Source of the DNA: Runella sp. CRIBMP
GTDB lineage: Bacteria; Bacteroidota; Bacteroidia; Cytophagales; Spirosomataceae
Direction of reading: 5' to 3'
Assembly (NCBI RefSeq): GCF_009905605.1
Contig: NZ_JAAAKZ010000002.1
Location: forward strand, 868,001-932,000
Length of the DNA: 64,000 nt
Positions 1 to 64,000 of the stretch are shown here, one piece after another. The translations under genes were made by a program, and so were the position numbers. Under the pieces are notes generated by a model. It was not told where the DNA came from and did not search any database. It saw nothing but the letters and a program-made list of their open reading frames with translations. The first letter of the stretch is position 1; each line of letters begins with the position of its first letter.

Positions 1-1131
1 GGCGGCTTCTTGCAATTCTTTACTGCTGCTACCGCGCGTGTCGAGCACCACACCGTCGGCCTGAGTAGCTGCGATGAGGTCCGAAAGTCCCTTCAGATGC
101 GCTTTGGGATTGTTGGCATCGCGGGTAGATTCATCCCACGGATTATAACACAAAAACAATTTTGTGCCTTGCGCCCGCAACTCATTTCCCATTTTTTTAA
201 TGTTCGGCAACCCGCCAGGCAAGTCGCTGAACAAATCAAATTGATTCCGCTGGTCTAAGCCTAGCGTGGGCCAGGTAGGCCAAATGCCAAGCACATCGTC
301 GCCGCCGTAGAGGACTTTACCGCGTTTGATAAAATCGTTGATTCCTTGCCCCCATTTTACCCCCAACGAAAAACGCTGGTCCCAAGCCATCATCAAATGA
401 ATGACATAACTCTTACGAATCCACTGTAAATCAGGCCGTTGAAAAAGATAATTATCAAACTGAGCCACGTCAAACAGCTTTCTTTTTTGGAACATCTGCC
501 GTAGTCCTTCCTGCCAATCTCCCGTATAGGTTTCTAGCCAAAGATGGTACGTAACGCTCCCTTTGGGCGGCAGAATGGTCTCAAAACGGCGGCGGGTAGC
601 ATTTTCCCATTTGACACGCCGCATCAATGCACACGTATTTTTGTCGACCATGTTTACGGCCGAAAATCCCAACTCCCACGCATTATCGGGCAAGATTACA
701 TTGACGGGTGCAAAACCAGGTCGAAACAAATGCGCCCGCGACAACGAATGATTTCCCAACCCCGTGATATATACGTGTGATTTAGACTCTCCGAGTGGCA
801 CGACATTCCGAAGCCTTAATGTGTCGGTTGACGTATTTGTAAAGGTAATCACCGTATACCCATCTGACGGTTTGATTTGGTAGGTTACATTTAGCTTATT
901 CTCCAAGACAAAATTCAGTTTTTCGTTTTCAGATTGAAAAACCGTGCGCTCAGTCGTAGCGTATTTGTCATTTAAGACGTAAGAAAACAACGGAAGCGAT
1001 TGATACGCACGAATGGTAGAATCGCTTGTTTTCAACTGCTCAAGGCGTAAAAAACGATTTTCTACAAATGATGGCTGCCATTGAGCAATAGCACAAAAAG
1101 GCAAAAAGAGGACGGTTAGCAATAGTCTCAT
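1..1131 (-). CDS. Secreted glycoside-hydrolase-like protein, 3' end beyond window
   Basis: The minus-strand frame is open from an ATG at 1131 down to base 1, giving 377 residues without a stop, so the C-terminus lies outside the window. It begins with a cleavable-type signal peptide (MRLLLTVLFLPFCAIAQ). A beta-rich region of about 200 residues follows. Then comes what looks like the start of a TIM barrel: a WPTWPTLG stretch, a segment reading LFLCYNPWDESTR and a strand ending GVVLDTRGSS. That pattern recalls alpha-galactosidase-like and other clan-D-type glycoside hydrolases, but I cannot name a family or the catalytic acids from this part. It lies 43 bases after the GNAT gene in the same direction and may share its transcript. 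The substrate is unknown; the coding frame and secretion are well supported. Confidence 0.7.
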   Translation of the reverse strand, partial: MRLLLTVLFLPFCAIAQWQPSFVENRFLRLEQLKTSDSTIRAYQSLPLFSYVLNDKYATTERTVFQSENEKLNFVLENKLNVTYQIKPSDGYTVITFTNTSTDTLRLRNVVPLGESKSHVYITGLGNHSLSRAHLFRPGFAPVNVILPDNAWELGFSAVNMVDKNTCALMRRVKWENATRRRFETILPPKGSVTYHLWLETYTGDWQEGLRQMFQKRKLFDVAQFDNYLFQRPDLQWIRKSYVIHLMMAWDQRFSLGVKWGQGINDFIKRGKVLYGGDDVLGIWPTWPTLGLDQRNQFDLFSDLPGGLPNIKKMGNELRAQGTKLFLCYNPWDESTRDANNPKAHLKGLSDLIAATQADGVVLDTRGSSSKELQEAA

Positions 1132-1174
1132 CAGCAACTTACTTTTTTGTGTAAAGATGCGTAGAGCCTTGCGT

Positions 1175-1615
1175 TTACCCATACTTTTTCACAAACTTAA
1201 AATGGGTCGGTTCCAAGCCTTTACTTTCGTAGAAACGATGCGTATCTACCCGTTTTTTATTGGCGGTTACTTCCAGAATTTTGAAATTTTCACGTTCAGC
1301 CACGTTCATTAATTCCTGAATCAGCAGACTTCCTACGCCTTTGGAGCGGTAATTGTCCACCACAAACATTTCCTGAATCTCTCCTACTTTACCACAATGA
1401 TGGAGTAACCACTGCGTATGAACACTCGCGTAACCCACGCATTTGGCCTTATCAAAAGCCATAAAATAATGACAATCAGGGCTTTTTAGGTTTCTGTTGA
1501 AGATTTCGAGAAATGCGTTAAAATCCAATTTCTCTTCTTCCAACTCACAAAGGAAATTGTAGACAGTAATAACGTCGCTTTCGACGGCTCGTTGAATGTT
1601 AATGGTGGCAGACAC
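1175..1615 (-). CDS. GNAT family N-acetyltransferase
   Basis: A 146-residue single-domain protein with the GNAT fold order. The acetyl-CoA-binding motif A is visible as EIQEMFVVDNYRSKGVGSLL (Q/R-x-x-G-x-G/A type, here RSKGVG), followed by a C-terminal FKILEVTANKKRVDTHRFYESKGL segment typical of motif B. It would transfer an acetyl group from acetyl-CoA to a small-molecule or protein amine; the acceptor cannot be read from sequence. It sits 32 bases downstream of the Rossmann oxidoreductase gene and 43 bases upstream of the secreted hydrolase-like gene, all on the minus strand, which suggests cotranscription but not a shared pathway. Confidence 0.85.
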   Translation of the reverse strand: MSATINIQRAVESDVITVYNFLCELEEEKLDFNAFLEIFNRNLKSPDCHYFMAFDKAKCVGYASVHTQWLLHHCGKVGEIQEMFVVDNYRSKGVGSLLIQELMNVAERENFKILEVTANKKRVDTHRFYESKGLEPTHFKFVKKYG

Positions 1616-1647
1616 AACGGTAAAATAAAAGTGAATCTATGATTACA

Positions 1648-2298
1648 TCAAAACTCTTGCATCAGGTCAGACTCATACACCAGCGTTCCTTTGACGTTGC
1701 TGGAGGTAATGGAAACCATCGCTTCCGCCACCTTATCTGCGTCAATGGCTCGGTATTTGGCAGGGATAATGAATTGAAACAGTTTTGAGAGCCACTCGCC
1801 CGCTTTTTCGCCAAAACGGCTCTCTTGACGCGAACCCACCAACAGGGAAGGGCGGAAAATAAGTAGCGTTTCATAACCCAATTTTCGCAGCGATTCCTCC
1901 ACTTTTCCTTTGACCTGATTGTAATAAAACAAAGAAGTATAGTCTGCGCCCATGGCCGTAATAATGGCAAAACGTTTGGCACCATTGGCCAAGGCTATTT
2001 TTGCGACTTCAATGGGATAGGTATAGTCTACCAGATAAAAAGCTTCTTTCGACCCCGCTTTTTTCATGGTGGTCCCAAGACAACAAAAAATATCATCTGC
2101 TTCAACAAGTGCCGCATCTGGATGGTCAAAATCAAAAATGATACTTTCCAATTTGGGATGGCTACCCGTAAAAGGCTTACGTGTCAGCACTTTGACATGA
2201 CTGTATTTTTCAGAAGCCAATAGCTTTGCTACCACCTTCGCTCCTACCAAACCTGTAGCTCCAATTACTAACGCACTACGTTTTTCGGAGGTCATCAT
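1648..2298 (-). CDS. NAD(P)-binding Rossmann-fold oxidoreductase (HTATIP2-like)
   Basis: A 216-residue atypical short-chain dehydrogenase. The N-terminal dinucleotide-binding motif is SALVIGATGLVGAKVV (GxxGxxG). A later FAIITAMGADYTSLFYYNQVKGKVEE segment carries a tyrosine-x(n)-lysine arrangement (YNQVKGK) as in the extended SDR/NmrA-like group related to human HTATIP2/TIP30. This group binds NADP(H), and many members have no assigned substrate. The ATG at 2298 follows another in-frame ATG-like context (MMTSEK), so the start may be one codon later. First gene of a probable three-gene minus-strand run with the GNAT and hydrolase-like genes. Confidence 0.85.
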   Translation of the reverse strand: MMTSEKRSALVIGATGLVGAKVVAKLLASEKYSHVKVLTRKPFTGSHPKLESIIFDFDHPDAALVEADDIFCCLGTTMKKAGSKEAFYLVDYTYPIEVAKIALANGAKRFAIITAMGADYTSLFYYNQVKGKVEESLRKLGYETLLIFRPSLLVGSRQESRFGEKAGEWLSKLFQFIIPAKYRAIDADKVAEAMVSITSSNVKGTLVYESDLMQEF

Positions 2299-2499
2299 TG
2301 TATAAATGTTTAGGCATTCCTGACGATAATTAGGCTGTATCTGACCAACTCTCTTTATTACTATTTAATATGGATTCGTGTCAATTATCTAAATTCTTTG
2401 CGTTTATATTTTATTCCTATGGTAACAATTGAAGTAAAATGCAAAAAAAAAGGGAGTTGTAAAAGCATCCTCCCAATAATTTATTAAACGGTGCATGAC

Positions 2500-3138
2500 C
2501 TAGAAATCAAATTCTAATACTTCTTCGTCATTCAGTAAAAGCTTGGTTAGTTTGTCGTGTTTACGCTCTGGTCCCTGAATCGCCCATGTCCCACTGATGG
2601 TGTTACCAACCCGATTTTGCACCCCGCGTTTTGCATCTAGCCCCAATTCTTTGAAAAGGCTTTCGTAATTTTTCAACGTTTTTTGTTGATACTTACAAAC
2701 AATGCGGTAGGTACGAAGCTGATTATGACGATTTATGATGTCTTGAATCGGAACGAGCGCGTACAACACAAAAAGTACCAATATAGACGAGGCCAAGGCG
2801 ATTTCATAGTAACCGATACCCACGCACATTCCCAACGCCGCCGTAGCCCAAGCCGTGGCGGCCGTTGTAATACCCGAAACACGGTTGCTCTCCCGGAAGA
2901 TAATGCCGCCGCCGATAAAGCCAATGCCCGTTACAATGTTGGAGGCTATCCGTCCCGCATCTCCCCCTAATTTGGTTGAAATGACCGTAAAAAGCGTCGA
3001 ACCAATGGCAATCAACATCATTGTTCGCAACCCCGCCGATTTGCTATGGTATTCACGTTCTAACCCAATCAGCGCGCCTAACCCCGCTGCAATCAATAGT
3101 CTTATAATATCTTCAGTAAAAAAAAAGCTCATTTTCAT
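2500..3138 (-). CDS. MgtC/SapB family inner-membrane protein
   Basis: A 212-residue protein whose first 140 residues are four to five hydrophobic segments with the MgtC hallmark GLGALIGLEREYHSKSAGLRT, then GIGFIGGGIIFRE. A C-terminal soluble domain of about 70 residues (RTYRIVCKYQQKTLKNYESLF onward) resembles the ACT-like tail of longer MgtC proteins. MgtC proteins in pathogens modulate the F1Fo ATPase and Mg/phosphate homeostasis; in free-living Bacteroidota the role is unassigned. It stands alone between the oxidoreductase and the aminopeptidase genes. No Mg-sensing leader is evident in the roughly 57 bases between its start and the upstream gene's stop. Confidence 0.9.
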   Translation of the reverse strand: MKMSFFFTEDIIRLLIAAGLGALIGLEREYHSKSAGLRTMMLIAIGSTLFTVISTKLGGDAGRIASNIVTGIGFIGGGIIFRESNRVSGITTAATAWATAALGMCVGIGYYEIALASSILVLFVLYALVPIQDIINRHNQLRTYRIVCKYQQKTLKNYESLFKELGLDAKRGVQNRVGNTISGTWAIQGPERKHDKLTKLLLNDEEVLEFDF

Positions 3139-3194
3139 GTGAGGTTTTCCCTCATAATCAGTTATGTACCTCTTAAATCATTATTTACCCCAAT

Positions 3195-4484
3195 TTATTG
3201 ATTCATTAATTCTTCAATTTCCTCAGCTTCAATAGGTATGTGTGCCATCAGGTCAATGTTTCCGTCGGCAGTAATCAAAATATTGTTTTCGAGCCGAATC
3301 CCCAATCCCTCTTCTTTGATGTAAATACCGGGTTCACACGTAAAAACCATGCCAGGCGCAAAAGCACGGTAGCGACTCCCCACATCGTGAACATCCAACC
3401 CCAACAAATGGGAAGTTCCGTGCATAAAATACTTCTTGTAAGCTGGCCAATCGGGGTCTTGTTTCTCAATGTCCTGCTTGGTCAACAACCCCAAGCCCAA
3501 CAACTCACTTTCCATGATTTTGGCCACTTCTGCCTGATACGCATCGGGCATTGTACCCGTCACGAGCATCCCCCGCGCAGCTTTCATTACCCGCAATACC
3601 GCATCGTATACCTCCCGCTGACGCGGTGTAAAACGACCATTAACGGGAATAGAACGCGTCAAATCGGCATTGTAATTGGCGTATTCGGCCGCTACATCCA
3701 ACAGCAAAATATCTCCCGCTTTGCATTGTCGATTGTTTTCAATGTAATGTAGCACGCACGCATTTTTTCCCGAGGCAATGATGGGACTGTACGCAAAGCC
3801 TTTAGAACGCTTTCGGGTAAATTCATGAATAAACTCGGCCTCAATCTCGTATTCCCACACCTCAGGTTTGACAAAATTCAAGACCCTTAAAAATCCATCG
3901 CGGGTGATGTCAATGGCTTTTTGAAGTTGATTAATCTCCTGCGGTTGCTTCACGGCGCGCAAATAATAAGTCAGCGGCGCCAACCGTTCCAATCGGTGCA
4001 AAGGATATCTTTCCTTAAAATCCCGAATGTAGCGCGCATCCCGCGTTTGAACTTGTGCGTCGCTACGGGCGTGTTCGTTGGTGTTGAGGTATACATTGTC
4101 GGCCTCAAAAATCAACTGACTAAATATCAATTCAAACTGGTGAGTCCAATAAATCCGCTGAATACCTGACACTTGCGTTGCCTGTGCTTTGGTTAGTTTT
4201 TCACCTTCCCACACGGCAATAAGCTCATTTGTTTCGCGCAAAAAAAGCAATTCTCGAAATTTAGGATCGGGGTGATCGGGAAATAATACCAGAAGGGTTT
4301 CTTCTTGATCAATTCCTGATAGATAAAACAAATCCGAATTTTGCTTAAAACCCATGGTTCCGTCGGCATTGGTTGGCATGGGGTCATTGGCATTCAAAAT
4401 CACCAAGCTTTTGGGCTTCAACAACTTATAAAGACGTTGGCGATTTTGAATGAATAGCTGAACATCTATCGGTTCGTAACGCAT
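3195..4484 (-). CDS. pepP: Xaa-Pro aminopeptidase (M24B, aminopeptidase P family), copy 1
   Basis: A 429-residue aminopeptidase P. An N-terminal AMP_N domain is followed by the pita-bread M24 domain. The five metal ligands are visible: Asp in LLLDVAAEY, Asp in NADLTRSIP, His in HGTSHLLGLDVHDVG, Glu in FTCEPGIYI and Glu in GIRLENNILI. It removes N-terminal residues preceding proline, using two Mn/metal ions, in the cytoplasm. The frame is open to 4580, but the extra 32 residues would be encoded by an intergenic repeat, so I place the start at the ATG at 4484 (MRYEPIDVQ), which aligns with usual family starts. It lies directly downstream of a second M24B gene. Confidence 0.93.
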   Translation of the reverse strand: MRYEPIDVQLFIQNRQRLYKLLKPKSLVILNANDPMPTNADGTMGFKQNSDLFYLSGIDQEETLLVLFPDHPDPKFRELLFLRETNELIAVWEGEKLTKAQATQVSGIQRIYWTHQFELIFSQLIFEADNVYLNTNEHARSDAQVQTRDARYIRDFKERYPLHRLERLAPLTYYLRAVKQPQEINQLQKAIDITRDGFLRVLNFVKPEVWEYEIEAEFIHEFTRKRSKGFAYSPIIASGKNACVLHYIENNRQCKAGDILLLDVAAEYANYNADLTRSIPVNGRFTPRQREVYDAVLRVMKAARGMLVTGTMPDAYQAEVAKIMESELLGLGLLTKQDIEKQDPDWPAYKKYFMHGTSHLLGLDVHDVGSRYRAFAPGMVFTCEPGIYIKEEGLGIRLENNILITADGNIDLMAHIPIEAEEIEELMNQ

Positions 4485-4499
4485 TCTTTTATAGCTTAT

Positions 4500-4587
4500 T
4501 TCCTCTGTGTACCTTCGTTCCTCTGCAGCAGGTGTTCCTGTGGTTTTAATTAATTTAACCACAGAGGAAAGGAAGTTCACAGAGACT
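4500..4587. repeat. Inverted CACAGAGG-type intergenic repeat
   Basis: Two diverged CACAGAGG-rich arms face each other. On the minus strand, bases 4500-4545 read AACCACAGGAACACC then further CAGAGG and CACAGAGG units. On the plus strand, bases 4557-4587 read AACCACAGAGG, then TTCACAGAG. The centre is a clean dyad: CTGTGGTT at 4538-4545 and AACCACAG at 4557-4564 around an AT-rich 11-base spacer. Similar CACAGAGG strings occur as dispersed intergenic repeats in some bacteria; whether this one belongs to a repeat family of this genome cannot be seen here. Confidence 0.6.
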
Positions 4588-4592
4588 AAATT

Positions 4593-5978
4593 TTAACACC
4601 TTAACCCTTCAATTTCGGCGATTGTTTTGGGGATGGGCTCACCAATCAATTTTGCACCATCGGCCGTAATCACATAATTGTCCTCAATTCGCACCCCGCC
4701 AAAATCAAAATAGGATTTCAGCTTATCGTACTTGATGAACTCCTTAAATTTCCCTTGGCTTTCCCACAATTGAATCAGTTCTGGTATAAAATAAGTACCT
4801 GGCTCAATCGTCAGCGCAAATCCCGCTTCGAGTTCTTTGGCCAATCGTAATGACTTCAAACCAAGCAAATTGCTACGTTCTAGTCCCTCACGGTAACCTA
4901 TATAGTTTTCGCCCAGATTTTCCATATCGTGAACATCCATCCCAATCATGTGCCCAACGCCATGGGGCATAAAAAGAGCTGGCACGCCCAACGCTACCAT
5001 TTCGTCTACATCTCCTTCCAGCAAACCAAGGTTTTTTAAACCTTCAGTCACCGTCCGCCAAGAAATCAAATGACAATCAAGGTACTTCACACCTGGACGC
5101 AACGCATTGATAACGTTCATATTAGCGTCCAGTACAATCTGATAAATTTCTTTTTGTTTTTCGGTAAATGTTTTGTCAACGGGCCACGTGCGCGTAATGT
5201 CGCCTGCGTAATACGTGGCCGTTTCGGCCCCAAAATCACCCAACACAAGTCGGCCGCTTTCGAGGCGATTGCCATGATAATGATTGTGGAGCGTTTGCCC
5301 ATCTACCGACAAAATAATGGGGTATGCCAAATCCCCACCCCCGCTCCTCGCCGTGCCATGTACCGTGCCTACTACCTCGTATTCGTATTTGCCAATACGG
5401 GTAGCGCGAATCGCATTTAGGTGCATCTGTCCCGAAATGTTGACGGCTTTATCCATCTCAATGATTTCGTGATCCGTTTTATAGGAACGTTGGTTGATGA
5501 CCGCCATAATAAATTCCAATGACGCTTTTTGGGGAATTTCGGCCAGCGACCAGCCCGTCAAGTGATGAAGTTTCAGGGTATGCTCAGGACGATACGGCGG
5601 CAGAAAATGTACTGCACGGCCCGCGCTTAGCGCGCCTTTGAGGGTAGCTTCAAGGGCAGATTTCGGAAGAGTTTTGGCCACGCCTACCCTCCCTGCCTGT
5701 TCTTGCAAAGAAGGCTGCGGCCCCGCCCAAATCACCTCATCCATCGTAATTTCATCCCCCACAATCCATTCCTCGCCCGAGTCAGCGTCGATAATGGCCG
5801 CCAGTCCAACTTTATCCAATCCAAAGTAGTACAGAAAGGTGCTGTCTTGTCGAAAATGATAGGTATTATCGGTATAATTCATCCCCGATTCTTCATTTCC
5901 TAAAAATAATAATAGACCGCTTGAAACCTGATTTTTGAGTTTAGCGCGGCGCGAAGCGTAGGTATTAGTTGAAAACAT
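4593..5978 (-). CDS. Xaa-Pro aminopeptidase (M24B, aminopeptidase P family), copy 2
   Basis: A 461-residue M24B peptidase, paralogous to the gene immediately downstream. The AMP_N domain includes YHFRQDSTFLYYFGLD. The catalytic domain keeps all metal ligands: Asp in VLGDFGAET, Asp in YAGDITRTWPVD, His in HGVGHMIGMDVHDME, Glu in LTIEPGTYF and Glu in GGVRIEDNYVI. Between the His and the Glu it carries an insert of about 35 residues (NLGENYIGYREGLERSN and following) that copy 1 lacks, so the two copies may differ in substrate range. It starts at the ATG at 5978 and is followed after 108 bases by copy 1, with the inverted repeat in between. Confidence 0.93.
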   Translation of the reverse strand: MFSTNTYASRRAKLKNQVSSGLLLFLGNEESGMNYTDNTYHFRQDSTFLYYFGLDKVGLAAIIDADSGEEWIVGDEITMDEVIWAGPQPSLQEQAGRVGVAKTLPKSALEATLKGALSAGRAVHFLPPYRPEHTLKLHHLTGWSLAEIPQKASLEFIMAVINQRSYKTDHEIIEMDKAVNISGQMHLNAIRATRIGKYEYEVVGTVHGTARSGGGDLAYPIILSVDGQTLHNHYHGNRLESGRLVLGDFGAETATYYAGDITRTWPVDKTFTEKQKEIYQIVLDANMNVINALRPGVKYLDCHLISWRTVTEGLKNLGLLEGDVDEMVALGVPALFMPHGVGHMIGMDVHDMENLGENYIGYREGLERSNLLGLKSLRLAKELEAGFALTIEPGTYFIPELIQLWESQGKFKEFIKYDKLKSYFDFGGVRIEDNYVITADGAKLIGEPIPKTIAEIEGLRC

Positions 5979-6063
5979 TTGTATTCTTTTGTGAAAAAAT
6001 TGTGAACTTTGTGTGATTTTTTAGCAATTTTAGGGAATCATACGTTTTCTTAACTTACTTAAG

Positions 6064-7611
6064 ATGAAAAAAATTTGGACGACGATAGCGGCGGTGGCGA
6101 TGCTGTCTTTTTCATATAGCTGTTTGGCGCAGACAAAGTACTGGATTTTTCTGAAAGATAAAAATACGACCGATGCGCCAGCAATTTCACCAAAAACGCT
6201 GCAAAATCGTCTCCAGCAAGGGCTTACTTTATTTGATGAAACGGATTTGCCCATAAAGAAAGAATATCTTCATCAGCTACAAACAACTGATTGTCAACCA
6301 ATAAACATTTCTCGCTGGTTCAATGCTGTTTCGGCTCGCCTTACTGCTGAACAATTGCAAGCCGTTAAGTCGCTTCCCTTTGTCAGCAAAATACAACCCA
6401 TCAACGGCCAATTTTACATTGCCAAAACCCAGGCCAATCGCCGCTCTGCGATGGCCCCCGTCATGACGCAGGTCCAAGCCGACGAATTTAAAAAAGCGGG
6501 CCTGAACGGAAAAGGAATCACCATCGGCGTCATTGACGCGGGATTTCTGGAAGCTCCCACCAATAATCTCCTAAAACACATTTTTGACCGCAAAGCCATC
6601 TTGGATAAGCGTGACTATGTTAACCCACCGTTAACGTATTCTGATAAATTTTACACCACTGCCGAAACCTTCTCTGACTTTCACGGAACCGAAGTGATGA
6701 GCGCCATTTCGGGGGCCAATCGTTCCGAAAGCGCCCAAAACGGCTTAGCGACCGAATCCCAATTTTACCTTGCCCGCACCGACCACGGAACCCGCGAATT
6801 TCGCGGCGAGGAAGACAACTGGGTAGCCGCAATGGAGTGGATGGACAGCCTTGGCGTACGTTTGATTAATACCTCATTGGGCTACGCCCAAGGGTTTACC
6901 GATCCCAACGAGAATTATCAAATCAACCAAATGGATGGCAAAACGAGCATCATCAGTCAGGCGGCGCAAATGGCGGCCGACAAAAAAGGTATCTTAGTAA
7001 TCGTATCCGCTGGTAATGAAGGCGACGACCCAAGCTGGCGCATCATTTCCACTCCCGCCGACGCGCAAGGCGTGTTGGCCATCGGCGCTACCAATCAGCG
7101 ATATTGGAACCGCATTGGTTATAGCAGCATCGGACCAGAGTTTTTGCCTTATCTAAAGCCCAATGTTTCCTGTTTTTCTTTATACGGCACGTCATTGTCG
7201 GCACCCGTTATTACGGGCTTTGCGGCGTGTTTGATGCAGGCCAATCCAACATTGACCAACAAACAACTCATCAATCTCATTGAGAAATCAGCGCATTTGT
7301 ATCCCTACGGAAATAATTTTGTCGGTTACGGGGTCCCGTTGGCTTCGCGGGCATTGGCGTTGCTCCAAAATCCTGCCGAATCTGGCACCACCTACGCGCG
7401 GGAAATAAAAGCATCTGGCACATCGCACACCCTCAAACTGCCCGGAACCAGCGATATGGTTTCCGTTTTCCACAAAAAGAATTCAATGCATGTGCTAACA
7501 CAGGAGGTAGTACGCCTCCGCGACAGCCAACTGACGATTCAACGGCAGGAAGGTGAAACTCACACCACCATTGACCTAAAAAGCGAAGTAATTGAGATAG
7601 TTTGGGAATAA
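6064..7611 (+). CDS. Secreted S8 family serine peptidase (subtilase)
   Basis: A 515-residue subtilase with a signal peptide ending near residue 22 (SYSCLAQ). An inhibitor-I9-like propeptide covers about residues 25-120. The catalytic tetrad is complete: Asp158 in IGVIDAGF, His207 in FHGTEV, oxyanion Asn318 in VSAGNEGDD and Ser377 in YGTSLSAP. About 100 residues follow the catalytic domain and form a beta-rich tail, too short and atypical for me to call a T9SS sorting domain. It likely degrades proteins outside the cytoplasm. It is transcribed divergently from the M24B gene pair (85 bases apart) and convergently to the sulfurtransferase gene, with a shared terminator. Confidence 0.93.
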   Translation: MKKIWTTIAAVAMLSFSYSCLAQTKYWIFLKDKNTTDAPAISPKTLQNRLQQGLTLFDETDLPIKKEYLHQLQTTDCQPINISRWFNAVSARLTAEQLQAVKSLPFVSKIQPINGQFYIAKTQANRRSAMAPVMTQVQADEFKKAGLNGKGITIGVIDAGFLEAPTNNLLKHIFDRKAILDKRDYVNPPLTYSDKFYTTAETFSDFHGTEVMSAISGANRSESAQNGLATESQFYLARTDHGTREFRGEEDNWVAAMEWMDSLGVRLINTSLGYAQGFTDPNENYQINQMDGKTSIISQAAQMAADKKGILVIVSAGNEGDDPSWRIISTPADAQGVLAIGATNQRYWNRIGYSSIGPEFLPYLKPNVSCFSLYGTSLSAPVITGFAACLMQANPTLTNKQLINLIEKSAHLYPYGNNFVGYGVPLASRALALLQNPAESGTTYAREIKASGTSHTLKLPGTSDMVSVFHKKNSMHVLTQEVVRLRDSQLTIQRQEGETHTTIDLKSEVIEIVWE

Positions 7612-7632
7612 TACGTCTGATTTGTGACATAT

Positions 7633-7672
7633 AACATCCCTCTTTTGGTAGTCTTACCAAAAGAGGGATGTT
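7633..7672. terminator. Bidirectional hairpin terminator
   Basis: A perfect 18-bp stem (7633-7650 with 7655-7672) around a 4-base loop lies between the convergent subtilase and sulfurtransferase genes. A T-rich stretch follows on the plus strand, so it can serve both genes. Confidence 0.9.
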
Positions 7673-7692
7673 AGTTTTTATTATACCTGTGT

Positions 7693-8553
7693 CTAATCTT
7701 TCGACAAAGTAAACATCGGACGGTCGGTTCTTGACCATTCGCTCCACGAACCCACGTAGAGTTTGGGAATCTCCATTTCAGCATAGGCCATGGCAAGCAA
7801 CGTATGACAGGCGGTCACGCCCGAACCGCAATGAACGATGACATGCTGGGCGTCTCTTCCATTCAAGGCTTCTGTGTATTTTTCTTTCAGTTCGGCGGGT
7901 GAAAGAAAAAATCCATTCGCGTCCAAATTGCTCGTAAAAGGGATATTGGCCGCACCCGGAATGTGCCCCGCAATCAAATCAATGGGTTCAACTTTTCCGT
8001 CAAAACGGTCTTTATCACGCACATCAATCACCAGATAATCAGCATCATTGGCTACTTTTTCCACTTCGTTGATGTCCGACAACGGCAACATCCATTGCAG
8101 TATTTCATAGGTTTTTTCGGGAGTAGCAGGCGTCTCTTCTCCTGAGCTGACAGGGAATCCAGCCTTTACGGCCGCATCCAACCCGCCGTCGAGCACTTGT
8201 ACATTTTCGTGGCCGATGGCTTTCAGCATCCACCAAAAACGAGCGGCTGCATTTCCCCCGTTTTTGTCATCGTACACTACAACGTGCGTGTCGGGCCCGA
8301 TGCCAAGTTGGGTCAACACTTGCGCAAATTGCGTAAGGTCAGGCAATGGATGGCGGCCTCCTTTTGAGGCATCTGCTGGCACATTGGCCAATTGTTTTTC
8401 CAAATCAACAAACAATGCTCCTTCTAAATGGCCGGCGGCGTATCTTTCTTTTGCTCCAGCTCCTGCCCGTGCGTCCACAATAACCAGATTTTTTTCCTGT
8501 ACTGACGCGACCAATTCGGATGGCTTACTAATCGGAGATAACTTTTGTGGCAT
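7693..8553 (-). CDS. sseA: 3-mercaptopyruvate/thiosulfate sulfurtransferase (two rhodanese domains)
   Basis: A 286-residue tandem-rhodanese enzyme. The inactive N-terminal domain contains VIVDARAGAGAKERYAAGHLEGA. The C-terminal domain carries the active-site loop HCGSGVTACHTLL. The CGSGVT loop is the 3-mercaptopyruvate sulfurtransferase type, as opposed to the CRKGVT loop of thiosulfate-preferring rhodaneses. It would transfer sulfane sulfur to cyanide, thiols or thioredoxin in the cytoplasm. The length fits the SseA/TST family. It is a single gene, convergent with the subtilase gene and divergent from the Gfo/Idh/MocA gene 225 bases away. Confidence 0.92.
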   Translation of the reverse strand: MPQKLSPISKPSELVASVQEKNLVIVDARAGAGAKERYAAGHLEGALFVDLEKQLANVPADASKGGRHPLPDLTQFAQVLTQLGIGPDTHVVVYDDKNGGNAAARFWWMLKAIGHENVQVLDGGLDAAVKAGFPVSSGEETPATPEKTYEILQWMLPLSDINEVEKVANDADYLVIDVRDKDRFDGKVEPIDLIAGHIPGAANIPFTSNLDANGFFLSPAELKEKYTEALNGRDAQHVIVHCGSGVTACHTLLAMAYAEMEIPKLYVGSWSEWSRTDRPMFTLSKD

Positions 8554-8778
8554 ATCGTTCAGACGTTTGGGTTAATTCATAATATATACGCAAGTTAGGT
8601 ACTGACTTTTGAATAAAAAAGGGTTAATTTAGGGTTAAAGGGTGTTTTTTTTAGGCTTCCGCAATTCAAATAAGCCCTCTGACTTTCTTATTCGGAGGCT
8701 TAGAACTTTTTTCTTCTTATCAGTTTACGGTGAGAATCAGCGCATTTTACGCTTTTGAAATAAACTTTCATCCAACGT

Positions 8779-10062
8779 ATGAGCCACCTTCTGAATCGAC
8801 GCCGTTTTATAAAACAGAGCAGTGCTGCCGCCCTCAGCCTTCCATTTCTGACAGGTTTTACGCGTAAAGTAGCCCCCAGCGACCGCTTGCGGGTAGCCCA
8901 CATCGGATTGGGTGGTATGGGAACGCAACACCTGAAATGGTTTGCAGGGTTGCCAGAAGTAGAAGTAGCGGCGCTGTGCGACTTAGACGAAACGCATTTA
9001 GCCGCCGCTCAAAAAACCTTGTTGGGTTTACAACCCGACGCAAAAGTCCAATTATACAGCGATTTTCGTCGAATATTAGAACGCAAAGACATTGACGCCA
9101 TCACCTGCGCCACGCCCGACCATTGGCACGCCCAAGTAGCAATCTTGGCGTTTGAAGCGGGAAAAGATGTGTACGGCGAAAAACCGCTGTCTTACAGCGT
9201 GCATGAAGGGCAAAAAATGCTTAAATCGCTCAAACGCCACGACCGAATTTTTCAGTTGGGCACCCAAATCCACGCAGGAGACAACTACCACCGCGTCGTT
9301 GAAATCATTCGTTCGGGAGCCATTGGAAACGTTCATACCGTGCGCCTTTGGAAACCTGGAGCACCGCCAGTACTTGGACCAGCCAACTATCAGGAACCAC
9401 CGTCTACGCTCAATTGGGATTTTTGGCTCGGGCCAGCCCCTTATTCAAAATACACGCCCGAGCGGTGTCATTTCAATTATCGCTATTTTCTGGATTATTC
9501 AGGAGGGGTGTATCAGGATTTTTGGAGTCACATTGCCGATGTGGTCTGGTGGGCCATCAATCCCCAAAATCTTACTACCGTCAGCGCCAAAGGAGAAGTT
9601 GGAGAGGGTATTGGCGACACCCCCAAATGGATTGATATAGATTATCAGTTCGACAATCTCAAAATTTACTGGACTACCACCCCACCCAACGTGCCAGGAG
9701 CAGCCAATCGAGGCATTGGTGCCTATTTTGAAGGGGATAAAGGCACGCTTCTCTGTGATTATAACACCCGCGAAATTAACATCGGCGGAATGCTCATGAA
9801 CGATGTCGAAACCGTTCCCCTCAGCATTCAGCGGTCGCCTGGGCATCAGCAAAATTTTGTAAACGCCGTAAAGACCCGTACTCAGCCCGAATCTAACCTC
9901 GAATACGCCCGTCAAATGACACTACCTATGCACCTTGGACTTATTTCGTGGCGTCTGGGGCGGGAGTTACACTGGAACCCAAAAAAGGAAAAATTCCGTC
10001 ACGACGGCGAAGCCAATGATTTATTGTCACGCGAATATCGAAAAGGTTGGGACTGGATATAA
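8779..10062 (+). CDS. Gfo/Idh/MocA family oxidoreductase with Tat-type signal
   Basis: A 427-residue protein that begins with a twin-arginine-type signal (NRRRFIKQSSAAALSLPFLTG). The Rossmann motif AHIGLGGMGTQH follows, then the family signature GEKPLSYSVHEG containing the catalytic EKP lysine. The C-terminal alpha/beta domain contains YSGGVYQDFWSHIADVVWW with the conserved His. Such exported members are common in Bacteroidota and are thought to oxidise or reduce sugars or cyclitols with a tightly bound NAD(P). Substrate unknown. It stands alone and is followed by a plus-strand terminator. A DUF1080 gene and a GMC dehydrogenase pair elsewhere in the window belong to families linked to 3-keto-sugar chemistry. 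Confidence 0.92.
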   Translation: MSHLLNRRRFIKQSSAAALSLPFLTGFTRKVAPSDRLRVAHIGLGGMGTQHLKWFAGLPEVEVAALCDLDETHLAAAQKTLLGLQPDAKVQLYSDFRRILERKDIDAITCATPDHWHAQVAILAFEAGKDVYGEKPLSYSVHEGQKMLKSLKRHDRIFQLGTQIHAGDNYHRVVEIIRSGAIGNVHTVRLWKPGAPPVLGPANYQEPPSTLNWDFWLGPAPYSKYTPERCHFNYRYFLDYSGGVYQDFWSHIADVVWWAINPQNLTTVSAKGEVGEGIGDTPKWIDIDYQFDNLKIYWTTTPPNVPGAANRGIGAYFEGDKGTLLCDYNTREINIGGMLMNDVETVPLSIQRSPGHQQNFVNAVKTRTQPESNLEYARQMTLPMHLGLISWRLGRELHWNPKKEKFRHDGEANDLLSREYRKGWDWI

Positions 10063-10151
10063 AAAAACTAAGTCATAGGCATGTCAGAAATGAAGGATGC
10101 CGAAATGGAAAGAGAAAAATCTAAGAGAGAAAAAGGAAGTTTGATACAATG

Positions 10152-10186
10152 AAAAAGCCGCTGAGAGACCAACGGCTTTTTTCTTT
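10152..10186 (+). terminator. Rho-independent terminator after Gfo/Idh/MocA gene
   Basis: Stem AAAAAGCCG (10152-10160) pairs with CGGCTTTTT (10173-10181) across a 12-base loop and runs into a T-rich tract. Confidence 0.75.
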
Positions 10187-10314
10187 TTTATGCAATTATA
10201 GTTAAAACGACGAAGCAGGTAAAAAAGTTTAGCCCTTGAAAAATAATCAAATAGTTTTTCATAAAATTGCAAAAACTTGATTCAACTCAAATTTTTGGCA
10301 AAAAATCACGGAAA

Positions 10315-10638
10315 ATGCTCCAACAAACCATTTACGAAGTGCGCATCACCTACATCGGTTCGCTCAATAATTTACGCCAGCGCGAACCGTTTGTTACCTA
10401 TTTTTCAAATCTGAAGAAAACCATTGAAAATATATCGTCGCAATTAGCCCTAAATGGCTGGCCGCTCAAAATCAATTATTCAGCGGTGTATCGGAGTTTG
10501 CAGGCCAAAGGAAAATACACATGTGATTTCGACGTGGCTGGCCATAAAGTATTCAAAATAACCATTACGCCCTATACATTAAACCCCACTCTGTCTACTT
10601 TGGGCATCGACGAAATGCCCATCGTAAAATCAAGATAA
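10315..10638 (+). CDS. Small hypothetical protein
   Basis: A 107-residue protein I do not recognise. I start it at the ATG at 10315 (MLQQTIYEVRITYIGS), because the frame upstream only offers a TTG at 10267. It is a mixed alpha/beta soluble protein with no signal peptide, no membrane segment and few charged clusters. The N-terminus (TIYEVRITYIGSLNNLRQREPF) alternates hydrophobic residues like a beta strand. It ends four bases before the stop of the convergent cca gene. No function is proposed. Confidence 0.6.
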   Translation: MLQQTIYEVRITYIGSLNNLRQREPFVTYFSNLKKTIENISSQLALNGWPLKINYSAVYRSLQAKGKYTCDFDVAGHKVFKITITPYTLNPTLSTLGIDEMPIVKSR

Positions 10639-10642
10639 ATGG

Positions 10643-12058
10643 TTAAGAAACCACGGGTGTCAATCCCATTTTTTTTCCTTCTTCGAGCATAAAAGCATAG
10701 GCAGGCTCGAAAACATTGGGGATAATCCCATCCAAAATCGCCTCACGTACCGCCGTTTTAATGACTCCGACTTCTGCAGAAGGTTTCAGGCCAAAGGCTT
10801 CCATGATAACCTCCCCAGTGATGACGGGCTGAAAATTTCGTATTTGGTCTCGGGCTTCGAGGTCGTAGAGTTTTTGTTCAACTTTGTCGAAATTCGACAG
10901 GTGTTTTTTGACTTTTTCGGGGTTTTTGGAAGTTATATCGGCCCGACAAAGGGTCATCAACGCCTCCAAATCGGCACCTGCATCAAACAATAACCGCCGC
11001 AATGCGGAATCAGAAATGGTCTCTTTCGACAGGGCGATGGGCCGCAAGTGAAGCCGAACGAGTTTTTGAACAAAGCGCATGTTTTCGTTCATAGGCAATT
11101 TCATTTGACGAAAAATGCGCGGTGTAAAGCGCGCGCCCAAATCTTCGTGACCGTGGAAGGTCCAGCCCACTTTTTTATCAAAACGCTTGGTGGCGGGTTT
11201 GGCTATATCGTGCATGATGGCTGCCCAACGCAACCAAAGGTCGTCGGTATGTTTGGAAATATTATCCAATACCTGTAATGTATGATAAAAATTATCCTTA
11301 TGGCCTTTTCCGTCCTGATACTCAGCCCCTTGCAATTCTACAAATTCTGGAAATATTCGCTTTAAAATACCTGCTTGGTGCAACAATTTAAAGCCGTAGG
11401 AAGGCACCGCCGACAAGATGATTTTGTTAAGTTCGTCGTTGATTCTCTCTTTGGAAATAATATCAATGCGCTCGGCGGTTTTGACCAGACCATCAAAGGT
11501 ATCGGGTTCAATGTCAAAATTCAGTTGAGTCGCAAAACGCACCGCCCGCATCATGCGCAACGGGTCGTCAGAGAAGGTAATTTCGGGGTCAAGCGGTGTG
11601 CGAATGAGTTTTCTGCGCAAATCATCGATGCCGTTGAAAGGGTCAATCAACTCGCCATAGTTGTCAGCATTTAGGCTGATACCCATGGCATTGATGGTAA
11701 AATCTCGCCGATTTTGGTCGTCGTGCAGGGTACCGTCTTCCACAATTGGTTTGCGGGATTCTGTACGGTAAGATTCGCGCCGTGCACCCACAAATTCAAT
11801 GTCTAAATCATCCACCCGAAACTGCGCAGTGCCAAAATTCTTAAATACATTCACGTGTACGCCAAGCTTTTTGGCAACCGCCTCCGCCAACGCAATGCCA
11901 CTCCCGATTGATACAATATCGATGTCTTTGGAAGGACGCTTTAAAATTAAATCACGTACATAACCTCCTATCACATAGGCGTCTACTCCAAGGTCTTTGG
12001 CAGATTGAGCGACAACGTTAAAAATAGAATGTTTATCTAAGACTTCACTAAAATTCAT
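10643..12058 (-). CDS. cca: CCA tRNA nucleotidyltransferase with HD domain
   Basis: A 471-residue class II nucleotidyltransferase. The head domain has YVIGGYVRDLILKRPSKDIDIV, with the catalytic GG...DxD residues. A neck and body domain follows, and then an HD phosphohydrolase domain with RWAAIMHDIAKP and the GHEDLGA segment. It adds or repairs the 3'-CCA end of tRNAs. The frame extends to an ATG at 12091, but I choose the ATG at 12058 (MNFSEVLDKH) because GGAAGA sits just before it and family members start there. It is needed in this organism: the tRNA-Leu gene in this window has no encoded CCA. Confidence 0.93.
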   Translation of the reverse strand: MNFSEVLDKHSIFNVVAQSAKDLGVDAYVIGGYVRDLILKRPSKDIDIVSIGSGIALAEAVAKKLGVHVNVFKNFGTAQFRVDDLDIEFVGARRESYRTESRKPIVEDGTLHDDQNRRDFTINAMGISLNADNYGELIDPFNGIDDLRRKLIRTPLDPEITFSDDPLRMMRAVRFATQLNFDIEPDTFDGLVKTAERIDIISKERINDELNKIILSAVPSYGFKLLHQAGILKRIFPEFVELQGAEYQDGKGHKDNFYHTLQVLDNISKHTDDLWLRWAAIMHDIAKPATKRFDKKVGWTFHGHEDLGARFTPRIFRQMKLPMNENMRFVQKLVRLHLRPIALSKETISDSALRRLLFDAGADLEALMTLCRADITSKNPEKVKKHLSNFDKVEQKLYDLEARDQIRNFQPVITGEVIMEAFGLKPSAEVGVIKTAVREAILDGIIPNVFEPAYAFMLEEGKKMGLTPVVS

Positions 12059-12187
12059 TCTTCCAAACTTTATAAGCTGCAAAGGTAGCATTTGTCGAAC
12101 AACAAATTTGCTATTTATGCCCGGCGTTCACAAACTTTCGACCAGTAATGTGTGTTGCATTAAGTGCAAAGCATACTATTTAGTAAA

Positions 12188-12718
12188 ATGGAAGAAATCA
12201 TCAACCGCGTTGCCAAAAGCGGCCTCGTTACGTTAGATTTAGAAGATTATTACCACCCTGGGGCACGCGTACTTTACGACTTGAAAGAGAATCTCTTCAT
12301 GGGAATGATTCTGAAAGAGAAGGATTTTCGAGAATTTTTGAAGAGCCACGATTGGTCGCAATACAAGGGCCAAAACGTTGCCATCACCTGTACAGAGGAT
12401 GCCATCATCCCCACATGGGCGTATATGTTGCTAGCCCTACATCTAGAGCCTTATGCCAATTCGGTGGTTTTTGGAAACCTGAATGACTTGGAAGAAAAGC
12501 TTTATTTTGATGCCATCAACCACATCAATCCCGAAGACTATCGGGATGCCCGCGTCGTGGTAAAAGGGTGCAGCAAACACCCCGTACCTACCGCGGCATA
12601 TGTAGAAATAACACGCAAATTACAGCCTGTGGCCCAAACACTTATGTTTGGTGAGCCATGCAGCACCGTACCTCTTTACAAGCGGCCAAAAAATACGCAA
12701 GAAGCGGTCAATGCTTAG
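12188..12718 (+). CDS. DUF2480 family protein
   Basis: A 176-residue soluble protein of the DUF2480 family, which is nearly restricted to Bacteroidota and has no known role. Recognisable segments are SGLVTLDLEDYYHPGARV, DLKENLFMGMILKEKDFREF, ITCTEDAIIPTWAYMLL and a conserved VVKGCSKHPVP near the C-terminus. The ATG at 12188 is preferred over the GTG at 12164. It is divergent from cca (129 bases apart) and convergent to the HMG-CoA lyase gene, with a terminator in between. Confidence 0.88.
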   Translation: MEEIINRVAKSGLVTLDLEDYYHPGARVLYDLKENLFMGMILKEKDFREFLKSHDWSQYKGQNVAITCTEDAIIPTWAYMLLALHLEPYANSVVFGNLNDLEEKLYFDAINHINPEDYRDARVVVKGCSKHPVPTAAYVEITRKLQPVAQTLMFGEPCSTVPLYKRPKNTQEAVNA

Positions 12719-12722
12719 CCAG

Positions 12723-12768
12723 AAAAAGGTCAGAAAGGCGTTCTTACGACAAATTTTCTGACCTTTTT
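12723..12768. terminator. Bidirectional terminator touching the lyase stop codon
   Basis: A perfect 14-bp stem (AAAAAGGTCAGAAA at 12723-12736 with its complement at 12755-12768) has an 18-base loop and T runs in both directions. Its right arm ends on the stop codon of the minus-strand HMG-CoA lyase gene. Confidence 0.85.
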
Positions 12769-13613
12769 TATCCAAAAACATACTGAGAGGCCAACATCGC
12801 CTGCGCCAGTTGTTGCTCGTCGATGGTCAGTTTTGCTTCTAACTGATTCAACTCGCTCACAACCAATTCCGTAGCCAAATTTCCTACCAGTTTATCTTCG
12901 GCCAGTGGGCAACCTCCAAAACCCCGAACCGCACAATCAATGCGCCTGACGCCCGTTTTGTAGGCGGCTCTTACTTTCTTGGCCACGTGGCTCGATTTAG
13001 CATGAAGATGCGCTCCAAATTCAACATTTGGGAATTTTTTGAGCAAATGTCCGTACAACGTTTTAATGTCATCGGTAGTACTCGTTCCGATGGTGTCTGA
13101 AGGGGCGATGATGTTGATGCCCATTCCCACCAAACGCTCCGAAAATTGCTCCACCAGCTCGGGGCTGTACGGGTCGCCATAATGATTCCCAAAACCCATC
13201 GAAAGATACACGACCAATTGTTTGTTGGCGTTCAAACACAGGTTTTGAATTTCGCTCACTTCCTCAAACGCTTGCGCAATGGTCTTATTTGTGTTTTTGT
13301 GTTGAAATGTTTCGGAGATGGATAATGGAAAACCTAAATACGTAATCTGCTCAAATATAGCCGCATCCTGCGCCCCCCTTAGATTGGCGACGATGGCGAG
13401 CAACTTGGTTTTTGTAGCAGACATATCCAATTTTTCGACCACCTCCGCCGTATCGCGCATCTGCGGAATGGCTTTGGGCGAAACAAAACTGCCAAAGTCA
13501 AGCGTGTCGAAACCTACCTGCAACAGACGATTTAAGTAATTTATTTTTGTTTCCGTGGGAACAAAATCGGTCAGCCCCTGCATGGCATCCCGTGGACATT
13601 CAATGAGTTTCAC
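12768..13613 (-). CDS. Hydroxymethylglutaryl-CoA lyase
   Basis: A 281-residue HMGL-like TIM-barrel enzyme. It has the catalytic Arg in ECPRDAMQG, the metal-binding HxH in FGAHLHAKSSH and the C-terminal loop with catalytic Cys in GFGGCPLAEDKLVGNLATE. It cleaves HMG-CoA to acetyl-CoA and acetoacetate in leucine breakdown. The frame is open to a TTG at 13643; I place the start at the GTG at 13613 because the protein then begins KLIECPRD as the family does. It is the last gene of a minus-strand run, 48 bases after the MoaD-like gene. No other leucine-degradation gene is present in the window. Confidence 0.9.
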   Translation of the reverse strand: MKLIECPRDAMQGLTDFVPTETKINYLNRLLQVGFDTLDFGSFVSPKAIPQMRDTAEVVEKLDMSATKTKLLAIVANLRGAQDAAIFEQITYLGFPLSISETFQHKNTNKTIAQAFEEVSEIQNLCLNANKQLVVYLSMGFGNHYGDPYSPELVEQFSERLVGMGINIIAPSDTIGTSTTDDIKTLYGHLLKKFPNVEFGAHLHAKSSHVAKKVRAAYKTGVRRIDCAVRGFGGCPLAEDKLVGNLATELVVSELNQLEAKLTIDEQQLAQAMLASQYVFG

Positions 13614-13661
13614 AGTGTATTGGTAAATAATGAAAAAATTCAATCAAGGTGTAAAAACAAT

Positions 13662-13904
13662 TTAGCCTCCGCTGACGGGCGGAATGAGCACGATTTCGTC
13701 GTTGGAATGCAACAGGGTCGAATCGTCGGCGTATTCGGTATTGACGGCTACCCGTAGCGAAGTTAACTTCTGAAAATCAGGAAATTGAGCAATCAAAAAC
13801 TGCTTCAAATCGGCTACGGTTGCTGAGTCAGACAACTGTACGGGCAATTCGAGCTGACCGATTATTTCTTTGGCAATCCCGAAGGATAGTATTTTAAGGT
13901 TCAT
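13662..13904 (-). CDS. moaD: MoaD/ThiS family sulfur-carrier protein
   Basis: An 80-residue beta-grasp protein ending in the diagnostic Gly-Gly (IVLIPPVSGG). It starts MNLKILSFGIAKEIIG, and the overall length and pattern fit MoaD, the small subunit of molybdopterin synthase, which carries a thiocarboxylate on its last glycine. No moaE, moeB or other cofactor gene is adjacent, so ThiS-like or other sulfur-carrier roles stay possible. It lies 53 bases after the VWA gene and 48 bases before the HMG-CoA lyase gene on the same strand. A sulfite-oxidase-like molybdoenzyme is encoded 40 kb away. Confidence 0.85.
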   Translation of the reverse strand: MNLKILSFGIAKEIIGQLELPVQLSDSATVADLKQFLIAQFPDFQKLTSLRVAVNTEYADDSTLLHSNDEIVLIPPVSGG

Positions 13905-13957
13905 TTGTACTAACTAAAATTTGTATAGTTTCTCAACATTTATCCTTTTAAAAACAT

Positions 13958-15109
13958 TCATCGCAACTGCTCCACCACCCGTTTGAGGCTCTCCAAATTG
14001 TGGGCGGGCGCGTGCAAATCCAAGTGCGGCAACACCGCTTTAAGCGCCTTCACTTCGGGGCGATAATCAGGCGAACCCGCCAGCGGATTTAGCCAAATAA
14101 CCCGGCGGGCTTTCCGACGAATGCGCTCCATATTCAGCGCCAAATCGTCGCCTTCACCCGTATCCATGCCATCGCTGATGATGAGCACAATGGTGCGAGA
14201 ATTGAGCTTACGCATGGCGTATTCTTGTACAAACTCACGCAAAACGGCTCCAATATCAGTCCCCCCCGACCAATGTGGCACACGTTCGGTAAGATTTTCG
14301 AGGGCCTTGGTGTACTCCATTTCTTTTAAATCTTCGGTAATACGGCACAGGTGCGTGCTAAACACGAAGGTTTCGATGGATTGGTACAAATTCTGAAACG
14401 CAAACATAAACTGCACCCAAAAACGGCTGTAAAGCTCCATGGATTTGCTCACGTCGCAGAGGAGCACCAACCGAATTTTATTGCGGGCGGGACGGCGGTA
14501 AAATAAATCAATGATTTCATCACCTTTCCGAAAGTTGTTGCGCAGTACGCGCCGCAAATCCAACTGACCACCGCTACGAGCCGCTTCGTAGCGGCGGCTC
14601 ATGGTTTTGGCCATTCGCTGCACCAAAGTCCGGATGATTTTCCGCGCTTCGTACAAATCTTCGTCGGTATACGAACCAAAATCTTTTTGTGAAAGCGGCT
14701 CGCCCAAACTATACGAGGCAAGTTCCTCCTGCTCGGGTTGACGGTTACCACTGAGCCAGTTTTTCAGGGCTTCAAACGACGCTTCACCGTTTTGGTTATT
14801 TTTCTTTTTTTTCGATTTGCTCTCTTCGGCGTCTTCTTTTATTTTGGAATCATCGGCTTTGGCAAGTTCTTTCCAATACTTTACATACAGCTCGTCAAAC
14901 TCCCGAAGTTGTTTGCGGTTTTGGGGATAAATACTGCGCAATGCCAGATAAAACTGTACTTCGTCGCCCACGTTGATTTCGGCCAGTGCTTTGAGCGCAT
15001 CTGCCTCACGGTCTGGCCCAACGGGCATACCACTCGCCCGCAAAAAACGGCTAAAGGCCACTATGTGCCCAGAGAGAGAAGTTTGTCGGGCGATGAGGTT
15101 ATTTCTCAT
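13958..15109 (-). CDS. VWA domain-containing CoxE-like protein
   Basis: A 383-residue protein with an N-terminal helical region ([25 protein letters not shown]), a lysine-rich low-complexity linker ([20 protein letters not shown]) and a C-terminal von Willebrand A domain. The MIDAS metal site is intact: DVSKS in [11 protein letters not shown], Thr in [11 protein letters not shown] and Asp in IISDGMDTG. The architecture matches CoxE-like proteins, which work with AAA+ partners in enzyme maturation. The ATG at 15109 overlaps the end of the AAA+ gene by 11 bases, a sign of translational coupling. The ATG at 15145 is possible but would lengthen the overlap. Client unknown. Confidence 0.88.
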
Positions 15110-16685
15110 AAATCCACTTGAAAATGTCCTTAGGCAAGTCTTCAAAACGGCCTTCTGCTAAGGCAGGATTCGGTTCATAAGTTATTACATTTTCGGCGTT
15201 TTCGAGGTCTTCGCCAAAAAGTTCCCGTTCAAGAGATGACGTGTATTGTTTTTTCACCTGAATTAGCTTACAATCAGTGGGTTTACCCCAACGGTCATTG
15301 TCGGCCAATACCAGCTGAATCTTACGCCAATCATCATAAAAATACTCCTGCAACAACGGAATAATCTGGTCTCGCATGGCCTTGCAAAGTTGCTCAAATG
15401 TATCAATGTTCATCAAATACGCGTGCCCTATAACGTGGTCACGGTCGTGCAAAAATTCGATGCGTTCGTTGAGCGTGCGCAACAGTCGCCCTAAATCAGT
15501 AGTTTCAATAACCCTGCCTTCGAGCAGCGTTTCGTTGGGTTGACGCTCGGCAAAATGAAACCGTCGGCGCAGGGCCGTATCCAACAGGGCGATGGAACGG
15601 TCGGCAGAGTTCATTGTACCTAGAATGTACAAATTGGGCGGCACTCCAAAACGCTCCTGCGAATACGGCAACGTAACCCACAGCTCATTTTCAGCCCCCA
15701 ACCGCTTAGACGGTTCAATGAGCGTGATGAGCTCGCCCAGCACCTTGGAGATATTGGCACGGTTGATTTCGTCAATAACCATAAAAACGGGCTCTGAGCG
15801 GTCAAATCTTGCTTTTCGGGTTTCGGCTGCATCCGTGATGCAACCTTCAAAACTTTGGTAATCTGCTTTCCGAAGCGCCTCCAAACAGGCCTCATAAAAA
15901 ACCCCTTTCCTTACCCGATAGCTAATTTTATCACCGATGGTTTCGGGGCGGATTCCTTCCACAAACTCCTCATAACTAAAGGATTGATGGAAAGTGATAA
16001 ATTTGTGTGAATACACTCGACAAAGCTGCTGAACTTCGTAGGTTTTGCCCGTTCCTGGCGGGCCATACAAAACGTAATTAAGAGGAATTAGAGGTTTTTC
16101 AACGGGTACTTTATACACTTCTTCCGAGTCTTTAAGCGTCGTTTTTCCACTCGTTATCTCATATCTTTTTTCTGCTAATCCCAACACTTCTGCGTTAAAG
16201 GCATCGTCTTCGGCAGCATGATAAACCGCATTATTGTGTAACTCGCGGTGGTTGGTCGAGGTGGCAATTTGTTTTAAATCCTGCAACGAATCAATCCAAT
16301 GCTGCACAATACTTTCGTTTTGCCACAAATGCTTATCGGCGTATTTAATCCAACCCAGTGTATAATCAGATGTACTTTTATCCTCAAAAACGATCTTACT
16401 ATTCTTCAACGGGGCTTTGTTCAAAAGCTCTTTTTTAAATAATAACCCAACTCCTACATTTTCCTTTTTTCCTGAAATCTGCAAGCAGGTGTGGTTATTT
16501 AGATTTGCCGTAATTCGGGGGTGCTTTTCACTGACGGTAAACGCAATTTGAGACGAGTTGGGAGGCAGGTCTAAGCTGTCAATCATCTCCTTCAACAACT
16601 TAAAAAAGCGCCGAACTGCGTCGTATTGGTTTATACGACGAATCTGCTTGATCAAAATATCACGCTCGGTGACTGTACTTTTCAT
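15099..16685 (-). CDS. McrB-like AAA+ ATPase
   Basis: A 528-residue protein with an uncharacterised N-terminal region of about 200 residues and a C-terminal McrB-type AAA+ domain. Walker A is GPPGTGKT at residues 208-215. Walker B is [19 protein letters not shown], a signature of McrB ATPases. Sensor and arginine-finger segments are [25 protein letters not shown]. McrB normally teams with the nuclease McrC, but no mcrC is present. Instead a CoxE-like VWA gene overlaps by 11 bases. The N-terminal region contains an [16 protein letters not shown] stretch that may form a beta-rich binding domain. I start at the ATG at 16685 (MKSTVTERD) rather than at 16769. Probably the motor partner of the VWA protein. 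Confidence 0.85.
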
Positions 16686-16921
16686 AATATAGAATCTACT
16701 TCCAGAACTTCCCATTCTTCTGCAAATTACAAAACTCCCGTAATTTTGCAGTAAATGCCGCCCAAACACCCAATAACTTTACGCTAGTCAAAGGTAAAAA
16801 CGGTTTTTATGACGCTAATTTACGTTTTTGAAGAAATAACTTATCCTTTTGAAAATCGTTTACGTTAAAGAGTAACCCAGTTGCACGTCATTCTTTTGCC
16901 ATCAATCCCATCCCAATAAAT

Positions 16922-17377
16922 ATGCCTATTCGATTGCTGTTCTTTTGTCTTTTTCCACTCGTTTCCTACGCCCAAACTTTTTCGTATGGCCGATTTGTTG
17001 CCCGAAATCACGCCGTTGTATGGACCGAGAAATTTGAAATTAAAGACATGGATGAGCCTATCATCGTTGATGCCGTCAAAGAGCAATTGAGAGGCAAAGA
17101 ATACGTTCGTTTTGACACCCTTCAACAACACGAAATTGTGAGCGGATGGCTCATCAATCCTCACGCTTCGTCCATTGTCAAAGCCCGATTTAGAGTTGAT
17201 ATTTTGTACGAAGGATACGTAGTGGCCGTCAGTGAAATCATTGAATCAGCCCTAAATAAAGAAGCACCCCTCGAAAACTGTCTGTTAAAAAGCGACGGAA
17301 GGTTTATTGAAAATCCCCCCAAACGAGCTGAAACGTTAGACAGTTTTTTGATAAAGCTGTTTGAAATAAAGCAGTAG
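16922..17377 (+). CDS. Secreted hypothetical protein
   Basis: A 151-residue protein with a clear signal peptide (MPIRLLFFCLFPLVSYAQ). The mature part alternates short strands and a helix: VVWTEKFEIKDMDEPIIVDAVKEQL and VDILYEGYVVAVSEIIE. The pattern is loosely like DUF4468-type periplasmic domains of Bacteroidota, which I cannot confirm. It begins 237 bases from the start of the divergent AAA+ gene. No function is proposed. Confidence 0.75.
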   Translation: MPIRLLFFCLFPLVSYAQTFSYGRFVARNHAVVWTEKFEIKDMDEPIIVDAVKEQLRGKEYVRFDTLQQHEIVSGWLINPHASSIVKARFRVDILYEGYVVAVSEIIESALNKEAPLENCLLKSDGRFIENPPKRAETLDSFLIKLFEIKQ

Positions 17378-17520
17378 TTCTTCTGTCCAGAAATAATCAA
17401 GGCAGATAAAAAAACGCAAAACGGATGCTAATATCAGTCTGAAGTAAAACTTAGTTTGTTAAAACAGCAGTTTGGAACATGGCTCAGTCTTATGGCTGAT
17501 TATCAATCTAATCAGACTCA

Positions 17521-17551
17521 TTGATAATGTTAGAAGTGGAGTATAACTTTG
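17521..17551 (+). promoter_or_regulatory. Putative Bacteroidota-type promoter
   Basis: TTG at 17521 and TAACTTTG at 17544-17551 fit the TTG / TAnnTTTG consensus of Bacteroidota housekeeping promoters with a spacing near 20. It lies about 115 bases upstream of the small membrane protein gene at 17668. The rest of the 290-base gap 17378-17667 holds nothing else I recognise. Confidence 0.45.
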
Positions 17552-17667
17552 CCAATTTTCTGCTATTTTTGTAAAGCATCTTAAATGACTTTTGCAATTA
17601 CAACTAATCGGGTGTTCGTGGTTATTGACCTTTTTGTTTTTCTGCCTTTCTCTTAAACTGTAAGGTT

Positions 17668-18015
17668 ATGCTGTTAGCTTTGATCTTTACCGCCTTAGCA
17701 ATATGCTTGATTTTTGGAGAATGGCCAGGCCCTCACCGCTTTGACGTCCATTCAGAAACCGAATCCCATCAAGAAGCAGAAGTCTACATCGAGCGCAAAA
17801 GCCGTCTTAGTACCGTTGATACTAATGGAATGCCTGCATTTATGTCGGATGACCTAGCGGTGTACTTTTTAAAACCAGCCCCTGAAGTGATGGAAAAGAC
17901 CCGCGAGGGCTGGCTTAGAAGCCTTTCGCTTCGCCACGAAAAAGGCGAATTGACCGACAGTGAATTCAGCGAAGAAATCAATAGATGTTTGGACCAAACG
18001 GCAGCTCATTCCTAA
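17668..18015 (+). CDS. Small single-span membrane protein, hypothetical
   Basis: A 115-residue protein with one N-terminal hydrophobic segment (MLLALIFTALAICLIFG) followed by a charged tail. A SHOCT-like C-terminus is suggested by LSLRHEKGELTDSEFSEEINRCL, since short oligomerisation motifs of that kind often read 'L..L...GxLT..EF...K..LL'. The first part of the tail is acidic and basic mixed (SETESHQEAEVYIERKSRL). The function is unknown. It is followed by the bidirectional terminator it shares with the tRNA-Leu gene. Confidence 0.65.
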   Translation: MLLALIFTALAICLIFGEWPGPHRFDVHSETESHQEAEVYIERKSRLSTVDTNGMPAFMSDDLAVYFLKPAPEVMEKTREGWLRSLSLRHEKGELTDSEFSEEINRCLDQTAAHS

Positions 18016-18071
18016 AATACCCCTTGGAGAAGATTTTAAAAGATTTCCTGATATTGGAACTGACAAAATGC

Positions 18072-18107
18072 AAAAAACCGCTTTACGTTGCCGTAAAGCG
18101 GTTTTTT
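18072..18107. terminator. Bidirectional terminator for tRNA-Leu and the 115-residue gene
   Basis: A 16-bp perfect stem (AAAAAACCGCTTTACG at 18072-18087 with its complement at 18092-18107) has a 4-base loop, with T runs on both strands. It lies 4 bases beyond the tRNA 3' end. Confidence 0.9.
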
Positions 18108-18110
18108 TTG

Positions 18111-18194
18111 TGACGAAGAGGAGACTCGAACTCCTACAGGCTAACGCCCACTACCCCCTCAAAGTAGCGTGTCTACCAATTCCACCACTTCGCC
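18111..18194 (-). tRNA. tRNA-Leu (GAG anticodon)
   Basis: An 84-base class II tRNA on the minus strand. The acceptor stem GGCGAAG pairs with CTTCGTC (one G-U). The D-loop reads TTGGTAGACAC, the anticodon stem is CTACT/GGTAG with loop TTGAGGG (anticodon GAG), then a variable arm and a T arm with GTTCGAGTC. The discriminator is A. No CCA is encoded, so the CCA-adding enzyme must supply it. Confidence 0.93.
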
Positions 18195-18248
18195 ATTTCC
18201 TTTGTTTGGGGTTGCAAAAGTAGTTGTATGAAAATTAATTCGCAAGTT

Positions 18249-18932
18249 TTAAGCCAAAGAAATTAACTTTTCTATCGCCAGTCTAATGTTTTCGCGTACT
18301 TCTACGATGTTTGCTTCCATCATATAGCACGGAGCCGTAATGATTTTCAGGTCTTTATCGACCGCTACCTCACGCACCGACGCCATTTCGGCTACCTGAC
18401 CAATGGACTCCATTCCCGCCGAAATCGCGGCAATGTCGTACGGAGATGCTTCTGCGGTGGTCCCAACACTCAAGTGGGCATGAAATTCGGTTCCTTCCAG
18501 CGCCTTGGCAATCGTGGTTGGGCTCATGCACAAACCCGCAATAGGTTTGCCCTGACGCACCAAAGCCACAATTAACGTTTTGACCGACTCCAAGATTGGG
18601 CCAGACGGACCTTCAAAAGCCCATTTGGTGATGTTTTTGGCCGTACCAAATCCGCCCGGCATTACCAATCCGTCCAACTCACTAGTGTTTACATCTACAA
18701 TGTCTTTGATATTTCCACGTGCAATACGGGCCGATTCAATCAGCACATTACGGGTTTCGGGCATTTCTTGCCCTGTCATGTGGTTCAAAACATGATGCTG
18801 ATTTATGTTTGGGGCAAAACATACCGCCTCAGCTCCAACTTCTGCAATCGCTAAAAGTGCAAAGACGGATTCATGGATTTCGGAACCGTCAAAAACGCCA
18901 TTTCCGTGCAAAAGAACACCAATTTTTTTCAT
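18249..18932 (-). CDS. elbB: ElbB-type glyoxalase (DJ-1/PfpI superfamily)
   Basis: A 227-residue class I glutamine-amidotransferase-like protein. Signature segments are IGVLLHGNGVFDGSEIHE at the N-terminus, LVMPGGFGTAKNITKWAFEGP and the nucleophile elbow IAGLCMSPTTIA with the reactive Cys. E. coli ElbB has weak glyoxalase III activity and was tied genetically to early isoprenoid biosynthesis; its physiological role is unsettled. It is a single gene whose start faces a 360-base intergenic region upstream of a LytTR regulator. Confidence 0.92.
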   Translation of the reverse strand: MKKIGVLLHGNGVFDGSEIHESVFALLAIAEVGAEAVCFAPNINQHHVLNHMTGQEMPETRNVLIESARIARGNIKDIVDVNTSELDGLVMPGGFGTAKNITKWAFEGPSGPILESVKTLIVALVRQGKPIAGLCMSPTTIAKALEGTEFHAHLSVGTTAEASPYDIAAISAGMESIGQVAEMASVREVAVDKDLKIITAPCYMMEANIVEVRENIRLAIEKLISLA

Positions 18933-19292
18933 TTCATTACAGTGATTTTACGTCCAAATATAGAAGAAGTAGCCCATTATTTGCAAGCACAAAAGGCAAA
19001 ATCAAACTCCTTAAAAAGCCCAGTGTCCACTTTTCAAAGGATTGCTATAAAAAATAAAACAGAATAGTGATGAAAAAATAAAAACGAATAGTCCAAATAA
19101 CATAGTTAGTTGTAACGATTTTGTATCTTTTGGAGACAGTAAATATAATTTAGTTTGAAAAGGATGGTATTCAAGTATCATCCTTTTCCTGTGAATAAGC
19201 ACCCCATACAAGACAACACAATGCATTTTTAGGGTTGAAATGTGGGCTGTTTATAGCGTTATACTATCAAAAGACGCCAACTTCGTTCAACC
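18933..19292. other. 360-base divergent intergenic region
   Basis: An AT-rich spacer between elbB and the LytTR regulator gene. It contains one strong hairpin, GAAAAGGATG at 19157-19166 with CATCCTTTTC at 19179-19188 (extendable by two pairs past a mismatch). The hairpin has no following T run, so it may be a leader structure of the regulator mRNA, not a terminator. A minus-strand frame at 19011-19226 is open but not convincing as a gene. Confidence 0.5.
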
Positions 19293-20213
19293 ATGAAGCA
19301 CCCTACCTTGATGCCTGTTACTTTACGTGCTTTTAAACACCCTCTTTTTCTCATTATAAGCCTTATTATGGGTGTGGGGCTATTTTGGTCAATCACCCTA
19401 TTTAACGACTACCGAAGCGGTGCTTCATCGCTTTTTCAAGGTGGAATTGGCAACTACTTGAAAGTGACCTTATTCTTCAACGCCCTGTTTGAAGTAGTGT
19501 CTTTTCTGATTTTTATGCAGGTGGCCCCGAGGTATCTTCGTCTGTTCCGAATCACGCACCTCAAACTCAACCTTAAAAGTGTGTTGATGTATGAACTCCT
19601 CTTTCTCCCCTGCATTTTAGGTTCCATTGTTATCTTCAGCCCCCTCACCAACGGCATTAGGTATTTATTTCTTTTCTATCCTTTCTACTCATGGGAAACG
19701 TATTTTCCGACCTATTTTTTTCAGCCGAATATGTTTATAGCGTACTTAAACGTCTTGCTACCTTTTGGGTATATATACCTGAATTCTAACCTATTGCTAG
19801 ACTATAACGAGTGGAAGCAAAAAAACCTTCAAAACACAGATGCCCCAGGCCAGCCTCTGCCATTATACATCAAAGCCATTGAAGCGTGGGACGATTTGGG
19901 GGAGACCATTTTGTCCTTACAGGATATTATTTACATTGAAGTAGAGTCCAATAACTATTTTGCGTATACAAAGGGGCGAACCTATAACATTCGCAAAAAT
20001 TTGTCTGAACTGGAGGCCGAACTCAACCCTCAGCAGTTTTATCGCATCAATCGATCGGTGATTTTAAACCTCAGTTTTCTAAAAACCTACACATTTTTAA
20101 AAAATGACAAATACATCGTCAGACTTAATGATAGCAAAACAGAGTTTGTAATGCAACGGGCAAGGGTTAAGGAACTCAAGAAGCGCTTAAACGAGCCCAA
20201 CCCTCCTGCATAA
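19293..20213 (+). CDS. Membrane-anchored LytTR-type transcriptional regulator
   Basis: A 306-residue protein with four or five transmembrane segments in the first 170 residues (for example LFLIISLIMGVGLFW and IAYLNVLLPFGYIYL). A C-terminal LytTR DNA-binding domain spans about residues 200-300: DIIYIEVESNNYFAYTKGR, IRKNLSELEAELNPQQFYRINRSVILNL and YIVRLNDSKTEF. It has no receiver domain, so it probably senses a membrane or envelope cue directly. LytTR proteins bind direct repeats near promoters. It lies just upstream of the PafA phosphatase gene in the same direction, with a hairpin between them. Confidence 0.9.
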   Translation: MKHPTLMPVTLRAFKHPLFLIISLIMGVGLFWSITLFNDYRSGASSLFQGGIGNYLKVTLFFNALFEVVSFLIFMQVAPRYLRLFRITHLKLNLKSVLMYELLFLPCILGSIVIFSPLTNGIRYLFLFYPFYSWETYFPTYFFQPNMFIAYLNVLLPFGYIYLNSNLLLDYNEWKQKNLQNTDAPGQPLPLYIKAIEAWDDLGETILSLQDIIYIEVESNNYFAYTKGRTYNIRKNLSELEAELNPQQFYRINRSVILNLSFLKTYTFLKNDKYIVRLNDSKTEFVMQRARVKELKKRLNEPNPPA

Positions 20214-20215
20214 AA

Positions 20216-20238
20216 AAACCATTCCGAGAGAATGGTTT
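20216..20238 (+). terminator. Short hairpin terminator after the LytTR gene
   Basis: AAACCATTC (20216-20224) pairs with GAATGGTTT (20230-20238) around a 5-base loop, followed on the plus strand by GGCATTTTT. It is moderately strong. Confidence 0.6.
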
Positions 20239-20311
20239 GGCATTTTTAAGTATTTTTAAAAACTTGCCGTAAATTCGTCCCGATTTCTCTTTCCAAACTA
20301 CACCTGATATA

Positions 20312-21955
20312 ATGCACTATCTTAAACTTTCATTGGCAATCCTGTGTACAACTACCCTATTTGCCCAAACAAAAAAATCAACTTCATCGCCTGAAAAGCT
20401 GGCCCGCCCTAAACTCGTAGTGGGCGTAGTAGTAGACCAAATGCGCTACGACTATTGGTACCGTTATTTTGATAAATACAGCGAAGGCGGTTTTAAGCGC
20501 CTCTTACGCGAAGGATTCAACTGCCGCAACCATCATTACCATTATGCACTTACCGTAACCGCCGCCGGCCACGCCTCGGTGTATACAGGCTCCACGCCCG
20601 CTATTCACGGTATTGTAGGCAATGACTGGTACGACCAAAAACTAGGCAAAGGAATGTACTGTGTAGCCGACAGCACGGTTCAATCCGTCGGCACAAGCAA
20701 CTCGGCGGGCAAAATGTCTCCCAAGAATTTATTGGTCAGCACCATCACCGACCAACTGCGCATCGGAAACAATTTTCAGGGAAAAACCATCGGCGTTGCC
20801 ATCAAAGACCGAGGCGCGATTCTTCCCGCTGGTCATACCGCCAACGGTGCCTATTGGTTTGACAGCCGTACTGGCAACTGGATTACGAGTACGTTTTACA
20901 TGAACGATTTGCCACAGTGGGTCAAAGATTATAACGCCAGAAAACGCCCATCAGAACTGATGAAGCAAAACTGGAATACACTGTTGCCCATTGAACAATA
21001 CACCGAAAGTACCGCCGACGACAAACCCTACGAAGCAAAAATTGCGGGTGCCAAAAAATCCGTTTTCCCGTACGATTTGGCAGGAATAGCAGGCGACGCC
21101 TACGGCATTCTGGCAAGTACACCGCACGGCAATACCATCACCAAAGAAATTGCGCTTGAAGCCATCAAAAACGAAAACCTCGGCAAAGGAACGGCCACCG
21201 ATTTTTTAGCCATCAGCTTTTCTACCCCCGACTACGTAGGTCACGCTTTCGGCCCTAACTCCGTAGAGGAGCAGGATATTTACCTACGCCTTGACCGCGA
21301 CATTGCTGAAATCCTGACCTCGCTTGACAAGCAGGTGGGTAAAGGCAACTATCTATTTTTCATTTCTGCCGACCACGCCGTGATGGATGTGGTAGAACTC
21401 TGGAAGCAAAACCGCTTGCCCGCAGGTCGCCTCAACATCGGACAAATTGTAGCCGCTGCCAAAGCCGCACTGAAAGAAAAATTCGGCGAAGGCGATTTTA
21501 TTACCATCTCCGAAAACTACCAAATCTACCTCAACCATGCCACCTTGGAAGCCAAAAAGCTGGAGGTAGCCGATGTCTGCAAAGTGATTCGTAAAAGACT
21601 CCTTGATTTTGACGGAATTGCCGATGTGCTCAATCTGCATGATTTGGGCAATGCCAATATCAATGAATATTTGCTCACCTTGTACAAAAACGGCACGCAC
21701 GTAAAACGCAGTGGCGACATTCAGATGGTTATTGAACCAGGCTGGATGTCGGGCTCTTCAACCGCTACGCACGGGGCCCCGTACAATTATGACACGCATA
21801 TTCCGTTGTTGTTTTATGGCTGGGGAATTAAGCCCGGAGAAACCTTTGGGCGAACTTCAGTAGCCGACACCGCCCCTACGTTGGCGGCATTACTTAAAAT
21901 TTTAGAGCCCAGCGGAAACATCGGAAAAGTGATTGAAGATGTCATGAAAAAATAA
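20312..21955 (+). CDS. pafA: PafA-type alkaline phosphatase
   Basis: A 547-residue phosphatase of the alkaline phosphatase superfamily with a signal peptide ending near residue 18 (LFAQ). The metal-binding Asp sits in VGVVVDQMRYDYWY. The threonine nucleophile is Thr83 in TVTAAGHASVYTGSTPAIHG, as in the phosphate-irrepressible PafA of Elizabethkingia. The second metal site shows in FFISADHAVMD and the C-terminal His in TATHGAPYNYDTHIP. It hydrolyses a broad range of phosphomonoesters in the periplasm, supplying phosphate even when phosphate is abundant. It is transcribed alone, 98 bases after the LytTR regulator gene. Confidence 0.93.
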   Translation: MHYLKLSLAILCTTTLFAQTKKSTSSPEKLARPKLVVGVVVDQMRYDYWYRYFDKYSEGGFKRLLREGFNCRNHHYHYALTVTAAGHASVYTGSTPAIHGIVGNDWYDQKLGKGMYCVADSTVQSVGTSNSAGKMSPKNLLVSTITDQLRIGNNFQGKTIGVAIKDRGAILPAGHTANGAYWFDSRTGNWITSTFYMNDLPQWVKDYNARKRPSELMKQNWNTLLPIEQYTESTADDKPYEAKIAGAKKSVFPYDLAGIAGDAYGILASTPHGNTITKEIALEAIKNENLGKGTATDFLAISFSTPDYVGHAFGPNSVEEQDIYLRLDRDIAEILTSLDKQVGKGNYLFFISADHAVMDVVELWKQNRLPAGRLNIGQIVAAAKAALKEKFGEGDFITISENYQIYLNHATLEAKKLEVADVCKVIRKRLLDFDGIADVLNLHDLGNANINEYLLTLYKNGTHVKRSGDIQMVIEPGWMSGSSTATHGAPYNYDTHIPLLFYGWGIKPGETFGRTSVADTAPTLAALLKILEPSGNIGKVIEDVMKK

Positions 21956-22091
21956 ATCATCTGACAATCAATTACATCAAATTCCTCCAAAATAGGTTGC
22001 TGAATTTAGTTACAGGATATTTTGTTAAAAATTTGACAACAAAAGATTTTTTCCTATCTTTCGAATAAGACCTTACCCATACATTCAGGAT

Positions 22092-23498
22092 ATGCAACCA
22101 GAATTCGAGGAAAGACAACCAGATTGGCGGGACTCAGTACAGCGATTTGAGGTAATGCTTAAAAACCACGAACGCCAATTTTTTGATTTAGATGCCTACG
22201 AACATATCGTGGAGCATTACATTGGGGAAGGGAACTGGGAACGCGCCCTTCAAGCCTGTGAATTCGGCCTTGAGCACTTCCCTTATTCGCTTGAACTAAT
22301 GCTTGACAAAGCCCACCTGCTGGCGCAAAATCAACGATTTGATGAGTCGATTAACCTGCTCGAACGGGCCGCACTCTTCAACCCCCACGATTTAGATGTG
22401 CTGTTTATGCAGGGGGGAGTTTACAACATGATGGGCGAATACGAGCAGTCGGTAGAGGTGTATGAACAGATGCTCAATTTCATTGAAGAAGAAGAAAAAG
22501 ACGATATTTTATTTCAGATTGGCCAAGCATACCAAAACGGCGGCAAATACGAAGAAGCCATCGAAAGGTATAAAAAAGCGCTTGAACACAATCTTGAAAA
22601 TGAAAATGCGCTTTATGAACTCGCTTTTTGTCTGGAAATCACAGGCCAAATGGAGAATAGCATCGACTATTACAATGAGCTCATTGATCGTGACCCTTAC
22701 TCTTCCAATGCATGGTACAACCTTGGCATTGTTTACAGCAAACTCGGCCGCTATGACGAAGCCTTAAACGCTTACGACTACGCCACGGTGATCAAGGAGG
22801 ATTTTGCATCGGCATATTTCAATATGGCCAATGCATACATGAATCTGGAGCGCTTCGAAGAAGCTAAAGAGGCTTATCTGCTCACGTTGAAACATGAGCC
22901 TCCTTCGGCTGATTTGTATTGCCACTTGGGAGCAAGCTACGAGAAACTCAAAGATTTCGGCAATGCCCTCGCCAATTACCGCGAAGCCCTAAAACTCGAT
23001 AAGGAATGGGACGAAGGTTGGTTTGGGGTGAGTGTGTGTTTGGCCGTGGAAGGGAAGTGGATTGAAGCCCTCAACTGTATTCAAAAAGCCATTAAACTAA
23101 ACGAACACGTTGCGGACTATTGGCTGATTCAAGCCGACTTGGAATATAAAATCGGCAATTTAGTATCCAGCAATGAAGCCTTTGAGAAAGCGGCTGAACT
23201 AGAGCCTGATTTTGAAGATGTGTGGCTCAAATGGTCATTGGTGTTGTTTGACCAAGGACAATTTGAACGCGCCTACGAAATCATCCAGCAAGGCATCGAC
23301 GACATTCCCGACAACGCAAGCCTCTACTATCGAGCTACGGCCTATCTCCTGCACGCGGGCGATTATCGAGAAGCTATTCTCAACCTTGAAGTGGCGCTTA
23401 CCCTTGATTACGAAGCCCACGAGCAACTGTATGATTTCTTTCCAGAACTGGAAAAACAGAAGGCATTATTCAAATTAATTGAACAATACAGAAAATAA
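22092..23498 (+). CDS. Tetratricopeptide repeat protein
   Basis: A 468-residue cytoplasmic-looking protein made almost wholly of TPR units, about a dozen from residue 45 to 450. Clear examples are DILFQIGQAYQNGGKYEEAI, NAWYNLGIVYSKLGRYDEAL and SAYFNMANAYMNLERFEEAK. It has no signal peptide and no enzymatic domain. It probably scaffolds a protein complex; the partner is unknown. The stop codon lies inside a bidirectional terminator shared with the convergent amylase gene. Confidence 0.9.
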   Translation: MQPEFEERQPDWRDSVQRFEVMLKNHERQFFDLDAYEHIVEHYIGEGNWERALQACEFGLEHFPYSLELMLDKAHLLAQNQRFDESINLLERAALFNPHDLDVLFMQGGVYNMMGEYEQSVEVYEQMLNFIEEEEKDDILFQIGQAYQNGGKYEEAIERYKKALEHNLENENALYELAFCLEITGQMENSIDYYNELIDRDPYSSNAWYNLGIVYSKLGRYDEALNAYDYATVIKEDFASAYFNMANAYMNLERFEEAKEAYLLTLKHEPPSADLYCHLGASYEKLKDFGNALANYREALKLDKEWDEGWFGVSVCLAVEGKWIEALNCIQKAIKLNEHVADYWLIQADLEYKIGNLVSSNEAFEKAAELEPDFEDVWLKWSLVLFDQGQFERAYEIIQQGIDDIPDNASLYYRATAYLLHAGDYREAILNLEVALTLDYEAHEQLYDFFPELEKQKALFKLIEQYRK

Positions 23499-23527
23499 GA
23501 AAGGGGCTTCCGCACCTTTCTTATTTT
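23492..23527. terminator. Bidirectional terminator overlapping two stop codons
   Basis: A perfect 13-bp stem (23492-23504 with 23515-23527) around a 10-base loop. Its left arm contains the TPR gene's stop and its right arm touches the amylase gene's stop. Confidence 0.85.
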
Positions 23528-25400
23528 ATTTCAACTCCAATACCCACGCCGTCATGGCGGGCACTTTTAAGGAAGCCAAAGAAGAAATCGTTTCTTCCGT
23601 CAATGCATTTTTTGCCGTGGTAAAGCCCTGCATCCGTTCGGAAAAACGGGCCGTTTCGAGCGTAGCGGCCTCAGCGTTCGTATTCATTACTACCATAATG
23701 GTCTTCTGCGCGTTGTGACGAAAGTACACGTAAAAGCCGTTTTGGGGAATAAACTGCGTGAATTTTCCGCTGTGCAATGCAGGCGTGTTTTTGCGGTAAT
23801 TAGCCAATTTTTTGACAAACTCAAAGGCTTCGTTCTCACGGGCCGTCCGTCCCGAAGCCACAAATTTATTTTGGGTATCGGTTTTCCATCCTCCCGAAAA
23901 ATCCCGACGTACTTCGGCATCAGTAGGATTTTTGAAGTTTTTCATCAAGACTTCCGTTCCGTAATAAAAGTGCGGAATCCCGCGCGTAGTCAGCAGCCAC
24001 GCAACGCCCAACTTGTATTTGTTGAAATCCTCCCCGATGACCGAAAAGAAGCGGTCGGTATCGTGGTTCTCCAAAAATGTAACCATTTTGGAAGGGTCAT
24101 AATAAAGGAAATCCTGCGCCAAGGCATGATACACTCTGTTGATTCCACCATCCCACCCAAACGATTCTTTTAGCCCGTCGTTGATGGCTTGAAAGCTTGG
24201 AAAATCACAAGTACCAGGCTGATTACAGGCAAAAGGAAACTTTACATTGTTTCGTACATAATACGACAACAACGCAGGGTTGGTTACCCAAGTTTCTCCA
24301 AAAATCAACAGGTTTGGATATTCATCCATCAACGCCTGATTGCAGCGATTCATGAAAGGCATATCGTTGTACTTGTACGTGTCGATGCGCCATCCATCCA
24401 ACCCAAATTCTTCGGTACTCCAAATGGCGTGTTGAATTAAATAGTTGGCAAAAAAAGGACTGCGTTGGTTGACATCTGGCAAAAAAGGCGTAAACCAGCC
24501 ATCGGTAAGGTATTTTCGGTCAATATTGGCCCCGTTAGGGTCAGTAATCGCTTGTTCTTTGTGGGTGGTGCCAGTGTAGGAAGGCCACGTATTAAACCAA
24601 TCTTTGGTGGGAGGGTCAAGGTACATCCAATGGTCTTCCGAAACGTGGTTATAGACCGCATCCTGAATCAGTTTCATGCCGCGCTGATGCAAGGCCGTCG
24701 AAAGCTTCTTATAGCCTTCATTGCCGCCAAAACGTCGGTCAATTTTATAATGATCGCTGAAATGATAACCGTGGTAAGCCGCCTGTAAATTGCCGTGTAA
24801 CTCTTTTTTGAGTTTGGTATCATTTTCAATGACGGGCGTATTCCACAGCGTGGTTACTCCCAATTCCTGTAAATAATCCAAGTGATTTATAATGCCCTGA
24901 AAGTCGCCACCGTGACGAAGGAAAGGTACATTTTTGTCGGCTTTAGTATCGAGCATATCTTCAAAACGGTCGTTTGACTCGTCGCCGTTGGCAAAGCGGT
25001 CGGGCATAAGTAAATACACAAAATCTGAAGAATTAATAGGTACAGGTTGGTGGCGTTTGGTGCTTAAAACGTATTTTTGAGTGGTTTTGGCGCCTCCTTG
25101 GGTAAATACCAACGACATGGTTCCGGGTTTTGTCGCTTTGGAAATGGACAAATCCACAAACAAATAATTGGGATTTTCAACGGTATGCGTTTTGAGAACA
25201 CGCACCCCAGCATAGTTTACGCTCACGGCTGCTTTGTGGATATTTTTGCCATAAATGAGCAGCTGCACATTCGGGTTTTTCATCCCTATCCACCAATTCG
25301 TGGGGTGAATACGCTGAATTTCGAGCGTTTGCGCTACCAACACAGCATTTACTGAAGCCAACAGAAGGCTTACAATCAAGCACTTAGCAAATTTCATCAT
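23526..25400 (-). CDS. Secreted GH13 alpha-amylase/neopullulanase-type hydrolase
   Basis: A protein of about 624 residues. It has a signal peptide (MMKFAKCLIVSLLLASVNAVLVAQ), an N-terminal cyclomaltodextrinase beta-sandwich (IQRIHPTNWWIGMKNPNVQL), a GH13 barrel and a C-terminal beta domain. The GH13 regions are visible: DAVYNH (region I), the nucleophile Asp in LDGWRIDTYKY, the acid/base Glu in IFGETWV and the transition-state Asp in LENHDTDRF. This matches the SusA-like neopullulanases of Bacteroidota, which hydrolyse starch, pullulan or cyclodextrins. I prefer the ATG at 25400 over 25424. An AraC regulator gene lies directly upstream on the same strand; no SusC/D pair is adjacent. Confidence 0.92.
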   Translation of the reverse strand: MMKFAKCLIVSLLLASVNAVLVAQTLEIQRIHPTNWWIGMKNPNVQLLIYGKNIHKAAVSVNYAGVRVLKTHTVENPNYLFVDLSISKATKPGTMSLVFTQGGAKTTQKYVLSTKRHQPVPINSSDFVYLLMPDRFANGDESNDRFEDMLDTKADKNVPFLRHGGDFQGIINHLDYLQELGVTTLWNTPVIENDTKLKKELHGNLQAAYHGYHFSDHYKIDRRFGGNEGYKKLSTALHQRGMKLIQDAVYNHVSEDHWMYLDPPTKDWFNTWPSYTGTTHKEQAITDPNGANIDRKYLTDGWFTPFLPDVNQRSPFFANYLIQHAIWSTEEFGLDGWRIDTYKYNDMPFMNRCNQALMDEYPNLLIFGETWVTNPALLSYYVRNNVKFPFACNQPGTCDFPSFQAINDGLKESFGWDGGINRVYHALAQDFLYYDPSKMVTFLENHDTDRFFSVIGEDFNKYKLGVAWLLTTRGIPHFYYGTEVLMKNFKNPTDAEVRRDFSGGWKTDTQNKFVASGRTARENEAFEFVKKLANYRKNTPALHSGKFTQFIPQNGFYVYFRHNAQKTIMVVMNTNAEAATLETARFSERMQGFTTAKNALTEETISSLASLKVPAMTAWVLELK

Positions 25401-25481
25401 AGGAAAAATTATTTTAATTCTCAAAAATAATCAAAAAACTTTCCCATCCATAAGCCGCTTTAACGCATACTACTAATGATG

Positions 25482-26351
25482 TTAAGATAACGGATAAAGC
25501 GCCGTTGAAAACTGCCGCCGATACTCGCCCGGGCTTTGATGAGTGAGTTTTCGAAAGGTGCGGTTAAAATGGGATAGATTATTAAATCCGCATTCATACG
25601 CGACCTCGGCCACATTTATGTTTTGCAGAAGCATCACGCGGGCATGGTTGATACGGTAGTCGTTGACGAATTCTGTAAACGTTTGGTGGGTCATTTTTTT
25701 GAAATACCGACAAAAAGCGGGCAAGCTTAGATTGACGGTTTCGGCCACATCATGGGGGTTTATTTCAGTTTGGAAATGCGTCTCGACAAACGAATAGATT
25801 CGACGCAAGCGTTCCGTTTCCTTGGGCGGAACGTCGGGGCTATTGGCTTCCGAGTGCAGCAATTCAACGTCGACCGCCAAGGCCATTTCATGCAACACCC
25901 ACAGCAACGTCATCATGCGCTCGAATCCCGTTTGCGTGGGCATCTGTTGGATTTTCTCTCCCACTTTTCGCTTGGTATCCCTCCCAAAGGCCAATCCCCG
26001 TTTTGACTTTTCAAAAAGCAATTGAATTGATTCCATCTCCACGTTTTTCAAAAACTCTTTGCCTAAGAAATCCTCCCGCAATTGAATGACAAACTCCTCA
26101 AAATCACTGCTTTGTCCGTAAGCAAAATTTAGATGGGGGATATTGGGACCGATAAAAACCAATTCGCCGTCTTCGTATCGCGACAAATGCCGACCAATCT
26201 GCCGACGTCCTTTTCCGGCGGGGATATAAACGATTTCGTATTCGGGATGATGGTGCCAGTATACCCGGCAGCTTTCTTCGTCGGTGGCATGATAGAGCCG
26301 AAAGGAATTTCCGACGGTCGGCTGTATTTTTTCAAATTCTAAACGTGCCAT
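25482..26351 (-). CDS. AraC family transcriptional regulator
   Basis: A 289-residue regulator. The N-terminal cupin-like sensor domain (EYEIVYIPAGKGRRQIGRH, then LSRYEDGELVFIGPNIPHLN) would bind a small ligand. The C-terminal AraC double helix-turn-helix is seen in PHDVAETVNLSLPAFCRYFKK and VAEVAYECGFNNLSHFNRTFRKLTHQSPGEYR. It lies 81 bases upstream of the GH13 gene on the same strand, so it may be co-transcribed with it and control it, probably in response to a sugar. It is divergent from the HAD phosphatase gene, so it may act on both sides. Confidence 0.92.
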   Translation of the reverse strand: MARLEFEKIQPTVGNSFRLYHATDEESCRVYWHHHPEYEIVYIPAGKGRRQIGRHLSRYEDGELVFIGPNIPHLNFAYGQSSDFEEFVIQLREDFLGKEFLKNVEMESIQLLFEKSKRGLAFGRDTKRKVGEKIQQMPTQTGFERMMTLLWVLHEMALAVDVELLHSEANSPDVPPKETERLRRIYSFVETHFQTEINPHDVAETVNLSLPAFCRYFKKMTHQTFTEFVNDYRINHARVMLLQNINVAEVAYECGFNNLSHFNRTFRKLTHQSPGEYRRQFSTALYPLS

Positions 26352-26521
26352 TTTGCTTATTTTGACACATAATTACAAAAAAAAGTCAATGGAGTGTTGT
26401 AAGTGGCAAACAAAATCGTAGAGTTGAACCGAAAATTGGCCGTAAATTTGTACCATCATTAACTCATTCATCGATAATGGATGTTTTTGTATCTCAATAA
26501 TATCCCATTTCTTATTCTATT

Positions 26522-27190
26522 ATGTCGCAACTTGCAGTAATATTTGACATGGACGGCGTCATTGCCGATACCAACCCCACCCACAACGTAGCCTGGCGTA
26601 AATTTCTCGACCGTTATGAAATAGTGCCCACCGAAGATGACCTTCAAAACCACATGTACGGCAAGCACAACAGCTATATTCTCAATTATTTTTTAAAACG
26701 GGAATTAATGGCCGAAGAACTGCTGCAATTGCAATTTGAAAAAGAAGCCCTGTTCAGAGAATTATACACGAGTATTGTTGAACCATTGCCTGGATTGTTG
26801 CCATTTTTGGCTGATCTGAAACAAAATGGTGCCAAACTAGGCATTGCAACCTCAGCACCAGTCGAAAACTTGGAAATGATGGTGGGGCAAATCCCGTTGC
26901 TAAACGAAGTAATGAGCTCTATGCTTTCCGAAAAGGACGTCACGAAGCATAAACCTAACCCAGAAGTGTATCTCAAAAGTGCCGAACGACTGGGTGTTTC
27001 GCCTTCACAGTGCGTTGTTTTTGAAGATTCGGTTTCGGGTGTCAGTGCGGGATTAGCCGCTGGGATGAAAGTAATTGGCGTCACCACGTCTCATTCATCC
27101 GACGAACTCCCACCGTGCAGCGCTTACATCAACGACTACCTAGACATGTCGTATTCGACTGTTCTACAATTAATTAACGCAACGTTATAA
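26522..27190 (+). CDS. HAD family phosphatase, beta-phosphoglucomutase-like
   Basis: A 222-residue HAD hydrolase. Motif I is IFDMDGVIADTNP, motif II ATSAP, motif III Lys in KHKPNPEVYL and motif IV FEDSVSGVSAGLAAGM. A cap domain of about 70 residues follows motif I, as in beta-phosphoglucomutases and sugar-phosphate phosphatases. The divergent AraC/GH13 neighbours make a sugar phosphate from alpha-glucan use a reasonable substrate, but this is inference. A TAAATTTG -7-like element lies at 26443-26450 upstream. Confidence 0.88.
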   Translation: MSQLAVIFDMDGVIADTNPTHNVAWRKFLDRYEIVPTEDDLQNHMYGKHNSYILNYFLKRELMAEELLQLQFEKEALFRELYTSIVEPLPGLLPFLADLKQNGAKLGIATSAPVENLEMMVGQIPLLNEVMSSMLSEKDVTKHKPNPEVYLKSAERLGVSPSQCVVFEDSVSGVSAGLAAGMKVIGVTTSHSSDELPPCSAYINDYLDMSYSTVLQLINATL

Positions 27191-27199
27191 TCTACCTCC

Positions 27200-27589
27200 A
27201 TGTACATCGAACATCTAGCGCTTTGGTGCCGTGATTTGGAGCGGATGCGCACATTTTATGAATTGTATTTTGGGGCGGTTTCCAACAAAAAATACGTAAA
27301 CGCCAAAAAGCAATTTGAGTCTTATTTTCTCTCGTTTGAGCAAGGTCCACGGCTAGAAATCATGCAAATGACTGGTATACCCGCGCATTCAAACGATGTA
27401 TATGCGCAATTTACGGGCCTGATTCATTTTGCCGTTTCGGTGGGAAGTGAAGAAAAAGTAAATGAATTCACAGAGCGTCTTCGCAGTGCTGGTTACGAAG
27501 TGGTCGGTGAGCCTCGCTGGACGGGAGATGGTTATTACGAAAGCGTCGTATTTGACCCTGAACAAAACAGAATTGAAATTACGAATTGA
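27200..27589 (+). CDS. VOC family (glyoxalase-like) protein
   Basis: A 129-residue protein with the paired beta-alpha-beta-beta-beta modules of the vicinal oxygen chelate fold. The metal-ligand positions are YIEHLALWCRDLERMRTFY (His) and GLIHFAVSV (His), with FDPEQNRIEIT (Glu) at the C-terminus. It resembles small glyoxalase/dioxygenase-like proteins with unknown substrates. It starts 9 bases after the HAD phosphatase stop and is most likely co-transcribed with it. Confidence 0.85.
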   Translation: MYIEHLALWCRDLERMRTFYELYFGAVSNKKYVNAKKQFESYFLSFEQGPRLEIMQMTGIPAHSNDVYAQFTGLIHFAVSVGSEEKVNEFTERLRSAGYEVVGEPRWTGDGYYESVVFDPEQNRIEITN

Positions 27590-27727
27590 GTTTAAGGGAG
27601 TACGTGCTTTGTTTCACCAACGATATGATTGAGTCATGGACGTCGAAAGGCACTTAGTTTTCAAAAAAATACACATTCAAAATAAAGGGCGCGGTGTTAT
27701 CCGAATTTGAGCCTCTTTCAGCTAAAA

Positions 27728-28885
27728 ATGACAACCCATTTAAAAACCTATTTTACCCACAGCAGGAGTTTAGCCATTGGCGCAATATTTGCGTCGGTGG
27801 GATTTCTGTTTGGCAACTGGGTTACTTGGATTCCTTACGTAAAGCAGAAATTTGCCCTGAGCGATGCCCAATTGGGCCTGCTTTTACTAAGTATGCCTCT
27901 TGCCTCCACGCTCACCAATCCTTTATCTGCACTCATTCTCAACCGATTCGGAATGCGTGCAACCACTATTTGGGGACTTACGGGTATGGCACTTGCGTAT
28001 TCATTGCCCGTCAATGTGCCTTACCTCTGGATGACCTCCATTGGATTAGGTCTGATGGGTATCGGCATCGCCTTTACCAACGTGGCCATGAATACCTGCG
28101 TTACGTCCATTGAGCGTCAGGATGGCATCTACATTATGTCAACCTCGCACGGGATGTTCAGCGCGGGTGGCATGATTGGCTCGGCACTGGCAAGTATTTT
28201 GATGGGGCTTAAAGTCTCCCCTGCCCTGCACATTGCGGGCGTATCGGTACTCATTATTTCGGTTGCGTTTATTGCGCGCCCTATTGTTATGAGTATTCAC
28301 GAAGAAAAACGCACAACCACGGAAGTTCCTAAATTCGCGTGGCCCAATCGTATATTAATGGGCATGATTGCCATTTCATTTTGCACCAACGTCACCGAAG
28401 GCACAATGGCCGACTGGACCGCCGTGTACATGCGCGATATTGTGAAGTCAAACGACTTTTATATTGGCTGGGGATTTGCCTTTTATGCGTTATTTATGGC
28501 CTCTGGGAGGTTTATCGGCGATTCGCTCATTCCTCGTTTCGGAAGTCGAAAAATACTGGTATCGGGCGGAATTTTGGCCGCAATCGGCATCATGATTGCG
28601 GTGCTTTTGCCCCATACCTCTACTGCCATTCTTGGCTTTGGAATGGTTGGAGCGGGGGTTTCTTGCGGAGCACCTATCCTCTACGGCAGCGCAGCCCGAG
28701 TACCTGGAATGGCCAAAGGTGCGGGCCTTGCAGCCATGAATACGTTCAGTTTGGCAGGATTCTTAGCTGGCCCTGCTATCATTGGCTTGGTATCCAGCGC
28801 CCTCAATCTATCGTTTGCTATCGGTTTGGTAGCCATTTTAGCACTGATATGGGCATATTTATCCAGCCGTTCCAAGTTGTATTAA
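27728..28885 (+). CDS. Major facilitator superfamily transporter
   Basis: A 385-residue, twelve-span transporter. The N-terminal half has GAIFASVGFLFGNWVTWIPYVKQ, and the loop between helices 2 and 3 (NRFGMRATTIWG) is a weak MFS motif A. FIGDSLIPRFGSRKILVSG is the second-half equivalent. It resembles the YbjJ/FucP-distant group of MFS proteins with unknown substrates. The ATG at 27728 is chosen over a TTG at 27707. It is 138 bases after the VOC gene and followed by a strong terminator. Confidence 0.9.
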   Translation: MTTHLKTYFTHSRSLAIGAIFASVGFLFGNWVTWIPYVKQKFALSDAQLGLLLLSMPLASTLTNPLSALILNRFGMRATTIWGLTGMALAYSLPVNVPYLWMTSIGLGLMGIGIAFTNVAMNTCVTSIERQDGIYIMSTSHGMFSAGGMIGSALASILMGLKVSPALHIAGVSVLIISVAFIARPIVMSIHEEKRTTTEVPKFAWPNRILMGMIAISFCTNVTEGTMADWTAVYMRDIVKSNDFYIGWGFAFYALFMASGRFIGDSLIPRFGSRKILVSGGILAAIGIMIAVLLPHTSTAILGFGMVGAGVSCGAPILYGSAARVPGMAKGAGLAAMNTFSLAGFLAGPAIIGLVSSALNLSFAIGLVAILALIWAYLSSRSKLY

Positions 28886-28893
28886 ACTCGAGC

Positions 28894-28930
28894 CAAAAGC
28901 AGAAAGGTTTGATAAACTTTTCTGCTTTTG
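28894..28930 (+). terminator. Rho-independent terminator after the MFS gene
   Basis: CAAAAGCAGAAAgGTTT pairs with AAACtTTTCTGCTTTTG through 17 positions with one G-U pair around a GAT(A) loop. Confidence 0.85.
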
Positions 28931-28973
28931 TTACTTTTGGCCAATTATAGGAACAACTTTATTCAGGCCAATT

Positions 28974-29774
28974 TTGCTCACACCTCAACATTTCTCCTTT
29001 TCGCTTCCGGTTTGGCGTATTTTATACGACACCCTTCCTAATGAGAAAACCTCCCCACTTTTAATCTTTGAGCTACGCGATAAAAACCAGTTAAAATGGG
29101 CTGCATTTGATTGCGAAACAGGGAGGGTTTGTTGGGAACAATCTTTTCCACAAACCACTTGGTGGACCAGTGCCATCGGCTTTTATTCGGGCATACTTTT
29201 GCTTCACGAATATGCAGGGAGTGAACAGCCCGCTCCCAAAAAACTCATAGCGATAGAGGCGTTAACTGGCCGACTGGCTTGGGTTTGGGAAGGATGTAAA
29301 TTTGAACATACCGATGGAACAAACCTCAAAACCTCCAGAATGGGTCCTGAAAGTGCCCCAATTCTGGAAAACAGGGCCCTTAGCACGGGAGAAATCCTTG
29401 AGTTACCCTGTGCTTCAGCCCAAACTGTCTCACCCCAGTGGCGAGCTCCTGTTACATACGAAGAAACCAACCCTTATTACGGAATAATGGCTCAATTCAT
29501 TGAAAAAATAACAGGAAATATCCTTAAAAAAGCAATAAATTATGGTGAAATCTCTGGACATCTATTGTTTTTTTACTACTTTTACCCCACTAACGCTGTT
29601 TCATTATCCCGGTCTATATTGGTAGTAAATTCGACGAAAACAGTTCTCCTGCACGAAACGATGCCCTCGGACGTGGAGAGTGCCGCTTTCGGCGATTATT
29701 TGTATGATAACCACCATATTGTTTTATTAAAAAAAGTTGACGAAATTACCGTAATAAAATTGCCCAGACCATGA
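28974..29774 (+). CDS. DUF4905 family protein
   Basis: A 266-residue protein that matches what I recall of DUF4905, a Bacteroidota family of unknown role. The N-terminal half repeats a WAAFDCETGRVCWEQ / LIAIEALTGRLAWVWEG pattern like blades of a PQQ-type beta-propeller, so it may be a small or partial propeller. No ATG is available in frame near the start; TTG at 28974 is the likeliest start and fits the spacing after the MFS terminator. Its stop overlaps the start of the LysM gene by four bases (ATGA), so the two are translationally coupled. Confidence 0.75.
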   Translation: MLTPQHFSFSLPVWRILYDTLPNEKTSPLLIFELRDKNQLKWAAFDCETGRVCWEQSFPQTTWWTSAIGFYSGILLLHEYAGSEQPAPKKLIAIEALTGRLAWVWEGCKFEHTDGTNLKTSRMGPESAPILENRALSTGEILELPCASAQTVSPQWRAPVTYEETNPYYGIMAQFIEKITGNILKKAINYGEISGHLLFFYYFYPTNAVSLSRSILVVNSTKTVLLHETMPSDVESAAFGDYLYDNHHIVLLKKVDEITVIKLPRP

Positions 29775-30853
29775 TAAAGCGCGTCGGATTTTGCCTTGTA
29801 GTGTTAGGATTATTGTGGGGAAAAACGACCCACGCAACACCTTCCCGCTCTTCTTTGCCCGATTCTACTGGTAGCGAGACCAAAAACGGTCAATCTTTTG
29901 TGATTCATAAAGTAGACCCTGGACAAACATTGTACGCCGTGATGCGGAAGTACAAAACAACCCTAAAAGCGATAAAGGATGCCAACCCCGGAATGAAAGA
30001 TAATTTGATAACGGGGCAAGTATTACGCGTACCCTCACAAGCTCGCTCATCAGCGCCTAAAACGGCCACGAAAGAACCCGAAAAAGCGCCCGAAAAGGAT
30101 AAATTAGTGCTTGATTACGAGATAAAACCCAAAACGGAGTCGACCGTAACCATAAAATCAGAAGAGGATAAGCCAAAACCAGAAACCCCTAAGGTGGAGG
30201 AAGAAGCCAAACCTGCGGAAGTGGCAGCCGAGAAAAAACCAGAGGATATAAGCAACGCCAAACCTGTTGCAACTATCTCTAAAACAGGACTTCATAAAGT
30301 AGAAGGCGGACAGTCGTTGTACGGAATTGCGGTTAAATATGGCGTTTTGATGGCCGATATTCGTCGCTGGAACAGTCTGACGTCTGACCAACTTCGTTCT
30401 GGTCAGGAATTGATTGTGGCCGAACAGGCCTTTCAGGATTATTTGAAAAAAAATAAATTGGATTCGGTTAAATTGGCGGATGCGAAGAAGTCAAACGCCG
30501 AAAAAAACCCAGTTCCAGTTGTTCGTCCCGAAGACCCCACCAACTCAAACCTACCCGAACCTAAAATTGCCAATACTGGCAAGCGTATTTTGGAAACAGG
30601 AGTAGCTGAGGTTTTGGAGGGAATGGATAGCAACAATAAATACCTCGCCCTTCACCGTACGGCGCCCGTTGGCTCATTGATTCAAGTCAAGAACATGAAC
30701 AACAGCCAAAGCATTTGGGTAAAAGTGATTGGCAAATTGCCAGACATCAGCGCAAACAACCGCATTATCATCAAACTCTCGGCCCGTGCGCAGGAAAAAC
30801 TTTCTCCCGGCGGCCGACAATTCATTGCTGAAATCAGCTATTTGGCACAGTAA
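29771..30853 (+). CDS. LysM and DPBB (RlpA-like) cell-wall protein
   Basis: A 360-residue exported protein. It has a signal peptide (VGFCLVVLGLLWGKTTHA), a first LysM motif (FVIHKVDPGQTLYAVMRKYKTTLKAIKDANPG) at about residues 44-80, a Glu/Lys/Pro-rich linker and a second LysM motif (LHKVEGGQSLYGIAVKYGVLMADIRRWN) near residues 175-215. A C-terminal double-psi beta-barrel like that of RlpA follows (ETGVAEVLEGMDSNNKYLALHRTAPVGSLIQVKNM). The LysM motifs should bind peptidoglycan glycan strands. It lacks the catalytic Asp/His context I would need to claim lytic transglycosylase activity. Coupled to the DUF4905 gene. Confidence 0.87.
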   Translation: MIKRVGFCLVVLGLLWGKTTHATPSRSSLPDSTGSETKNGQSFVIHKVDPGQTLYAVMRKYKTTLKAIKDANPGMKDNLITGQVLRVPSQARSSAPKTATKEPEKAPEKDKLVLDYEIKPKTESTVTIKSEEDKPKPETPKVEEEAKPAEVAAEKKPEDISNAKPVATISKTGLHKVEGGQSLYGIAVKYGVLMADIRRWNSLTSDQLRSGQELIVAEQAFQDYLKKNKLDSVKLADAKKSNAEKNPVPVVRPEDPTNSNLPEPKIANTGKRILETGVAEVLEGMDSNNKYLALHRTAPVGSLIQVKNMNNSQSIWVKVIGKLPDISANNRIIIKLSARAQEKLSPGGRQFIAEISYLAQ

Positions 30854-30871
30854 CTTCTTTAAGCAGAATAT

Positions 30872-30920
30872 ATAAACGCCTCCCAAGTAGACCGATGTCC
30901 TTCACTTGGGAGGCGTTTAT
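30872..30920. terminator. Bidirectional terminator between LysM gene and nuoM
   Basis: A perfect 17-bp stem (30872-30888 with 30904-30920) around a 15-base loop, with a T-rich tail on the plus side. Confidence 0.88.
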
Positions 30921-30985
30921 GTTTTTGTAAAACCCTCGGTTGAGATATTTCAATCCTTTTTTACAGCGTATAGTATAGGTAGGTA

Positions 30986-32569
30986 TTATTCAAATATCTT
31001 AAGCAAATGTGAAACAGTCTTATCCGATAAGTTAAACAACCATCCTGGAAAAATCCCTAATGCAAATGACATAAGCACCAACGGAATCAGCATCCATTTT
31101 TCCAATCGGTTCAAGTCCGAAAGAAAAGGCAATTCGGTCGGATTCTTAGCCCACGGTTTCCCAAAAAACATCCGCTGAAATGTCCAAAGAAAATACGCGG
31201 CGGCCAGTATTATGCCCAATGTTCCCAAGGCAGTCAACCACACGGGCAGCCTATCTGACTGAAAACCACCCATCAGCGTAAATAGCTCACCGATAAAGCC
31301 CGAAAAGCCAGGTAAACCGAGGGAAGCAAAAAAAGTAATACCCGTAATAATGGTATATAAAGGCATATATGAAATCAACCCACGGTAGTTGTCAATGAGG
31401 CGGTTGTGGGTGCGGTCGTACAAAACCCCAACCAATAAAAACAACAGTGACGAAAGGATTCCGTGGCTCACCATTTGGTATACCGCGCCGTTGAGTCCTT
31501 CGGCCGTGAGCGAGGCAATCCCCAACACCACAAAGCCCATGTGCGACACTGAAGAATAGGCAATCATCTTCTTCAAGTCATTTTGGGCTAAGGCATTAAA
31601 GCCCCCATAAACAATGGAAAGCACCCCCAATACGGCTAACGTAAAGGCATATTCGGCGGCGGCATCGGGAAAAATGGGATAAGCAATTCGCAGTAAGCCA
31701 TAGCCACCGATTTTTAAGAGGACACCCGCCAACACCACCGAAACAGGCGTGGGCGCTTCAACGTGCGCATCAGGCAACCAAGTATGCAGTGGAACAATCG
31801 GCAGCTTAATGGCAAAGCCAATAAACAGCAACCAAAAAGCAAGCATCCGAGAAGGCATCCCCAACAGCGTAATTTCACCACTCGGAGTAAGGATGCTGTC
31901 GGGCAAATAATTACGTCCGTCGGTCATTAATCGTAAATCAAACGTATGCACCATCGTTTTAGCAAGTTCTGACTCATACGGGTCAATCACCGAAATATAG
32001 AGGCCAATCATGACAATCAGTATCAACAGCGAACCCACAAGCGTATAAAGGAAAAACTTGATGGAAGCGTATTCACGACGCGGCCCTCCCCACAATCCAA
32101 TCAGGAAATACATGGGTAAAAGCATGAATTCAAAAAACAGAAAAAACAAAAAGAAATCCAGTGCCAAAAAGCACCCCATGATACTCGTAGTCAGCAACAA
32201 GTACAACGAATAATAGGCTTTTTCGCGTTTGGCGATTGAAAATGAAGAAAAAACGCCCACCATCATCACCACCGATGAAAGCATAATTAGGGGCAGACTG
32301 ATGCCGTCAACGCCTAAAATAAAATCAATAGAGACCGTCCCCAAACTTCCCATCGACAGCGTAATCCAGTCGGCTTTTTCCACCATTTGAAAATCGGCAG
32401 TTTGGGTTGAAAAAAAGTAATAAACGACGGCTGAAACCACCACTTGACACGCACAGAAAAAAACGGCAATCCATTTGAAGGCCTCTTTTTGGGAGTTGGG
32501 GAGCAATGCAATCACCACCGACCCAACGAGCGGATGAAAAGTAAGAAACGAGAGTAGATGAGGAATCAT
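30986..32569 (-). CDS. nuoM: NADH-quinone oxidoreductase subunit M
   Basis: A 527-residue, fourteen-span antiporter-like subunit of complex I. The conserved proton-path elements are visible: Glu in LFFEFMLLPMYFLIG, Lys in FAIKLPIVPLHTWLPDAHVEAPTP and the discontinuous helix with His in IAYSSVSHMGFV. It forms one of the proton-pumping modules in the membrane arm. It lies 48 bases downstream of nuoL on the same strand. The other nuo genes are not in this window, so this pair is a detached part of the operon or an extra copy. Confidence 0.95.
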   Translation of the reverse strand: MIPHLLSFLTFHPLVGSVVIALLPNSQKEAFKWIAVFFCACQVVVSAVVYYFFSTQTADFQMVEKADWITLSMGSLGTVSIDFILGVDGISLPLIMLSSVVMMVGVFSSFSIAKREKAYYSLYLLLTTSIMGCFLALDFFLFFLFFEFMLLPMYFLIGLWGGPRREYASIKFFLYTLVGSLLILIVMIGLYISVIDPYESELAKTMVHTFDLRLMTDGRNYLPDSILTPSGEITLLGMPSRMLAFWLLFIGFAIKLPIVPLHTWLPDAHVEAPTPVSVVLAGVLLKIGGYGLLRIAYPIFPDAAAEYAFTLAVLGVLSIVYGGFNALAQNDLKKMIAYSSVSHMGFVVLGIASLTAEGLNGAVYQMVSHGILSSLLFLLVGVLYDRTHNRLIDNYRGLISYMPLYTIITGITFFASLGLPGFSGFIGELFTLMGGFQSDRLPVWLTALGTLGIILAAAYFLWTFQRMFFGKPWAKNPTELPFLSDLNRLEKWMLIPLVLMSFALGIFPGWLFNLSDKTVSHLLKIFE

Positions 32570-32617
32570 AATAGTACGTTAGCCAAAACCCAAAAGCGAT
32601 ATTTGTTGCCGATGGCC

Positions 32618-34597
32618 TTAAAAAAACAAAAAAATCATTAGTAAAACACCCAAAAGCATTACCACAAAATAGGACTGAACCCGCCCATTTTGCAAATTTC
32701 GAATCCTGTTTCCGACAAAACCCGCCAGCCAAGCCAACGCGTTTACTACGCCATCCACGACCAATTTATCAAATCGCCCAATGGCATGGGCACCAATCAC
32801 GGTGACATAACCTACGCTATTGACCACTACATCAATCATCCGTTGGTCTATCCTATTCGTCCAGTACGCTATTTTCTGTAAAGGCGCAATCAGAAAAACA
32901 TGCCGATCCGTTTCATCAGCATGTTCATTCAACCATTTCAATCCGTTCCGTATTTTCCCAAATAAAGAAACAAACAACTTTGCAAAAGCATCATGAACTC
33001 CTTGAAGCAACGTAATGGGGGAAGGTAATGGCCCTGTAGCCGTGGAATAAAAGCCGCCTAACAGCCCAATGGCAACGACCAAAACTGACAGTATAGCCAC
33101 CATTCCATGCTCAGTTTCGGCCCCCTCAACAGGAAACATCCGAAAAAACCACCCGTGGGCGGCATCGACTGGATTGAACGAAAACCAAATAAAAAAAGAC
33201 AGAATTGCTAGAAGAATAACGGGCACTTTCATAAAAGTATCCGCATCATGAAAGATTTGTTCGTGGCGGTATCCTCCTTGGTTTTCGCCCAAGAAAACCT
33301 GTTTCCATTGCCTGATAACGTAAAAAGCGGTAATACCTGCCGAAATTAAGCCTATAACTGGAATAACATAAGCAATGCCCCCTGTATATTTGGCCCACTC
33401 AAAGGCCCCAATCAAAATGGCATCTTTGGAAAGAAATCCTGAAAAAAACGGCAAACCTGCTAGTGCAGCGGCACAAATCGTGTAGGCCCAAAAAGTAACA
33501 GGCATTTTTTGTCGAAGCCCACCCATTTGGCGGGTGTCTTGAGTATGAACGGCATGGATGATTATGCCAGCGCACAAAAACAAGCCAGCCTTAAAAAAAG
33601 CATGGGTCAATAAATGAAACAAAGCGGCTTCTTGGGCTCCCACGCCCATTCCCATCACCATCAGGCCCAGTTGAGAAACCGTTGAATACGCCAACAGTTT
33701 CTTAATATCGGTCTGAAAAATAGCCTTATAAGCGCCTAAAAGCATGGTTATGGTGCCGATGATGACCACCACAATCAGAGCGTCGGGCGTCAGGAACGGA
33801 TGAATGCGTCCGAGTAAAAAAATACCAGCGGCCACCATCGTAGCGGCATGAATCAGGGCCGAGACGGGCGTGGGCCCCTCCATTGCGTCTGGCAACCAAT
33901 CAGAAAGCGGAAATTGGGCTGATTTGCCAATGGCCCCACAGAATAAACAAACCCCAATGAAGGTAAAAAGTACGGAAGATTCTCCAGAAAGAACGCCATC
34001 CTGATGGGTCAAAACCGAGAATTCTGTTGTGCCAAATTGCCAAAATACCAACAAAATACCGATTAAAAAACCCGCATCACCGATACGGTTCAACAAAAAT
34101 GCTTTTTTGGCCGCCCAAACCGCCCGTGGTCGCTCGTACCAAAAACCAATCAGTAAATATGAAGAAAGACCTACCAACTCCCAAAATACGTACATTAACA
34201 ACAGACTACCCGCCAACACTATCCCCAACATTGAAAAAACAAACAGTTGTAAAAAAGCAAAGTACCTCCAACGCGCTGGCTCATCGTGCAAATAACTTAT
34301 TGAGAACAATTGAACTAAAACCGCGACAAAATGCACCACAACCAGCATCATAAGGGTTTGATTGTCTACCAAAAAGGAAAGCATGATGGGCTTACCATTC
34401 ATTGAAAACCATTCGACCAAATAAACCTGAGATTGATTGAGTGCTTGATTAAGCATCACCAACGAACCACCTAAACCCGTAAGAGTGAGGGCGATGCCAA
34501 CGTATCCAGCCCAATTATTGGCCCGTTTTCGAAAAGAGAACAAACCAATAAAACCAAGAAAAGGGAAAACAAGCAGTAAAATTAAGTAAAGAGACAT
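32618..34597 (-). CDS. nuoL: NADH-quinone oxidoreductase subunit L
   Basis: A 659-residue subunit with fourteen core spans and an extended C-terminus that includes the lateral-helix region and a final span (YFVVMLLGVLLMIFLFF). The conserved pieces include FWELVGLSSYLLIGFWY, IGKSAQFPLSDWLPDAMEGPTPVSALIHAATMV and LLAYSTVSQLGLMVMGMG. I choose the ATG at 34597 (MSLYLILLLVFP) over 34636. NuoL is the distal proton-translocating subunit of complex I. Followed by nuoM. Confidence 0.95.
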   Translation of the reverse strand: MSLYLILLLVFPFLGFIGLFSFRKRANNWAGYVGIALTLTGLGGSLVMLNQALNQSQVYLVEWFSMNGKPIMLSFLVDNQTLMMLVVVHFVAVLVQLFSISYLHDEPARWRYFAFLQLFVFSMLGIVLAGSLLLMYVFWELVGLSSYLLIGFWYERPRAVWAAKKAFLLNRIGDAGFLIGILLVFWQFGTTEFSVLTHQDGVLSGESSVLFTFIGVCLFCGAIGKSAQFPLSDWLPDAMEGPTPVSALIHAATMVAAGIFLLGRIHPFLTPDALIVVVIIGTITMLLGAYKAIFQTDIKKLLAYSTVSQLGLMVMGMGVGAQEAALFHLLTHAFFKAGLFLCAGIIIHAVHTQDTRQMGGLRQKMPVTFWAYTICAAALAGLPFFSGFLSKDAILIGAFEWAKYTGGIAYVIPVIGLISAGITAFYVIRQWKQVFLGENQGGYRHEQIFHDADTFMKVPVILLAILSFFIWFSFNPVDAAHGWFFRMFPVEGAETEHGMVAILSVLVVAIGLLGGFYSTATGPLPSPITLLQGVHDAFAKLFVSLFGKIRNGLKWLNEHADETDRHVFLIAPLQKIAYWTNRIDQRMIDVVVNSVGYVTVIGAHAIGRFDKLVVDGVVNALAWLAGFVGNRIRNLQNGRVQSYFVVMLLGVLLMIFLFF

Positions 34598-34693
34598 TCG
34601 GGTTGAGGCAAAACCTTTTCGGCAAATATCAGGCAAATCGGGTGTTTTTACAAAAAAGGGCTGAAAGGATTACGCTACGAGTCCTGCTTTTAT

Positions 34694-35536
34694 TTAATCA
34701 GTCGCTCTTTTGATTCCTTCAACAATCAAATCGGGGTCGCTCCAAGGCACAAAGTGATTCATGTTTTCTTTCCAAATCGTGGTCACTTTCACGTGCGGCA
34801 GCTTACGCTTGATAAACTTTGCATTATCTGGCGCCACTAGCACATCCTTTCCCCCTTGTACGACCACTACTGGACAACGAATTTTTCCCCAATGAGGGGA
34901 CATTTTTTTTAGTTCACTTTCTAAGGGCAACAATTCATCATTGCTGCTTCTAAAAAAAGACGGCATTGCCCAGCGCAAAGGCGTATATCTCAACGGATAC
35001 CGGTACCAGTTGGAAGGCTCCAAGGCGGGGTCGACCGAGCCCGCCACAATAACTAGCGATTTGATGAACTGCGGATACTGTATGGCGGCTTCTGCGATTA
35101 CTGGCCCACCGTACGAATGGCCTACTAAAATAACGGGTTGCGATTGACGTTTTAAGATGGGCAACAACGCTTCCGCTTGATTTGATAATTCATCTTCTGC
35201 CCCTTCTGCTTGTGACTCCCCAAATCCGGGCCTATCTACCGCCAATAAATGGTAATGGGCCAATAAAAAGTTATCTTTCAAAAAAGCTTTAAAGTTGTCC
35301 CAAGAACCTGGTGAACCATGAACAAATAAAATCGGCTGTCGCGATGAATCACCCACCTCAATATAGTGTAATTCCCGTCCCAATGCCTGATAAAAACGTC
35401 GTTTGGGCTGATAAGGGCTTTTCGAAAAATAGCTATTCATCTCCTTGTCATTCATTCGACCAGTAAGACAAGACGACGTAACCACCGCCAACACATACAA
35501 GGAGCCAATGATGAGGAGCATTTTACGGTATTTCAT
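34694..35536 (-). CDS. Alpha/beta hydrolase, envelope-associated
   Basis: A 280-residue alpha/beta hydrolase. It has an N-terminal hydrophobic segment and lipobox-like VVTSSCLTG, so it may be a lipoprotein. The nucleophile elbow is GHSYGGP (Ser), the acid lies near VVVQGGKDVLVAP (Asp) and the His is in MNHFVPWSDP. The oxyanion region is FVHGSPGSWDNFK. It likely hydrolyses an ester or amide in the periplasm; the substrate is unknown. It is directly upstream of nuoL on the same strand, but with 96 bases between, so joint regulation is uncertain. Confidence 0.87.
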   Translation of the reverse strand: MKYRKMLLIIGSLYVLAVVTSSCLTGRMNDKEMNSYFSKSPYQPKRRFYQALGRELHYIEVGDSSRQPILFVHGSPGSWDNFKAFLKDNFLLAHYHLLAVDRPGFGESQAEGAEDELSNQAEALLPILKRQSQPVILVGHSYGGPVIAEAAIQYPQFIKSLVIVAGSVDPALEPSNWYRYPLRYTPLRWAMPSFFRSSNDELLPLESELKKMSPHWGKIRCPVVVVQGGKDVLVAPDNAKFIKRKLPHVKVTTIWKENMNHFVPWSDPDLIVEGIKRATD

Positions 35537-35631
35537 GGGTATTTTTAATAGAGTTGTCTATGCGATAACTTATTTTTCATTTATTTAGTTAAAATTGAAC
35601 AAAAGAATAGGGAATTCTCGTACGTATTCCG

Positions 35632-37509
35632 ATGATTTACTGCGGAAAAAACATATTATCAACGCTTGTACTTAGCCTCATTTTGTTAGAAGCAGTGGGG
35701 CAGAGAGTTCCATTGGATAGTATTTCAAAAATTCGCATTGATGCTCCCACCGCCAAAGACACCGCTTTCGGCATCAAGGCAAAAAAAGTAGTTCCCAAAA
35801 CTATCTACAATTTTTTGTTTCGGGATATTTATAACAGTACAACTTCAGGAAATACCATCAGCGAAATTGAAGAAAACCCTCACAAAGTATTTGAAGGACG
35901 CTGGATTCGGAAGATTTATGTACACAGTGCCGATGTATTTGGTTACAGCGTCTATGATACACTTCGCGGGCCCGACAATTGGCTCGACCGCACTGGAAAC
36001 CGATTTCATCGCAGTACCCGCGAATGGGTCATCCGAGACAATTTTCTGTTTTTTGAAGAAGGAGACCTCATTGACCCCGAAAAAATCAAGGACAACGAAC
36101 GGTACTTACGGCAGCAGGGCATTTTTCATGACGTTCGTATCGTCATTGTCCCCTATAAAAATGCCAAAGACGCCGTCGAAGTCCACGTGTATACCCAAGA
36201 TGTTTGGTCGCTCCTACCCGATGGTTCGGCATCGGGGCTGAATAATTTTTCTATCGGCTTAGAACAACGCAATTTTCAGGGACTAGGGCATTCATTAAAA
36301 AATTCGATTGCTTATAATGCCAACGACCCCCGCCAAAGATGGGAATATACAGGCAGATACCTCATTCCCTCCTACCGAAAAACATTCATTACGGGTCAGG
36401 GAATCCTGAACCTCCAGCGCGACCAAAAACAACTTGGTTTTAAAGTGTTCAGGCCTTTTTTGACCCCCGAAATGAAATACGCTGGCTCAATCGAAGTCGG
36501 ATACAACGATTTACGCCTTTTTGAATTCACCACCGACTCCCTCACGGGACGTTCGGTAAGGAATTACTTCTGGTCGCAATATGTTTTATTTGACGCGTGG
36601 ATTGGGCGTTCGTTTAAGATTTTTTTTGGCGACGACCAACTCCGCGAACGCGCGCGATTTGTGGTAGCATTGCGGCATTCGCGCCAAACATTTTACAACC
36701 GAGGTAAGGCCGTCACCGACAGTACCAACCAACTTTTCCAGAATACGCGCCCTACCCTATTCAGTTTTGGATTTTCCAACCGCCGCTACAAACGGGATTT
36801 GCTCATTTATGGCTTTGGCCGAACTGAAGACGTACCACTGGGCGCAATGGCAGCGCTTATCTACGGCAGCGACCCCGCTGAGTTAGGCACCCGAAAGTAC
36901 GTTGGCCTGAAATTTTCCAAGGCGCGGTACATGAAGGCGGGTTATTTGTACAGTTTGGTTAATCTGGGCACCTATTTTAAGGGCGGCACCACCGAGCAGG
37001 GCGTGTTCAGCACCGAAAACAATTACTTTACGCCGTTACACAACTTAGGGCAACGTTGGTACGCCCGGCATTTTCTAAATGTAAAATTTGGGTGGGGCTT
37101 CAATCGGTTCCAAAATGAATATTTTAATATCAGTGGAAATGAAGGAATTCAGGGAATAACCAGCGACGAGCTGCGGGGCACCCGCAAATTGGTCGTTGGT
37201 GTCGAAAGTGTATTTTTTAGTCCTATTAATTTCTTAGGATTTCGGATGGCACCCTTCGTATTTTCAAATCTTGGTTGGACTTCATTTAAAGGAGAACCCC
37301 TACTCAATGCCCGTCCTTTTCACGGATATGGCATCGGTTTCAGATTCCGAAACGAAAATCTTACGTTTAATACCTTTCAAGTTCGGCTAAGTATTTATTC
37401 AGGCATCCCCGACATTGGACAGCCATTCAGAGCTGGTTTTGAGGGAGTTACCCCGCTTCGACTTAAAGATTTTGACATTTCTGCACCTGAAATAATTCCT
37501 TTTAGATAA
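35632..37509 (+). CDS. BamA/TamA-like outer-membrane protein
   Basis: A 625-residue protein with a signal peptide. A POTRA-like domain at about residues 80-185 includes WVIRDNFLFFEEGDLIDPEKIKDNERYLRQQGIFHDVRI, the typical 'f.eGd.id...i..ner.LR...' pattern. A C-terminal beta-barrel of the Omp85/surface-antigen type follows, with alternating aromatic strands up to a last FNTFQVRLSIYSGI segment. Omp85 proteins insert or secrete proteins across the outer membrane, but a single-POTRA form like this has no established client. Transcribed divergently from the hydrolase gene and followed by the MarR gene. Confidence 0.85.
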   Translation: MIYCGKNILSTLVLSLILLEAVGQRVPLDSISKIRIDAPTAKDTAFGIKAKKVVPKTIYNFLFRDIYNSTTSGNTISEIEENPHKVFEGRWIRKIYVHSADVFGYSVYDTLRGPDNWLDRTGNRFHRSTREWVIRDNFLFFEEGDLIDPEKIKDNERYLRQQGIFHDVRIVIVPYKNAKDAVEVHVYTQDVWSLLPDGSASGLNNFSIGLEQRNFQGLGHSLKNSIAYNANDPRQRWEYTGRYLIPSYRKTFITGQGILNLQRDQKQLGFKVFRPFLTPEMKYAGSIEVGYNDLRLFEFTTDSLTGRSVRNYFWSQYVLFDAWIGRSFKIFFGDDQLRERARFVVALRHSRQTFYNRGKAVTDSTNQLFQNTRPTLFSFGFSNRRYKRDLLIYGFGRTEDVPLGAMAALIYGSDPAELGTRKYVGLKFSKARYMKAGYLYSLVNLGTYFKGGTTEQGVFSTENNYFTPLHNLGQRWYARHFLNVKFGWGFNRFQNEYFNISGNEGIQGITSDELRGTRKLVVGVESVFFSPINFLGFRMAPFVFSNLGWTSFKGEPLLNARPFHGYGIGFRFRNENLTFNTFQVRLSIYSGIPDIGQPFRAGFEGVTPLRLKDFDISAPEIIPFR

Positions 37510-37520
37510 TTTTTTTTTCA

Positions 37521-37555
37521 ATAAATGTATTGACATATAATGTAAATACATTTAT
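37521..37555. promoter_or_regulatory. 35-bp palindrome, probable MarR operator
   Basis: A dyad centred at 37538 in which 15 of 17 pairs match, including a perfect 11-bp outer arm (ATAAATGTATT with AATACATTTAT). It overlaps a likely promoter, with the TATATTTG -7 element at 37553-37560 and a TTG at 37530. It sits just upstream of the MarR gene, as expected for an autoregulatory operator. I know of no binding data. Confidence 0.7.
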
Positions 37556-37586
37556 ATTTGCAATGTCAAATTTGAAAAAGGGATTT

Positions 37587-38042
37587 ATGTCTATTGAAAC
37601 CGACATCAAACAGAGTAAGTTCAGAAACGCTTACCACAAAATGGCACTCAACTTGATTTACACGACGAGTTGGTTGAGCAATGGTCAGGCTGCACTCTTG
37701 AAACCGTATGATTTAACGACGCAACAGTACAATGTATTGCGCATTTTAAGAGGTCAACACCCAAATCCAGTCAGAGTAAATGATATTATCGAGCGGATGC
37801 TTGACAAAATGTCAAACGCTTCACGTTTAGTGGACAAACTTCTGGCCAAAGGATTGGTAAAACGCACTGAATGCCCGCGTGACCGTCGTGCCGTTGATGT
37901 GGTCATCACCGACGATGGAATGAAAATCTTGGCCGAATTGGACGCCATACAGGGAGATTGGGAAAAAACCCTTCTGAATGTTACAGAAGAAGAAGCAAAT
38001 CTGCTAAGTGACATTTTGGATAAGCTCCGCGGTTCTGTTTAA
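37587..38042 (+). CDS. MarR family transcriptional regulator
   Basis: A 151-residue winged-helix regulator. The recognition core is LTTQQYNVLRILRGQHPNPVRVNDIIERMLDKMSNASRLVDKLLAKGLVKR, followed by the wing DRRAVDVVITDDGMKILAE. An upstream ATG at 37563 is possible, but it lies only a few bases past the TATATTTG -7 element and so may not be transcribed. The ATG at 37587 has an AAAAAGGG ribosome-binding-like stretch before it, so I choose it. Such regulators respond to small aromatic compounds or oxidants. The 35-bp dyad upstream suggests autoregulation, and the YceI gene 110 bases downstream may be in the regulon. Confidence 0.9.
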   Translation: MSIETDIKQSKFRNAYHKMALNLIYTTSWLSNGQAALLKPYDLTTQQYNVLRILRGQHPNPVRVNDIIERMLDKMSNASRLVDKLLAKGLVKRTECPRDRRAVDVVITDDGMKILAELDAIQGDWEKTLLNVTEEEANLLSDILDKLRGSV

Positions 38043-38152
38043 TTTCCTAAAACAGTGCTGTCATTAAAGTATTTTATTAAAACTATATAAAATCCATCAA
38101 CACAAACGTCTTTTAATTTAATTTTTTAAACTTTTAAATACCACGAAGTAAA

Positions 38153-38767
38153 ATGAAAACGATCAAAATGTTTGCAAGTGTATTAGTAGCCGGTATGATG
38201 ATGATTAATTCGGCAGTTGCAACTGAAAAAACAGCCTCCAAAAAAGCAGTTTCGTACAAAGTAGACGCTTCTAAAAGCGTAGTAAAATGGCACGCTAAAA
38301 AAGTAACCGGTGAGCACAACGGAACCGTAAACCTGGCTAATGGCGCCTTGACCGTTGATGGCACTAAAATCACCGGAGGTTCTTTTGAAATCGACATGAC
38401 AAGCATCAAATGTGAAGACCTTACCGATGCTGGTTATAACGCTAAATTGGTAGGACACCTTAAGTCTGATGATTTCTTCTCGGCAGAAAAACACCCCAAG
38501 GCAACCTTCAAAATCACCAAAGTAGAAGGTTCAGGCACTAACTACACTTTGACTGGCGACATGACCATCAAAGGAATTACCAAAAGCATCTCTTTCCCTG
38601 CTACCGTAAAAGCTGATGCTAAAGGTGTAACTGCGAACGCAAAAATTACGCTTGACCGCACAAAATGGGATATTCGTTATGGTTCAAAATCATTCATCCC
38701 TAACATCGGCGACAAAGCTATCTACGACGATTTCGCCATTGATTTGACATTGGCTGCCGTAAAATAA
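38153..38767 (+). CDS. YceI family periplasmic lipid-binding protein
   Basis: A 204-residue protein with a signal peptide (MKTIKMFASVLVAGMMMINSAVA). A YceI lipocalin-like barrel follows: YKVDASKSVVKWHAKKVTGEHNG, then GGSFEIDMTSIKCEDL, FFSAEKHPKATFKITKV and GDMTIKGITKSISFPATV. YceI proteins bind polyisoprenoid chains in a hydrophobic cavity and are thought to carry or protect isoprenoid quinones. Following the MarR gene in the same direction, it may be regulated by it. A second YceI paralogue sits at 42648 with a Rieske protein. Confidence 0.92.
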   Translation: MKTIKMFASVLVAGMMMINSAVATEKTASKKAVSYKVDASKSVVKWHAKKVTGEHNGTVNLANGALTVDGTKITGGSFEIDMTSIKCEDLTDAGYNAKLVGHLKSDDFFSAEKHPKATFKITKVEGSGTNYTLTGDMTIKGITKSISFPATVKADAKGVTANAKITLDRTKWDIRYGSKSFIPNIGDKAIYDDFAIDLTLAAVK

Positions 38768-38796
38768 TTGTTTCAAAAAGCACATTTCGTACCTCT

Positions 38797-38830
38797 ACAA
38801 AACCCCGTTCCTTATTGAGCGGGGTTTTGT
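38797..38830 (+). terminator. Terminator after the first YceI gene
   Basis: An 11-bp perfect stem (ACAAAACCCCG at 38797-38807 with CGGGGTTTTGT at 38820-38830) around a 12-base loop, followed by T-rich sequence. Confidence 0.8.
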
Positions 38831-38913
38831 TTGTTTAAAACGTACTATTTTTTCAGGATAGGCGTTATTTAATCAAGAAATGCAATCCGCCTTTACCGCT
38901 AACTGCACACTTC

Positions 38914-40038
38914 ATGAAAAGCTTATTCTGCCTATTAACAGCCCTTTCAACTTTTTCTTACGCTCACGCCCAAACTTCGCCCGCGAAGGAGGAAGAGGAC
39001 GACGATTTTGTATGCCATTATTTCGGCTACAAACAACTCCAAACACCCAAAGAAATTTGCAATTACCTTAGCTTTCGTTCTAATCAACACGCCGAGCAGG
39101 TGGTGGATCAGATTTTGAGGCAAGTAGGCCTGCTGCGTAACTTTGTGGTGGTAGAGTGCCCAAATACCGAAAACTGCTTTGCTACGGTGGTTGATGGGCA
39201 GCGCTACATTGTTTACGATGGTGCTTTTATGAAACGCGTCGAGAATGTTACGCAAACCGACTGGTCGGCTATTAGTATTGTGGCCCACGAAATTGGGCAC
39301 CATTTGCAGGGGCATACCATCGACGGCAAAGGCAGTCGCCCTCAGAAAGAATTAGAAGCCGACCGCTTCTCTGGCTTTGTCATGCAGCGCCTTGGGGCGT
39401 CGCTTGAAGAGGCTTTGGTAGCCATCAAAACTCTCGGCGACGACAAGCCAACGTATTCTCACCCCGCCAAAGCAACCCGCGTAGAAGCCATTCGCCAAGG
39501 ATGGGTGGATGCCGCTGGGATACTCTCAAACGCTCCAAAACCGACGGCTTCTGGCCCGCAAGTTTCGAATCGTACTCCGCAGTCTACGGTTCCTTCTACA
39601 CCCTCCCGCCCTGTGGTAGTTTCATCCGCTCCTGAAGAGCCCGAAGATGAAAATGTAGGATGCGTGGCTGGAAATTGTGACAATGGTCTGGGAATTTATG
39701 TACACGAAAGCGGCGAACGGTACGAAGGAGACTTTCGGTACGGCAAACGCCACGGAACGGGCGTTCAGTATTATCCAGAAGGTAAAATGAAATACAAGGG
39801 GGATTTTCGAACCGACCAACGCACAGGATACGGAGCCTACTATTTTCCCAACGGTGATAAATACGTAGGGTTGTTTCAAAACAACCTTCCCCACGGCAAA
39901 GGTACTTACTACTACGCCGATGGCGATCGTTTTGTAGGAATTTACGAAAATGGCAAACGCAACGGCCAAGGCGCTTTTTATCACCGCGACGGACGACGAG
40001 AGGCGGGCGTTTATTCAGAAGATGCGCGGGTAAAATAA
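38914..40038 (+). CDS. Exported zinc metallopeptidase-like protein with MORN repeats
   Basis: A 374-residue protein with a signal peptide ending near residue 20 (AHAQ). The peptidase-like domain has the HEIGHH motif at residues 125-130 (HExxH), and Glu148 in QKELEADRFSGF matches the third zinc ligand of gluzincin-type peptidases. A Ser/Thr/Pro-rich linker covers about residues 205-245. Four MORN repeats follow from about residue 268 (YEGDFRYGKRHGTG, YKGDFRTDQRTGYG, YVGLFQNNLPHGKG and FVGIYENGKRNGQG). MORN repeats commonly bind membranes or lipids. The protease would therefore be held at a surface. I do not know this fusion by name. Confidence 0.85.
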   Translation: MKSLFCLLTALSTFSYAHAQTSPAKEEEDDDFVCHYFGYKQLQTPKEICNYLSFRSNQHAEQVVDQILRQVGLLRNFVVVECPNTENCFATVVDGQRYIVYDGAFMKRVENVTQTDWSAISIVAHEIGHHLQGHTIDGKGSRPQKELEADRFSGFVMQRLGASLEEALVAIKTLGDDKPTYSHPAKATRVEAIRQGWVDAAGILSNAPKPTASGPQVSNRTPQSTVPSTPSRPVVVSSAPEEPEDENVGCVAGNCDNGLGIYVHESGERYEGDFRYGKRHGTGVQYYPEGKMKYKGDFRTDQRTGYGAYYFPNGDKYVGLFQNNLPHGKGTYYYADGDRFVGIYENGKRNGQGAFYHRDGRREAGVYSEDARVK

Positions 40039-40093
40039 TGTGCTATTTTCTTCCTACGTATTTTCTTAATTTGCGACAGATTATACGTTAATC

Positions 40094-41002
40094 ATGGATT
40101 TTGGGAAAGTAGACGACATTTCAAAAGTTAATTTCAACTTACCACCTGACCATCCCTTTACTGGTCAGGTGCTTTCTTCTTTTAAAACATCTGAACCACC
40201 ACGTTGTTTTGTAGGCCCTCCCATTTGGGCCAATAAAGATTGGGTCGGGAAAATATATCCTACGACGGCAAAGGAAAAAGATTTTTTATACCATTATACC
40301 CGTCAGTTCAATACCATTGAGCTAAACGTTACACATTACCAAATTCCCTCAGAAACCACGATTCAGCGTTGGATAGATGCGGCCGTTCCCGGGTTTTGTT
40401 TTTGTCCCAAATGGCCCCAAAGCATCAGTCATGAATACCAACTCAAAGGTTGTGAACACTTGAGTCAGGAGTTTACTTCCTCTGTTTTAGAACTGGGAGA
40501 GCATCTTGGTACGACCTTTTTGCAGCTTGGGCCCGCTTTTGATACCTCCCAATTTCATACTTTGTCGGCTTTTTTGAAGCAGCTTCCGCCCAATTTCCCC
40601 ATCGCGGTTGAGTTTCGCCATCCAGATTGGTTTTCCAATGAATCAATTTGGCAAAAAACCCTCGAAATGCTCCACAAACTGGGCATGGGCACCGTGATGT
40701 CGGACGTGGCGGGCCGTCGGGATGTGTTGCACATGAGCCTTACTTCTCCCACCCTGACCCTGCGTTTTGTGGGTAATGAACTACACCCAACTGATTTTAC
40801 GCGGGTGGATGCCTGGGTACAGCGGCTAAAGGACTGGTACGCCCAAGGCCTCCAAACAGCCTATATTTTTGTCCACTGCGGCGAAAACATCAACGCTCCC
40901 GAATTGAGCAAGTACTGGATCGAACAACTTAATCTGCATTGCGGGCTATCGCTGCAACCTCCTCATATCCGCCCCAAAGTAGTCCAAGGTTCGCTTTTTT
41001 AA
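40094..41002 (+). CDS. DUF72 domain-containing protein
   Basis: A 302-residue TIM-barrel protein of the DUF72 (YecE) family. Family segments seen are the YPTTAKEKDFLYHYTRQFNTIELNVTHYQIPS stretch, FCPKWPQSISHEYQL and a C-terminal FVHCGENINAPELSKYW. DUF72 proteins have no confirmed activity; some have been proposed to be sugar- or DNA-related. It has no signal peptide. It stands alone between the MORN fusion gene and the Rieske cluster. Confidence 0.88.
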   Translation: MDFGKVDDISKVNFNLPPDHPFTGQVLSSFKTSEPPRCFVGPPIWANKDWVGKIYPTTAKEKDFLYHYTRQFNTIELNVTHYQIPSETTIQRWIDAAVPGFCFCPKWPQSISHEYQLKGCEHLSQEFTSSVLELGEHLGTTFLQLGPAFDTSQFHTLSAFLKQLPPNFPIAVEFRHPDWFSNESIWQKTLEMLHKLGMGTVMSDVAGRRDVLHMSLTSPTLTLRFVGNELHPTDFTRVDAWVQRLKDWYAQGLQTAYIFVHCGENINAPELSKYWIEQLNLHCGLSLQPPHIRPKVVQGSLF

Positions 41003-41149
41003 GTATAACTCAAGCCTGATTTTGCTATTTACAAAGCCTTTATACTCCTCCGTGTAAAAAAAAGCGTACTCCACGCAACCAGAAACGATTTAAACTCGTA
41101 AATGCCTGTACAAACATATTTTTATCACAAAACAAACTTTTGCGTTATC

Positions 41150-41650
41150 ATGAAACAGACAACCATGAAAAGAGGACAATTCCTGCGTGAATTAGGGCTT
41201 AGCAGTAGTGCACTGATGGCTTTTTATTGCTTAGGCACCACCATGACCGCCTGCTCTTCGGGCAGTGATGACCCTACTCCAACTCCTACTACCCCAACAA
41301 CCTCTACTGGCTTGACTGGCAATGCTGATTTGAGTAATGGGGCGATTAATTTCACCTTAAACTTGACAAGCACCGACTTCGCCACCCTCAAAACAGTAGG
41401 TAACTTTGTAACGGTAGGCAGCGTCATCGTAGCCAATGCCAAAGGAACCATGGTTGCCCTGTCAAAAGCCTGTACCCATCAGGGAACAACGGTAGGTTAT
41501 CGCTCGGCACAAAACGACTTCTTTTGCAGCAATCATGGGTCAGAATTTAGCACAACGGGTGCCGTAGAAATGGGCCCCGCCACCAAAGCTTTGACGGTTT
41601 ATACGGCCAAGTTGAGCACCGACGGCAATACCTTGACCGTTACGGCCTAA
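41150..41650 (+). CDS. Rieske [2Fe-2S] lipoprotein
   Basis: A 166-residue Rieske-type protein. The N-terminal signal contains KRGQFLRELGLSSSALM and a lipobox at TMTACSSG, so it is probably a lipoprotein tethered in the periplasm. A Thr/Pro linker precedes the Rieske fold. The cluster ligands are Cys-x-His in KACTHQGTTVGY and Cys-x2-His in FFCSNHGSEF. A start at the ATG at 41165 (MKRGQF) is also possible. The next genes are a DUF5777 barrel and a YceI protein in the same direction with short gaps. It is a single-electron carrier whose partner is not evident. Confidence 0.9.
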   Translation: MKQTTMKRGQFLRELGLSSSALMAFYCLGTTMTACSSGSDDPTPTPTTPTTSTGLTGNADLSNGAINFTLNLTSTDFATLKTVGNFVTVGSVIVANAKGTMVALSKACTHQGTTVGYRSAQNDFFCSNHGSEFSTTGAVEMGPATKALTVYTAKLSTDGNTLTVTA

Positions 41651-41706
41651 TTAGTTTATTCTAACAGTGCGTTCCCCAAAAACAAGAAGACCCTAACTAA
41701 ATTTGT

Positions 41707-42609
41707 ATGAAAGCACTTGCTTCAGTAGTTGCCGCGTTGTTGTTGATAAGTTCAATTGACGTAAAAGCGCAGGAAGATTTAACAAAAATGCTCGAAGAAA
41801 ACGAGCCCAAAACGACGGATTATACAACGGCCACTTTCAAAGGGACGCGTATCATCAATGGGCATTCTGTGGAAACAGTCAAGAAAAATCACTTGGACTT
41901 TATCATTCATCACCGTTTTGACCGTCTGAACTCAGGGGCATACAATCTTTTCGGACTTGATTATTCCACCATTCGTTTGGGATTTGAATACGGTTTGACC
42001 GACAACGTAACGATTGGTTTTGGGCGTAGCAGTGTTCAAAAAACCTTTGATTTTTTGGCCAAAGCCAAGCTTCTACGGCAGTCGACGGGCACTCGCAACA
42101 TGCCCTTCTCCGTAACGGCATTTGCGAGTACGGTCATTGAAACGCTGGATAAAGACCTTTCGACCCAAGACAAAACGGCTTATTGCACTCAACTTCTGAT
42201 TGCCCGTAAGTTCAGTGAGCGCTTGTCGTTGCAACTCAATCCCACGTTTTTGTACCGCAACCGCGTGGCGACTGCCGCGCAAGAACGGGCCCTTTTTGCT
42301 TTAGGATTTGGCGGGCGAATGAAGCTGAACAAACGTTTGTCATTGAATGCTGAATATTATTGGGCATTTCGTGAAAAAGACCTTGAAAATGCCCTTGGTG
42401 ACCCGTACGGCAATTCGCTCGCAATCGGTGTAGACATTGAGACGGGTGGCCATGTGTTTCAACTTCATTTCACCAATTCTTCGGGTATGGTCGAAAAGCA
42501 ATTTATCGGTGATACTTCGGGTAGTTGGGGCAAAGGAGACATTCGTTGGGGTTTCAACGTTTCTAGAACATTCAGTTTTGACAAACGCGCCAAAGGAATG
42601 ATGAAATAG
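41707..42609 (+). CDS. DUF5777 family outer-membrane beta-barrel protein
   Basis: A 300-residue protein with a signal peptide (MKALASVVAALLLISSIDVKAQ) and a barrel of alternating strands, including FIIHHRFDRLNSGAYNLFGLDYSTIRLGFEYGLTDNVTIGFGRS and VFQLHFTNSSGMVEKQFIGD. The 'HRFG/HRFD' and 'LGFDYG' features fit DUF5777, a Bacteroidota barrel family that often sits beside cytochromes or YceI/Rieske genes. The function is unknown, perhaps a porin for a redox substrate. It starts 57 bases after the Rieske gene and ends 39 bases before the YceI gene, so the three are likely one operon. Confidence 0.82.
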   Translation: MKALASVVAALLLISSIDVKAQEDLTKMLEENEPKTTDYTTATFKGTRIINGHSVETVKKNHLDFIIHHRFDRLNSGAYNLFGLDYSTIRLGFEYGLTDNVTIGFGRSSVQKTFDFLAKAKLLRQSTGTRNMPFSVTAFASTVIETLDKDLSTQDKTAYCTQLLIARKFSERLSLQLNPTFLYRNRVATAAQERALFALGFGGRMKLNKRLSLNAEYYWAFREKDLENALGDPYGNSLAIGVDIETGGHVFQLHFTNSSGMVEKQFIGDTSGSWGKGDIRWGFNVSRTFSFDKRAKGMMK

Positions 42610-42647
42610 CCTTTTTTCTTTACTTAATGGGTTAAACTTACTATGCC

Positions 42648-43205
42648 ATGAAAACAATCATCATCTTTTTATTCGTTTCTTTCGCGTCGCTTGGCTACCT
42701 AAATGCTCAGAATCTGTATTCAACAAGCAACGGGGAAACGAGTTTTTTTTCGGAAACACCCGTTGAAAATATTGCGGCAGTTAACAAATTCGGGCAAGCA
42801 ATTCTGAACACGTCCACCAACGACATTGTGGTTCAAATGAACATGAAACAGTTTGATTTTCCGAACAAACTCATGCAAGAGCACTTCAATGAAAACTACA
42901 TCGAATCTGCCAAATACCCCAAGGCGGTTTTTAAGGGCAAAATCAACGAAAAAATTGATTTCACCAAAAACGGCACCTACGACATCTCCGCCACTGGTGA
43001 TTTCAACCTCCACGGGGTATCTAAACCACGCACATTTAAAGGTAAAATCACCATTGCTCAAGGTTCAATCGGGCTTACGACCGATTTTGAAGTGGCCTTG
43101 ACCGAGCACAACATTGAAGTACCCAAGGTGGTCTTTATGAAGATTGCCCAGACGATTCAAGTGAAGAATAAGTACAATCTCGCCCCCTACGTTAGTAAAA
43201 AATAG
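42648..43205 (+). CDS. YceI family protein, second copy
   Basis: A 185-residue YceI protein with a signal peptide (IIIFLFVSFASLGYLNAQ). The lipocalin-like fold is recognisable by VVQMNMKQFDFPNKLMQEHFNENYIESAKYPKAVFKGKI and FNLHGVSKPRTFKGKI, though it lacks the N-terminal 'W..K' strand of the first copy. It probably binds an isoprenoid or quinone-like lipid in the periplasm. Co-directional with the Rieske and barrel genes; it likely completes their operon. Confidence 0.88.
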   Translation: MKTIIIFLFVSFASLGYLNAQNLYSTSNGETSFFSETPVENIAAVNKFGQAILNTSTNDIVVQMNMKQFDFPNKLMQEHFNENYIESAKYPKAVFKGKINEKIDFTKNGTYDISATGDFNLHGVSKPRTFKGKITIAQGSIGLTTDFEVALTEHNIEVPKVVFMKIAQTIQVKNKYNLAPYVSKK

Positions 43206-43329
43206 GATGTATACAGTGTTTGCAATTCTTGAAAGTACAGTATAGTTTTGGGCAGATATTCTTTGATGAGTGGTAGATATATCTACTGCTCATTTTTTTG
43301 TTTCTCTCAATCATCATTTTTCCACTATT

Positions 43330-44025
43330 ATGCAAAAAGTAAAGTTTTCACTCGTTTTAGCAGCCGTTACGCTGATATTGACTTGTGGCTTCGTACAGAA
43401 AAAAGGCAAATGGCAGAGCCTTTTCAACGGTAAGGATTTCAGCGGCTGGCACGCTTATAACAAGCAAGGACAACCTATTTCTGACAAATGGCAAATTGAA
43501 GACGGTGCCATGGTCTTGACTGGAAAAGGTGGCGGCGACCTTGTCACAGATGCTGAATTCGAGAATTTTGAGTTGGAAATGGAGTGGAAAATCTCCGAAA
43601 AAGGCAACAGCGGCGTGATGTGGGGCGTGGTAGAAGATAAAAAATACTGCTGTCCTTACAGTACTGGCCCTGAAATGCAGGTACTCGACGACGCCAAACA
43701 CCCAGACTCATTTGCAGGTAAAAATGGCAACCACAAGGCAGGTTCATTGTACGACATGATTCCTCCAGCTGACCTTACAGCCGTAAAACCTGCGGGTGAA
43801 TGGAACAAAGCTAAAATGAAGATTGACAAAGGTCAAGGCACTTTCTGGTTGAACGGTAAACAGATGGTAACATTCCCCACCAAAGGACCAGAATGGGATA
43901 AACTCGTAGCCAATAGCAAATTCAAAACTTGGGAAGGTTTCGCCAAGTTTGCGAAAGGAAAAATAGCGATTCAAGACCACGGCGATAAAGTGTGGTTCCG
44001 TAATATTCGTATTCGCGAGTTGTAG
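43330..44025 (+). CDS. DUF1080 protein (3-keto-disaccharide hydrolase family)
   Basis: A 231-residue secreted protein. The signal is MQKVKFSLVLAAVTLILTCGF, with a Cys that may be a lipobox. The concanavalin-like DUF1080 domain follows: WQSLFNGKDFSGWHAYNK, IEDGAMVLTGKGGGDLVTDAEFENFELEMEWKI and NGNHKAGSLYDMIPP. The Pfam family is named 3-keto-disaccharide hydrolase after members that cleave 3-keto glycosides. The frame opens at a GTG at 43270, but the ATG at 43330 gives the proper signal peptide. It follows the Rieske/YceI operon after 124 bases and is probably a separate unit. Confidence 0.9.
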   Translation: MQKVKFSLVLAAVTLILTCGFVQKKGKWQSLFNGKDFSGWHAYNKQGQPISDKWQIEDGAMVLTGKGGGDLVTDAEFENFELEMEWKISEKGNSGVMWGVVEDKKYCCPYSTGPEMQVLDDAKHPDSFAGKNGNHKAGSLYDMIPPADLTAVKPAGEWNKAKMKIDKGQGTFWLNGKQMVTFPTKGPEWDKLVANSKFKTWEGFAKFAKGKIAIQDHGDKVWFRNIRIREL

Positions 44026-44047
44026 GAATTTGACGCGGCAAAAAAAG

Positions 44048-44085
44048 AGTCCATCGTTCGTAGTGAAAACTATAAACGATGGACT
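44048..44085. terminator. Bidirectional terminator between DUF1080 gene and fabI
   Basis: AGTCCATCGTT (44048-44058) pairs with AACGATGGACT (44075-44085). The loop holds an extra TAGT/ACTA pairing. A run of T follows on the plus strand and a run of A precedes on the other side. Confidence 0.85.
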
Positions 44086-44091
44086 TATTTT

Positions 44092-44895
44092 TTATCCCTG
44101 AAGCAACTCTTCCGAAACGCCAATCATGGAGAAACCGCCGTCGTGGAAGAGATTTTGCATGGTCACCATGCGGGTATAATCAGAAAACATCATCACCACA
44201 TAATTGGCGCAATCGTCGGCCGAAGCGTTGCCAAGTGGAGACATTTTTTCTGCGAAATCATAAAATTTATCAAAGCCGCCGATTCCTGACCCTGCCGTAG
44301 TTTTGGTAGGTGATTGAGAAACGGTATTGACCCGTACATTTTTAGCTTTACCATAACGGTACCCGTAGCTGCGGGCAATCGACTCAAGCATCGCTTTTGC
44401 CTCCGCCATATCGGTATAAAAAGGAAAAGTCCGTTGTGCTGCCATGTACGACAAAGCCACCACACTACCCCATTCGTTGATGGCATCCATTTTTTCGGCT
44501 ACCTGCAAAAATTTATGAAACGATAACGCCGATACATCAATACTTTTCAAAAACCAATCGTAATTCAAATCTCCATACGGGCGGCCCTTACGGATGTTTG
44601 GCGACATACCGATGGAATGAAGCACAAAGTCAACTTTACCTCCCAATACATCAATAGATTTGCTGTAAAGGTTTTCGATTTCTTCAATGGAGGTAGCATC
44701 TGCGGGGATAATTTCGGCCTCACAGGCATCTGCCAATTTATTGATTTCGCCCATCCGCATTGCAATAGGGGCGTTTGTCAGCGTAAAAGTTGCACCTTCG
44801 GCTTTCGCTTTCATTGCTACTTTCCACGCGATTGAGTTTTCATCAAGCGCACCCGAAATGATGCCGCGTTTCCCTTGTAAAATTCCGTTTGCCAT
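44092..44895 (-). CDS. fabI: Enoyl-[acyl-carrier-protein] reductase
   Basis: A 267-residue FabI of the short-chain reductase fold. The NAD site is IISGALDENSIAWKVAMKAKAEGATF, the FabI-type first glycine loop. The catalytic pair is in LSYMAAQRTFPFYTDMAEAKAML (Tyr, with Lys seven residues on). The substrate-loop region TTAGSGIGGFDKFYDFAEKMSPL and C-terminal FHDGGFSMIG also match. It catalyses the last reduction step of fatty-acid elongation in the cytoplasm. A 129-base gap separates it from the ABC gene upstream on the same strand. Confidence 0.95.
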   Translation of the reverse strand: MANGILQGKRGIISGALDENSIAWKVAMKAKAEGATFTLTNAPIAMRMGEINKLADACEAEIIPADATSIEEIENLYSKSIDVLGGKVDFVLHSIGMSPNIRKGRPYGDLNYDWFLKSIDVSALSFHKFLQVAEKMDAINEWGSVVALSYMAAQRTFPFYTDMAEAKAMLESIARSYGYRYGKAKNVRVNTVSQSPTKTTAGSGIGGFDKFYDFAEKMSPLGNASADDCANYVVMMFSDYTRMVTMQNLFHDGGFSMIGVSEELLQG

Positions 44896-45024
44896 TTTCT
44901 TGTTTTAGAGTTAGGGGCTAAGAGGTAAAAAGTCAGGCTCAATTCTCTCAATCCTTCCCTCTTTTTTCTTAACCAGAACCAAGCGACAAAGTAACGAATT
45001 TTTGCGCAAATAGCCTTCATTTTA

Positions 45025-45684
45025 TCACTCAGGAATATACCCCCTATCCATCAAATCACGGAGTGGATTAGTTAACAAATAGGTCGTGCCATTTTGCAAA
45101 AAATAGGTTTGATCGGCAATGTCCAAAACGTCTCGGTATAGGTGATCGGTGATAAGAATTCCTTTTTGAGCCTTTTGGGACCTAATCAGCCATTTCAACT
45201 CCTCCACATAAATGGGTGCAAGGTGCGAAAAAGGCTCATCCAACAAAACATATTGAACGGGGGAGAAAAGAATCAATAACGTTTCCCAAAACCGCCTCTC
45301 CCCGCCTGACAGCTCACCAAAACGCTTATTTTTAACCATTTGCCATCTTTCACCGAAGGAATCATCGACCACAGAATCATACCATTTAAACGCTTCCTGT
45401 ACACGCAGCGAGGGCGGCGTGAGGGGATGTTGGGGCAAATACCGCACAAGGTCATTCTCCCGATAAGGAAATTCAACAAAACGCCCGTCCCAGCGCACCG
45501 ACTTAAATACTGGCTTCAAGGTCCCGAAAATGATTTGAAGCAAACTTGATTTTCCACAACCATTTCTCCCTAAAATAGCCGTAACTTCGCCCAAAGGCAT
45601 TTTCAGGTAAATGCTTTGCAGAATTTTTCGCTCACCATAAGCAAGTTCAATGCTATCAGCCTCCAAACATTTAAAAAATTTCAT
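45025..45684 (-). CDS. ABC transporter ATP-binding protein
   Basis: A 219-residue ABC ATPase. Walker A is GRNGCGKSSL, the signature is LSGGERRFWE (a slight variant of LSGGQ), Walker B is YVLLDEPFSHL and the switch His is LITDHLYRD. The Q-loop is weakly marked near FPYRENDLVRYLPQHP. The ATG at 45684 overlaps the stop of the small membrane protein gene as ATGA, so the two are coupled and may form one transporter. No large permease gene is near. The substrate is unknown. Confidence 0.88.
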   Translation of the reverse strand: MKFFKCLEADSIELAYGERKILQSIYLKMPLGEVTAILGRNGCGKSSLLQIIFGTLKPVFKSVRWDGRFVEFPYRENDLVRYLPQHPLTPPSLRVQEAFKWYDSVVDDSFGERWQMVKNKRFGELSGGERRFWETLLILFSPVQYVLLDEPFSHLAPIYVEELKWLIRSQKAQKGILITDHLYRDVLDIADQTYFLQNGTTYLLTNPLRDLMDRGYIPE

Positions 45685-45992
45685 ACCTGAATTAACCAAT
45701 TGATGAGTGCCAATCCCCCGAAAAACAACAACATATCAAGACCAAAAGCGCCCACAAAAAGTCGTGGAATGGAATGCCCCATGTTTTGGTAAAAAAGATA
45801 TTTTTGACGCGAAAAAGTATGCATAAAATACCAAATAACGCCAAATGAGGCGAATTTAAGCCAGAAAAGCGGCCCAAATAGCAGCCACAAGTCGTCGCCC
45901 AAAGGCACTTGAGCCACCAGCCATCCTCCCCACGAAACGGCATTCGTAAAAAACCAAAACTGACGATAAAAAAGCCAAACAACGGAAAGCAT
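45681..45992 (-). CDS. Small three-span membrane protein, ABC partner
   Basis: A 103-residue protein with about three hydrophobic segments (FYRQFWFFTNAVSWGGWLV, LLFGPLFWLKFASFGVIWYF and LFVGAFGLDMLLFFGGLALINWL). The frame extends to a GTG at 46031; the ATG at 45992 (MLSVVWLF) is preferred. It is translationally coupled to the ABC ATPase gene. It is too small for an ordinary ABC permease domain, so it might oligomerise or serve as an adaptor. I do not recognise the family. Confidence 0.7.
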   Translation of the reverse strand: MLSVVWLFYRQFWFFTNAVSWGGWLVAQVPLGDDLWLLFGPLFWLKFASFGVIWYFMHTFSRQKYLFYQNMGHSIPRLFVGAFGLDMLLFFGGLALINWLIQV

Positions 45993-46279
45993 AAAATTGA
46001 ATTTTCGGCAAGCTAACAAGCAGTCTGACACGTTGTGAGCACGTTAAGAAACTTTAAGAATTTTGGTTCCTAAAATTCGTGTAAACATATTCCCTTTCGT
46101 AAACCGATACCGCCATTTAACATAAACACCTCCGCCTCGGCCATCAAAACCGTACTTTTGTTTGTTATTTAACCAACCAAATCAAGTTACCAAGTCGTAT
46201 TATAAGCAGAAGCAAAAACCACAGGTTCTCTCTGACTTTACCCCTTTAATCTCAAAATCACTTAATTACCCAATCGTTT

Positions 46280-48037
46280 ATGTGGCAGTTCATTAAATAT
46301 GTTTTCGCAACCATCGTCGGTTTATTTCTTTTCTCGTTACTGGGCTTCTTTTTGTTTATCGGTTTAGCAGCGGCGCTCGGCTCATCGGAAGAAAAAACCA
46401 ACGTTGAGAAAAACTCCGTTCTTAAATTAAATTTAAACAATTCCATTCAGGAAGTTTCCGTTGACAACCCTTTTGCAGAGTTCACTGGCGGACAGGGAGA
46501 TGTCATTGGCCTGCTTGATATAAAATCTGCCTTGGCCAATGCAAAACTCGACCCCAACATCAAGGGTGTTTACTTGGACGTTCAATACCCGATGGTGGGC
46601 TGGGCCTCGGCCGAAGAAATTCGCGATGCAATCATTGATTTCAAGAAATCCAAGAAATTTGTGTACGCCTACGGGGAGGTAATGACCGAGAAAGCCTATT
46701 ACTTGGCATCTGTTGCCGACAAAATATACCTCAACCCCGCTGGAGGAATGGAATGGAACGGTCTCAGTGCCGAATATGATTTCTATAAAGGAACCCTTGA
46801 CAAACTTGAGATAAAGCCGTTGGTGTTTCGGGTGGGTGAATATAAAAGTGCCGTGGAGCCTTTCTTCCGCGAAAATATGAGCGACGCCAGTAAGTTGCAG
46901 AATCAGGTTTTGATTAACACCATTTTTAATCATGCCGTTGAAAATATTGCAAAATCGCGAGGCATTTCTGCCGCCCAGCTCAAAAACTTGGCCGATTCTT
47001 TATCCATAGATGCCCCTCAAGATGCCCTCAAATATAAGCTCATCACCCACGTAGGTTATTATGACGAAGTAGAAAATTCCCTGAAAAACGAGCTAAAACT
47101 GAAAGAGGACGATAAAATCAAATTTGTTGGCCTTGGCAAATACATCAAAGCCGATAAGCTCATTAAAGACGGGCCATCTGACCGCAGAATTGCGGTCATT
47201 ATAGGAGAAGGCGCCATCATGTCAGGCAAAAGCAACGACGGAAATATTGGCTCTGAAACCATCATGGAGGAACTTCGCAAAGCGCGCAAAGACAAAAAAG
47301 TAAAAGCGGTAGTCCTCAGAATCAACTCTCCAGGAGGCAGCGCCTTGGCTTCTGATGTTATGTGGCGCGAAGTGCAGCTGACCCGCAAGGAAAAACCCGT
47401 GATTGCTTCCATGTCGGACGTAGCAGCCTCTGGTGGCTATTACATGGCGATGGGCTGCGATAAAATTGTAGCTCAACCCAACACGATTACTGGCTCTATC
47501 GGGGTGTTCAGCGTGCTGTTCAACTTTGAAGATACCTTCCGCAATAAATTGGGCATTACGTTCGACCGCGTCAACACCAACGCCCACGCCGATTGGCCTT
47601 CGGTAACCCGCGACATGACTCCTTTCGAGAACAATCGTCTGCAAAAGAGTACCGAAAACATTTACGCCACTTTTACGCGCAAAGCCGCCGAAGGGCGCAA
47701 AATGCCCCTTGCAAAACTTCAAGCTTTGGCTTCAGGTCGGGTTTGGTCGGGTAAAGAAGCAAAAGAAAATGGGTTAATTGACGAATTTGGTGGGTTGGAT
47801 AAAGCCATTCAGGTAGCCGCCAAAGCCGCTAAATTGAAAGAAGGCGATTACCGTATCAAATACCCTGCGGAGAAAAATATGGTAGAACAGTTCATCAATA
47901 AACTTACAGGTAACGCCGAAGAGCAATTGATGCAACAAAAATTAGGTGATTTTGCTCCTTACCTCAAAGTCTTAAAGAAACTGCAACAAATGCAAGGAAC
48001 GCAAGCCCGCCTACCGTATGATATAGTGATCAAATAA
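46280..48037 (+). CDS. sppA: Signal peptide peptidase SppA, 67-kDa type
   Basis: A 585-residue protein with one N-terminal span (VFATIVGLFLFSLLGFFLFIGLAAALG) and two Clp-like peptidase-fold halves. The Lys/Ser dyad is intact: Lys189 in VGEYKSAVEP of the first half and Ser384 in SDVAASGGYYMA of the second, as in the long E. coli-type SppA. It digests leftover signal peptides in the membrane. It stands alone, followed by a terminator. Confidence 0.95.
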   Translation: MWQFIKYVFATIVGLFLFSLLGFFLFIGLAAALGSSEEKTNVEKNSVLKLNLNNSIQEVSVDNPFAEFTGGQGDVIGLLDIKSALANAKLDPNIKGVYLDVQYPMVGWASAEEIRDAIIDFKKSKKFVYAYGEVMTEKAYYLASVADKIYLNPAGGMEWNGLSAEYDFYKGTLDKLEIKPLVFRVGEYKSAVEPFFRENMSDASKLQNQVLINTIFNHAVENIAKSRGISAAQLKNLADSLSIDAPQDALKYKLITHVGYYDEVENSLKNELKLKEDDKIKFVGLGKYIKADKLIKDGPSDRRIAVIIGEGAIMSGKSNDGNIGSETIMEELRKARKDKKVKAVVLRINSPGGSALASDVMWREVQLTRKEKPVIASMSDVAASGGYYMAMGCDKIVAQPNTITGSIGVFSVLFNFEDTFRNKLGITFDRVNTNAHADWPSVTRDMTPFENNRLQKSTENIYATFTRKAAEGRKMPLAKLQALASGRVWSGKEAKENGLIDEFGGLDKAIQVAAKAAKLKEGDYRIKYPAEKNMVEQFINKLTGNAEEQLMQQKLGDFAPYLKVLKKLQQMQGTQARLPYDIVIK

Positions 48038-48054
48038 TCACGCACAACTATCAC

Positions 48055-48089
48055 AAAAATCCCCCGATTCAGTTAGTTGGGGGATTTTT
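48055..48089 (+). terminator. Terminator of sppA
   Basis: AAAAATCCCCC (48055-48065) pairs with GGGGGATTTTT (48079-48089), loop 13 bases, with T residues following. Classic rho-independent form. Confidence 0.88.
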
Positions 48090-48103
48090 TTGTGGCCCAA
48101 AAT

Positions 48104-48131
48104 AAAAAAAGTCCCGCGTGAACGGGACTTT
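48104..48131 (-). terminator. Terminator of tRNA-Gly
   Basis: Stem AAAGTCCCG (48108-48116) with CGGGACTTT (48123-48131), loop of 6. In the minus direction it is followed by a T run, one base beyond the tRNA 3' end. Confidence 0.85.
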
Positions 48132-48132
48132 G

Positions 48133-48208
48133 TGGAGCGAAAGACGGGGTTCGAACCCGCGACCTCGACCTTGGCAAGGTCGCGCTCTACCAGCTGAGCT
48201 ACTTTCGC
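48133..48208 (-). tRNA. tRNA-Gly (GCC anticodon)
   Basis: A 76-base tRNA on the minus strand with encoded CCA end. Acceptor stem GCGAAAG/CTTTCGC, D-arm GCTCAGCTGGTAGAGC, anticodon loop TTGCCAA in stem CGACC/GGTCG (anticodon GCC), T arm GTTCGAACC. Discriminator T, then CCA. Confidence 0.95.
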
Positions 48209-48279
48209 GTATGTTTTACCGTGATTTGGTGGTGCAAAAGTAGTCTTTTGGTGTATATGATGCAAGTTTTTATTCAAAA

Positions 48280-48315
48280 AAAATGGGCTTTTTTTTTAAA
48301 TAAAAAGCCCATTTT
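48280..48315 (-). terminator. Terminator of the UbiA-type gene
   Basis: A 14-bp perfect stem (AAAATGGGCTTTTT at 48280-48293 with AAAAAGCCCATTTT at 48302-48315), with a run of T in the minus direction. It lies between the UbiA-type gene and tRNA-Gly. Confidence 0.85.
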
Positions 48316-48350
48316 AACCTGTATACATGATTATCAGAATGTTAGGACCA

Positions 48351-49199
48351 TTATAGAAAACAGAGAATTCCAAAAAAAATATTGAGGCATACGCTCGCCA
48401 ATAGGTTTAACCTCATAGTATTTCTAAAATTGGCATTATGTTCGTCATCCCACGTCTTCCAAGTCCACCATCCAAAAAAGGCCAACAACGGAAAGAGCAA
48501 AATGACCAAAAGCAATAACGGTAACGTAAACCCAAAATAACCCAAATACCCTCCCCCCGACAGCAGAAGCCAAAAACAAGCATTGAGAAATGTTCCCTTA
48601 ATTCCCAGCAGTCGGCTCATGGTCATATCGCCGCGTTTGGCATCTTCTTCGTGTTGGTACACTTGCGTAAGCGGATAAATAGCCAACAAATTGGATGTAC
48701 AAACCAATGCGGGTAGTAATTGCGGAATAAGTGACGCAAAGGTTTGTAGGTTATTGATGGATTGAAACACGGCCAAGTACGTAAGCGCACCCTGAAAAAT
48801 GGTGACTATAACCCAACTTAAAATCGGGTACTTCTTCAACCGAACCAACGGGTGACTGTATGCCTTTGAAATTAAACCATAAATCAGCAAATACCCCGTA
48901 AATAGTTCTCCTACAAACAACCATCCCAGTACCAACGCCAGAATATCACACACCCACGCGACGTAATACAACTCTTTAGTGACGGGCGGAGGCGTTTCAA
49001 GCAAACCAATACTCCCTTCATCTTTATCGTAATAGCTATTGTAGGCGTTGCTTGCTGGAAAGAGCAAAAAATGCAGGATAAAAAATACCCACCAACCTTT
49101 AGCGGTATCGGGATGCGGCGACTGACTGAGCGCAAACAAAAAAATGGGTAGTAAGAAAAAAGAAAACGGAATTCGAAGATGAAGGAGAATGTTTTTCAT
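48351..49199 (-). CDS. UbiA family prenyltransferase-like membrane protein
   Basis: A 282-residue protein with about eight membrane spans. The first Asp-rich motif is SNAYNSYYDKDEGSIG (Nx3Dx-type) and the second is IYPLTQVYQHEEDAKRGD. These are the Mg-prenyl diphosphate sites of the UbiA superfamily, though the first motif is shorter in acids than MenA or UbiA. It may prenylate an aromatic ring for a quinone or make another lipid. MenC is encoded 5 kb further on, but not in the same operon. Substrate open. Confidence 0.82.
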   Translation of the reverse strand: MKNILLHLRIPFSFFLLPIFLFALSQSPHPDTAKGWWVFFILHFLLFPASNAYNSYYDKDEGSIGLLETPPPVTKELYYVAWVCDILALVLGWLFVGELFTGYLLIYGLISKAYSHPLVRLKKYPILSWVIVTIFQGALTYLAVFQSINNLQTFASLIPQLLPALVCTSNLLAIYPLTQVYQHEEDAKRGDMTMSRLLGIKGTFLNACFWLLLSGGGYLGYFGFTLPLLLLVILLFPLLAFFGWWTWKTWDDEHNANFRNTMRLNLLASVCLNIFFGILCFL

Positions 49200-49230
49200 G
49201 CAAAGTTGTGAAAATAGAAGCTAAAAGTAC

Positions 49231-49980
49231 TCATTCTTGCACAAAATCACACTTGGTTGGGTTACGAATCTTAAACCCAAAGGGTCTTTTATTGAAGCGA
49301 TAGACAACACTTATTCCCGAAATGATGTACCTATCCGTTTTTGCAGGGTTACCCGCAAAACTGATTCCGTCCAAATAGTCAGAAAAAGTAATGCGGAAAC
49401 CTGCCTCAGCGGCGAGGGTCCATTGCGGATGGAATCGGTACTTAACCCCTAGCCCGAAAGGAACAACCCCGTGAATTGACTTATACACCGCGCTACGGTC
49501 AATGGCAGCTCCTTGCACAAATTGGGGCTTTTCAACAATCATATTTTCTAAATCAGCCTTGGGTTTTGTTCGCACAAATCCAAGGCCTGCAAAGAGAAAG
49601 GGAGAAAATGACGGTGAAAACCTGTATCTCAATCGCGGTTGGGTTAGCGGCCAAGGGTGCCACTCAAATTGGGCAGAAACCTCCGTCAATGGCGTGGTCG
49701 TTGTAAAATTACGAAAGGCACGGTCGGGATAATGACTGTCTTTGCCCGAAAGCCTACCGTTGCTCAAACCAGCTTTAAGTGCGATATAATCAGAAAAATT
49801 ATAGCGGCCTATCACCCCAAACGAAGGCTTTGGCTCTTTGGAAAAAATATCTGACTTGTTTAAATCCCCCAAATACCCTGAGCTACCTCCAAATACCCCA
49901 ACTTCAAATCGGTCTTGTGCGTTAACAATGAACGAGTTGATAAAAAGCAGCAATAAAAAACGGACGTATAAATAGCGCAT
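49231..49980 (-). CDS. Outer-membrane barrel protein (DUF6089-like)
   Basis: A 249-residue protein with a signal peptide (FLLLLFINSFIVNAQ) and a porin-like barrel. It reads FEVGVFGGSSGYLGDLNKSDIFSKEPKPSFGVIGRYN, then PFLFAGLGFVRTKPKADL and GFRITFSDYLDGISFAGNP. These segments match, almost phrase for phrase, the N-terminal barrel of the upstream OmpA-type protein (GYLGDLNKSDFFSQEP and FSDYLDGISQGANP), so the two genes are paralogues. It lacks the repeats and OmpA domain. It is separated from the OmpA gene by a terminator, so it needs its own promoter or read-through. Confidence 0.85.
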   Translation of the reverse strand: MRYLYVRFLLLLFINSFIVNAQDRFEVGVFGGSSGYLGDLNKSDIFSKEPKPSFGVIGRYNFSDYIALKAGLSNGRLSGKDSHYPDRAFRNFTTTTPLTEVSAQFEWHPWPLTQPRLRYRFSPSFSPFLFAGLGFVRTKPKADLENMIVEKPQFVQGAAIDRSAVYKSIHGVVPFGLGVKYRFHPQWTLAAEAGFRITFSDYLDGISFAGNPAKTDRYIISGISVVYRFNKRPFGFKIRNPTKCDFVQE

Positions 49981-50013
49981 TTACAAATGCCAGTTACTGT
50001 ATTTTAGCCGTAC

Positions 50014-50054
50014 AAAAAAAGCCGAACAAGAAGTTAATCTCCTGCTCGGCTTAG
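50014..50054 (-). terminator. Terminator of the OmpA-type gene
   Basis: On the minus strand AAGCCGAGCAGGAG folds with CTTCTTGTTCGGCTT using three G-U pairs (14 pairs), followed by a T7 tract. Confidence 0.8.
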
Positions 50055-50075
50055 AAAACGATTTATCAATTTTGG

Positions 50076-51893
50076 TTATTGTCGAAATGCTTCCACTTCC
50101 ACCCGGCGATTTATTTTGCGGCCTGCCTCGTTGGTATTCTCAGCCGCAGGTAAGCTTTCACCCAAGCCTTGAATCACAATCCGTGGAGCACTTACTCCTT
50201 TCAGCAATAAATACTCCAAACAAGCCTTCGCTCTCGCTTCTGACAGCTTTTCGTTATAAGCTTTGGAGCCTCTACTGTCGGCGTGTCCCGACAAACGCAG
50301 CATGTACGATGGATTCTTAGCAAGTACATCCACCAAACCATCAAGAATTGATTTGTATTTGTCTTGTATCACCGCGCTGTTGGTCGAAAAGAGAATCGAC
50401 TCCACTTTGAAGTCAACCACTAGTTTTGCAGGGTCAATAGCTACTTTTTGTTTTTTAGCCAATTCAGCTTCTAAGCGGGCTTTTTTCTCAGCCGCTTTGA
50501 TAACAACCTGCAACGCTTTGGCATCAACGCAACCTTCAAACTCAGGCTTACCAGCTACCTCTGGGCAACGATCTTTGGAATCTTCGACACCGTCGCCATC
50601 CGTATCTGGGCAACCGTTGAATTGAGCTACTCCAGCCACCGTCGGACAGGCATCATCTTTGTCGGCCACGCCGTCGTTGTCTGCATCGGGGCAGCCTTTC
50701 AAATCTGCTTTACCAGCAACATTTGGACAGGTATCATCTTTGTCAGGAATACCATCTCCATCCGTATCAGGACAACCACCAAATTGGGCCAAACCAGCGG
50801 CGTCGGGGCAGGTATCGTCTTTGTCGGTAATACCATCTTTATCACGGTCAGGACAACCTTTTAGATTGGCCAAACCAGCCACATCTGGACAAGCGTCGTC
50901 TTTGTCGGCAATACCATCTTTATCTTTGTCAGGGCAGCCTTGCAATGACGCAATACCCGCTTCGGTAGGACAGCTATCGTCTTTATCACGGATTCCATCA
51001 CCATCGGTATCAGGGCACCCTTTCATGGATTGCAAACCTGCTACGTCTGGACAATCATCGTCTTTATCGGCAACGCCGTCGTTGTCTTTATCTGGGCATC
51101 CTTTCATTCTAACCGAACCAGGCTCATTAGGGCACGCATCTTTTTCATCAGGAATACCGTCACGGTCTTTATCTTGATGATCAAAGCGGTATGTTATGGC
51201 AAGCGTTGAAAGCTTATAACGGTCGTCACGATTGGGATTAGCGCCTTGGCTTATCCCATCCAAATAATCAGAAAAAGCTAACCGGAAACCAGCTTCGGCA
51301 CTCACTACCCACTTTTCAGACAAATCGTATCGAACCCCAATTCCAAAAGGAATGACAAAGTTGGATTTAGAATAATCGGCGGCCTGATCGGCAATTGCTC
51401 CCTGACGAAAATTAGCGGGAGTGGATGCTGTACCCGTAAAATCAGGTTTAGGATTGGTGAATCCAACCCCTGCTCCCGTAAATAAATAAGGAGATAACTT
51501 GCGTTTAAAGCGCACTTGAAAGGCTGTAGAATCGTATTTAAAACGGTTTTTACCCAAGAAATCATATTCCACAATCGCCGACAAATCGGTAAGCGATGAG
51601 CGCGTTTTGAAGCCTCTGACTTTCCGGTCTTCGAAATTGGCATCGTTGCCAGATAAAGTACCAAACGTCAAAGCGCCCCGCAATGCCCAGTTGCGACTGA
51701 TATGATAGCGGCCCAAAAAGCCACCGCTCATTTTAGGCTCCTGTGAAAAAAAATCAGATTTATTGAGGTCGCCCAGATACCCAGACCAGCCCACTCCAGC
51801 GCCTAGTTCCCACCGTTTGTAAACCTGTTGACTATAAGCTGGGCCGACAACCACTAACATGGCCATAAGCGCAAATCGTACAGTTAGCTTCAT
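50076..51893 (-). CDS. OmpA family protein with eight TSP3 repeats
   Basis: A 605-residue outer-membrane protein. It has a signal peptide ending near residue 21, an eight-strand-type N-terminal barrel (about residues 22-240), eight 27-residue thrombospondin type 3 repeats (residues 241-455) and a C-terminal OmpA peptidoglycan-binding domain with SGHADSRGSKAYNEKLSEARAKACLEYLL. Each TSP3 unit has the calcium-binding D-x-D-x-D-G-x-x-D-x-x-D-x-C-P core. The protein likely spans from outer membrane to peptidoglycan across a Ca-stiffened rod. Its N-terminal barrel is closely related to the next gene's product. First gene of its unit. Confidence 0.92.
   Translation of the reverse strand: MKLTVRFALMAMLVVVGPAYSQQVYKRWELGAGVGWSGYLGDLNKSDFFSQEPKMSGGFLGRYHISRNWALRGALTFGTLSGNDANFEDRKVRGFKTRSSLTDLSAIVEYDFLGKNRFKYDSTAFQVRFKRKLSPYLFTGAGVGFTNPKPDFTGTASTPANFRQGAIADQAADYSKSNFVIPFGIGVRYDLSEKWVVSAEAGFRLAFSDYLDGISQGANPNRDDRYKLSTLAITYRFDHQDKDRDGIPDEKDACPNEPGSVRMKGCPDKDNDGVADKDDDCPDVAGLQSMKGCPDTDGDGIRDKDDSCPTEAGIASLQGCPDKDKDGIADKDDACPDVAGLANLKGCPDRDKDGITDKDDTCPDAAGLAQFGGCPDTDGDGIPDKDDTCPNVAGKADLKGCPDADNDGVADKDDACPTVAGVAQFNGCPDTDGDGVEDSKDRCPEVAGKPEFEGCVDAKALQVVIKAAEKKARLEAELAKKQKVAIDPAKLVVDFKVESILFSTNSAVIQDKYKSILDGLVDVLAKNPSYMLRLSGHADSRGSKAYNEKLSEARAKACLEYLLLKGVSAPRIVIQGLGESLPAAENTNEAGRKINRRVEVEAFRQ
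50529..51173 (-). repeat. Array of eight 81-base TSP3-coding repeats
   Basis: Eight consecutive in-frame units of 81 bases encode the thrombospondin type 3 rod of the OmpA-type protein. Units are diverged at third positions but share the D-x-D-x-D-G core. Slippage could change their number between strains. Confidence 0.85.
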
Positions 51894-52005
51894 AGAAATT
51901 CGTCAAATTAAATTGAAAAGGTAGCTTAATGGCTTTTTTAATGGGTAAAATCAAGGCTTAAAGCTAATAGAACACGGCTGAATTACCAAACGTCCACTGG
52001 ATAAA

Positions 52006-53457
52006 TCATCCGCGTTTTCCTTGCAGCCATCGCAACAACAATCTAACACCGTATGCAGTAGCCGATTTCATGGTGCCAAATTCAGAGTCCGCAAAAGCTG
52101 TTCCTGCAATATCCAGATGTGCCCAGCGCGGATGCTCTTCTGTGAATACTTCTAAAAATTTTGCCGCAACAATCGCTCCCGCAAAAGGCTTCCCATGAAA
52201 GTTTTTGACATCGGCTACATCAGAAGTCAACTCTTCTTTATAATCGTCCCAGAGCGGCAAACGCCATAGCTTTTCGCCCGTTTGTTGCCCCGAATCGTAC
52301 AAATCTTTGGCAAGCTGCTCGTTGTTGGTAAACAATCCCGCCGCCGAATAACCTAAGGTGGCAATACAACTCCCCGTCAACGTTGCCAAATCAATCATGG
52401 CATCTGGCTTTGCGATTCGCACAAGATAACTGAGCGCATCGGCCAAAATAACCCGTCCTTCGGCATCGGTATCAATAATTTCAATGGTTTTGCCCGAATA
52501 ACTTCCCACCACATCACCAGGCTTTGTGGCCAATCCGTCGATGCTGTTTTCGGTGGCGGGAATTGCTCCTATCAAATGAACGGGGAGTTTTAGTTTAGCA
52601 GCGGCTTCAATCGTACCCAATACCGCCGCCGCCCCGCCCATGTCGGATTTCATGTAGTGCATATTGGTCGATTGCTTCAGCGATATTCCTCCCGTATCGA
52701 AAGTAACACCTTTGCCAACCAGACCTATTTTTTCAGTTACCTGCGGGTGTTTGTATTCCAATAATATAAATCTGGGCGGATTTTTACTGCCCAGACTCAC
52801 GGCTAAAAGTGCTTGAAATCCTTCTTCTTCACACTGCTTTTCATCCCAAACGGTGACAGAATAACCGTATCTCTGACCAGACTCAACGGCCCACTCGGCC
52901 AAACTTTGGGGTGATTTTTTATTGGAAGGCGCATTCATCAGATCCATGATTCGGATTTGAGTCTGTGCAATTGCTTCACCTCGCTGCGCTTGTTGGGTAG
53001 CCGATTCGATGGCATCTTCGGCAACAATGATTTGCAATTTAGCGGCTTTATCAAAGATTGTCAGCCCCTCTTTCTTTTTCGTTTTGTACAAATCCAAATC
53101 ATAATCACCTAAAATACAGCCATTTGCAATCACCTCTACCCACTCATTCTCAATTCCGCCAGTTTGGAGTTCAATCGCAATGACGTTGGGCAGGTTCCTT
53201 TTTTGTTTATAAATAAACGAACGAAGCGCTTTAATAAAATCGGTCTCTTTCGGTGTTTTACCTAACCCTACTAAATATACTTTTCGACCATTTTCGTAAA
53301 TCGTTACCACTTGTTTGGCTTCCGCTTTAAAATCTTCTTTCAGGAAAATAGCGTTCGAAAAGATGTTTAATCGGTCGCCTAAATCATCACTTTGACGAAA
53401 TAAATAAATAATCGCTTCGGTTTCGGGATGAAGCATACCAACAATTTGAATTTCCAT
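52006..53457 (-). CDS. pepA: Leucyl aminopeptidase (M17)
   Basis: A 483-residue M17 peptidase with an N-terminal macro-like domain and a C-terminal catalytic domain. The metal/catalytic signature is NTDAEGRVILADAL, and GKGVTFDTGGISLKQS carries the first Lys/Asp pair. It removes N-terminal amino acids in the cytoplasm as a hexamer. I choose the ATG at 53457 over the TTG at 53463. The molybdoenzyme gene ends 24 bases upstream, so both may be one operon. Confidence 0.94.
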   Translation of the reverse strand: MEIQIVGMLHPETEAIIYLFRQSDDLGDRLNIFSNAIFLKEDFKAEAKQVVTIYENGRKVYLVGLGKTPKETDFIKALRSFIYKQKRNLPNVIAIELQTGGIENEWVEVIANGCILGDYDLDLYKTKKKEGLTIFDKAAKLQIIVAEDAIESATQQAQRGEAIAQTQIRIMDLMNAPSNKKSPQSLAEWAVESGQRYGYSVTVWDEKQCEEEGFQALLAVSLGSKNPPRFILLEYKHPQVTEKIGLVGKGVTFDTGGISLKQSTNMHYMKSDMGGAAAVLGTIEAAAKLKLPVHLIGAIPATENSIDGLATKPGDVVGSYSGKTIEIIDTDAEGRVILADALSYLVRIAKPDAMIDLATLTGSCIATLGYSAAGLFTNNEQLAKDLYDSGQQTGEKLWRLPLWDDYKEELTSDVADVKNFHGKPFAGAIVAAKFLEVFTEEHPRWAHLDIAGTAFADSEFGTMKSATAYGVRLLLRWLQGKRG

Positions 53458-53486
53458 AAACAATATTGAATCAATTATTCATATCT

Positions 53487-54179
53487 CTAGCTGTAACGGT
53501 CATTTCTCCAAGGATAGGCCGTATTTGAGTATCCGCGTTCTTCCCAAAAACCGCGTTTATTTTTATCCAAGAACTCGATTCTTTTAATCCATTTTGAACC
53601 TTTCCACGCATATAGCTGCGGTGTAATCATCCGAACGGGGCCACCGTGCTCTTTGGGCAAAGGCTCCCCATACACCGTATGCGCCAATAATACATCAGGT
53701 TTGAGGGCTTCTTCTAGCGACACGTTGGTGGTATACGTATCATATCCATAACACATCAGGTGGGTAGCGGTTTCTTTGGGCTGCACCAGCGCCGCCAAAT
53801 CTAATAAACGAACCCCCACCCACGACATATCGAGTTTTGACCAAGTGGTTACACAATGAAAATCAGAGGTATCTTCGGTTTGGGGCAACGCCATGAAATC
53901 TTCCCATTTTAAAACAACAGGATTTTCAACTTCACCGTCAATGTACAATCGCCAGCGGTCGAGGGTTACGTTGGGTTGGTACCCCAAATCTAGCACGGGC
54001 CATTTGGTAGTCAGAGTTTGCCCAACCGGAATTTGCGGCATACCATGGCGATTGATTTCACCATGCCCCTGTGGACGTTCATCCGCCATCGACGGCGTGT
54101 TTTTCATTTTATCCTCAAAACGAGCCTTTAGCTTCATCCGAGCCTCAATGATTTTATCGAGTTTACTGCTTTCTTCCAT
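53487..54179 (-). CDS. Sulfite-oxidase-like molybdopterin oxidoreductase
   Basis: A 230-residue protein of the SUOX catalytic-core fold. The molybdenum-ligand Cys is Cys109 in SDFHCVTTWSKLDMSWVGV, and the cofactor-binding arm shows in LCYGYDTYTTNVSLEEAL and KEHGGPVRMITPQLYAWKGSKWIK. It has no signal peptide and no heme domain, so it resembles cytosolic relatives of YedY/MsrP. Substrate unknown. It lies just upstream of the leucyl aminopeptidase gene. It is the one molybdoenzyme I see here, possibly served by the MoaD-like protein. Confidence 0.9.
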   Translation of the reverse strand: MEESSKLDKIIEARMKLKARFEDKMKNTPSMADERPQGHGEINRHGMPQIPVGQTLTTKWPVLDLGYQPNVTLDRWRLYIDGEVENPVVLKWEDFMALPQTEDTSDFHCVTTWSKLDMSWVGVRLLDLAALVQPKETATHLMCYGYDTYTTNVSLEEALKPDVLLAHTVYGEPLPKEHGGPVRMITPQLYAWKGSKWIKRIEFLDKNKRGFWEERGYSNTAYPWRNDRYS

Positions 54180-54284
54180 GTTTTTACATCATTTGTTAGT
54201 AGAAAACGCCGAAACAGAATCCATTCTCCGAAAGGTTTCTTTTCATTTACTTAACGACTCAAACAAATAAAAGTTCGTAAAATA

Positions 54285-55394
54285 CTAGGCCGTTGAAGAA
54301 ATACGGCTGGAATTCAACACACCGAAGTCCCAAGGTTGAAGGAGGTCGTAATGGAGGTGCCCCTGATCAATGAGCAACGGACTTGGAATATTGTTATGGT
54401 ATAACTGCCCCGTTCCCAGTCCTTGGGGGAGAGCATTATCAAACTCTGCCGTAAATTGAGAGATGGCATTCAATCCGATGTTTGATTCGAGCGCAGAGGT
54501 AATCCACCACCCAATATCCAGCCGTTGGGCGGTTTCTATCCATTCACGAGTCTGCTCAAATCCTCCGAGGAGCGTTGGCTTTAGAACAATATATTTGGGT
54601 TTTAGCTGTTTCAATAAGCGCCTTTTTTCGGCGTAATCGAAGGTTCCGATAAGCTCTTCATCCAAGGCAATCGGCACGGGCGACTTTTCGCATAGTTCGG
54701 CCATCAACTCCCTTTGTTTTGGCTTAATGGGCTGTTCTATCGAATGAAGGTCATATTCAGCCAACTTATTCAGCTTGTCATACACCGTAGACGCCGTAAA
54801 CGCGCCATTGGCATCCACCCGAAGTGTAATTTCTTGAGCAGAAAAATGGCGACGGATGTACGCCAAGATTTCGCATTCCTCTTCAAAGTCAATCGCACCG
54901 ATTTTCAGTTTGATGGTGGTGAATCCATCGGAAATTTTCTCTTCTACTTGCCGAAGCATGGCCTCATGGCTACCCATCCATACAAGGCCATTGATTGGAA
55001 TTCGTTTTTGTTGCTTGACAAAAGCATTATCAAACAGCACTCTTTTACCCCCATTGAGGTAATCCAGCATGGCTGACTCAAACCCAAAACGAAGCGAAGG
55101 CCACTGACTGCCAATTAGTTGTTCGAGAATAATGGGGATATTCCAGCTGTAAATCTCAAGATCTAATTTATTAAATTCTTGACAAATACTTTGGAGCATA
55201 TCCTCAAAATCAGGTCGATCGTCAATGCTGAGGCCACTCAACGGCCCGCACTCCCCGATACCAATAACGGTAGGAATGTCGTCATCATATATTTTGATTA
55301 ACCAGGACGTTTTTTCTGTCAAGATACCCCTGGAAGTACCGGCGGCAAACCGAAAATTCAGTTTATAAGGCTGATAGTGAACTTGTAAGGGCAT
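54285..55394 (-). CDS. menC: o-Succinylbenzoate synthase
   Basis: A 369-residue enolase-superfamily enzyme. The catalytic lysine pair is in TTIKLKIGA (KxK), metal ligands are in LRVDANGAF, SIEQPI and ALDEELIG, and the C-terminal QGLGTGQLYHNNIPSP is typical of Bacteroidota MenC. It dehydrates SHCHC to o-succinylbenzoate in menaquinone synthesis. I choose the ATG at 55394 (MPLQVHYQPY) over 55427. Transcribed divergently from lpxK. Confidence 0.9.
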   Translation of the reverse strand: MPLQVHYQPYKLNFRFAAGTSRGILTEKTSWLIKIYDDDIPTVIGIGECGPLSGLSIDDRPDFEDMLQSICQEFNKLDLEIYSWNIPIILEQLIGSQWPSLRFGFESAMLDYLNGGKRVLFDNAFVKQQKRIPINGLVWMGSHEAMLRQVEEKISDGFTTIKLKIGAIDFEEECEILAYIRRHFSAQEITLRVDANGAFTASTVYDKLNKLAEYDLHSIEQPIKPKQRELMAELCEKSPVPIALDEELIGTFDYAEKRRLLKQLKPKYIVLKPTLLGGFEQTREWIETAQRLDIGWWITSALESNIGLNAISQFTAEFDNALPQGLGTGQLYHNNIPSPLLIDQGHLHYDLLQPWDFGVLNSSRISSTA

Positions 55395-55472
55395 TCGAAA
55401 GACAATGTTTGGGGTAAGCAGGTTCACAAAATAGAGAAAAATCCCTTACTTTGCCAAAGTCATTTTAAGAAA

Positions 55473-56528
55473 ATGTTAAGAAAGTTATCAAACGTATTGC
55501 GATGGATACTTTGGCCGCTGAGCGTCCTGTATGGCATCGTCACCTATATCCGTAATTATTTGTATAACAATGATTTAAAAAAAATATACCAATCAGAATT
55601 ATATACCATTAATATTGGAAATTTGACAGTCGGCGGTACGGGTAAAACGCCTCATATTGAGTACTTACAGCGACTTTTGAGTGCTGATTGGGAAATAGCC
55701 ATTTTGAGCAGAGGCTACGGAAGAAAAACGAAGGGTTACCGAGAAGTGACAGACCAATCTACCGCAATTGAAGTTGGCGATGAGCCGTTACAATTTTACC
55801 ACAAATTCGGTCATCAAACACCCGTGTTCGTTTGTGAAAAACGGGTTGAAGGTATTCAGCGAATTGAAAAAGAAAAACCAAATACCCAAATCATTTTGCT
55901 GGATGATGCCTTTCAGCACCGCGCCATTCGCCCCCACCTTAACCTCTTATTGACCGACTACCGACGGCTTTTTTACCAAGATTATGTACTTCCGATGGGC
56001 CTATTGCGGGAATTCAGGCGGGGGGCCAAGCGCGCCAACGCCGTTATCGTCACTAAATGCCCACAGCACCTAACGGACACGGATAAAAATGAAATAGTAC
56101 GTCAAATTCAGAAATTTACCTTGCCATCAACCCCAATATTTTTTTCGTCCTTTAGGTACGAAACTCCCGTTCCTTACTTCAATCATTTGCCATTATTAAT
56201 TGATAACCAATCAATAAGCCTAATTTCTGGAATTGCGCAACCAGCATTATTTGAAGAAGCAGCCTCTGCTATTTATAAAATAATAGTGCATACTACTCTT
56301 GGCGACCACCACAATTACATCGAAGAAGACGTCAGGACGTTTGCCAAAATGGCGCAGAAATCGCCTATATTAACCACTGAGAAAGATTGGGTGAAGCTTT
56401 TTCCCTTACTTGAAAAAATGGGATTACAAGAAGCACGGTTTTATTACTGGCCCATCAGGGTTGGCTTTGATTCACCCACATTTGACCAATATATTATCAA
56501 CGAAGCAGCGAAACAGTGCCGCGTTTAA
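55473..56528 (+). CDS. lpxK: Tetraacyldisaccharide 4'-kinase
   Basis: A 351-residue kinase of lipid A synthesis. It has an N-terminal membrane-contact helix (VLRWILWPLSVLYGIVTYIRNYLY), the Walker A variant VGGTGKTPHIEYL and the LLDDAFQHRAIRPHLNLLLTDY segment with the conserved DD/H. It adds the 4' phosphate to the disaccharide on the inner face of the inner membrane. Its last 32 bases overlap the 3' end of a convergent T9SS cargo gene. Confidence 0.93.
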   Translation: MLRKLSNVLRWILWPLSVLYGIVTYIRNYLYNNDLKKIYQSELYTINIGNLTVGGTGKTPHIEYLQRLLSADWEIAILSRGYGRKTKGYREVTDQSTAIEVGDEPLQFYHKFGHQTPVFVCEKRVEGIQRIEKEKPNTQIILLDDAFQHRAIRPHLNLLLTDYRRLFYQDYVLPMGLLREFRRGAKRANAVIVTKCPQHLTDTDKNEIVRQIQKFTLPSTPIFFSSFRYETPVPYFNHLPLLIDNQSISLISGIAQPALFEEAASAIYKIIVHTTLGDHHNYIEEDVRTFAKMAQKSPILTTEKDWVKLFPLLEKMGLQEARFYYWPIRVGFDSPTFDQYIINEAAKQCRV

Positions 56529-57969
56529 TAAACGTTCGTCCAATTTTATCAGTGACCTTGATACGGTATAAATAGGCGCCCGCGGGGGCTGGGCTTCCAT
56601 TAATCATCCCGTTCCAAAAACGTACATTCACACTGTTTCGGAATACAACAGAACCCCAACGATCATAAATCATCACTTGCGGCTCTCCTTCAATTTCACC
56701 TTTTACTTCAAAAAAATCATTGGCTCCATCTCCATTCGGAGTAAAAGCATCTGGAACAAAAAGACTGCCGAACGGATTACAAAGTGAGGCTGGCGCGTCA
56801 GTACACAGCCTATTGGAAAGGATGGTTGCGTCTTTGGTGTTAATTTGGAGACGATAGCAGGTTTTGATCCCGCAATTACCTTCATTATCGGGCTTAAACC
56901 ATTGCGAAAACGTCGGATTCCACCAATTTTCATCATTACGCGTTACCGTCATCCCTTTTATGTCCGAAGGATATAAATAGGGCACAATGCTAACCACATT
57001 TGCATCCGCTTCTTTGGTTAACTTGATAAAACTGCTGCACAATACGTTTGACTCTAACGACGCCACACAGCTATCCCGGGCCTTAAGTTTGTAGCAAAAT
57101 ATCTTATTTGTGTCGACCAGTACTTTTACTTTTTCCTCTACATTCTTCACCACCGTTCCGAGTGTTCTGAAACCACCTCCCCCTTCTTGTCGAAAGATTT
57201 CTAGCTCAAGTTGGTTAGGATTGGTTACTGTTAACTCTCCAGTCGTAGCATCCAGCATTTCAAGTTTTGAGAGAATAGCGGGCTTTGCTTCCGAATCTAG
57301 TGAAAGGGTTTGGCTGCTTTTTCCACCGCAGTTACTGATGCGGTGCCGACCGTAAACTGTGATGATCTTAGATGTTTTGTCTGTATATTTGTGGGTAGCT
57401 AGCAGATTTAATTTGTTGAGAATAGTAAATTGACCATCGCCCCAATCAACATCATAGGCTTCATATTCAGTCACAGCGTGATTGGTAATCGTTAGATTAG
57501 CCTTTCCGTTAGAACATATCAAAACCCTAAAGGTGGGCGGTGTAGGATTCTGCACAGTCACTACTCGACACGCCCTTTGGCGCACTCCCGTAGCCGTTTC
57601 CGATAGCTTCATTACATAATATAAGCCTGGCTTTGTATAAGGAAAAATCGAGTCGGTAGTGGTTTTATATGTATCAGGATTCCCACCTTTATAATCAAAT
57701 ATGTAGCTATTTTTGTAAGAGATAATTTGTTTATTGGAGATTCGTACTTGCAAAGGCGCACAACCTACCTCATTGAGGATATTAAACTCCCCCGTTGCCC
57801 ATCCTCCAGGAATAATATTGCACTGGTTATCTACTATTTGTTGCCCAAAGGCCAACGAAGTAGTAAGCCCAATGGTAAGAAACAGCAAATACCGCTTTTT
57901 GGATTGAATAAGCGGGAGTCTGCAAAAAGTAAAGGTTATTATTAGATATAATTTTCCCAAAAATTGCAT
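56497..57969 (-). CDS. T9SS cargo protein with gliding-motility C-terminal domain
   Basis: A 490-residue exported protein. It opens with a hydrophobic segment (LLFLTIGLTTSLAFGQQ), then two or three PKD/Ig-like beta domains (FDYKGGNPDTYKTTTDSIFPYTKPGLYYVM). It ends in a type B type-IX-secretion sorting domain: FVPDAFTPNGDGANDFFEV, MIYDRWGSVVFRN and WNGMINGSPAPAGAYLYRIKV. The protein should be secreted and may be surface-bound. Its role is unknown. Its 3' end overlaps lpxK by 32 bases. Confidence 0.9.
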   Translation of the reverse strand: MQFLGKLYLIITFTFCRLPLIQSKKRYLLFLTIGLTTSLAFGQQIVDNQCNIIPGGWATGEFNILNEVGCAPLQVRISNKQIISYKNSYIFDYKGGNPDTYKTTTDSIFPYTKPGLYYVMKLSETATGVRQRACRVVTVQNPTPPTFRVLICSNGKANLTITNHAVTEYEAYDVDWGDGQFTILNKLNLLATHKYTDKTSKIITVYGRHRISNCGGKSSQTLSLDSEAKPAILSKLEMLDATTGELTVTNPNQLELEIFRQEGGGGFRTLGTVVKNVEEKVKVLVDTNKIFCYKLKARDSCVASLESNVLCSSFIKLTKEADANVVSIVPYLYPSDIKGMTVTRNDENWWNPTFSQWFKPDNEGNCGIKTCYRLQINTKDATILSNRLCTDAPASLCNPFGSLFVPDAFTPNGDGANDFFEVKGEIEGEPQVMIYDRWGSVVFRNSVNVRFWNGMINGSPAPAGAYLYRIKVTDKIGRTFIKRGTVSLLR

Positions 57970-58006
57970 TTTTTGAGCCTTTTGATATTCATAACAAAAT
58001 AGCGGG

Positions 58007-58038
58007 ACAAAAATTGTGCCCGCTATTTAAAATTACGA
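58007..58038 (-). terminator. Hairpin after the small dehydrogenase subunit gene
   Basis: AAATAGCGGG (58007-58016) with CCCGCTATTT (58029-58038), extended by CAA/TTG. In the minus direction it is followed by a short T-rich stretch. Confidence 0.6.
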
Positions 58039-58055
58039 TTAAAGGGTTGAATTAA

Positions 58056-58682
58056 TTATGAATCATAACTTAATCCGTACTGCTTCAACACATCTTCAGG
58101 CACGCCATCCCATGCATTGGGGCGGTTGCCTACGTAGCCTAAGTACTTGAATCCTACCTCTGTAGTAAAGTAGCCCGTAGCCGTCAGATTGCGCATCAGG
58201 TTAAAAAATGCTACCCCTTGACTCATCTCGGGCTTTGCTTGTCCGGGATATGCAATTTGGTCAAGCATTTGGATTTGTTGCGCTTTAGGGCAGGCTACAA
58301 ACTTTTTGCCAAATTGTTTTACACAGGCAGTATCCAACCATAGCAAACCTCCACGCATTGGCGTTTGGTGCTGGGGCATATCTTTTACGATAAATTCAAT
58401 AAACTCCGCCACTTTCGCTTCCGTTGCGCCACCAAATTGACCATCTGCAGGGATGATATAATCGGCCAGCACACGAATCGTCTGTAGTTCATGCAGCGTA
58501 AAAAACTTCTCGGCGGCAATTTTGGCATCCCGGGCCAATTCTGCCGCACTTTTTCCATTCTTAAAATCTGACAAAGAAGGTGGTACGGCCTTCTTGGGAA
58601 CATCAGCGTGGGCTTCTGTACCCGCAATCGTAGCGGTCAGGGTTCCCAACGACAGGGCTTTTAATGTATCTCTGCGTTTCAT
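58056..58682 (-). CDS. Gluconate 2-dehydrogenase subunit 3 family protein
   Basis: A 208-residue protein with a Tat-type signal (MKRRDTLKALSLGTLTATIAG). The subunit-3 domain carries FTLHELQTIRVLADYIIPADGQFGGATEAKVAEFIEFIV. Such subunits chaperone or export the GMC catalytic subunit of membrane or periplasmic sugar dehydrogenases. I place the start at the ATG at 58682, since the upstream 18 codons to 58736 would precede the Tat motif oddly. It lies 87 bases after the GMC gene, most likely in one operon. Confidence 0.9.
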   Translation of the reverse strand: MKRRDTLKALSLGTLTATIAGTEAHADVPKKAVPPSLSDFKNGKSAAELARDAKIAAEKFFTLHELQTIRVLADYIIPADGQFGGATEAKVAEFIEFIVKDMPQHQTPMRGGLLWLDTACVKQFGKKFVACPKAQQIQMLDQIAYPGQAKPEMSQGVAFFNLMRNLTATGYFTTEVGFKYLGYVGNRPNAWDGVPEDVLKQYGLSYDS

Positions 58683-58769
58683 CTTTTTGAGTGGTTGGCA
58701 GTGGGTGATTAAAGAAAAATAAATATTGATAATCAACTATTTATGAATCTCCAATCACAAACCACTTAA

Positions 58770-60509
58770 TTATAAATTCGCTTTTTTACGTTGGTCAATA
58801 ATGTACTCAGAGGCACGCATCGAAAGGGCCAAAATGGTCCAAGTCGGGTTTTTATCGGCCTGCGAAACAAAGGTTCCCGCATCCACCACAAACACGTTGT
58901 CTGCATCGTGCAGCTGACTGTAACGGTTGGTCACAGATTTGGATGGATCATCTCCCATCCGCGTGGTTCCTACTTCGTGAATAATCCGCCCAGGAGCGGC
59001 CAATCCATAGTTTGATTCAGGGCCAGGTTTAGAACCATTTGCGATACCACCCATTGCTGCGATAATTTCTTCAAACGTATCTTGCATGTGTTTTGCTTGC
59101 TTAATCTCGTGCTCAGACCAAGTGTATTGGAAGCGCAACACTGGAATTCCGTACTTATCAACCACATTAGGGTCAATTTCGCAGAAGTTATCCTCCCGCG
59201 CGATAGCCTCCCCACGACCTGCCATTCCGAAGTTGGCTCCGTAAAAATGACGATAATCTTCTTTCAACGAAAGTCCGTACCCACCTGCTGGTTTAATCTT
59301 ACCTTCTTTGTTAGGATATTTTCCGTTGATATTCTCCATTCCAAAACCAAAACCGTAGCCTGGCATCCCCATACCGCCACCGTATTCGATGTGATATCCA
59401 CGAGGGAAATCAAGTTTTTTGCCGTTCAACCACCAAGGCGTGTACACGTGCATACCTCCTACTCCATCTTCGTTGTAGCGCTTACGATCAACCAAGTGGG
59501 GCAAAAAGGCACTGCGACTAGCACCGGTCGAATCGTGCAAGTATTTACCAAGTACACCGCTTGAGTTACCAAGACCTTTGGTATGGCGCGACGACTTAGA
59601 GTTCATCAACAAACGAGCTGATTCGCAGGCACTTGCTGCCAGCACTACAATCTTCGCTTTAACGGTATATTCCTGTAAATTGTTTTTGTCTACGAAAGAA
59701 ACCCCTGTTGCTCTACCATCCTGGTTCGTAATTACTTCACGCGCCATTGCGTTGGTAAATACTTTGACGTTGCCCGTTTTTACGGCAGGTTTTACCAATA
59801 CCGAAGAGGAGGAGAAATCGGCATACGCCTGACATCCACGGCTACACTGCGAGCAATAAAAACACGCACCCCGGTCTTTATTGATGGGTTTTGTAAGGAT
59901 AGAAAGGCGCGACGGAATCACGGGAATTCCTGCTTTCTTACCAGCTTGCTTCAACATCAACTCGTGCAAACGCGGTTTGGGAGGAGGCAAAAAGAGGCCG
60001 TCGGGTTCATTCTCAATGTTTTCAATACTTCCAAAAACACCCACCAATCGGTCTACTTTATCGTAGTACGGCTTCACATCTTCGTAGCCGATGGGCCAGT
60101 TGTCGCCAAGTCCGTCAACATCTTTACGTTTAAAATCCAATGGACCAAAACGCAGCGAAATCCGCCCCCAGTGGTTGGTACGGCCGCCTAGCATCCGCGA
60201 ACGGAACCAGTCAAACTGCGTACCACTCTTGCGGGTATAGGGCTCCCCGTCAATTTCCCAACCTCCCCAAGCAGCGTCGAAATCACCAAAAGGACGGTGA
60301 TTGCCAGCACCCCGGCGGGGAGATTCCCAAGGATTCTTGAGCTGGGTAATGTACTTAGGGTCAGCAGGATCGTACCAAGGTCCCGCCTCAATGAGTGCGA
60401 CTTTAGCGCCTGCTTCTGCCAAAACCTTGGCAGCCATCCCGCCTCCCGCACCCGAGCCTACGATGCAAACATCATAAACGATAGGTTGTTCTTTGATTTG
60501 AAAACTCAT
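58770..60509 (-). CDS. GMC family FAD-dependent dehydrogenase
   Basis: A 579-residue GMC oxidoreductase. The FAD motif is CIVGSGAGGGMAAKVLAEAG at residues 15-34, the second GMC signature is LGGRTNHWGRISLRFGP, and the C-terminal GTTRMGDDPSKSV and NPTWTILALSMRASEYI match sugar dehydrogenases of the gluconate/FAD-glucose type. A Cys-x2-Cys-x2-Cys-x3-Cys cluster (Cys216, 219, 222 and 226) resembles the Fe-S site reported for bacterial FAD-glucose dehydrogenases. It has no signal peptide and is probably exported bound to the Tat-signal subunit encoded next. No cytochrome subunit gene follows. Confidence 0.92.
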   Translation of the reverse strand: MSFQIKEQPIVYDVCIVGSGAGGGMAAKVLAEAGAKVALIEAGPWYDPADPKYITQLKNPWESPRRGAGNHRPFGDFDAAWGGWEIDGEPYTRKSGTQFDWFRSRMLGGRTNHWGRISLRFGPLDFKRKDVDGLGDNWPIGYEDVKPYYDKVDRLVGVFGSIENIENEPDGLFLPPPKPRLHELMLKQAGKKAGIPVIPSRLSILTKPINKDRGACFYCSQCSRGCQAYADFSSSSVLVKPAVKTGNVKVFTNAMAREVITNQDGRATGVSFVDKNNLQEYTVKAKIVVLAASACESARLLMNSKSSRHTKGLGNSSGVLGKYLHDSTGASRSAFLPHLVDRKRYNEDGVGGMHVYTPWWLNGKKLDFPRGYHIEYGGGMGMPGYGFGFGMENINGKYPNKEGKIKPAGGYGLSLKEDYRHFYGANFGMAGRGEAIAREDNFCEIDPNVVDKYGIPVLRFQYTWSEHEIKQAKHMQDTFEEIIAAMGGIANGSKPGPESNYGLAAPGRIIHEVGTTRMGDDPSKSVTNRYSQLHDADNVFVVDAGTFVSQADKNPTWTILALSMRASEYIIDQRKKANL

Positions 60510-60614
60510 AAGTATGTCTATTGAAAAAGGTAACCAAGAATGGTTTTTAAAATTTTTGCTTAATGGTATAAAGAAACGTTTGACTTACAATTACTGTATA
60601 TCTGGCAGCCTTTA

Positions 60615-62042
60615 CTATTGTTCTATCATTATTTTTCTCAACCAATCCTCATCTAGCGTTCGCGACTGCCAATCTTGATGCTCCCGATGATAATATTTCC
60701 AGTTTTTTATTTGGGTTTTAATTTTATTCTCAAAACCAACAATTCGTGCGTCTTTTTGTTGGATTAATTCCAGTAAATAAGGCAATTTTGTCGGTCCTAG
60801 CTCTGTAATGTAGCCCATATCCAAGTTTTTTGCTTCCTTAATATTATACCAAGTAATCAACCTATCCCAATCCACCAAACCGTAACAAATAAGGACGCCA
60901 TAAACCAACCAAGAGGTACGACGAATCAGGTACCAATTTGATTTCAAATATATAATTTTAATAAAAGTAAACAACAGCCCTCCAAACGTCAATCCCAGCG
61001 CCATGTACACCCAAATTCGCTTGAATGTCAACCCAAAAACATCGATGTAAAGCGCATTTTTATAGAATGTAAATACCGTTAAAAGCCCATTCAGGACAAT
61101 CCAAAGCAGAGAAAGCTGCACCAACCGTTTGCGTTTTGGATAGAAATTTTGATTTGCTTTGAAATAAAACATAATCAGCCAAATTGCCACCAAAACACTG
61201 ATAAGCAACGCATTAAACCCTTCGTGTACCTGTTCTGAAAATCCTTTCGGAGTTTGCTGCAAGTCTGGAATCAACATTTGAAGTACATTAAAAAGGATAA
61301 AACAGGAAATAAGCGCATTCAACATTCCGAAAAGTAACACTCCCTGCTGATTTTGATACCGCAGCATTAAAGGCAAAATTCCCTTTTTCACCTTTCTAAT
61401 ACGCACCAATTCATCCTTTCTTCTAGAATCTTCTTCTACGGCTGACTCAATGCCCCACGGAAAAAAAAGAGGGCATAGCCACACTATCCCAATCAAAATA
61501 GCACCGATAAATAAAAAATTTATGTGGGTTGTAAAAAAAGAAAAATCGACAGAAAAGGCTGGATTTGCCCAATTATAGAGAAAGTAAAAGGCCGTTGTGA
61601 CCGAAAATGGAAGGACCAAAAAAGAGGGCTTAAAGCGAAATAATCCTTGAAAAGTTTTGCCCGTTTGGGCACTAAATTCTTTTCTTAAAAAAGGTAGATG
61701 GTTGGCAAACCCTCCCAAAAATGCCCCCACAAGGCCATTCAGCCAAGCCAAATGCAAACTGCTTCGGGGAGCGTACGTTAAGCCTACAAACACAAACAAC
61801 GAACACACATATATTGCTTGTAACCAGCTACTTACATGCCAACCCACCGCGATGGCCGCAATCAATTGCATCGTAGCACCCATCCACCAATAACGAAAAG
61901 AAAGTAACGCTCGATGCGCCGCTCCCACTAATACGATAAGCACCAAAGAGAATACGGGCGCATTGTAGCCCTGCGCCTGATTGTAAAACAAATACGTGTG
62001 GACCGCAACCGCAGTCAGCCAAAGCAAGTTGGTTTTGTTCAT
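60615..62042 (-). CDS. DUF4153/DUF4173-like polytopic membrane protein
   Basis: A 475-residue protein with about ten to twelve membrane spans and a C-terminal cytoplasmic tail. A DWDRLITWYNIKEAKNLDMGYITELGPTKLPYLLELI segment, with its WYNI...LDMGY...LG pattern, is what I recognise of this DUF4153/DUF4173 group. These are common, uncharacterised bacterial membrane proteins. It is upstream of the GMC gene on the same strand with a gap of 105 bases; I see no functional link. It is divergent from the glycosyltransferase gene. Confidence 0.75.
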   Translation of the reverse strand: MNKTNLLWLTAVAVHTYLFYNQAQGYNAPVFSLVLIVLVGAAHRALLSFRYWWMGATMQLIAAIAVGWHVSSWLQAIYVCSLFVFVGLTYAPRSSLHLAWLNGLVGAFLGGFANHLPFLRKEFSAQTGKTFQGLFRFKPSFLVLPFSVTTAFYFLYNWANPAFSVDFSFFTTHINFLFIGAILIGIVWLCPLFFPWGIESAVEEDSRRKDELVRIRKVKKGILPLMLRYQNQQGVLLFGMLNALISCFILFNVLQMLIPDLQQTPKGFSEQVHEGFNALLISVLVAIWLIMFYFKANQNFYPKRKRLVQLSLLWIVLNGLLTVFTFYKNALYIDVFGLTFKRIWVYMALGLTFGGLLFTFIKIIYLKSNWYLIRRTSWLVYGVLICYGLVDWDRLITWYNIKEAKNLDMGYITELGPTKLPYLLELIQQKDARIVGFENKIKTQIKNWKYYHREHQDWQSRTLDEDWLRKIMIEQ

Positions 62043-62147
62043 GTTAGTTGTTTTTGTTTAAAAAGTACTTTGTATTACAAAGTAAATAAATCATAAACAC
62101 ATTATCCTACTATTTTTTCAATAAATTTGCGTCAACAAAATCGAAAT

Positions 62148-63914
62148 ATGTCTTTGCCACAAACGTCCACTCTTTTCCAAACCAAGTACGTCTCTTATGG
62201 GCTGGTTGCCGTTTTGATACTTGCGGCATGTCTTCGTCTCTATAAATTGGATGCCCACGGAATCTTTTTTGACGAAAAAGCAACGATGATGGTAAGCCAA
62301 GGCATGGTACAAAACGGCGGTAACCAACACGATGTCTTTAACCCAACGAAGTATACTTTCACCAATCAAGAATTTTGGCAGCCACAAACCTTAGATGAAT
62401 ATTTGGAGGCGATGCGCCGCAGCGACATCGGCAACAGTCCATTTTATTACCTTTTGCTCCACAATTGGCTCAACCTAACGGGCGTTTCAGATTTTACCTC
62501 TCGCCTGCTTTCTGTGCTTTTCAGCGTTCTGACGGTGTGGCTGATTTTTATTTTTACAAATCATTTTTTAAAATCATCGAGATTGGCGCTTACGGCGGCG
62601 GCCTTGGCGGCGATTGAGCCTTTTTTTATTACTTATTCGCAACAGGCGCGCAATTATTCGCTTACTTTCTTTCTGACATTACTCGCCACTTATTGCTTCC
62701 TACGTGCACTCGAAGCCGAAGAAAAACGTAAACCTTCTGCGCGTTGGTTTCTGTTTTATGGATTGGTGGCTGGATTGAGTTTTCTTTCTCATTTTCTGGC
62801 CGCAACGGTTTGCTTAGCCCACGGAATGTATGCCCTTATCACGGTTCGTCGGCTGCGCACTTGGGTAGCTTTGGTTGGAGCCGGTGCATTAGCAGTTTCG
62901 GGTTTGGCGGCTTGGATGATTTGGGGAGGCGGAGATTGGACCCTGAGATCACTCAATCATCAATCGGCATTGTATTTAGAATGTGCGCTCAATCGGCCCT
63001 ATAATAACCCTTACGGCATTATTTTGCCCGCTACGTTTAAAAATCTATTCGATAAAAGCCTGCCGATATTTACCGATTTATGGATCTATTCAAATAGTCT
63101 GGTAGGCACGCTGGAAGGCAAAAAAAATGCAATTGTGGCCATTTTGATGGGTTTGGGGCTTATTGTGGCTTTTCGTTATTCTCAAAAAAATCCAGAAAAA
63201 TCAACCATTATCAGCATAGGAGCTGCCGTTGTTTTGGGAGTTTGTACCATATTTTACAGCAATCATAAGCTAGGATTTTCGGTCGCTTCGGTCGCCATTC
63301 TGATGCTTTTTTTGGCATTTTATCAGACAACATTCAAAAACAAAAACCTGATTTGGTTTCTCATCATTATCGCCATTATTCCCTCGGCTTTCTTGATTTT
63401 CAATGCCGCCCGCAGCGGACACACCTATGGCTTGACCCAACGCTACTCGGGATTTTCGTTTCCGTATGTTATTATTTTGGCAAGTGTTGCATTGTGGCAC
63501 CTGCTGGAAAGCAAAAATGGGTTTAAATACCTAATAATAGCGGTGTTGGTCATTCAGGCGATGTTTGTCGGACGTACCCTTCAAAGTTTCTACGACGATG
63601 TTTCGCCCAAATATAATTATCGCAGTGAGCCTCGTTTGCCCAACCCGCACTACGCTGCTGCCCAAAAAGCCCGCGAATTGTATCAAAAAGGCGATACAAT
63701 CCTCATTGCTTCCCAAATTAACGTGTTTGACAACCCCATGGACCGTACTTTTATGCGTCATTCAGTAACCGATGCGCAATATTTTAACTTGTATTTACCA
63801 AAAGACGGTATCTTTGTGCAACGGTTAGACACGGTAAATGTGGATAAAATTTCCCTTAAAAAAGCCTCTGGGCAGTTAATTGAATTAACAGACTTGAAAG
63901 GAAAACGATACTAA
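62148..63914 (+). CDS. Family-39-type membrane glycosyltransferase
   Basis: A 588-residue polytopic protein of the GT-C fold. It starts SLPQTSTLFQTKYVSYGLVAVLILAACLRL. An acidic pair in the first periplasmic loop (GIFFDEKATMMVSQG) is the catalytic feature of the PMT/ArnT-like group. LTAAALAAIEPFFITYSQQARNYSLTFFLT is the characteristic RxY/YSQEAR region. It would use a lipid-linked sugar to glycosylate a lipid or protein outside the cytoplasm. I start at the ATG at 62148. The stop overlaps the next gene's ATG (TAATG). Confidence 0.88.
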   Translation: MSLPQTSTLFQTKYVSYGLVAVLILAACLRLYKLDAHGIFFDEKATMMVSQGMVQNGGNQHDVFNPTKYTFTNQEFWQPQTLDEYLEAMRRSDIGNSPFYYLLLHNWLNLTGVSDFTSRLLSVLFSVLTVWLIFIFTNHFLKSSRLALTAAALAAIEPFFITYSQQARNYSLTFFLTLLATYCFLRALEAEEKRKPSARWFLFYGLVAGLSFLSHFLAATVCLAHGMYALITVRRLRTWVALVGAGALAVSGLAAWMIWGGGDWTLRSLNHQSALYLECALNRPYNNPYGIILPATFKNLFDKSLPIFTDLWIYSNSLVGTLEGKKNAIVAILMGLGLIVAFRYSQKNPEKSTIISIGAAVVLGVCTIFYSNHKLGFSVASVAILMLFLAFYQTTFKNKNLIWFLIIIAIIPSAFLIFNAARSGHTYGLTQRYSGFSFPYVIILASVALWHLLESKNGFKYLIIAVLVIQAMFVGRTLQSFYDDVSPKYNYRSEPRLPNPHYAAAQKARELYQKGDTILIASQINVFDNPMDRTFMRHSVTDAQYFNLYLPKDGIFVQRLDTVNVDKISLKKASGQLIELTDLKGKRY

Positions 63915-64000
63915 TGGTTGAAACACAAACGATCATCACTGACTACAAACGGCTCAGCGGCGAGCTTCGCCTCAAGGTACTGGGCCTTTACAAAAAAGCC
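63914..64000 (+). CDS. Partial CDS, hypothetical, cut by window end
   Basis: An ATG at 63914 sharing one base with the glycosyltransferase stop opens a frame with no stop to base 64000. It reads MVETQTIITDYKRLSGELRL and nine more residues. The one-base overlap suggests translational coupling. Too short to identify. Confidence 0.55.
   Translation, partial: MVETQTIITDYKRLSGELRLKVLGLYKKA

Follow-up and report, generated by a model that had tools for sequence, protein, structure and literature searches.

A McrB-type motor beside CoxE in Runella: probably a dispersed McrBC system and a molybdoenzyme maturation factor sharing one strand

Does a McrB-type AAA+ motor whose gene overlaps that of a CoxE-type VWA protein work in molybdoenzyme maturation or in restriction? 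This question is raised by a gene run in Runella sp. CRIBMP, located in a window of 64,000 nucleotides (i.e. the whole stretch of DNA that was analyzed). The run had initially been annotated as a McrB-type AAA+ ATPase, a CoxE-type VWA protein overlapping it, a MoaD and an HMG-CoA-lyase-like enzyme, and this layout could be read again from the sequence (Table 1). We assign a probability of about 0.85 to an explanation in which the ATPase acts as McrB in a Type IV restriction system resident in the genome, whose nuclease McrC is encoded far away, the VWA protein is, by family and co-inheritance, a maturation factor of a form II CO-dehydrogenase-like molybdenum hydroxylase encoded elsewhere, and the neighbourhood is a syntenic mosaic, in which genes of separate systems share one strand in the genus Runella.

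Table 1. Positions of the features in the window, with the basis of each assignment
Feature	Position	Strand	Basis or remark
mcrB, AAA+ GTPase-type motor subunit	15099-16685	-	528 aa ORF; sequence and fold matches, motifs, McrC co-inheritance
McrB N-terminal module, residues 1 to about 170/172	16170-16685	-	Probably determines specificity; can be swapped between species
coxE, VWA protein with intact MIDAS	13958-15109	-	383 aa ORF; PF05762, E = 1.9e-59; co-occurrence with CoxL and CoxD
mcrB/coxE reading-frame overlap	15099-15109	-	11 bases
moaD	13662-13904	-	ThiS/MoaD-family match; C-terminus PPVSGG
HMG-CoA-lyase-like enzyme gene	12768-13613	-	Downstream neighbour

The McrB signature ascribed to the ATPase was borne out by its motifs and its closest matches. 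The sequence carries [22 protein letters not shown] together with an NxxD-type motif (MNSADRS); Walker A, a DEINRA-type Walker B, and the NxxD signature could all be read directly in the AAA+ domain, which starts at about residue 196 after an N-terminal module (residues 1-170) and a linker (about 171-195). The best PDB match was McrB of Thermococcus, both by sequence (E = 1.3e-63) and by fold (E = 5.3e-22). The NCBIfam model PRK11331 for McrB was matched with E = 1.6e-33 and 116 bits, below its equivalog cut-off of 637. In the fold search, McrB (E = 5e-22) came out well ahead of NorQ and CbbQ, whose E-values were 2e-7 at best, and the sequence match to Thermococcus McrB likewise far exceeded those to MoxR ATPases. 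As a separate CoxD is also present in the genome, assignment of the ATPase to the MoxR/CoxD type was rejected. REase_II labels given by PADLOC were discarded as weak partial matches. With its AAA+ GTPase-type domain, Walker A/B, NxxD motif, and N-terminal module, the protein resembles the NxxD branch of Type IV McrBC (E. coli, Thermococcus gammatolerans), and some of its relatives contain an EVE domain, as in that branch. CoCoNuT McrBC systems are defined, in the available part of PMC11090510, by an NxD GTPase motif in place of NxxD; this NxD motif was not found in the ATPase, whose MNSADR corresponds to NxxD.

The N-terminal domain, described before as long and unassigned, indeed had no Pfam match at E ≤ 0.01, in which it differs from the NxxD branch. 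Between McrB of R. defluvii and R. limosa, identity was 33% in the N-terminal module and 95% in the rest of the protein. Judged from sequence, the module is probably a specificity domain that is swapped between species. Its AlphaFold model reached a pLDDT of 92. A Foldseek search with the module gave zero matches at E ≤ 0.001, and a second fold search returned YjbR/DUF1801-like proteins and the DNA-binding domain of T4 MotA with Z scores up to 7.4. Because Foldseek gave no match and Z only reached 7.4, we claim no fold family, and the resemblance of the predicted structure to T4 MotA and YjbR/DUF1801 is taken as a lead only.

The gene run had also been described as lacking McrC, which is true of the locus but not of the genome. 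No McrC was found in the stretches fetched around McrB at 12 Runella loci; a profile search likewise detected it at none of eight Runella loci, four of which reached only 1-2 kb to one side (profiles for McrC and MoaD in the locus surveys were derived from sequences gathered in this study and may miss remote members). McrC is, however, encoded at another place in this genome, as it is in each of the 13 Runella genomes. The gene in G000 lies at C53:17390-18658 (PF10117, E = 2.3e-77; motif PD...DMKWK), at least one copy was present per Runella genome, and the McrC locus adjoined homologues of rimP and nusA in all 13. Among 150 genomes of the family, 68 contained both McrB and McrC, none McrB only, two McrC only, and 80 neither. 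For these counts, a McrB orthologue had to match over nearly its full length, with two-piece matches accepted for G067 and for the long EVE-type forms, and a McrC orthologue scored at least 216 bits to Runella McrC; the genome lists for co-occurrence and distance were compiled by hand from search results. Two genomes, G013 (82% complete) and G124 (97% complete, in 570 contigs), carried McrC without a recognised McrB orthologue; McrC could also have another McrB-like partner that escaped detection. The absence of McrC around the Runella mcrB genes would fit an orphan McrB that acts without McrC, e.g. as a regulator or in another defence system, a reading compatible with the CoxE and MoaD assignments. 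Such an orphan is improbable in view of the McrC that all 13 Runella genomes carry at another site and that accompanies McrB in every one of the 68 McrB-bearing family genomes, and of the catalytic motif PD...DxKWK, which was kept in 21 of 22 aligned McrC sequences.

Distances between the two genes were compared within the family and outside it. When both genes were on one contig, mcrB and mcrC were adjacent in one genome and had starts 5 kb to 4 Mb apart in 38 others, as measured between match starts along the contig, a distance that circular chromosomes could make shorter. Another 29 of the 68 genomes fell outside this count, having the two on separate contigs or fragmented. They were on different contigs in G000, and their starts were 1.9-2.5 Mb apart in G063, G050, and G095. 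Outside the family, in contrast, McrC adjoined McrB at 63 of 66 loci, and two of the three misses (L186 and L220) were cut by contig ends. The distant Runella McrC shares PF10117 and the PD...DxK motif with the NxxD branch, whereas mcrB and mcrC of the Runella family form no operon and the pair looks vertically inherited. This non-adjacency argues against a typical operon and leaves the McrB assignment untouched. The surprising finding is, as far as sequence comparison indicates, a dispersed and apparently vertically inherited McrBC. Identity of McrC correlated with that of the McrB AAA domain across 17 genomes (r = 0.95); this was not used as proof because shared species history contributes to it. 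A gene that is conserved next to McrB in other genera (cluster c14) was rejected as a McrC candidate, since Pfam identified it as a zinc alcohol dehydrogenase. In the open literature, we found nothing on unlinked mcrB and mcrC, on McrBC in Spirosoma, or on McrC in Spirosomaceae, and for McrBC combined with Runella only metagenome carboxypeptidase work.

By analogy with known McrBC, McrB would assemble into GTP-driven hexamers, its N-terminal module may recognise modified or foreign DNA, and McrC would join the hexamers in trans, stimulate hydrolysis, and cut the DNA. Separate loci for motor and nuclease would allow the N-terminal module to be swapped without a change in the nuclease. The co-inherited McrC of an orphan-looking McrB can lie megabases away; split systems of this kind could escape surveys that validate McrBC from the gene neighbourhood, and a lone McrB or McrC therefore needs a genome-wide check.

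The VWA protein proved to be of the CoxE type with an intact MIDAS (DVSKS...T...D), as first annotated, and carried the CoxE motifs DVSKS, GGTD, and SDG. Membership in the MadC family (NF047783) was rejected, the match being weak and partial (78.8 bits, with the cut-off at 600). CoxE, CoxL, and CoxD shared one distribution in Runella: 11 of 13 genomes had all three, and G095 and G124 had none of them. In those 11 genomes, the genes for CoxL (76-79% identity with the query) and CoxD (70-71% identity) both lay away from coxE. Among the 150 family genomes, 32 had both CoxE and CoxL, and each occurred singly in two; CoxE was counted at ≥40% identity, including the frame-broken G078, and CoxL at ≥75%, including a fragment in G133, and more remote CoxE proteins (≤35%), that of G029 among them, were not counted. 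Never adjacent in Runella, CoxD was within 1.5 kb of CoxE at 11 of 13 family loci fetched outside the genus; at two of the 13 (L077 and L080), neither CoxD nor CoxL was in reach. Detachment of CoxE from CoxL is also seen outside Runella: of 21 non-Runella genomes with both, 12 have them separated by 3-11 kb and nine have them on different contigs, many of the assemblies being drafts. A phylum sample of 19 CoxE places, reduced to 17 by removal of two from Runella and including two from the family member G008, showed CoxD no more than 1.5 kb from CoxE at 16 loci.

A role of CoxE in cofactor maturation is reported for the Oligotropha enzyme in the accessible part of PMC4240915. The Runella protein shares PF05762, the intact MIDAS, and co-inheritance with CoxL and CoxD with the CoxD-CoxE (MoxR-VWA) pair of the molybdenum CO dehydrogenase, but its gene is detached from coxD and coxL. 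Its presumed client has the CoxL loop AYRGAGR, which is form II CO-dehydrogenase-like and lacks the cysteine found in the form I loop (AYXCSFR). CoxE and CoxD, the latter a MoxR AAA+ protein encoded elsewhere, would together mature this molybdoenzyme. The proposed role in metallocofactor or molybdoenzyme maturation is supported for the VWA protein by its CoxE family and the co-inherited molybdenum hydroxylase, but not for the McrB motor as its ATPase partner. Nothing was found in the open literature on Runella with carbon monoxide dehydrogenase, or on combinations of at least three of MadC, MadB, VWA, and mycofactocin.

Recruitment of the McrB-type motor to molybdoenzyme maturation, as an ATPase that acts with CoxE (and MoaD) and either replaces or supplements CoxD, would account for the conserved gene arrangement. 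The order McrB-VWA-MoaD was kept in all 11 Runella genomes having the VWA gene, and the mcrB-coxE overlap was retained in seven of the 11 with CoxE; co-transcription of the two may therefore be under selection. Recruitment would also agree with CoxE being a molybdoenzyme factor by family and co-inheritance and, judging from entry titles, with NorQ-NorD VWA complexes in the PDB, in which AAA+ and VWA proteins are able to cooperate. It is nevertheless very unlikely on the following grounds: (i) the same genomes encode a CoxD that shares 70-71% identity with an operon-borne CoxD, so that replacement of CoxD by McrB was rejected; (ii) McrB occurred without CoxE in 42 of 68 McrB genomes, including G095, which lacks CoxE, CoxL, and CoxD; (iii) McrB was beside CoxE at none of the 13 fetched non-Runella CoxE loci; (iv) the junction was broken by an inserted toxin-antitoxin-like ORF pair in G050 and G111; and (v) the fold of the ATPase is that of McrB, not MoxR. 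The junction had a gap of about 50 bases in two further genomes of the 11.

Across the 150 genomes, 26 contained both McrB and CoxE, 42 only McrB, and eight only CoxE. This co-occurrence was above chance (odds ratio 5.7, p = 6e-5; outside Runella 3.3, p = 0.01), an excess that shared ancestry can produce. McrB as the partner of CoxE was not upheld, considering the proper CoxD, the persistence of McrB in G095, and the co-inheritance of McrC in 68 of 68 genomes. A restriction motor building molybdenum enzymes is unlikely because two unrelated systems meet at the locus, with other parts of each elsewhere. McrB could in principle be a shared motor that drives both the distant McrC and, via translationally coupled CoxE, the form II CO-dehydrogenase-like enzyme; this would link restriction to molybdoenzyme maturation, and we consider it extremely unlikely. 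An attractive inference from gene order, probably a wrong one, is thereby removed. For McrB combined with VWA and CoxE, the open literature yielded only Deinococcus radiation response work.

The moaD product matched PF02597 (E = 3e-14), ended in GG in all 12 aligned sequences (11 from Runella and G045), and scored 63.1 bits with NCBIfam TIGR01682 (cut-off 66.15). It was the only ThiS-family match detected in each of the 13 Runella genomes, and moaE adjoined fdhD on a different contig. With MoaD of molybdopterin synthase, the protein shares the ThiS family, the GG C-terminus, the single copy, and a MoaE encoded in the genome; differences are the detachment from moaE and the score below the TIGR01682 cut-off. 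MoaD would serve general molybdopterin synthesis. One strand, short gaps, and a Runella-wide order could alternatively point to a single metallocofactor operon, overlapping with the recruitment of McrB, in which MoaD donates sulfur to the CoxE client; in G045, moaD-moaE directly follow coxL-M-D-E. Against this, MoaD was kept in G095 and G124 despite the loss of CoxE, CoxL, and CoxD, and moaD adjoined CoxE outside Runella in one of 23 CoxE genomes, as far as coordinates were given, at one of 13 fetched loci by profile (G045), and within 1.5 kb at none of the 17 phylum-sample loci. Such an operon is quite improbable, and the link from MoaD to CoxE is weak. The cofactor-maturation idea had been said to fall if the pair was routinely found without moaD, and CoxD-CoxE pairs routinely occur without it.

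We have no evidence that the HMG-CoA-lyase-like gene is a member of the McrBC or the Cox system; as a neighbour, it was conserved at all 12 Runella loci examined.

The gene calls of the initial annotation at this locus were good, and the 11-base overlap of the McrB-like and VWA frames, the MIDAS of the VWA protein and the McrB motifs were all as it had stated. By sequence and predicted fold, the ATPase is McrB. Its best PDB match was Thermococcus McrB (E = 1.3e-63 by sequence, 5.3e-22 by fold), whereas the MoxR proteins NorQ and CbbQ ranked behind it in the fold search (2e-7 or weaker). The protein contains NxxD, described as the signature of classical McrB (PMC11090510), and a search of its own genome (7.13 Mb, 55 contigs) with this protein as query returned a single match only. 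Of 12 Runella loci examined, 11 have a divergent 151-aa ORF upstream of mcrB (in the window at 16922-17377, forward strand); it had no match in Pfam or NCBIfam.

Genes of the mcrB-coxE locus (window positions)
Gene	Position	Strand	Pfam match
McrB-like ATPase	15099-16685	-	
VWA protein (CoxE)	13958-15109	-	PF05762, E 1.9e-59
MoaD	13662-13904	-	
HMG-CoA-lyase-like	12768-13613	-	

The main result is that Spirosomataceae probably have a dispersed McrBC, with N-terminal modules that can be exchanged. The nuclease subunit McrC, taken to be lacking in the initial annotation, is encoded elsewhere: a PF10117 search detected one in the window's genome (contig C53), and all 13 Runella genomes have at least one. 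The Runella McrC locus is conserved; in every one of these genomes it adjoins homologues of rimP and nusA. The PD...DxKWK motif was kept in 21 of 22 aligned McrC proteins, the sole exception (locus L067) coming from a more distant, adjacent McrBC. With Runella McrC as the query for its orthologues, both McrB and McrC were found in 68 of 150 family genomes, McrC alone in two (G013, 82% complete; G124, 97% complete, 570 contigs), McrB alone in none, and neither in 80. In 39 of the 68, both genes lie on one contig. Measured from start to start, mcrB and mcrC are adjacent in one of them (G006); nine others have a distance of about 5-6 kb, 16 one of 14-189 kb, and 13 one of 0.76-4 Mb. Both halves of McrBC thus went on being inherited in the family despite their separation. 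Among McrB loci from a scan of named genomes, McrC lay within about 0.8 kb of McrB at 63 of 66 loci outside the family, but at only one of 13 inside it (L153, from G006); the separation is therefore peculiar to the Spirosomataceae lineage. McrB and McrC are described as occasionally separated by intervening genes (PMC11090510); our search of the open-access literature found no report of a chromosome-scale separation.

Between R. defluvii and R. limosa, McrB is 95.2% identical over the AAA and C-terminal part, but only 33.3% over the N-terminal module. The R. defluvii protein is the longer one, and its N-type recurs in the Runella genome G111 (66.9% identity) on a different AAA background (76.6%). 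An EVE domain was assigned by Pfam in the G111 protein; judged by similarity only, the extra segment of the R. defluvii protein is probably also EVE. EVE domains are described as binding modified bases (PMC7641849). Such swapping is more in keeping with a module for DNA specificity than with a conserved maturation chaperone. Modelled on its own, the N-terminal module of the window McrB (residues 1-172) folds confidently (pLDDT 92); its fold resembles those of the T4 MotA DNA-binding domain and of YjbR/DUF1801-like proteins, though only to a middling degree. Longer McrB forms, of 663-690 aa (L052:15879-17870, L051:1166-3202, L068, and L069), have additional residues that separate the N-terminal module from AAA+; among these, the Pfam EVE match was confirmed in L052 only.

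The VWA protein had been rightly placed with CoxE: from its PF05762 match and its co-occurrence with CoxL, the presumed client, and CoxD, the presumed MoxR-type maturation partner, we identify it as CoxE. Of the 13 Runella genomes, the same 11 have all three, and G095 and G124 have none of them. Across the 150 family genomes, CoxE and CoxL were found together in 32, CoxE alone in two, CoxL alone in two, and neither in 114. On contig C12 of the window's genome, CoxL lies near 684 kb, CoxD near 243 kb, and CoxE near 882 kb. The other ten Runella genomes have CoxL and CoxD on different contigs from CoxE or separated from it by about 0.2 Mb or more. Detachment of CoxE from CoxL is not peculiar to Runella, as the two are on different contigs in nine of 21 non-Runella genomes having both (many of them drafts). 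At 11 of 13 CoxE loci fetched from other genera, CoxE has CoxD close by, from overlapping to 1.4 kb away, and CoxL at a distance of 1.5-4 kb, with neither in reach at the other two; MoaD was present at one of the 13. A phylum sample of 395 Bacteroidota genomes (13 with a match) provided 17 non-Runella CoxE loci, with CoxD within 1.5 kb of CoxE at 16 and MoaD at none.

Judged by its loop (AYRGAGR in 11 of 11, G111 included) and the gene order S-L-M, Runella CoxL belongs to form II, a type whose role is described as unclear (PMC13203968); all ten coxL regions fetched from Runella read coxG-S-L-M. In Oligotropha, CoxD and CoxE are described as acting in the sulfuration of the CO dehydrogenase active site and in the insertion of copper there (PMC4240915). 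The Runella form II loop lacks the cysteine of the form I loop AYXCSFR, and the exact task of Runella CoxE may therefore differ. In addition to its dispersed form II set, G111 harbors a second set, a complete form I operon (L109, contig C84; AYRCSFR, order M-S-L-G-D-E). In the window's genome, a second MoxR-type ATPase adjoins a VWA protein with only a partial PF05762 match (C12, 567 kb; L112:7361-9509).

The initial annotation had proposed that McrB and CoxE act together, with MoaD, in metallocofactor or molybdoenzyme maturation. Such a partnership is very unlikely, given CoxD elsewhere in the genome, McrC in trans, the absence of McrB from all 13 CoxE loci fetched from other genera, and a loose mcrB-coxE junction. 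The 11-base overlap was kept in seven of the 11 Runella genomes with CoxE; in two the genes are about 50 bases apart, and two carry inserted toxin-antitoxin-like ORF pairs (DUF433/DUF5615 in G050, L046:9549-10159; ParE-like with a weakly matched antitoxin in G111, L052:15401-15848). In G095, McrB and MoaD are kept and enclose a degraded remnant, three pieces of which align to the G050 insert at 73-81% identity. Against a reading as separate systems stand the persistence of the overlap in most Runella genomes and a co-occurrence above chance (26 family genomes with both, 42 with McrB only, eight with CoxE only; odds ratio 5.7, p = 6e-5; outside Runella 3.3, p = 0.01). We attribute both to shared ancestry; co-expression of McrB and CoxE may also be of benefit.

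A ThiS-family search matched MoaD alone in every one of the 13 Runella genomes, and MoaE is encoded elsewhere, adjoining FdhD in the window's genome. MoaD is kept in G095 and G124, both without CoxE; its most likely role is therefore a general one in molybdopterin synthesis. In the family genome G045 (L081, C1:2624664-2630673), moaD-moaE comes directly after coxL-coxM-coxD-coxE, which links a form II cox operon to genes of molybdopterin synthesis. The coxE-moaD adjacency in Runella may be a remnant of a similar cluster.
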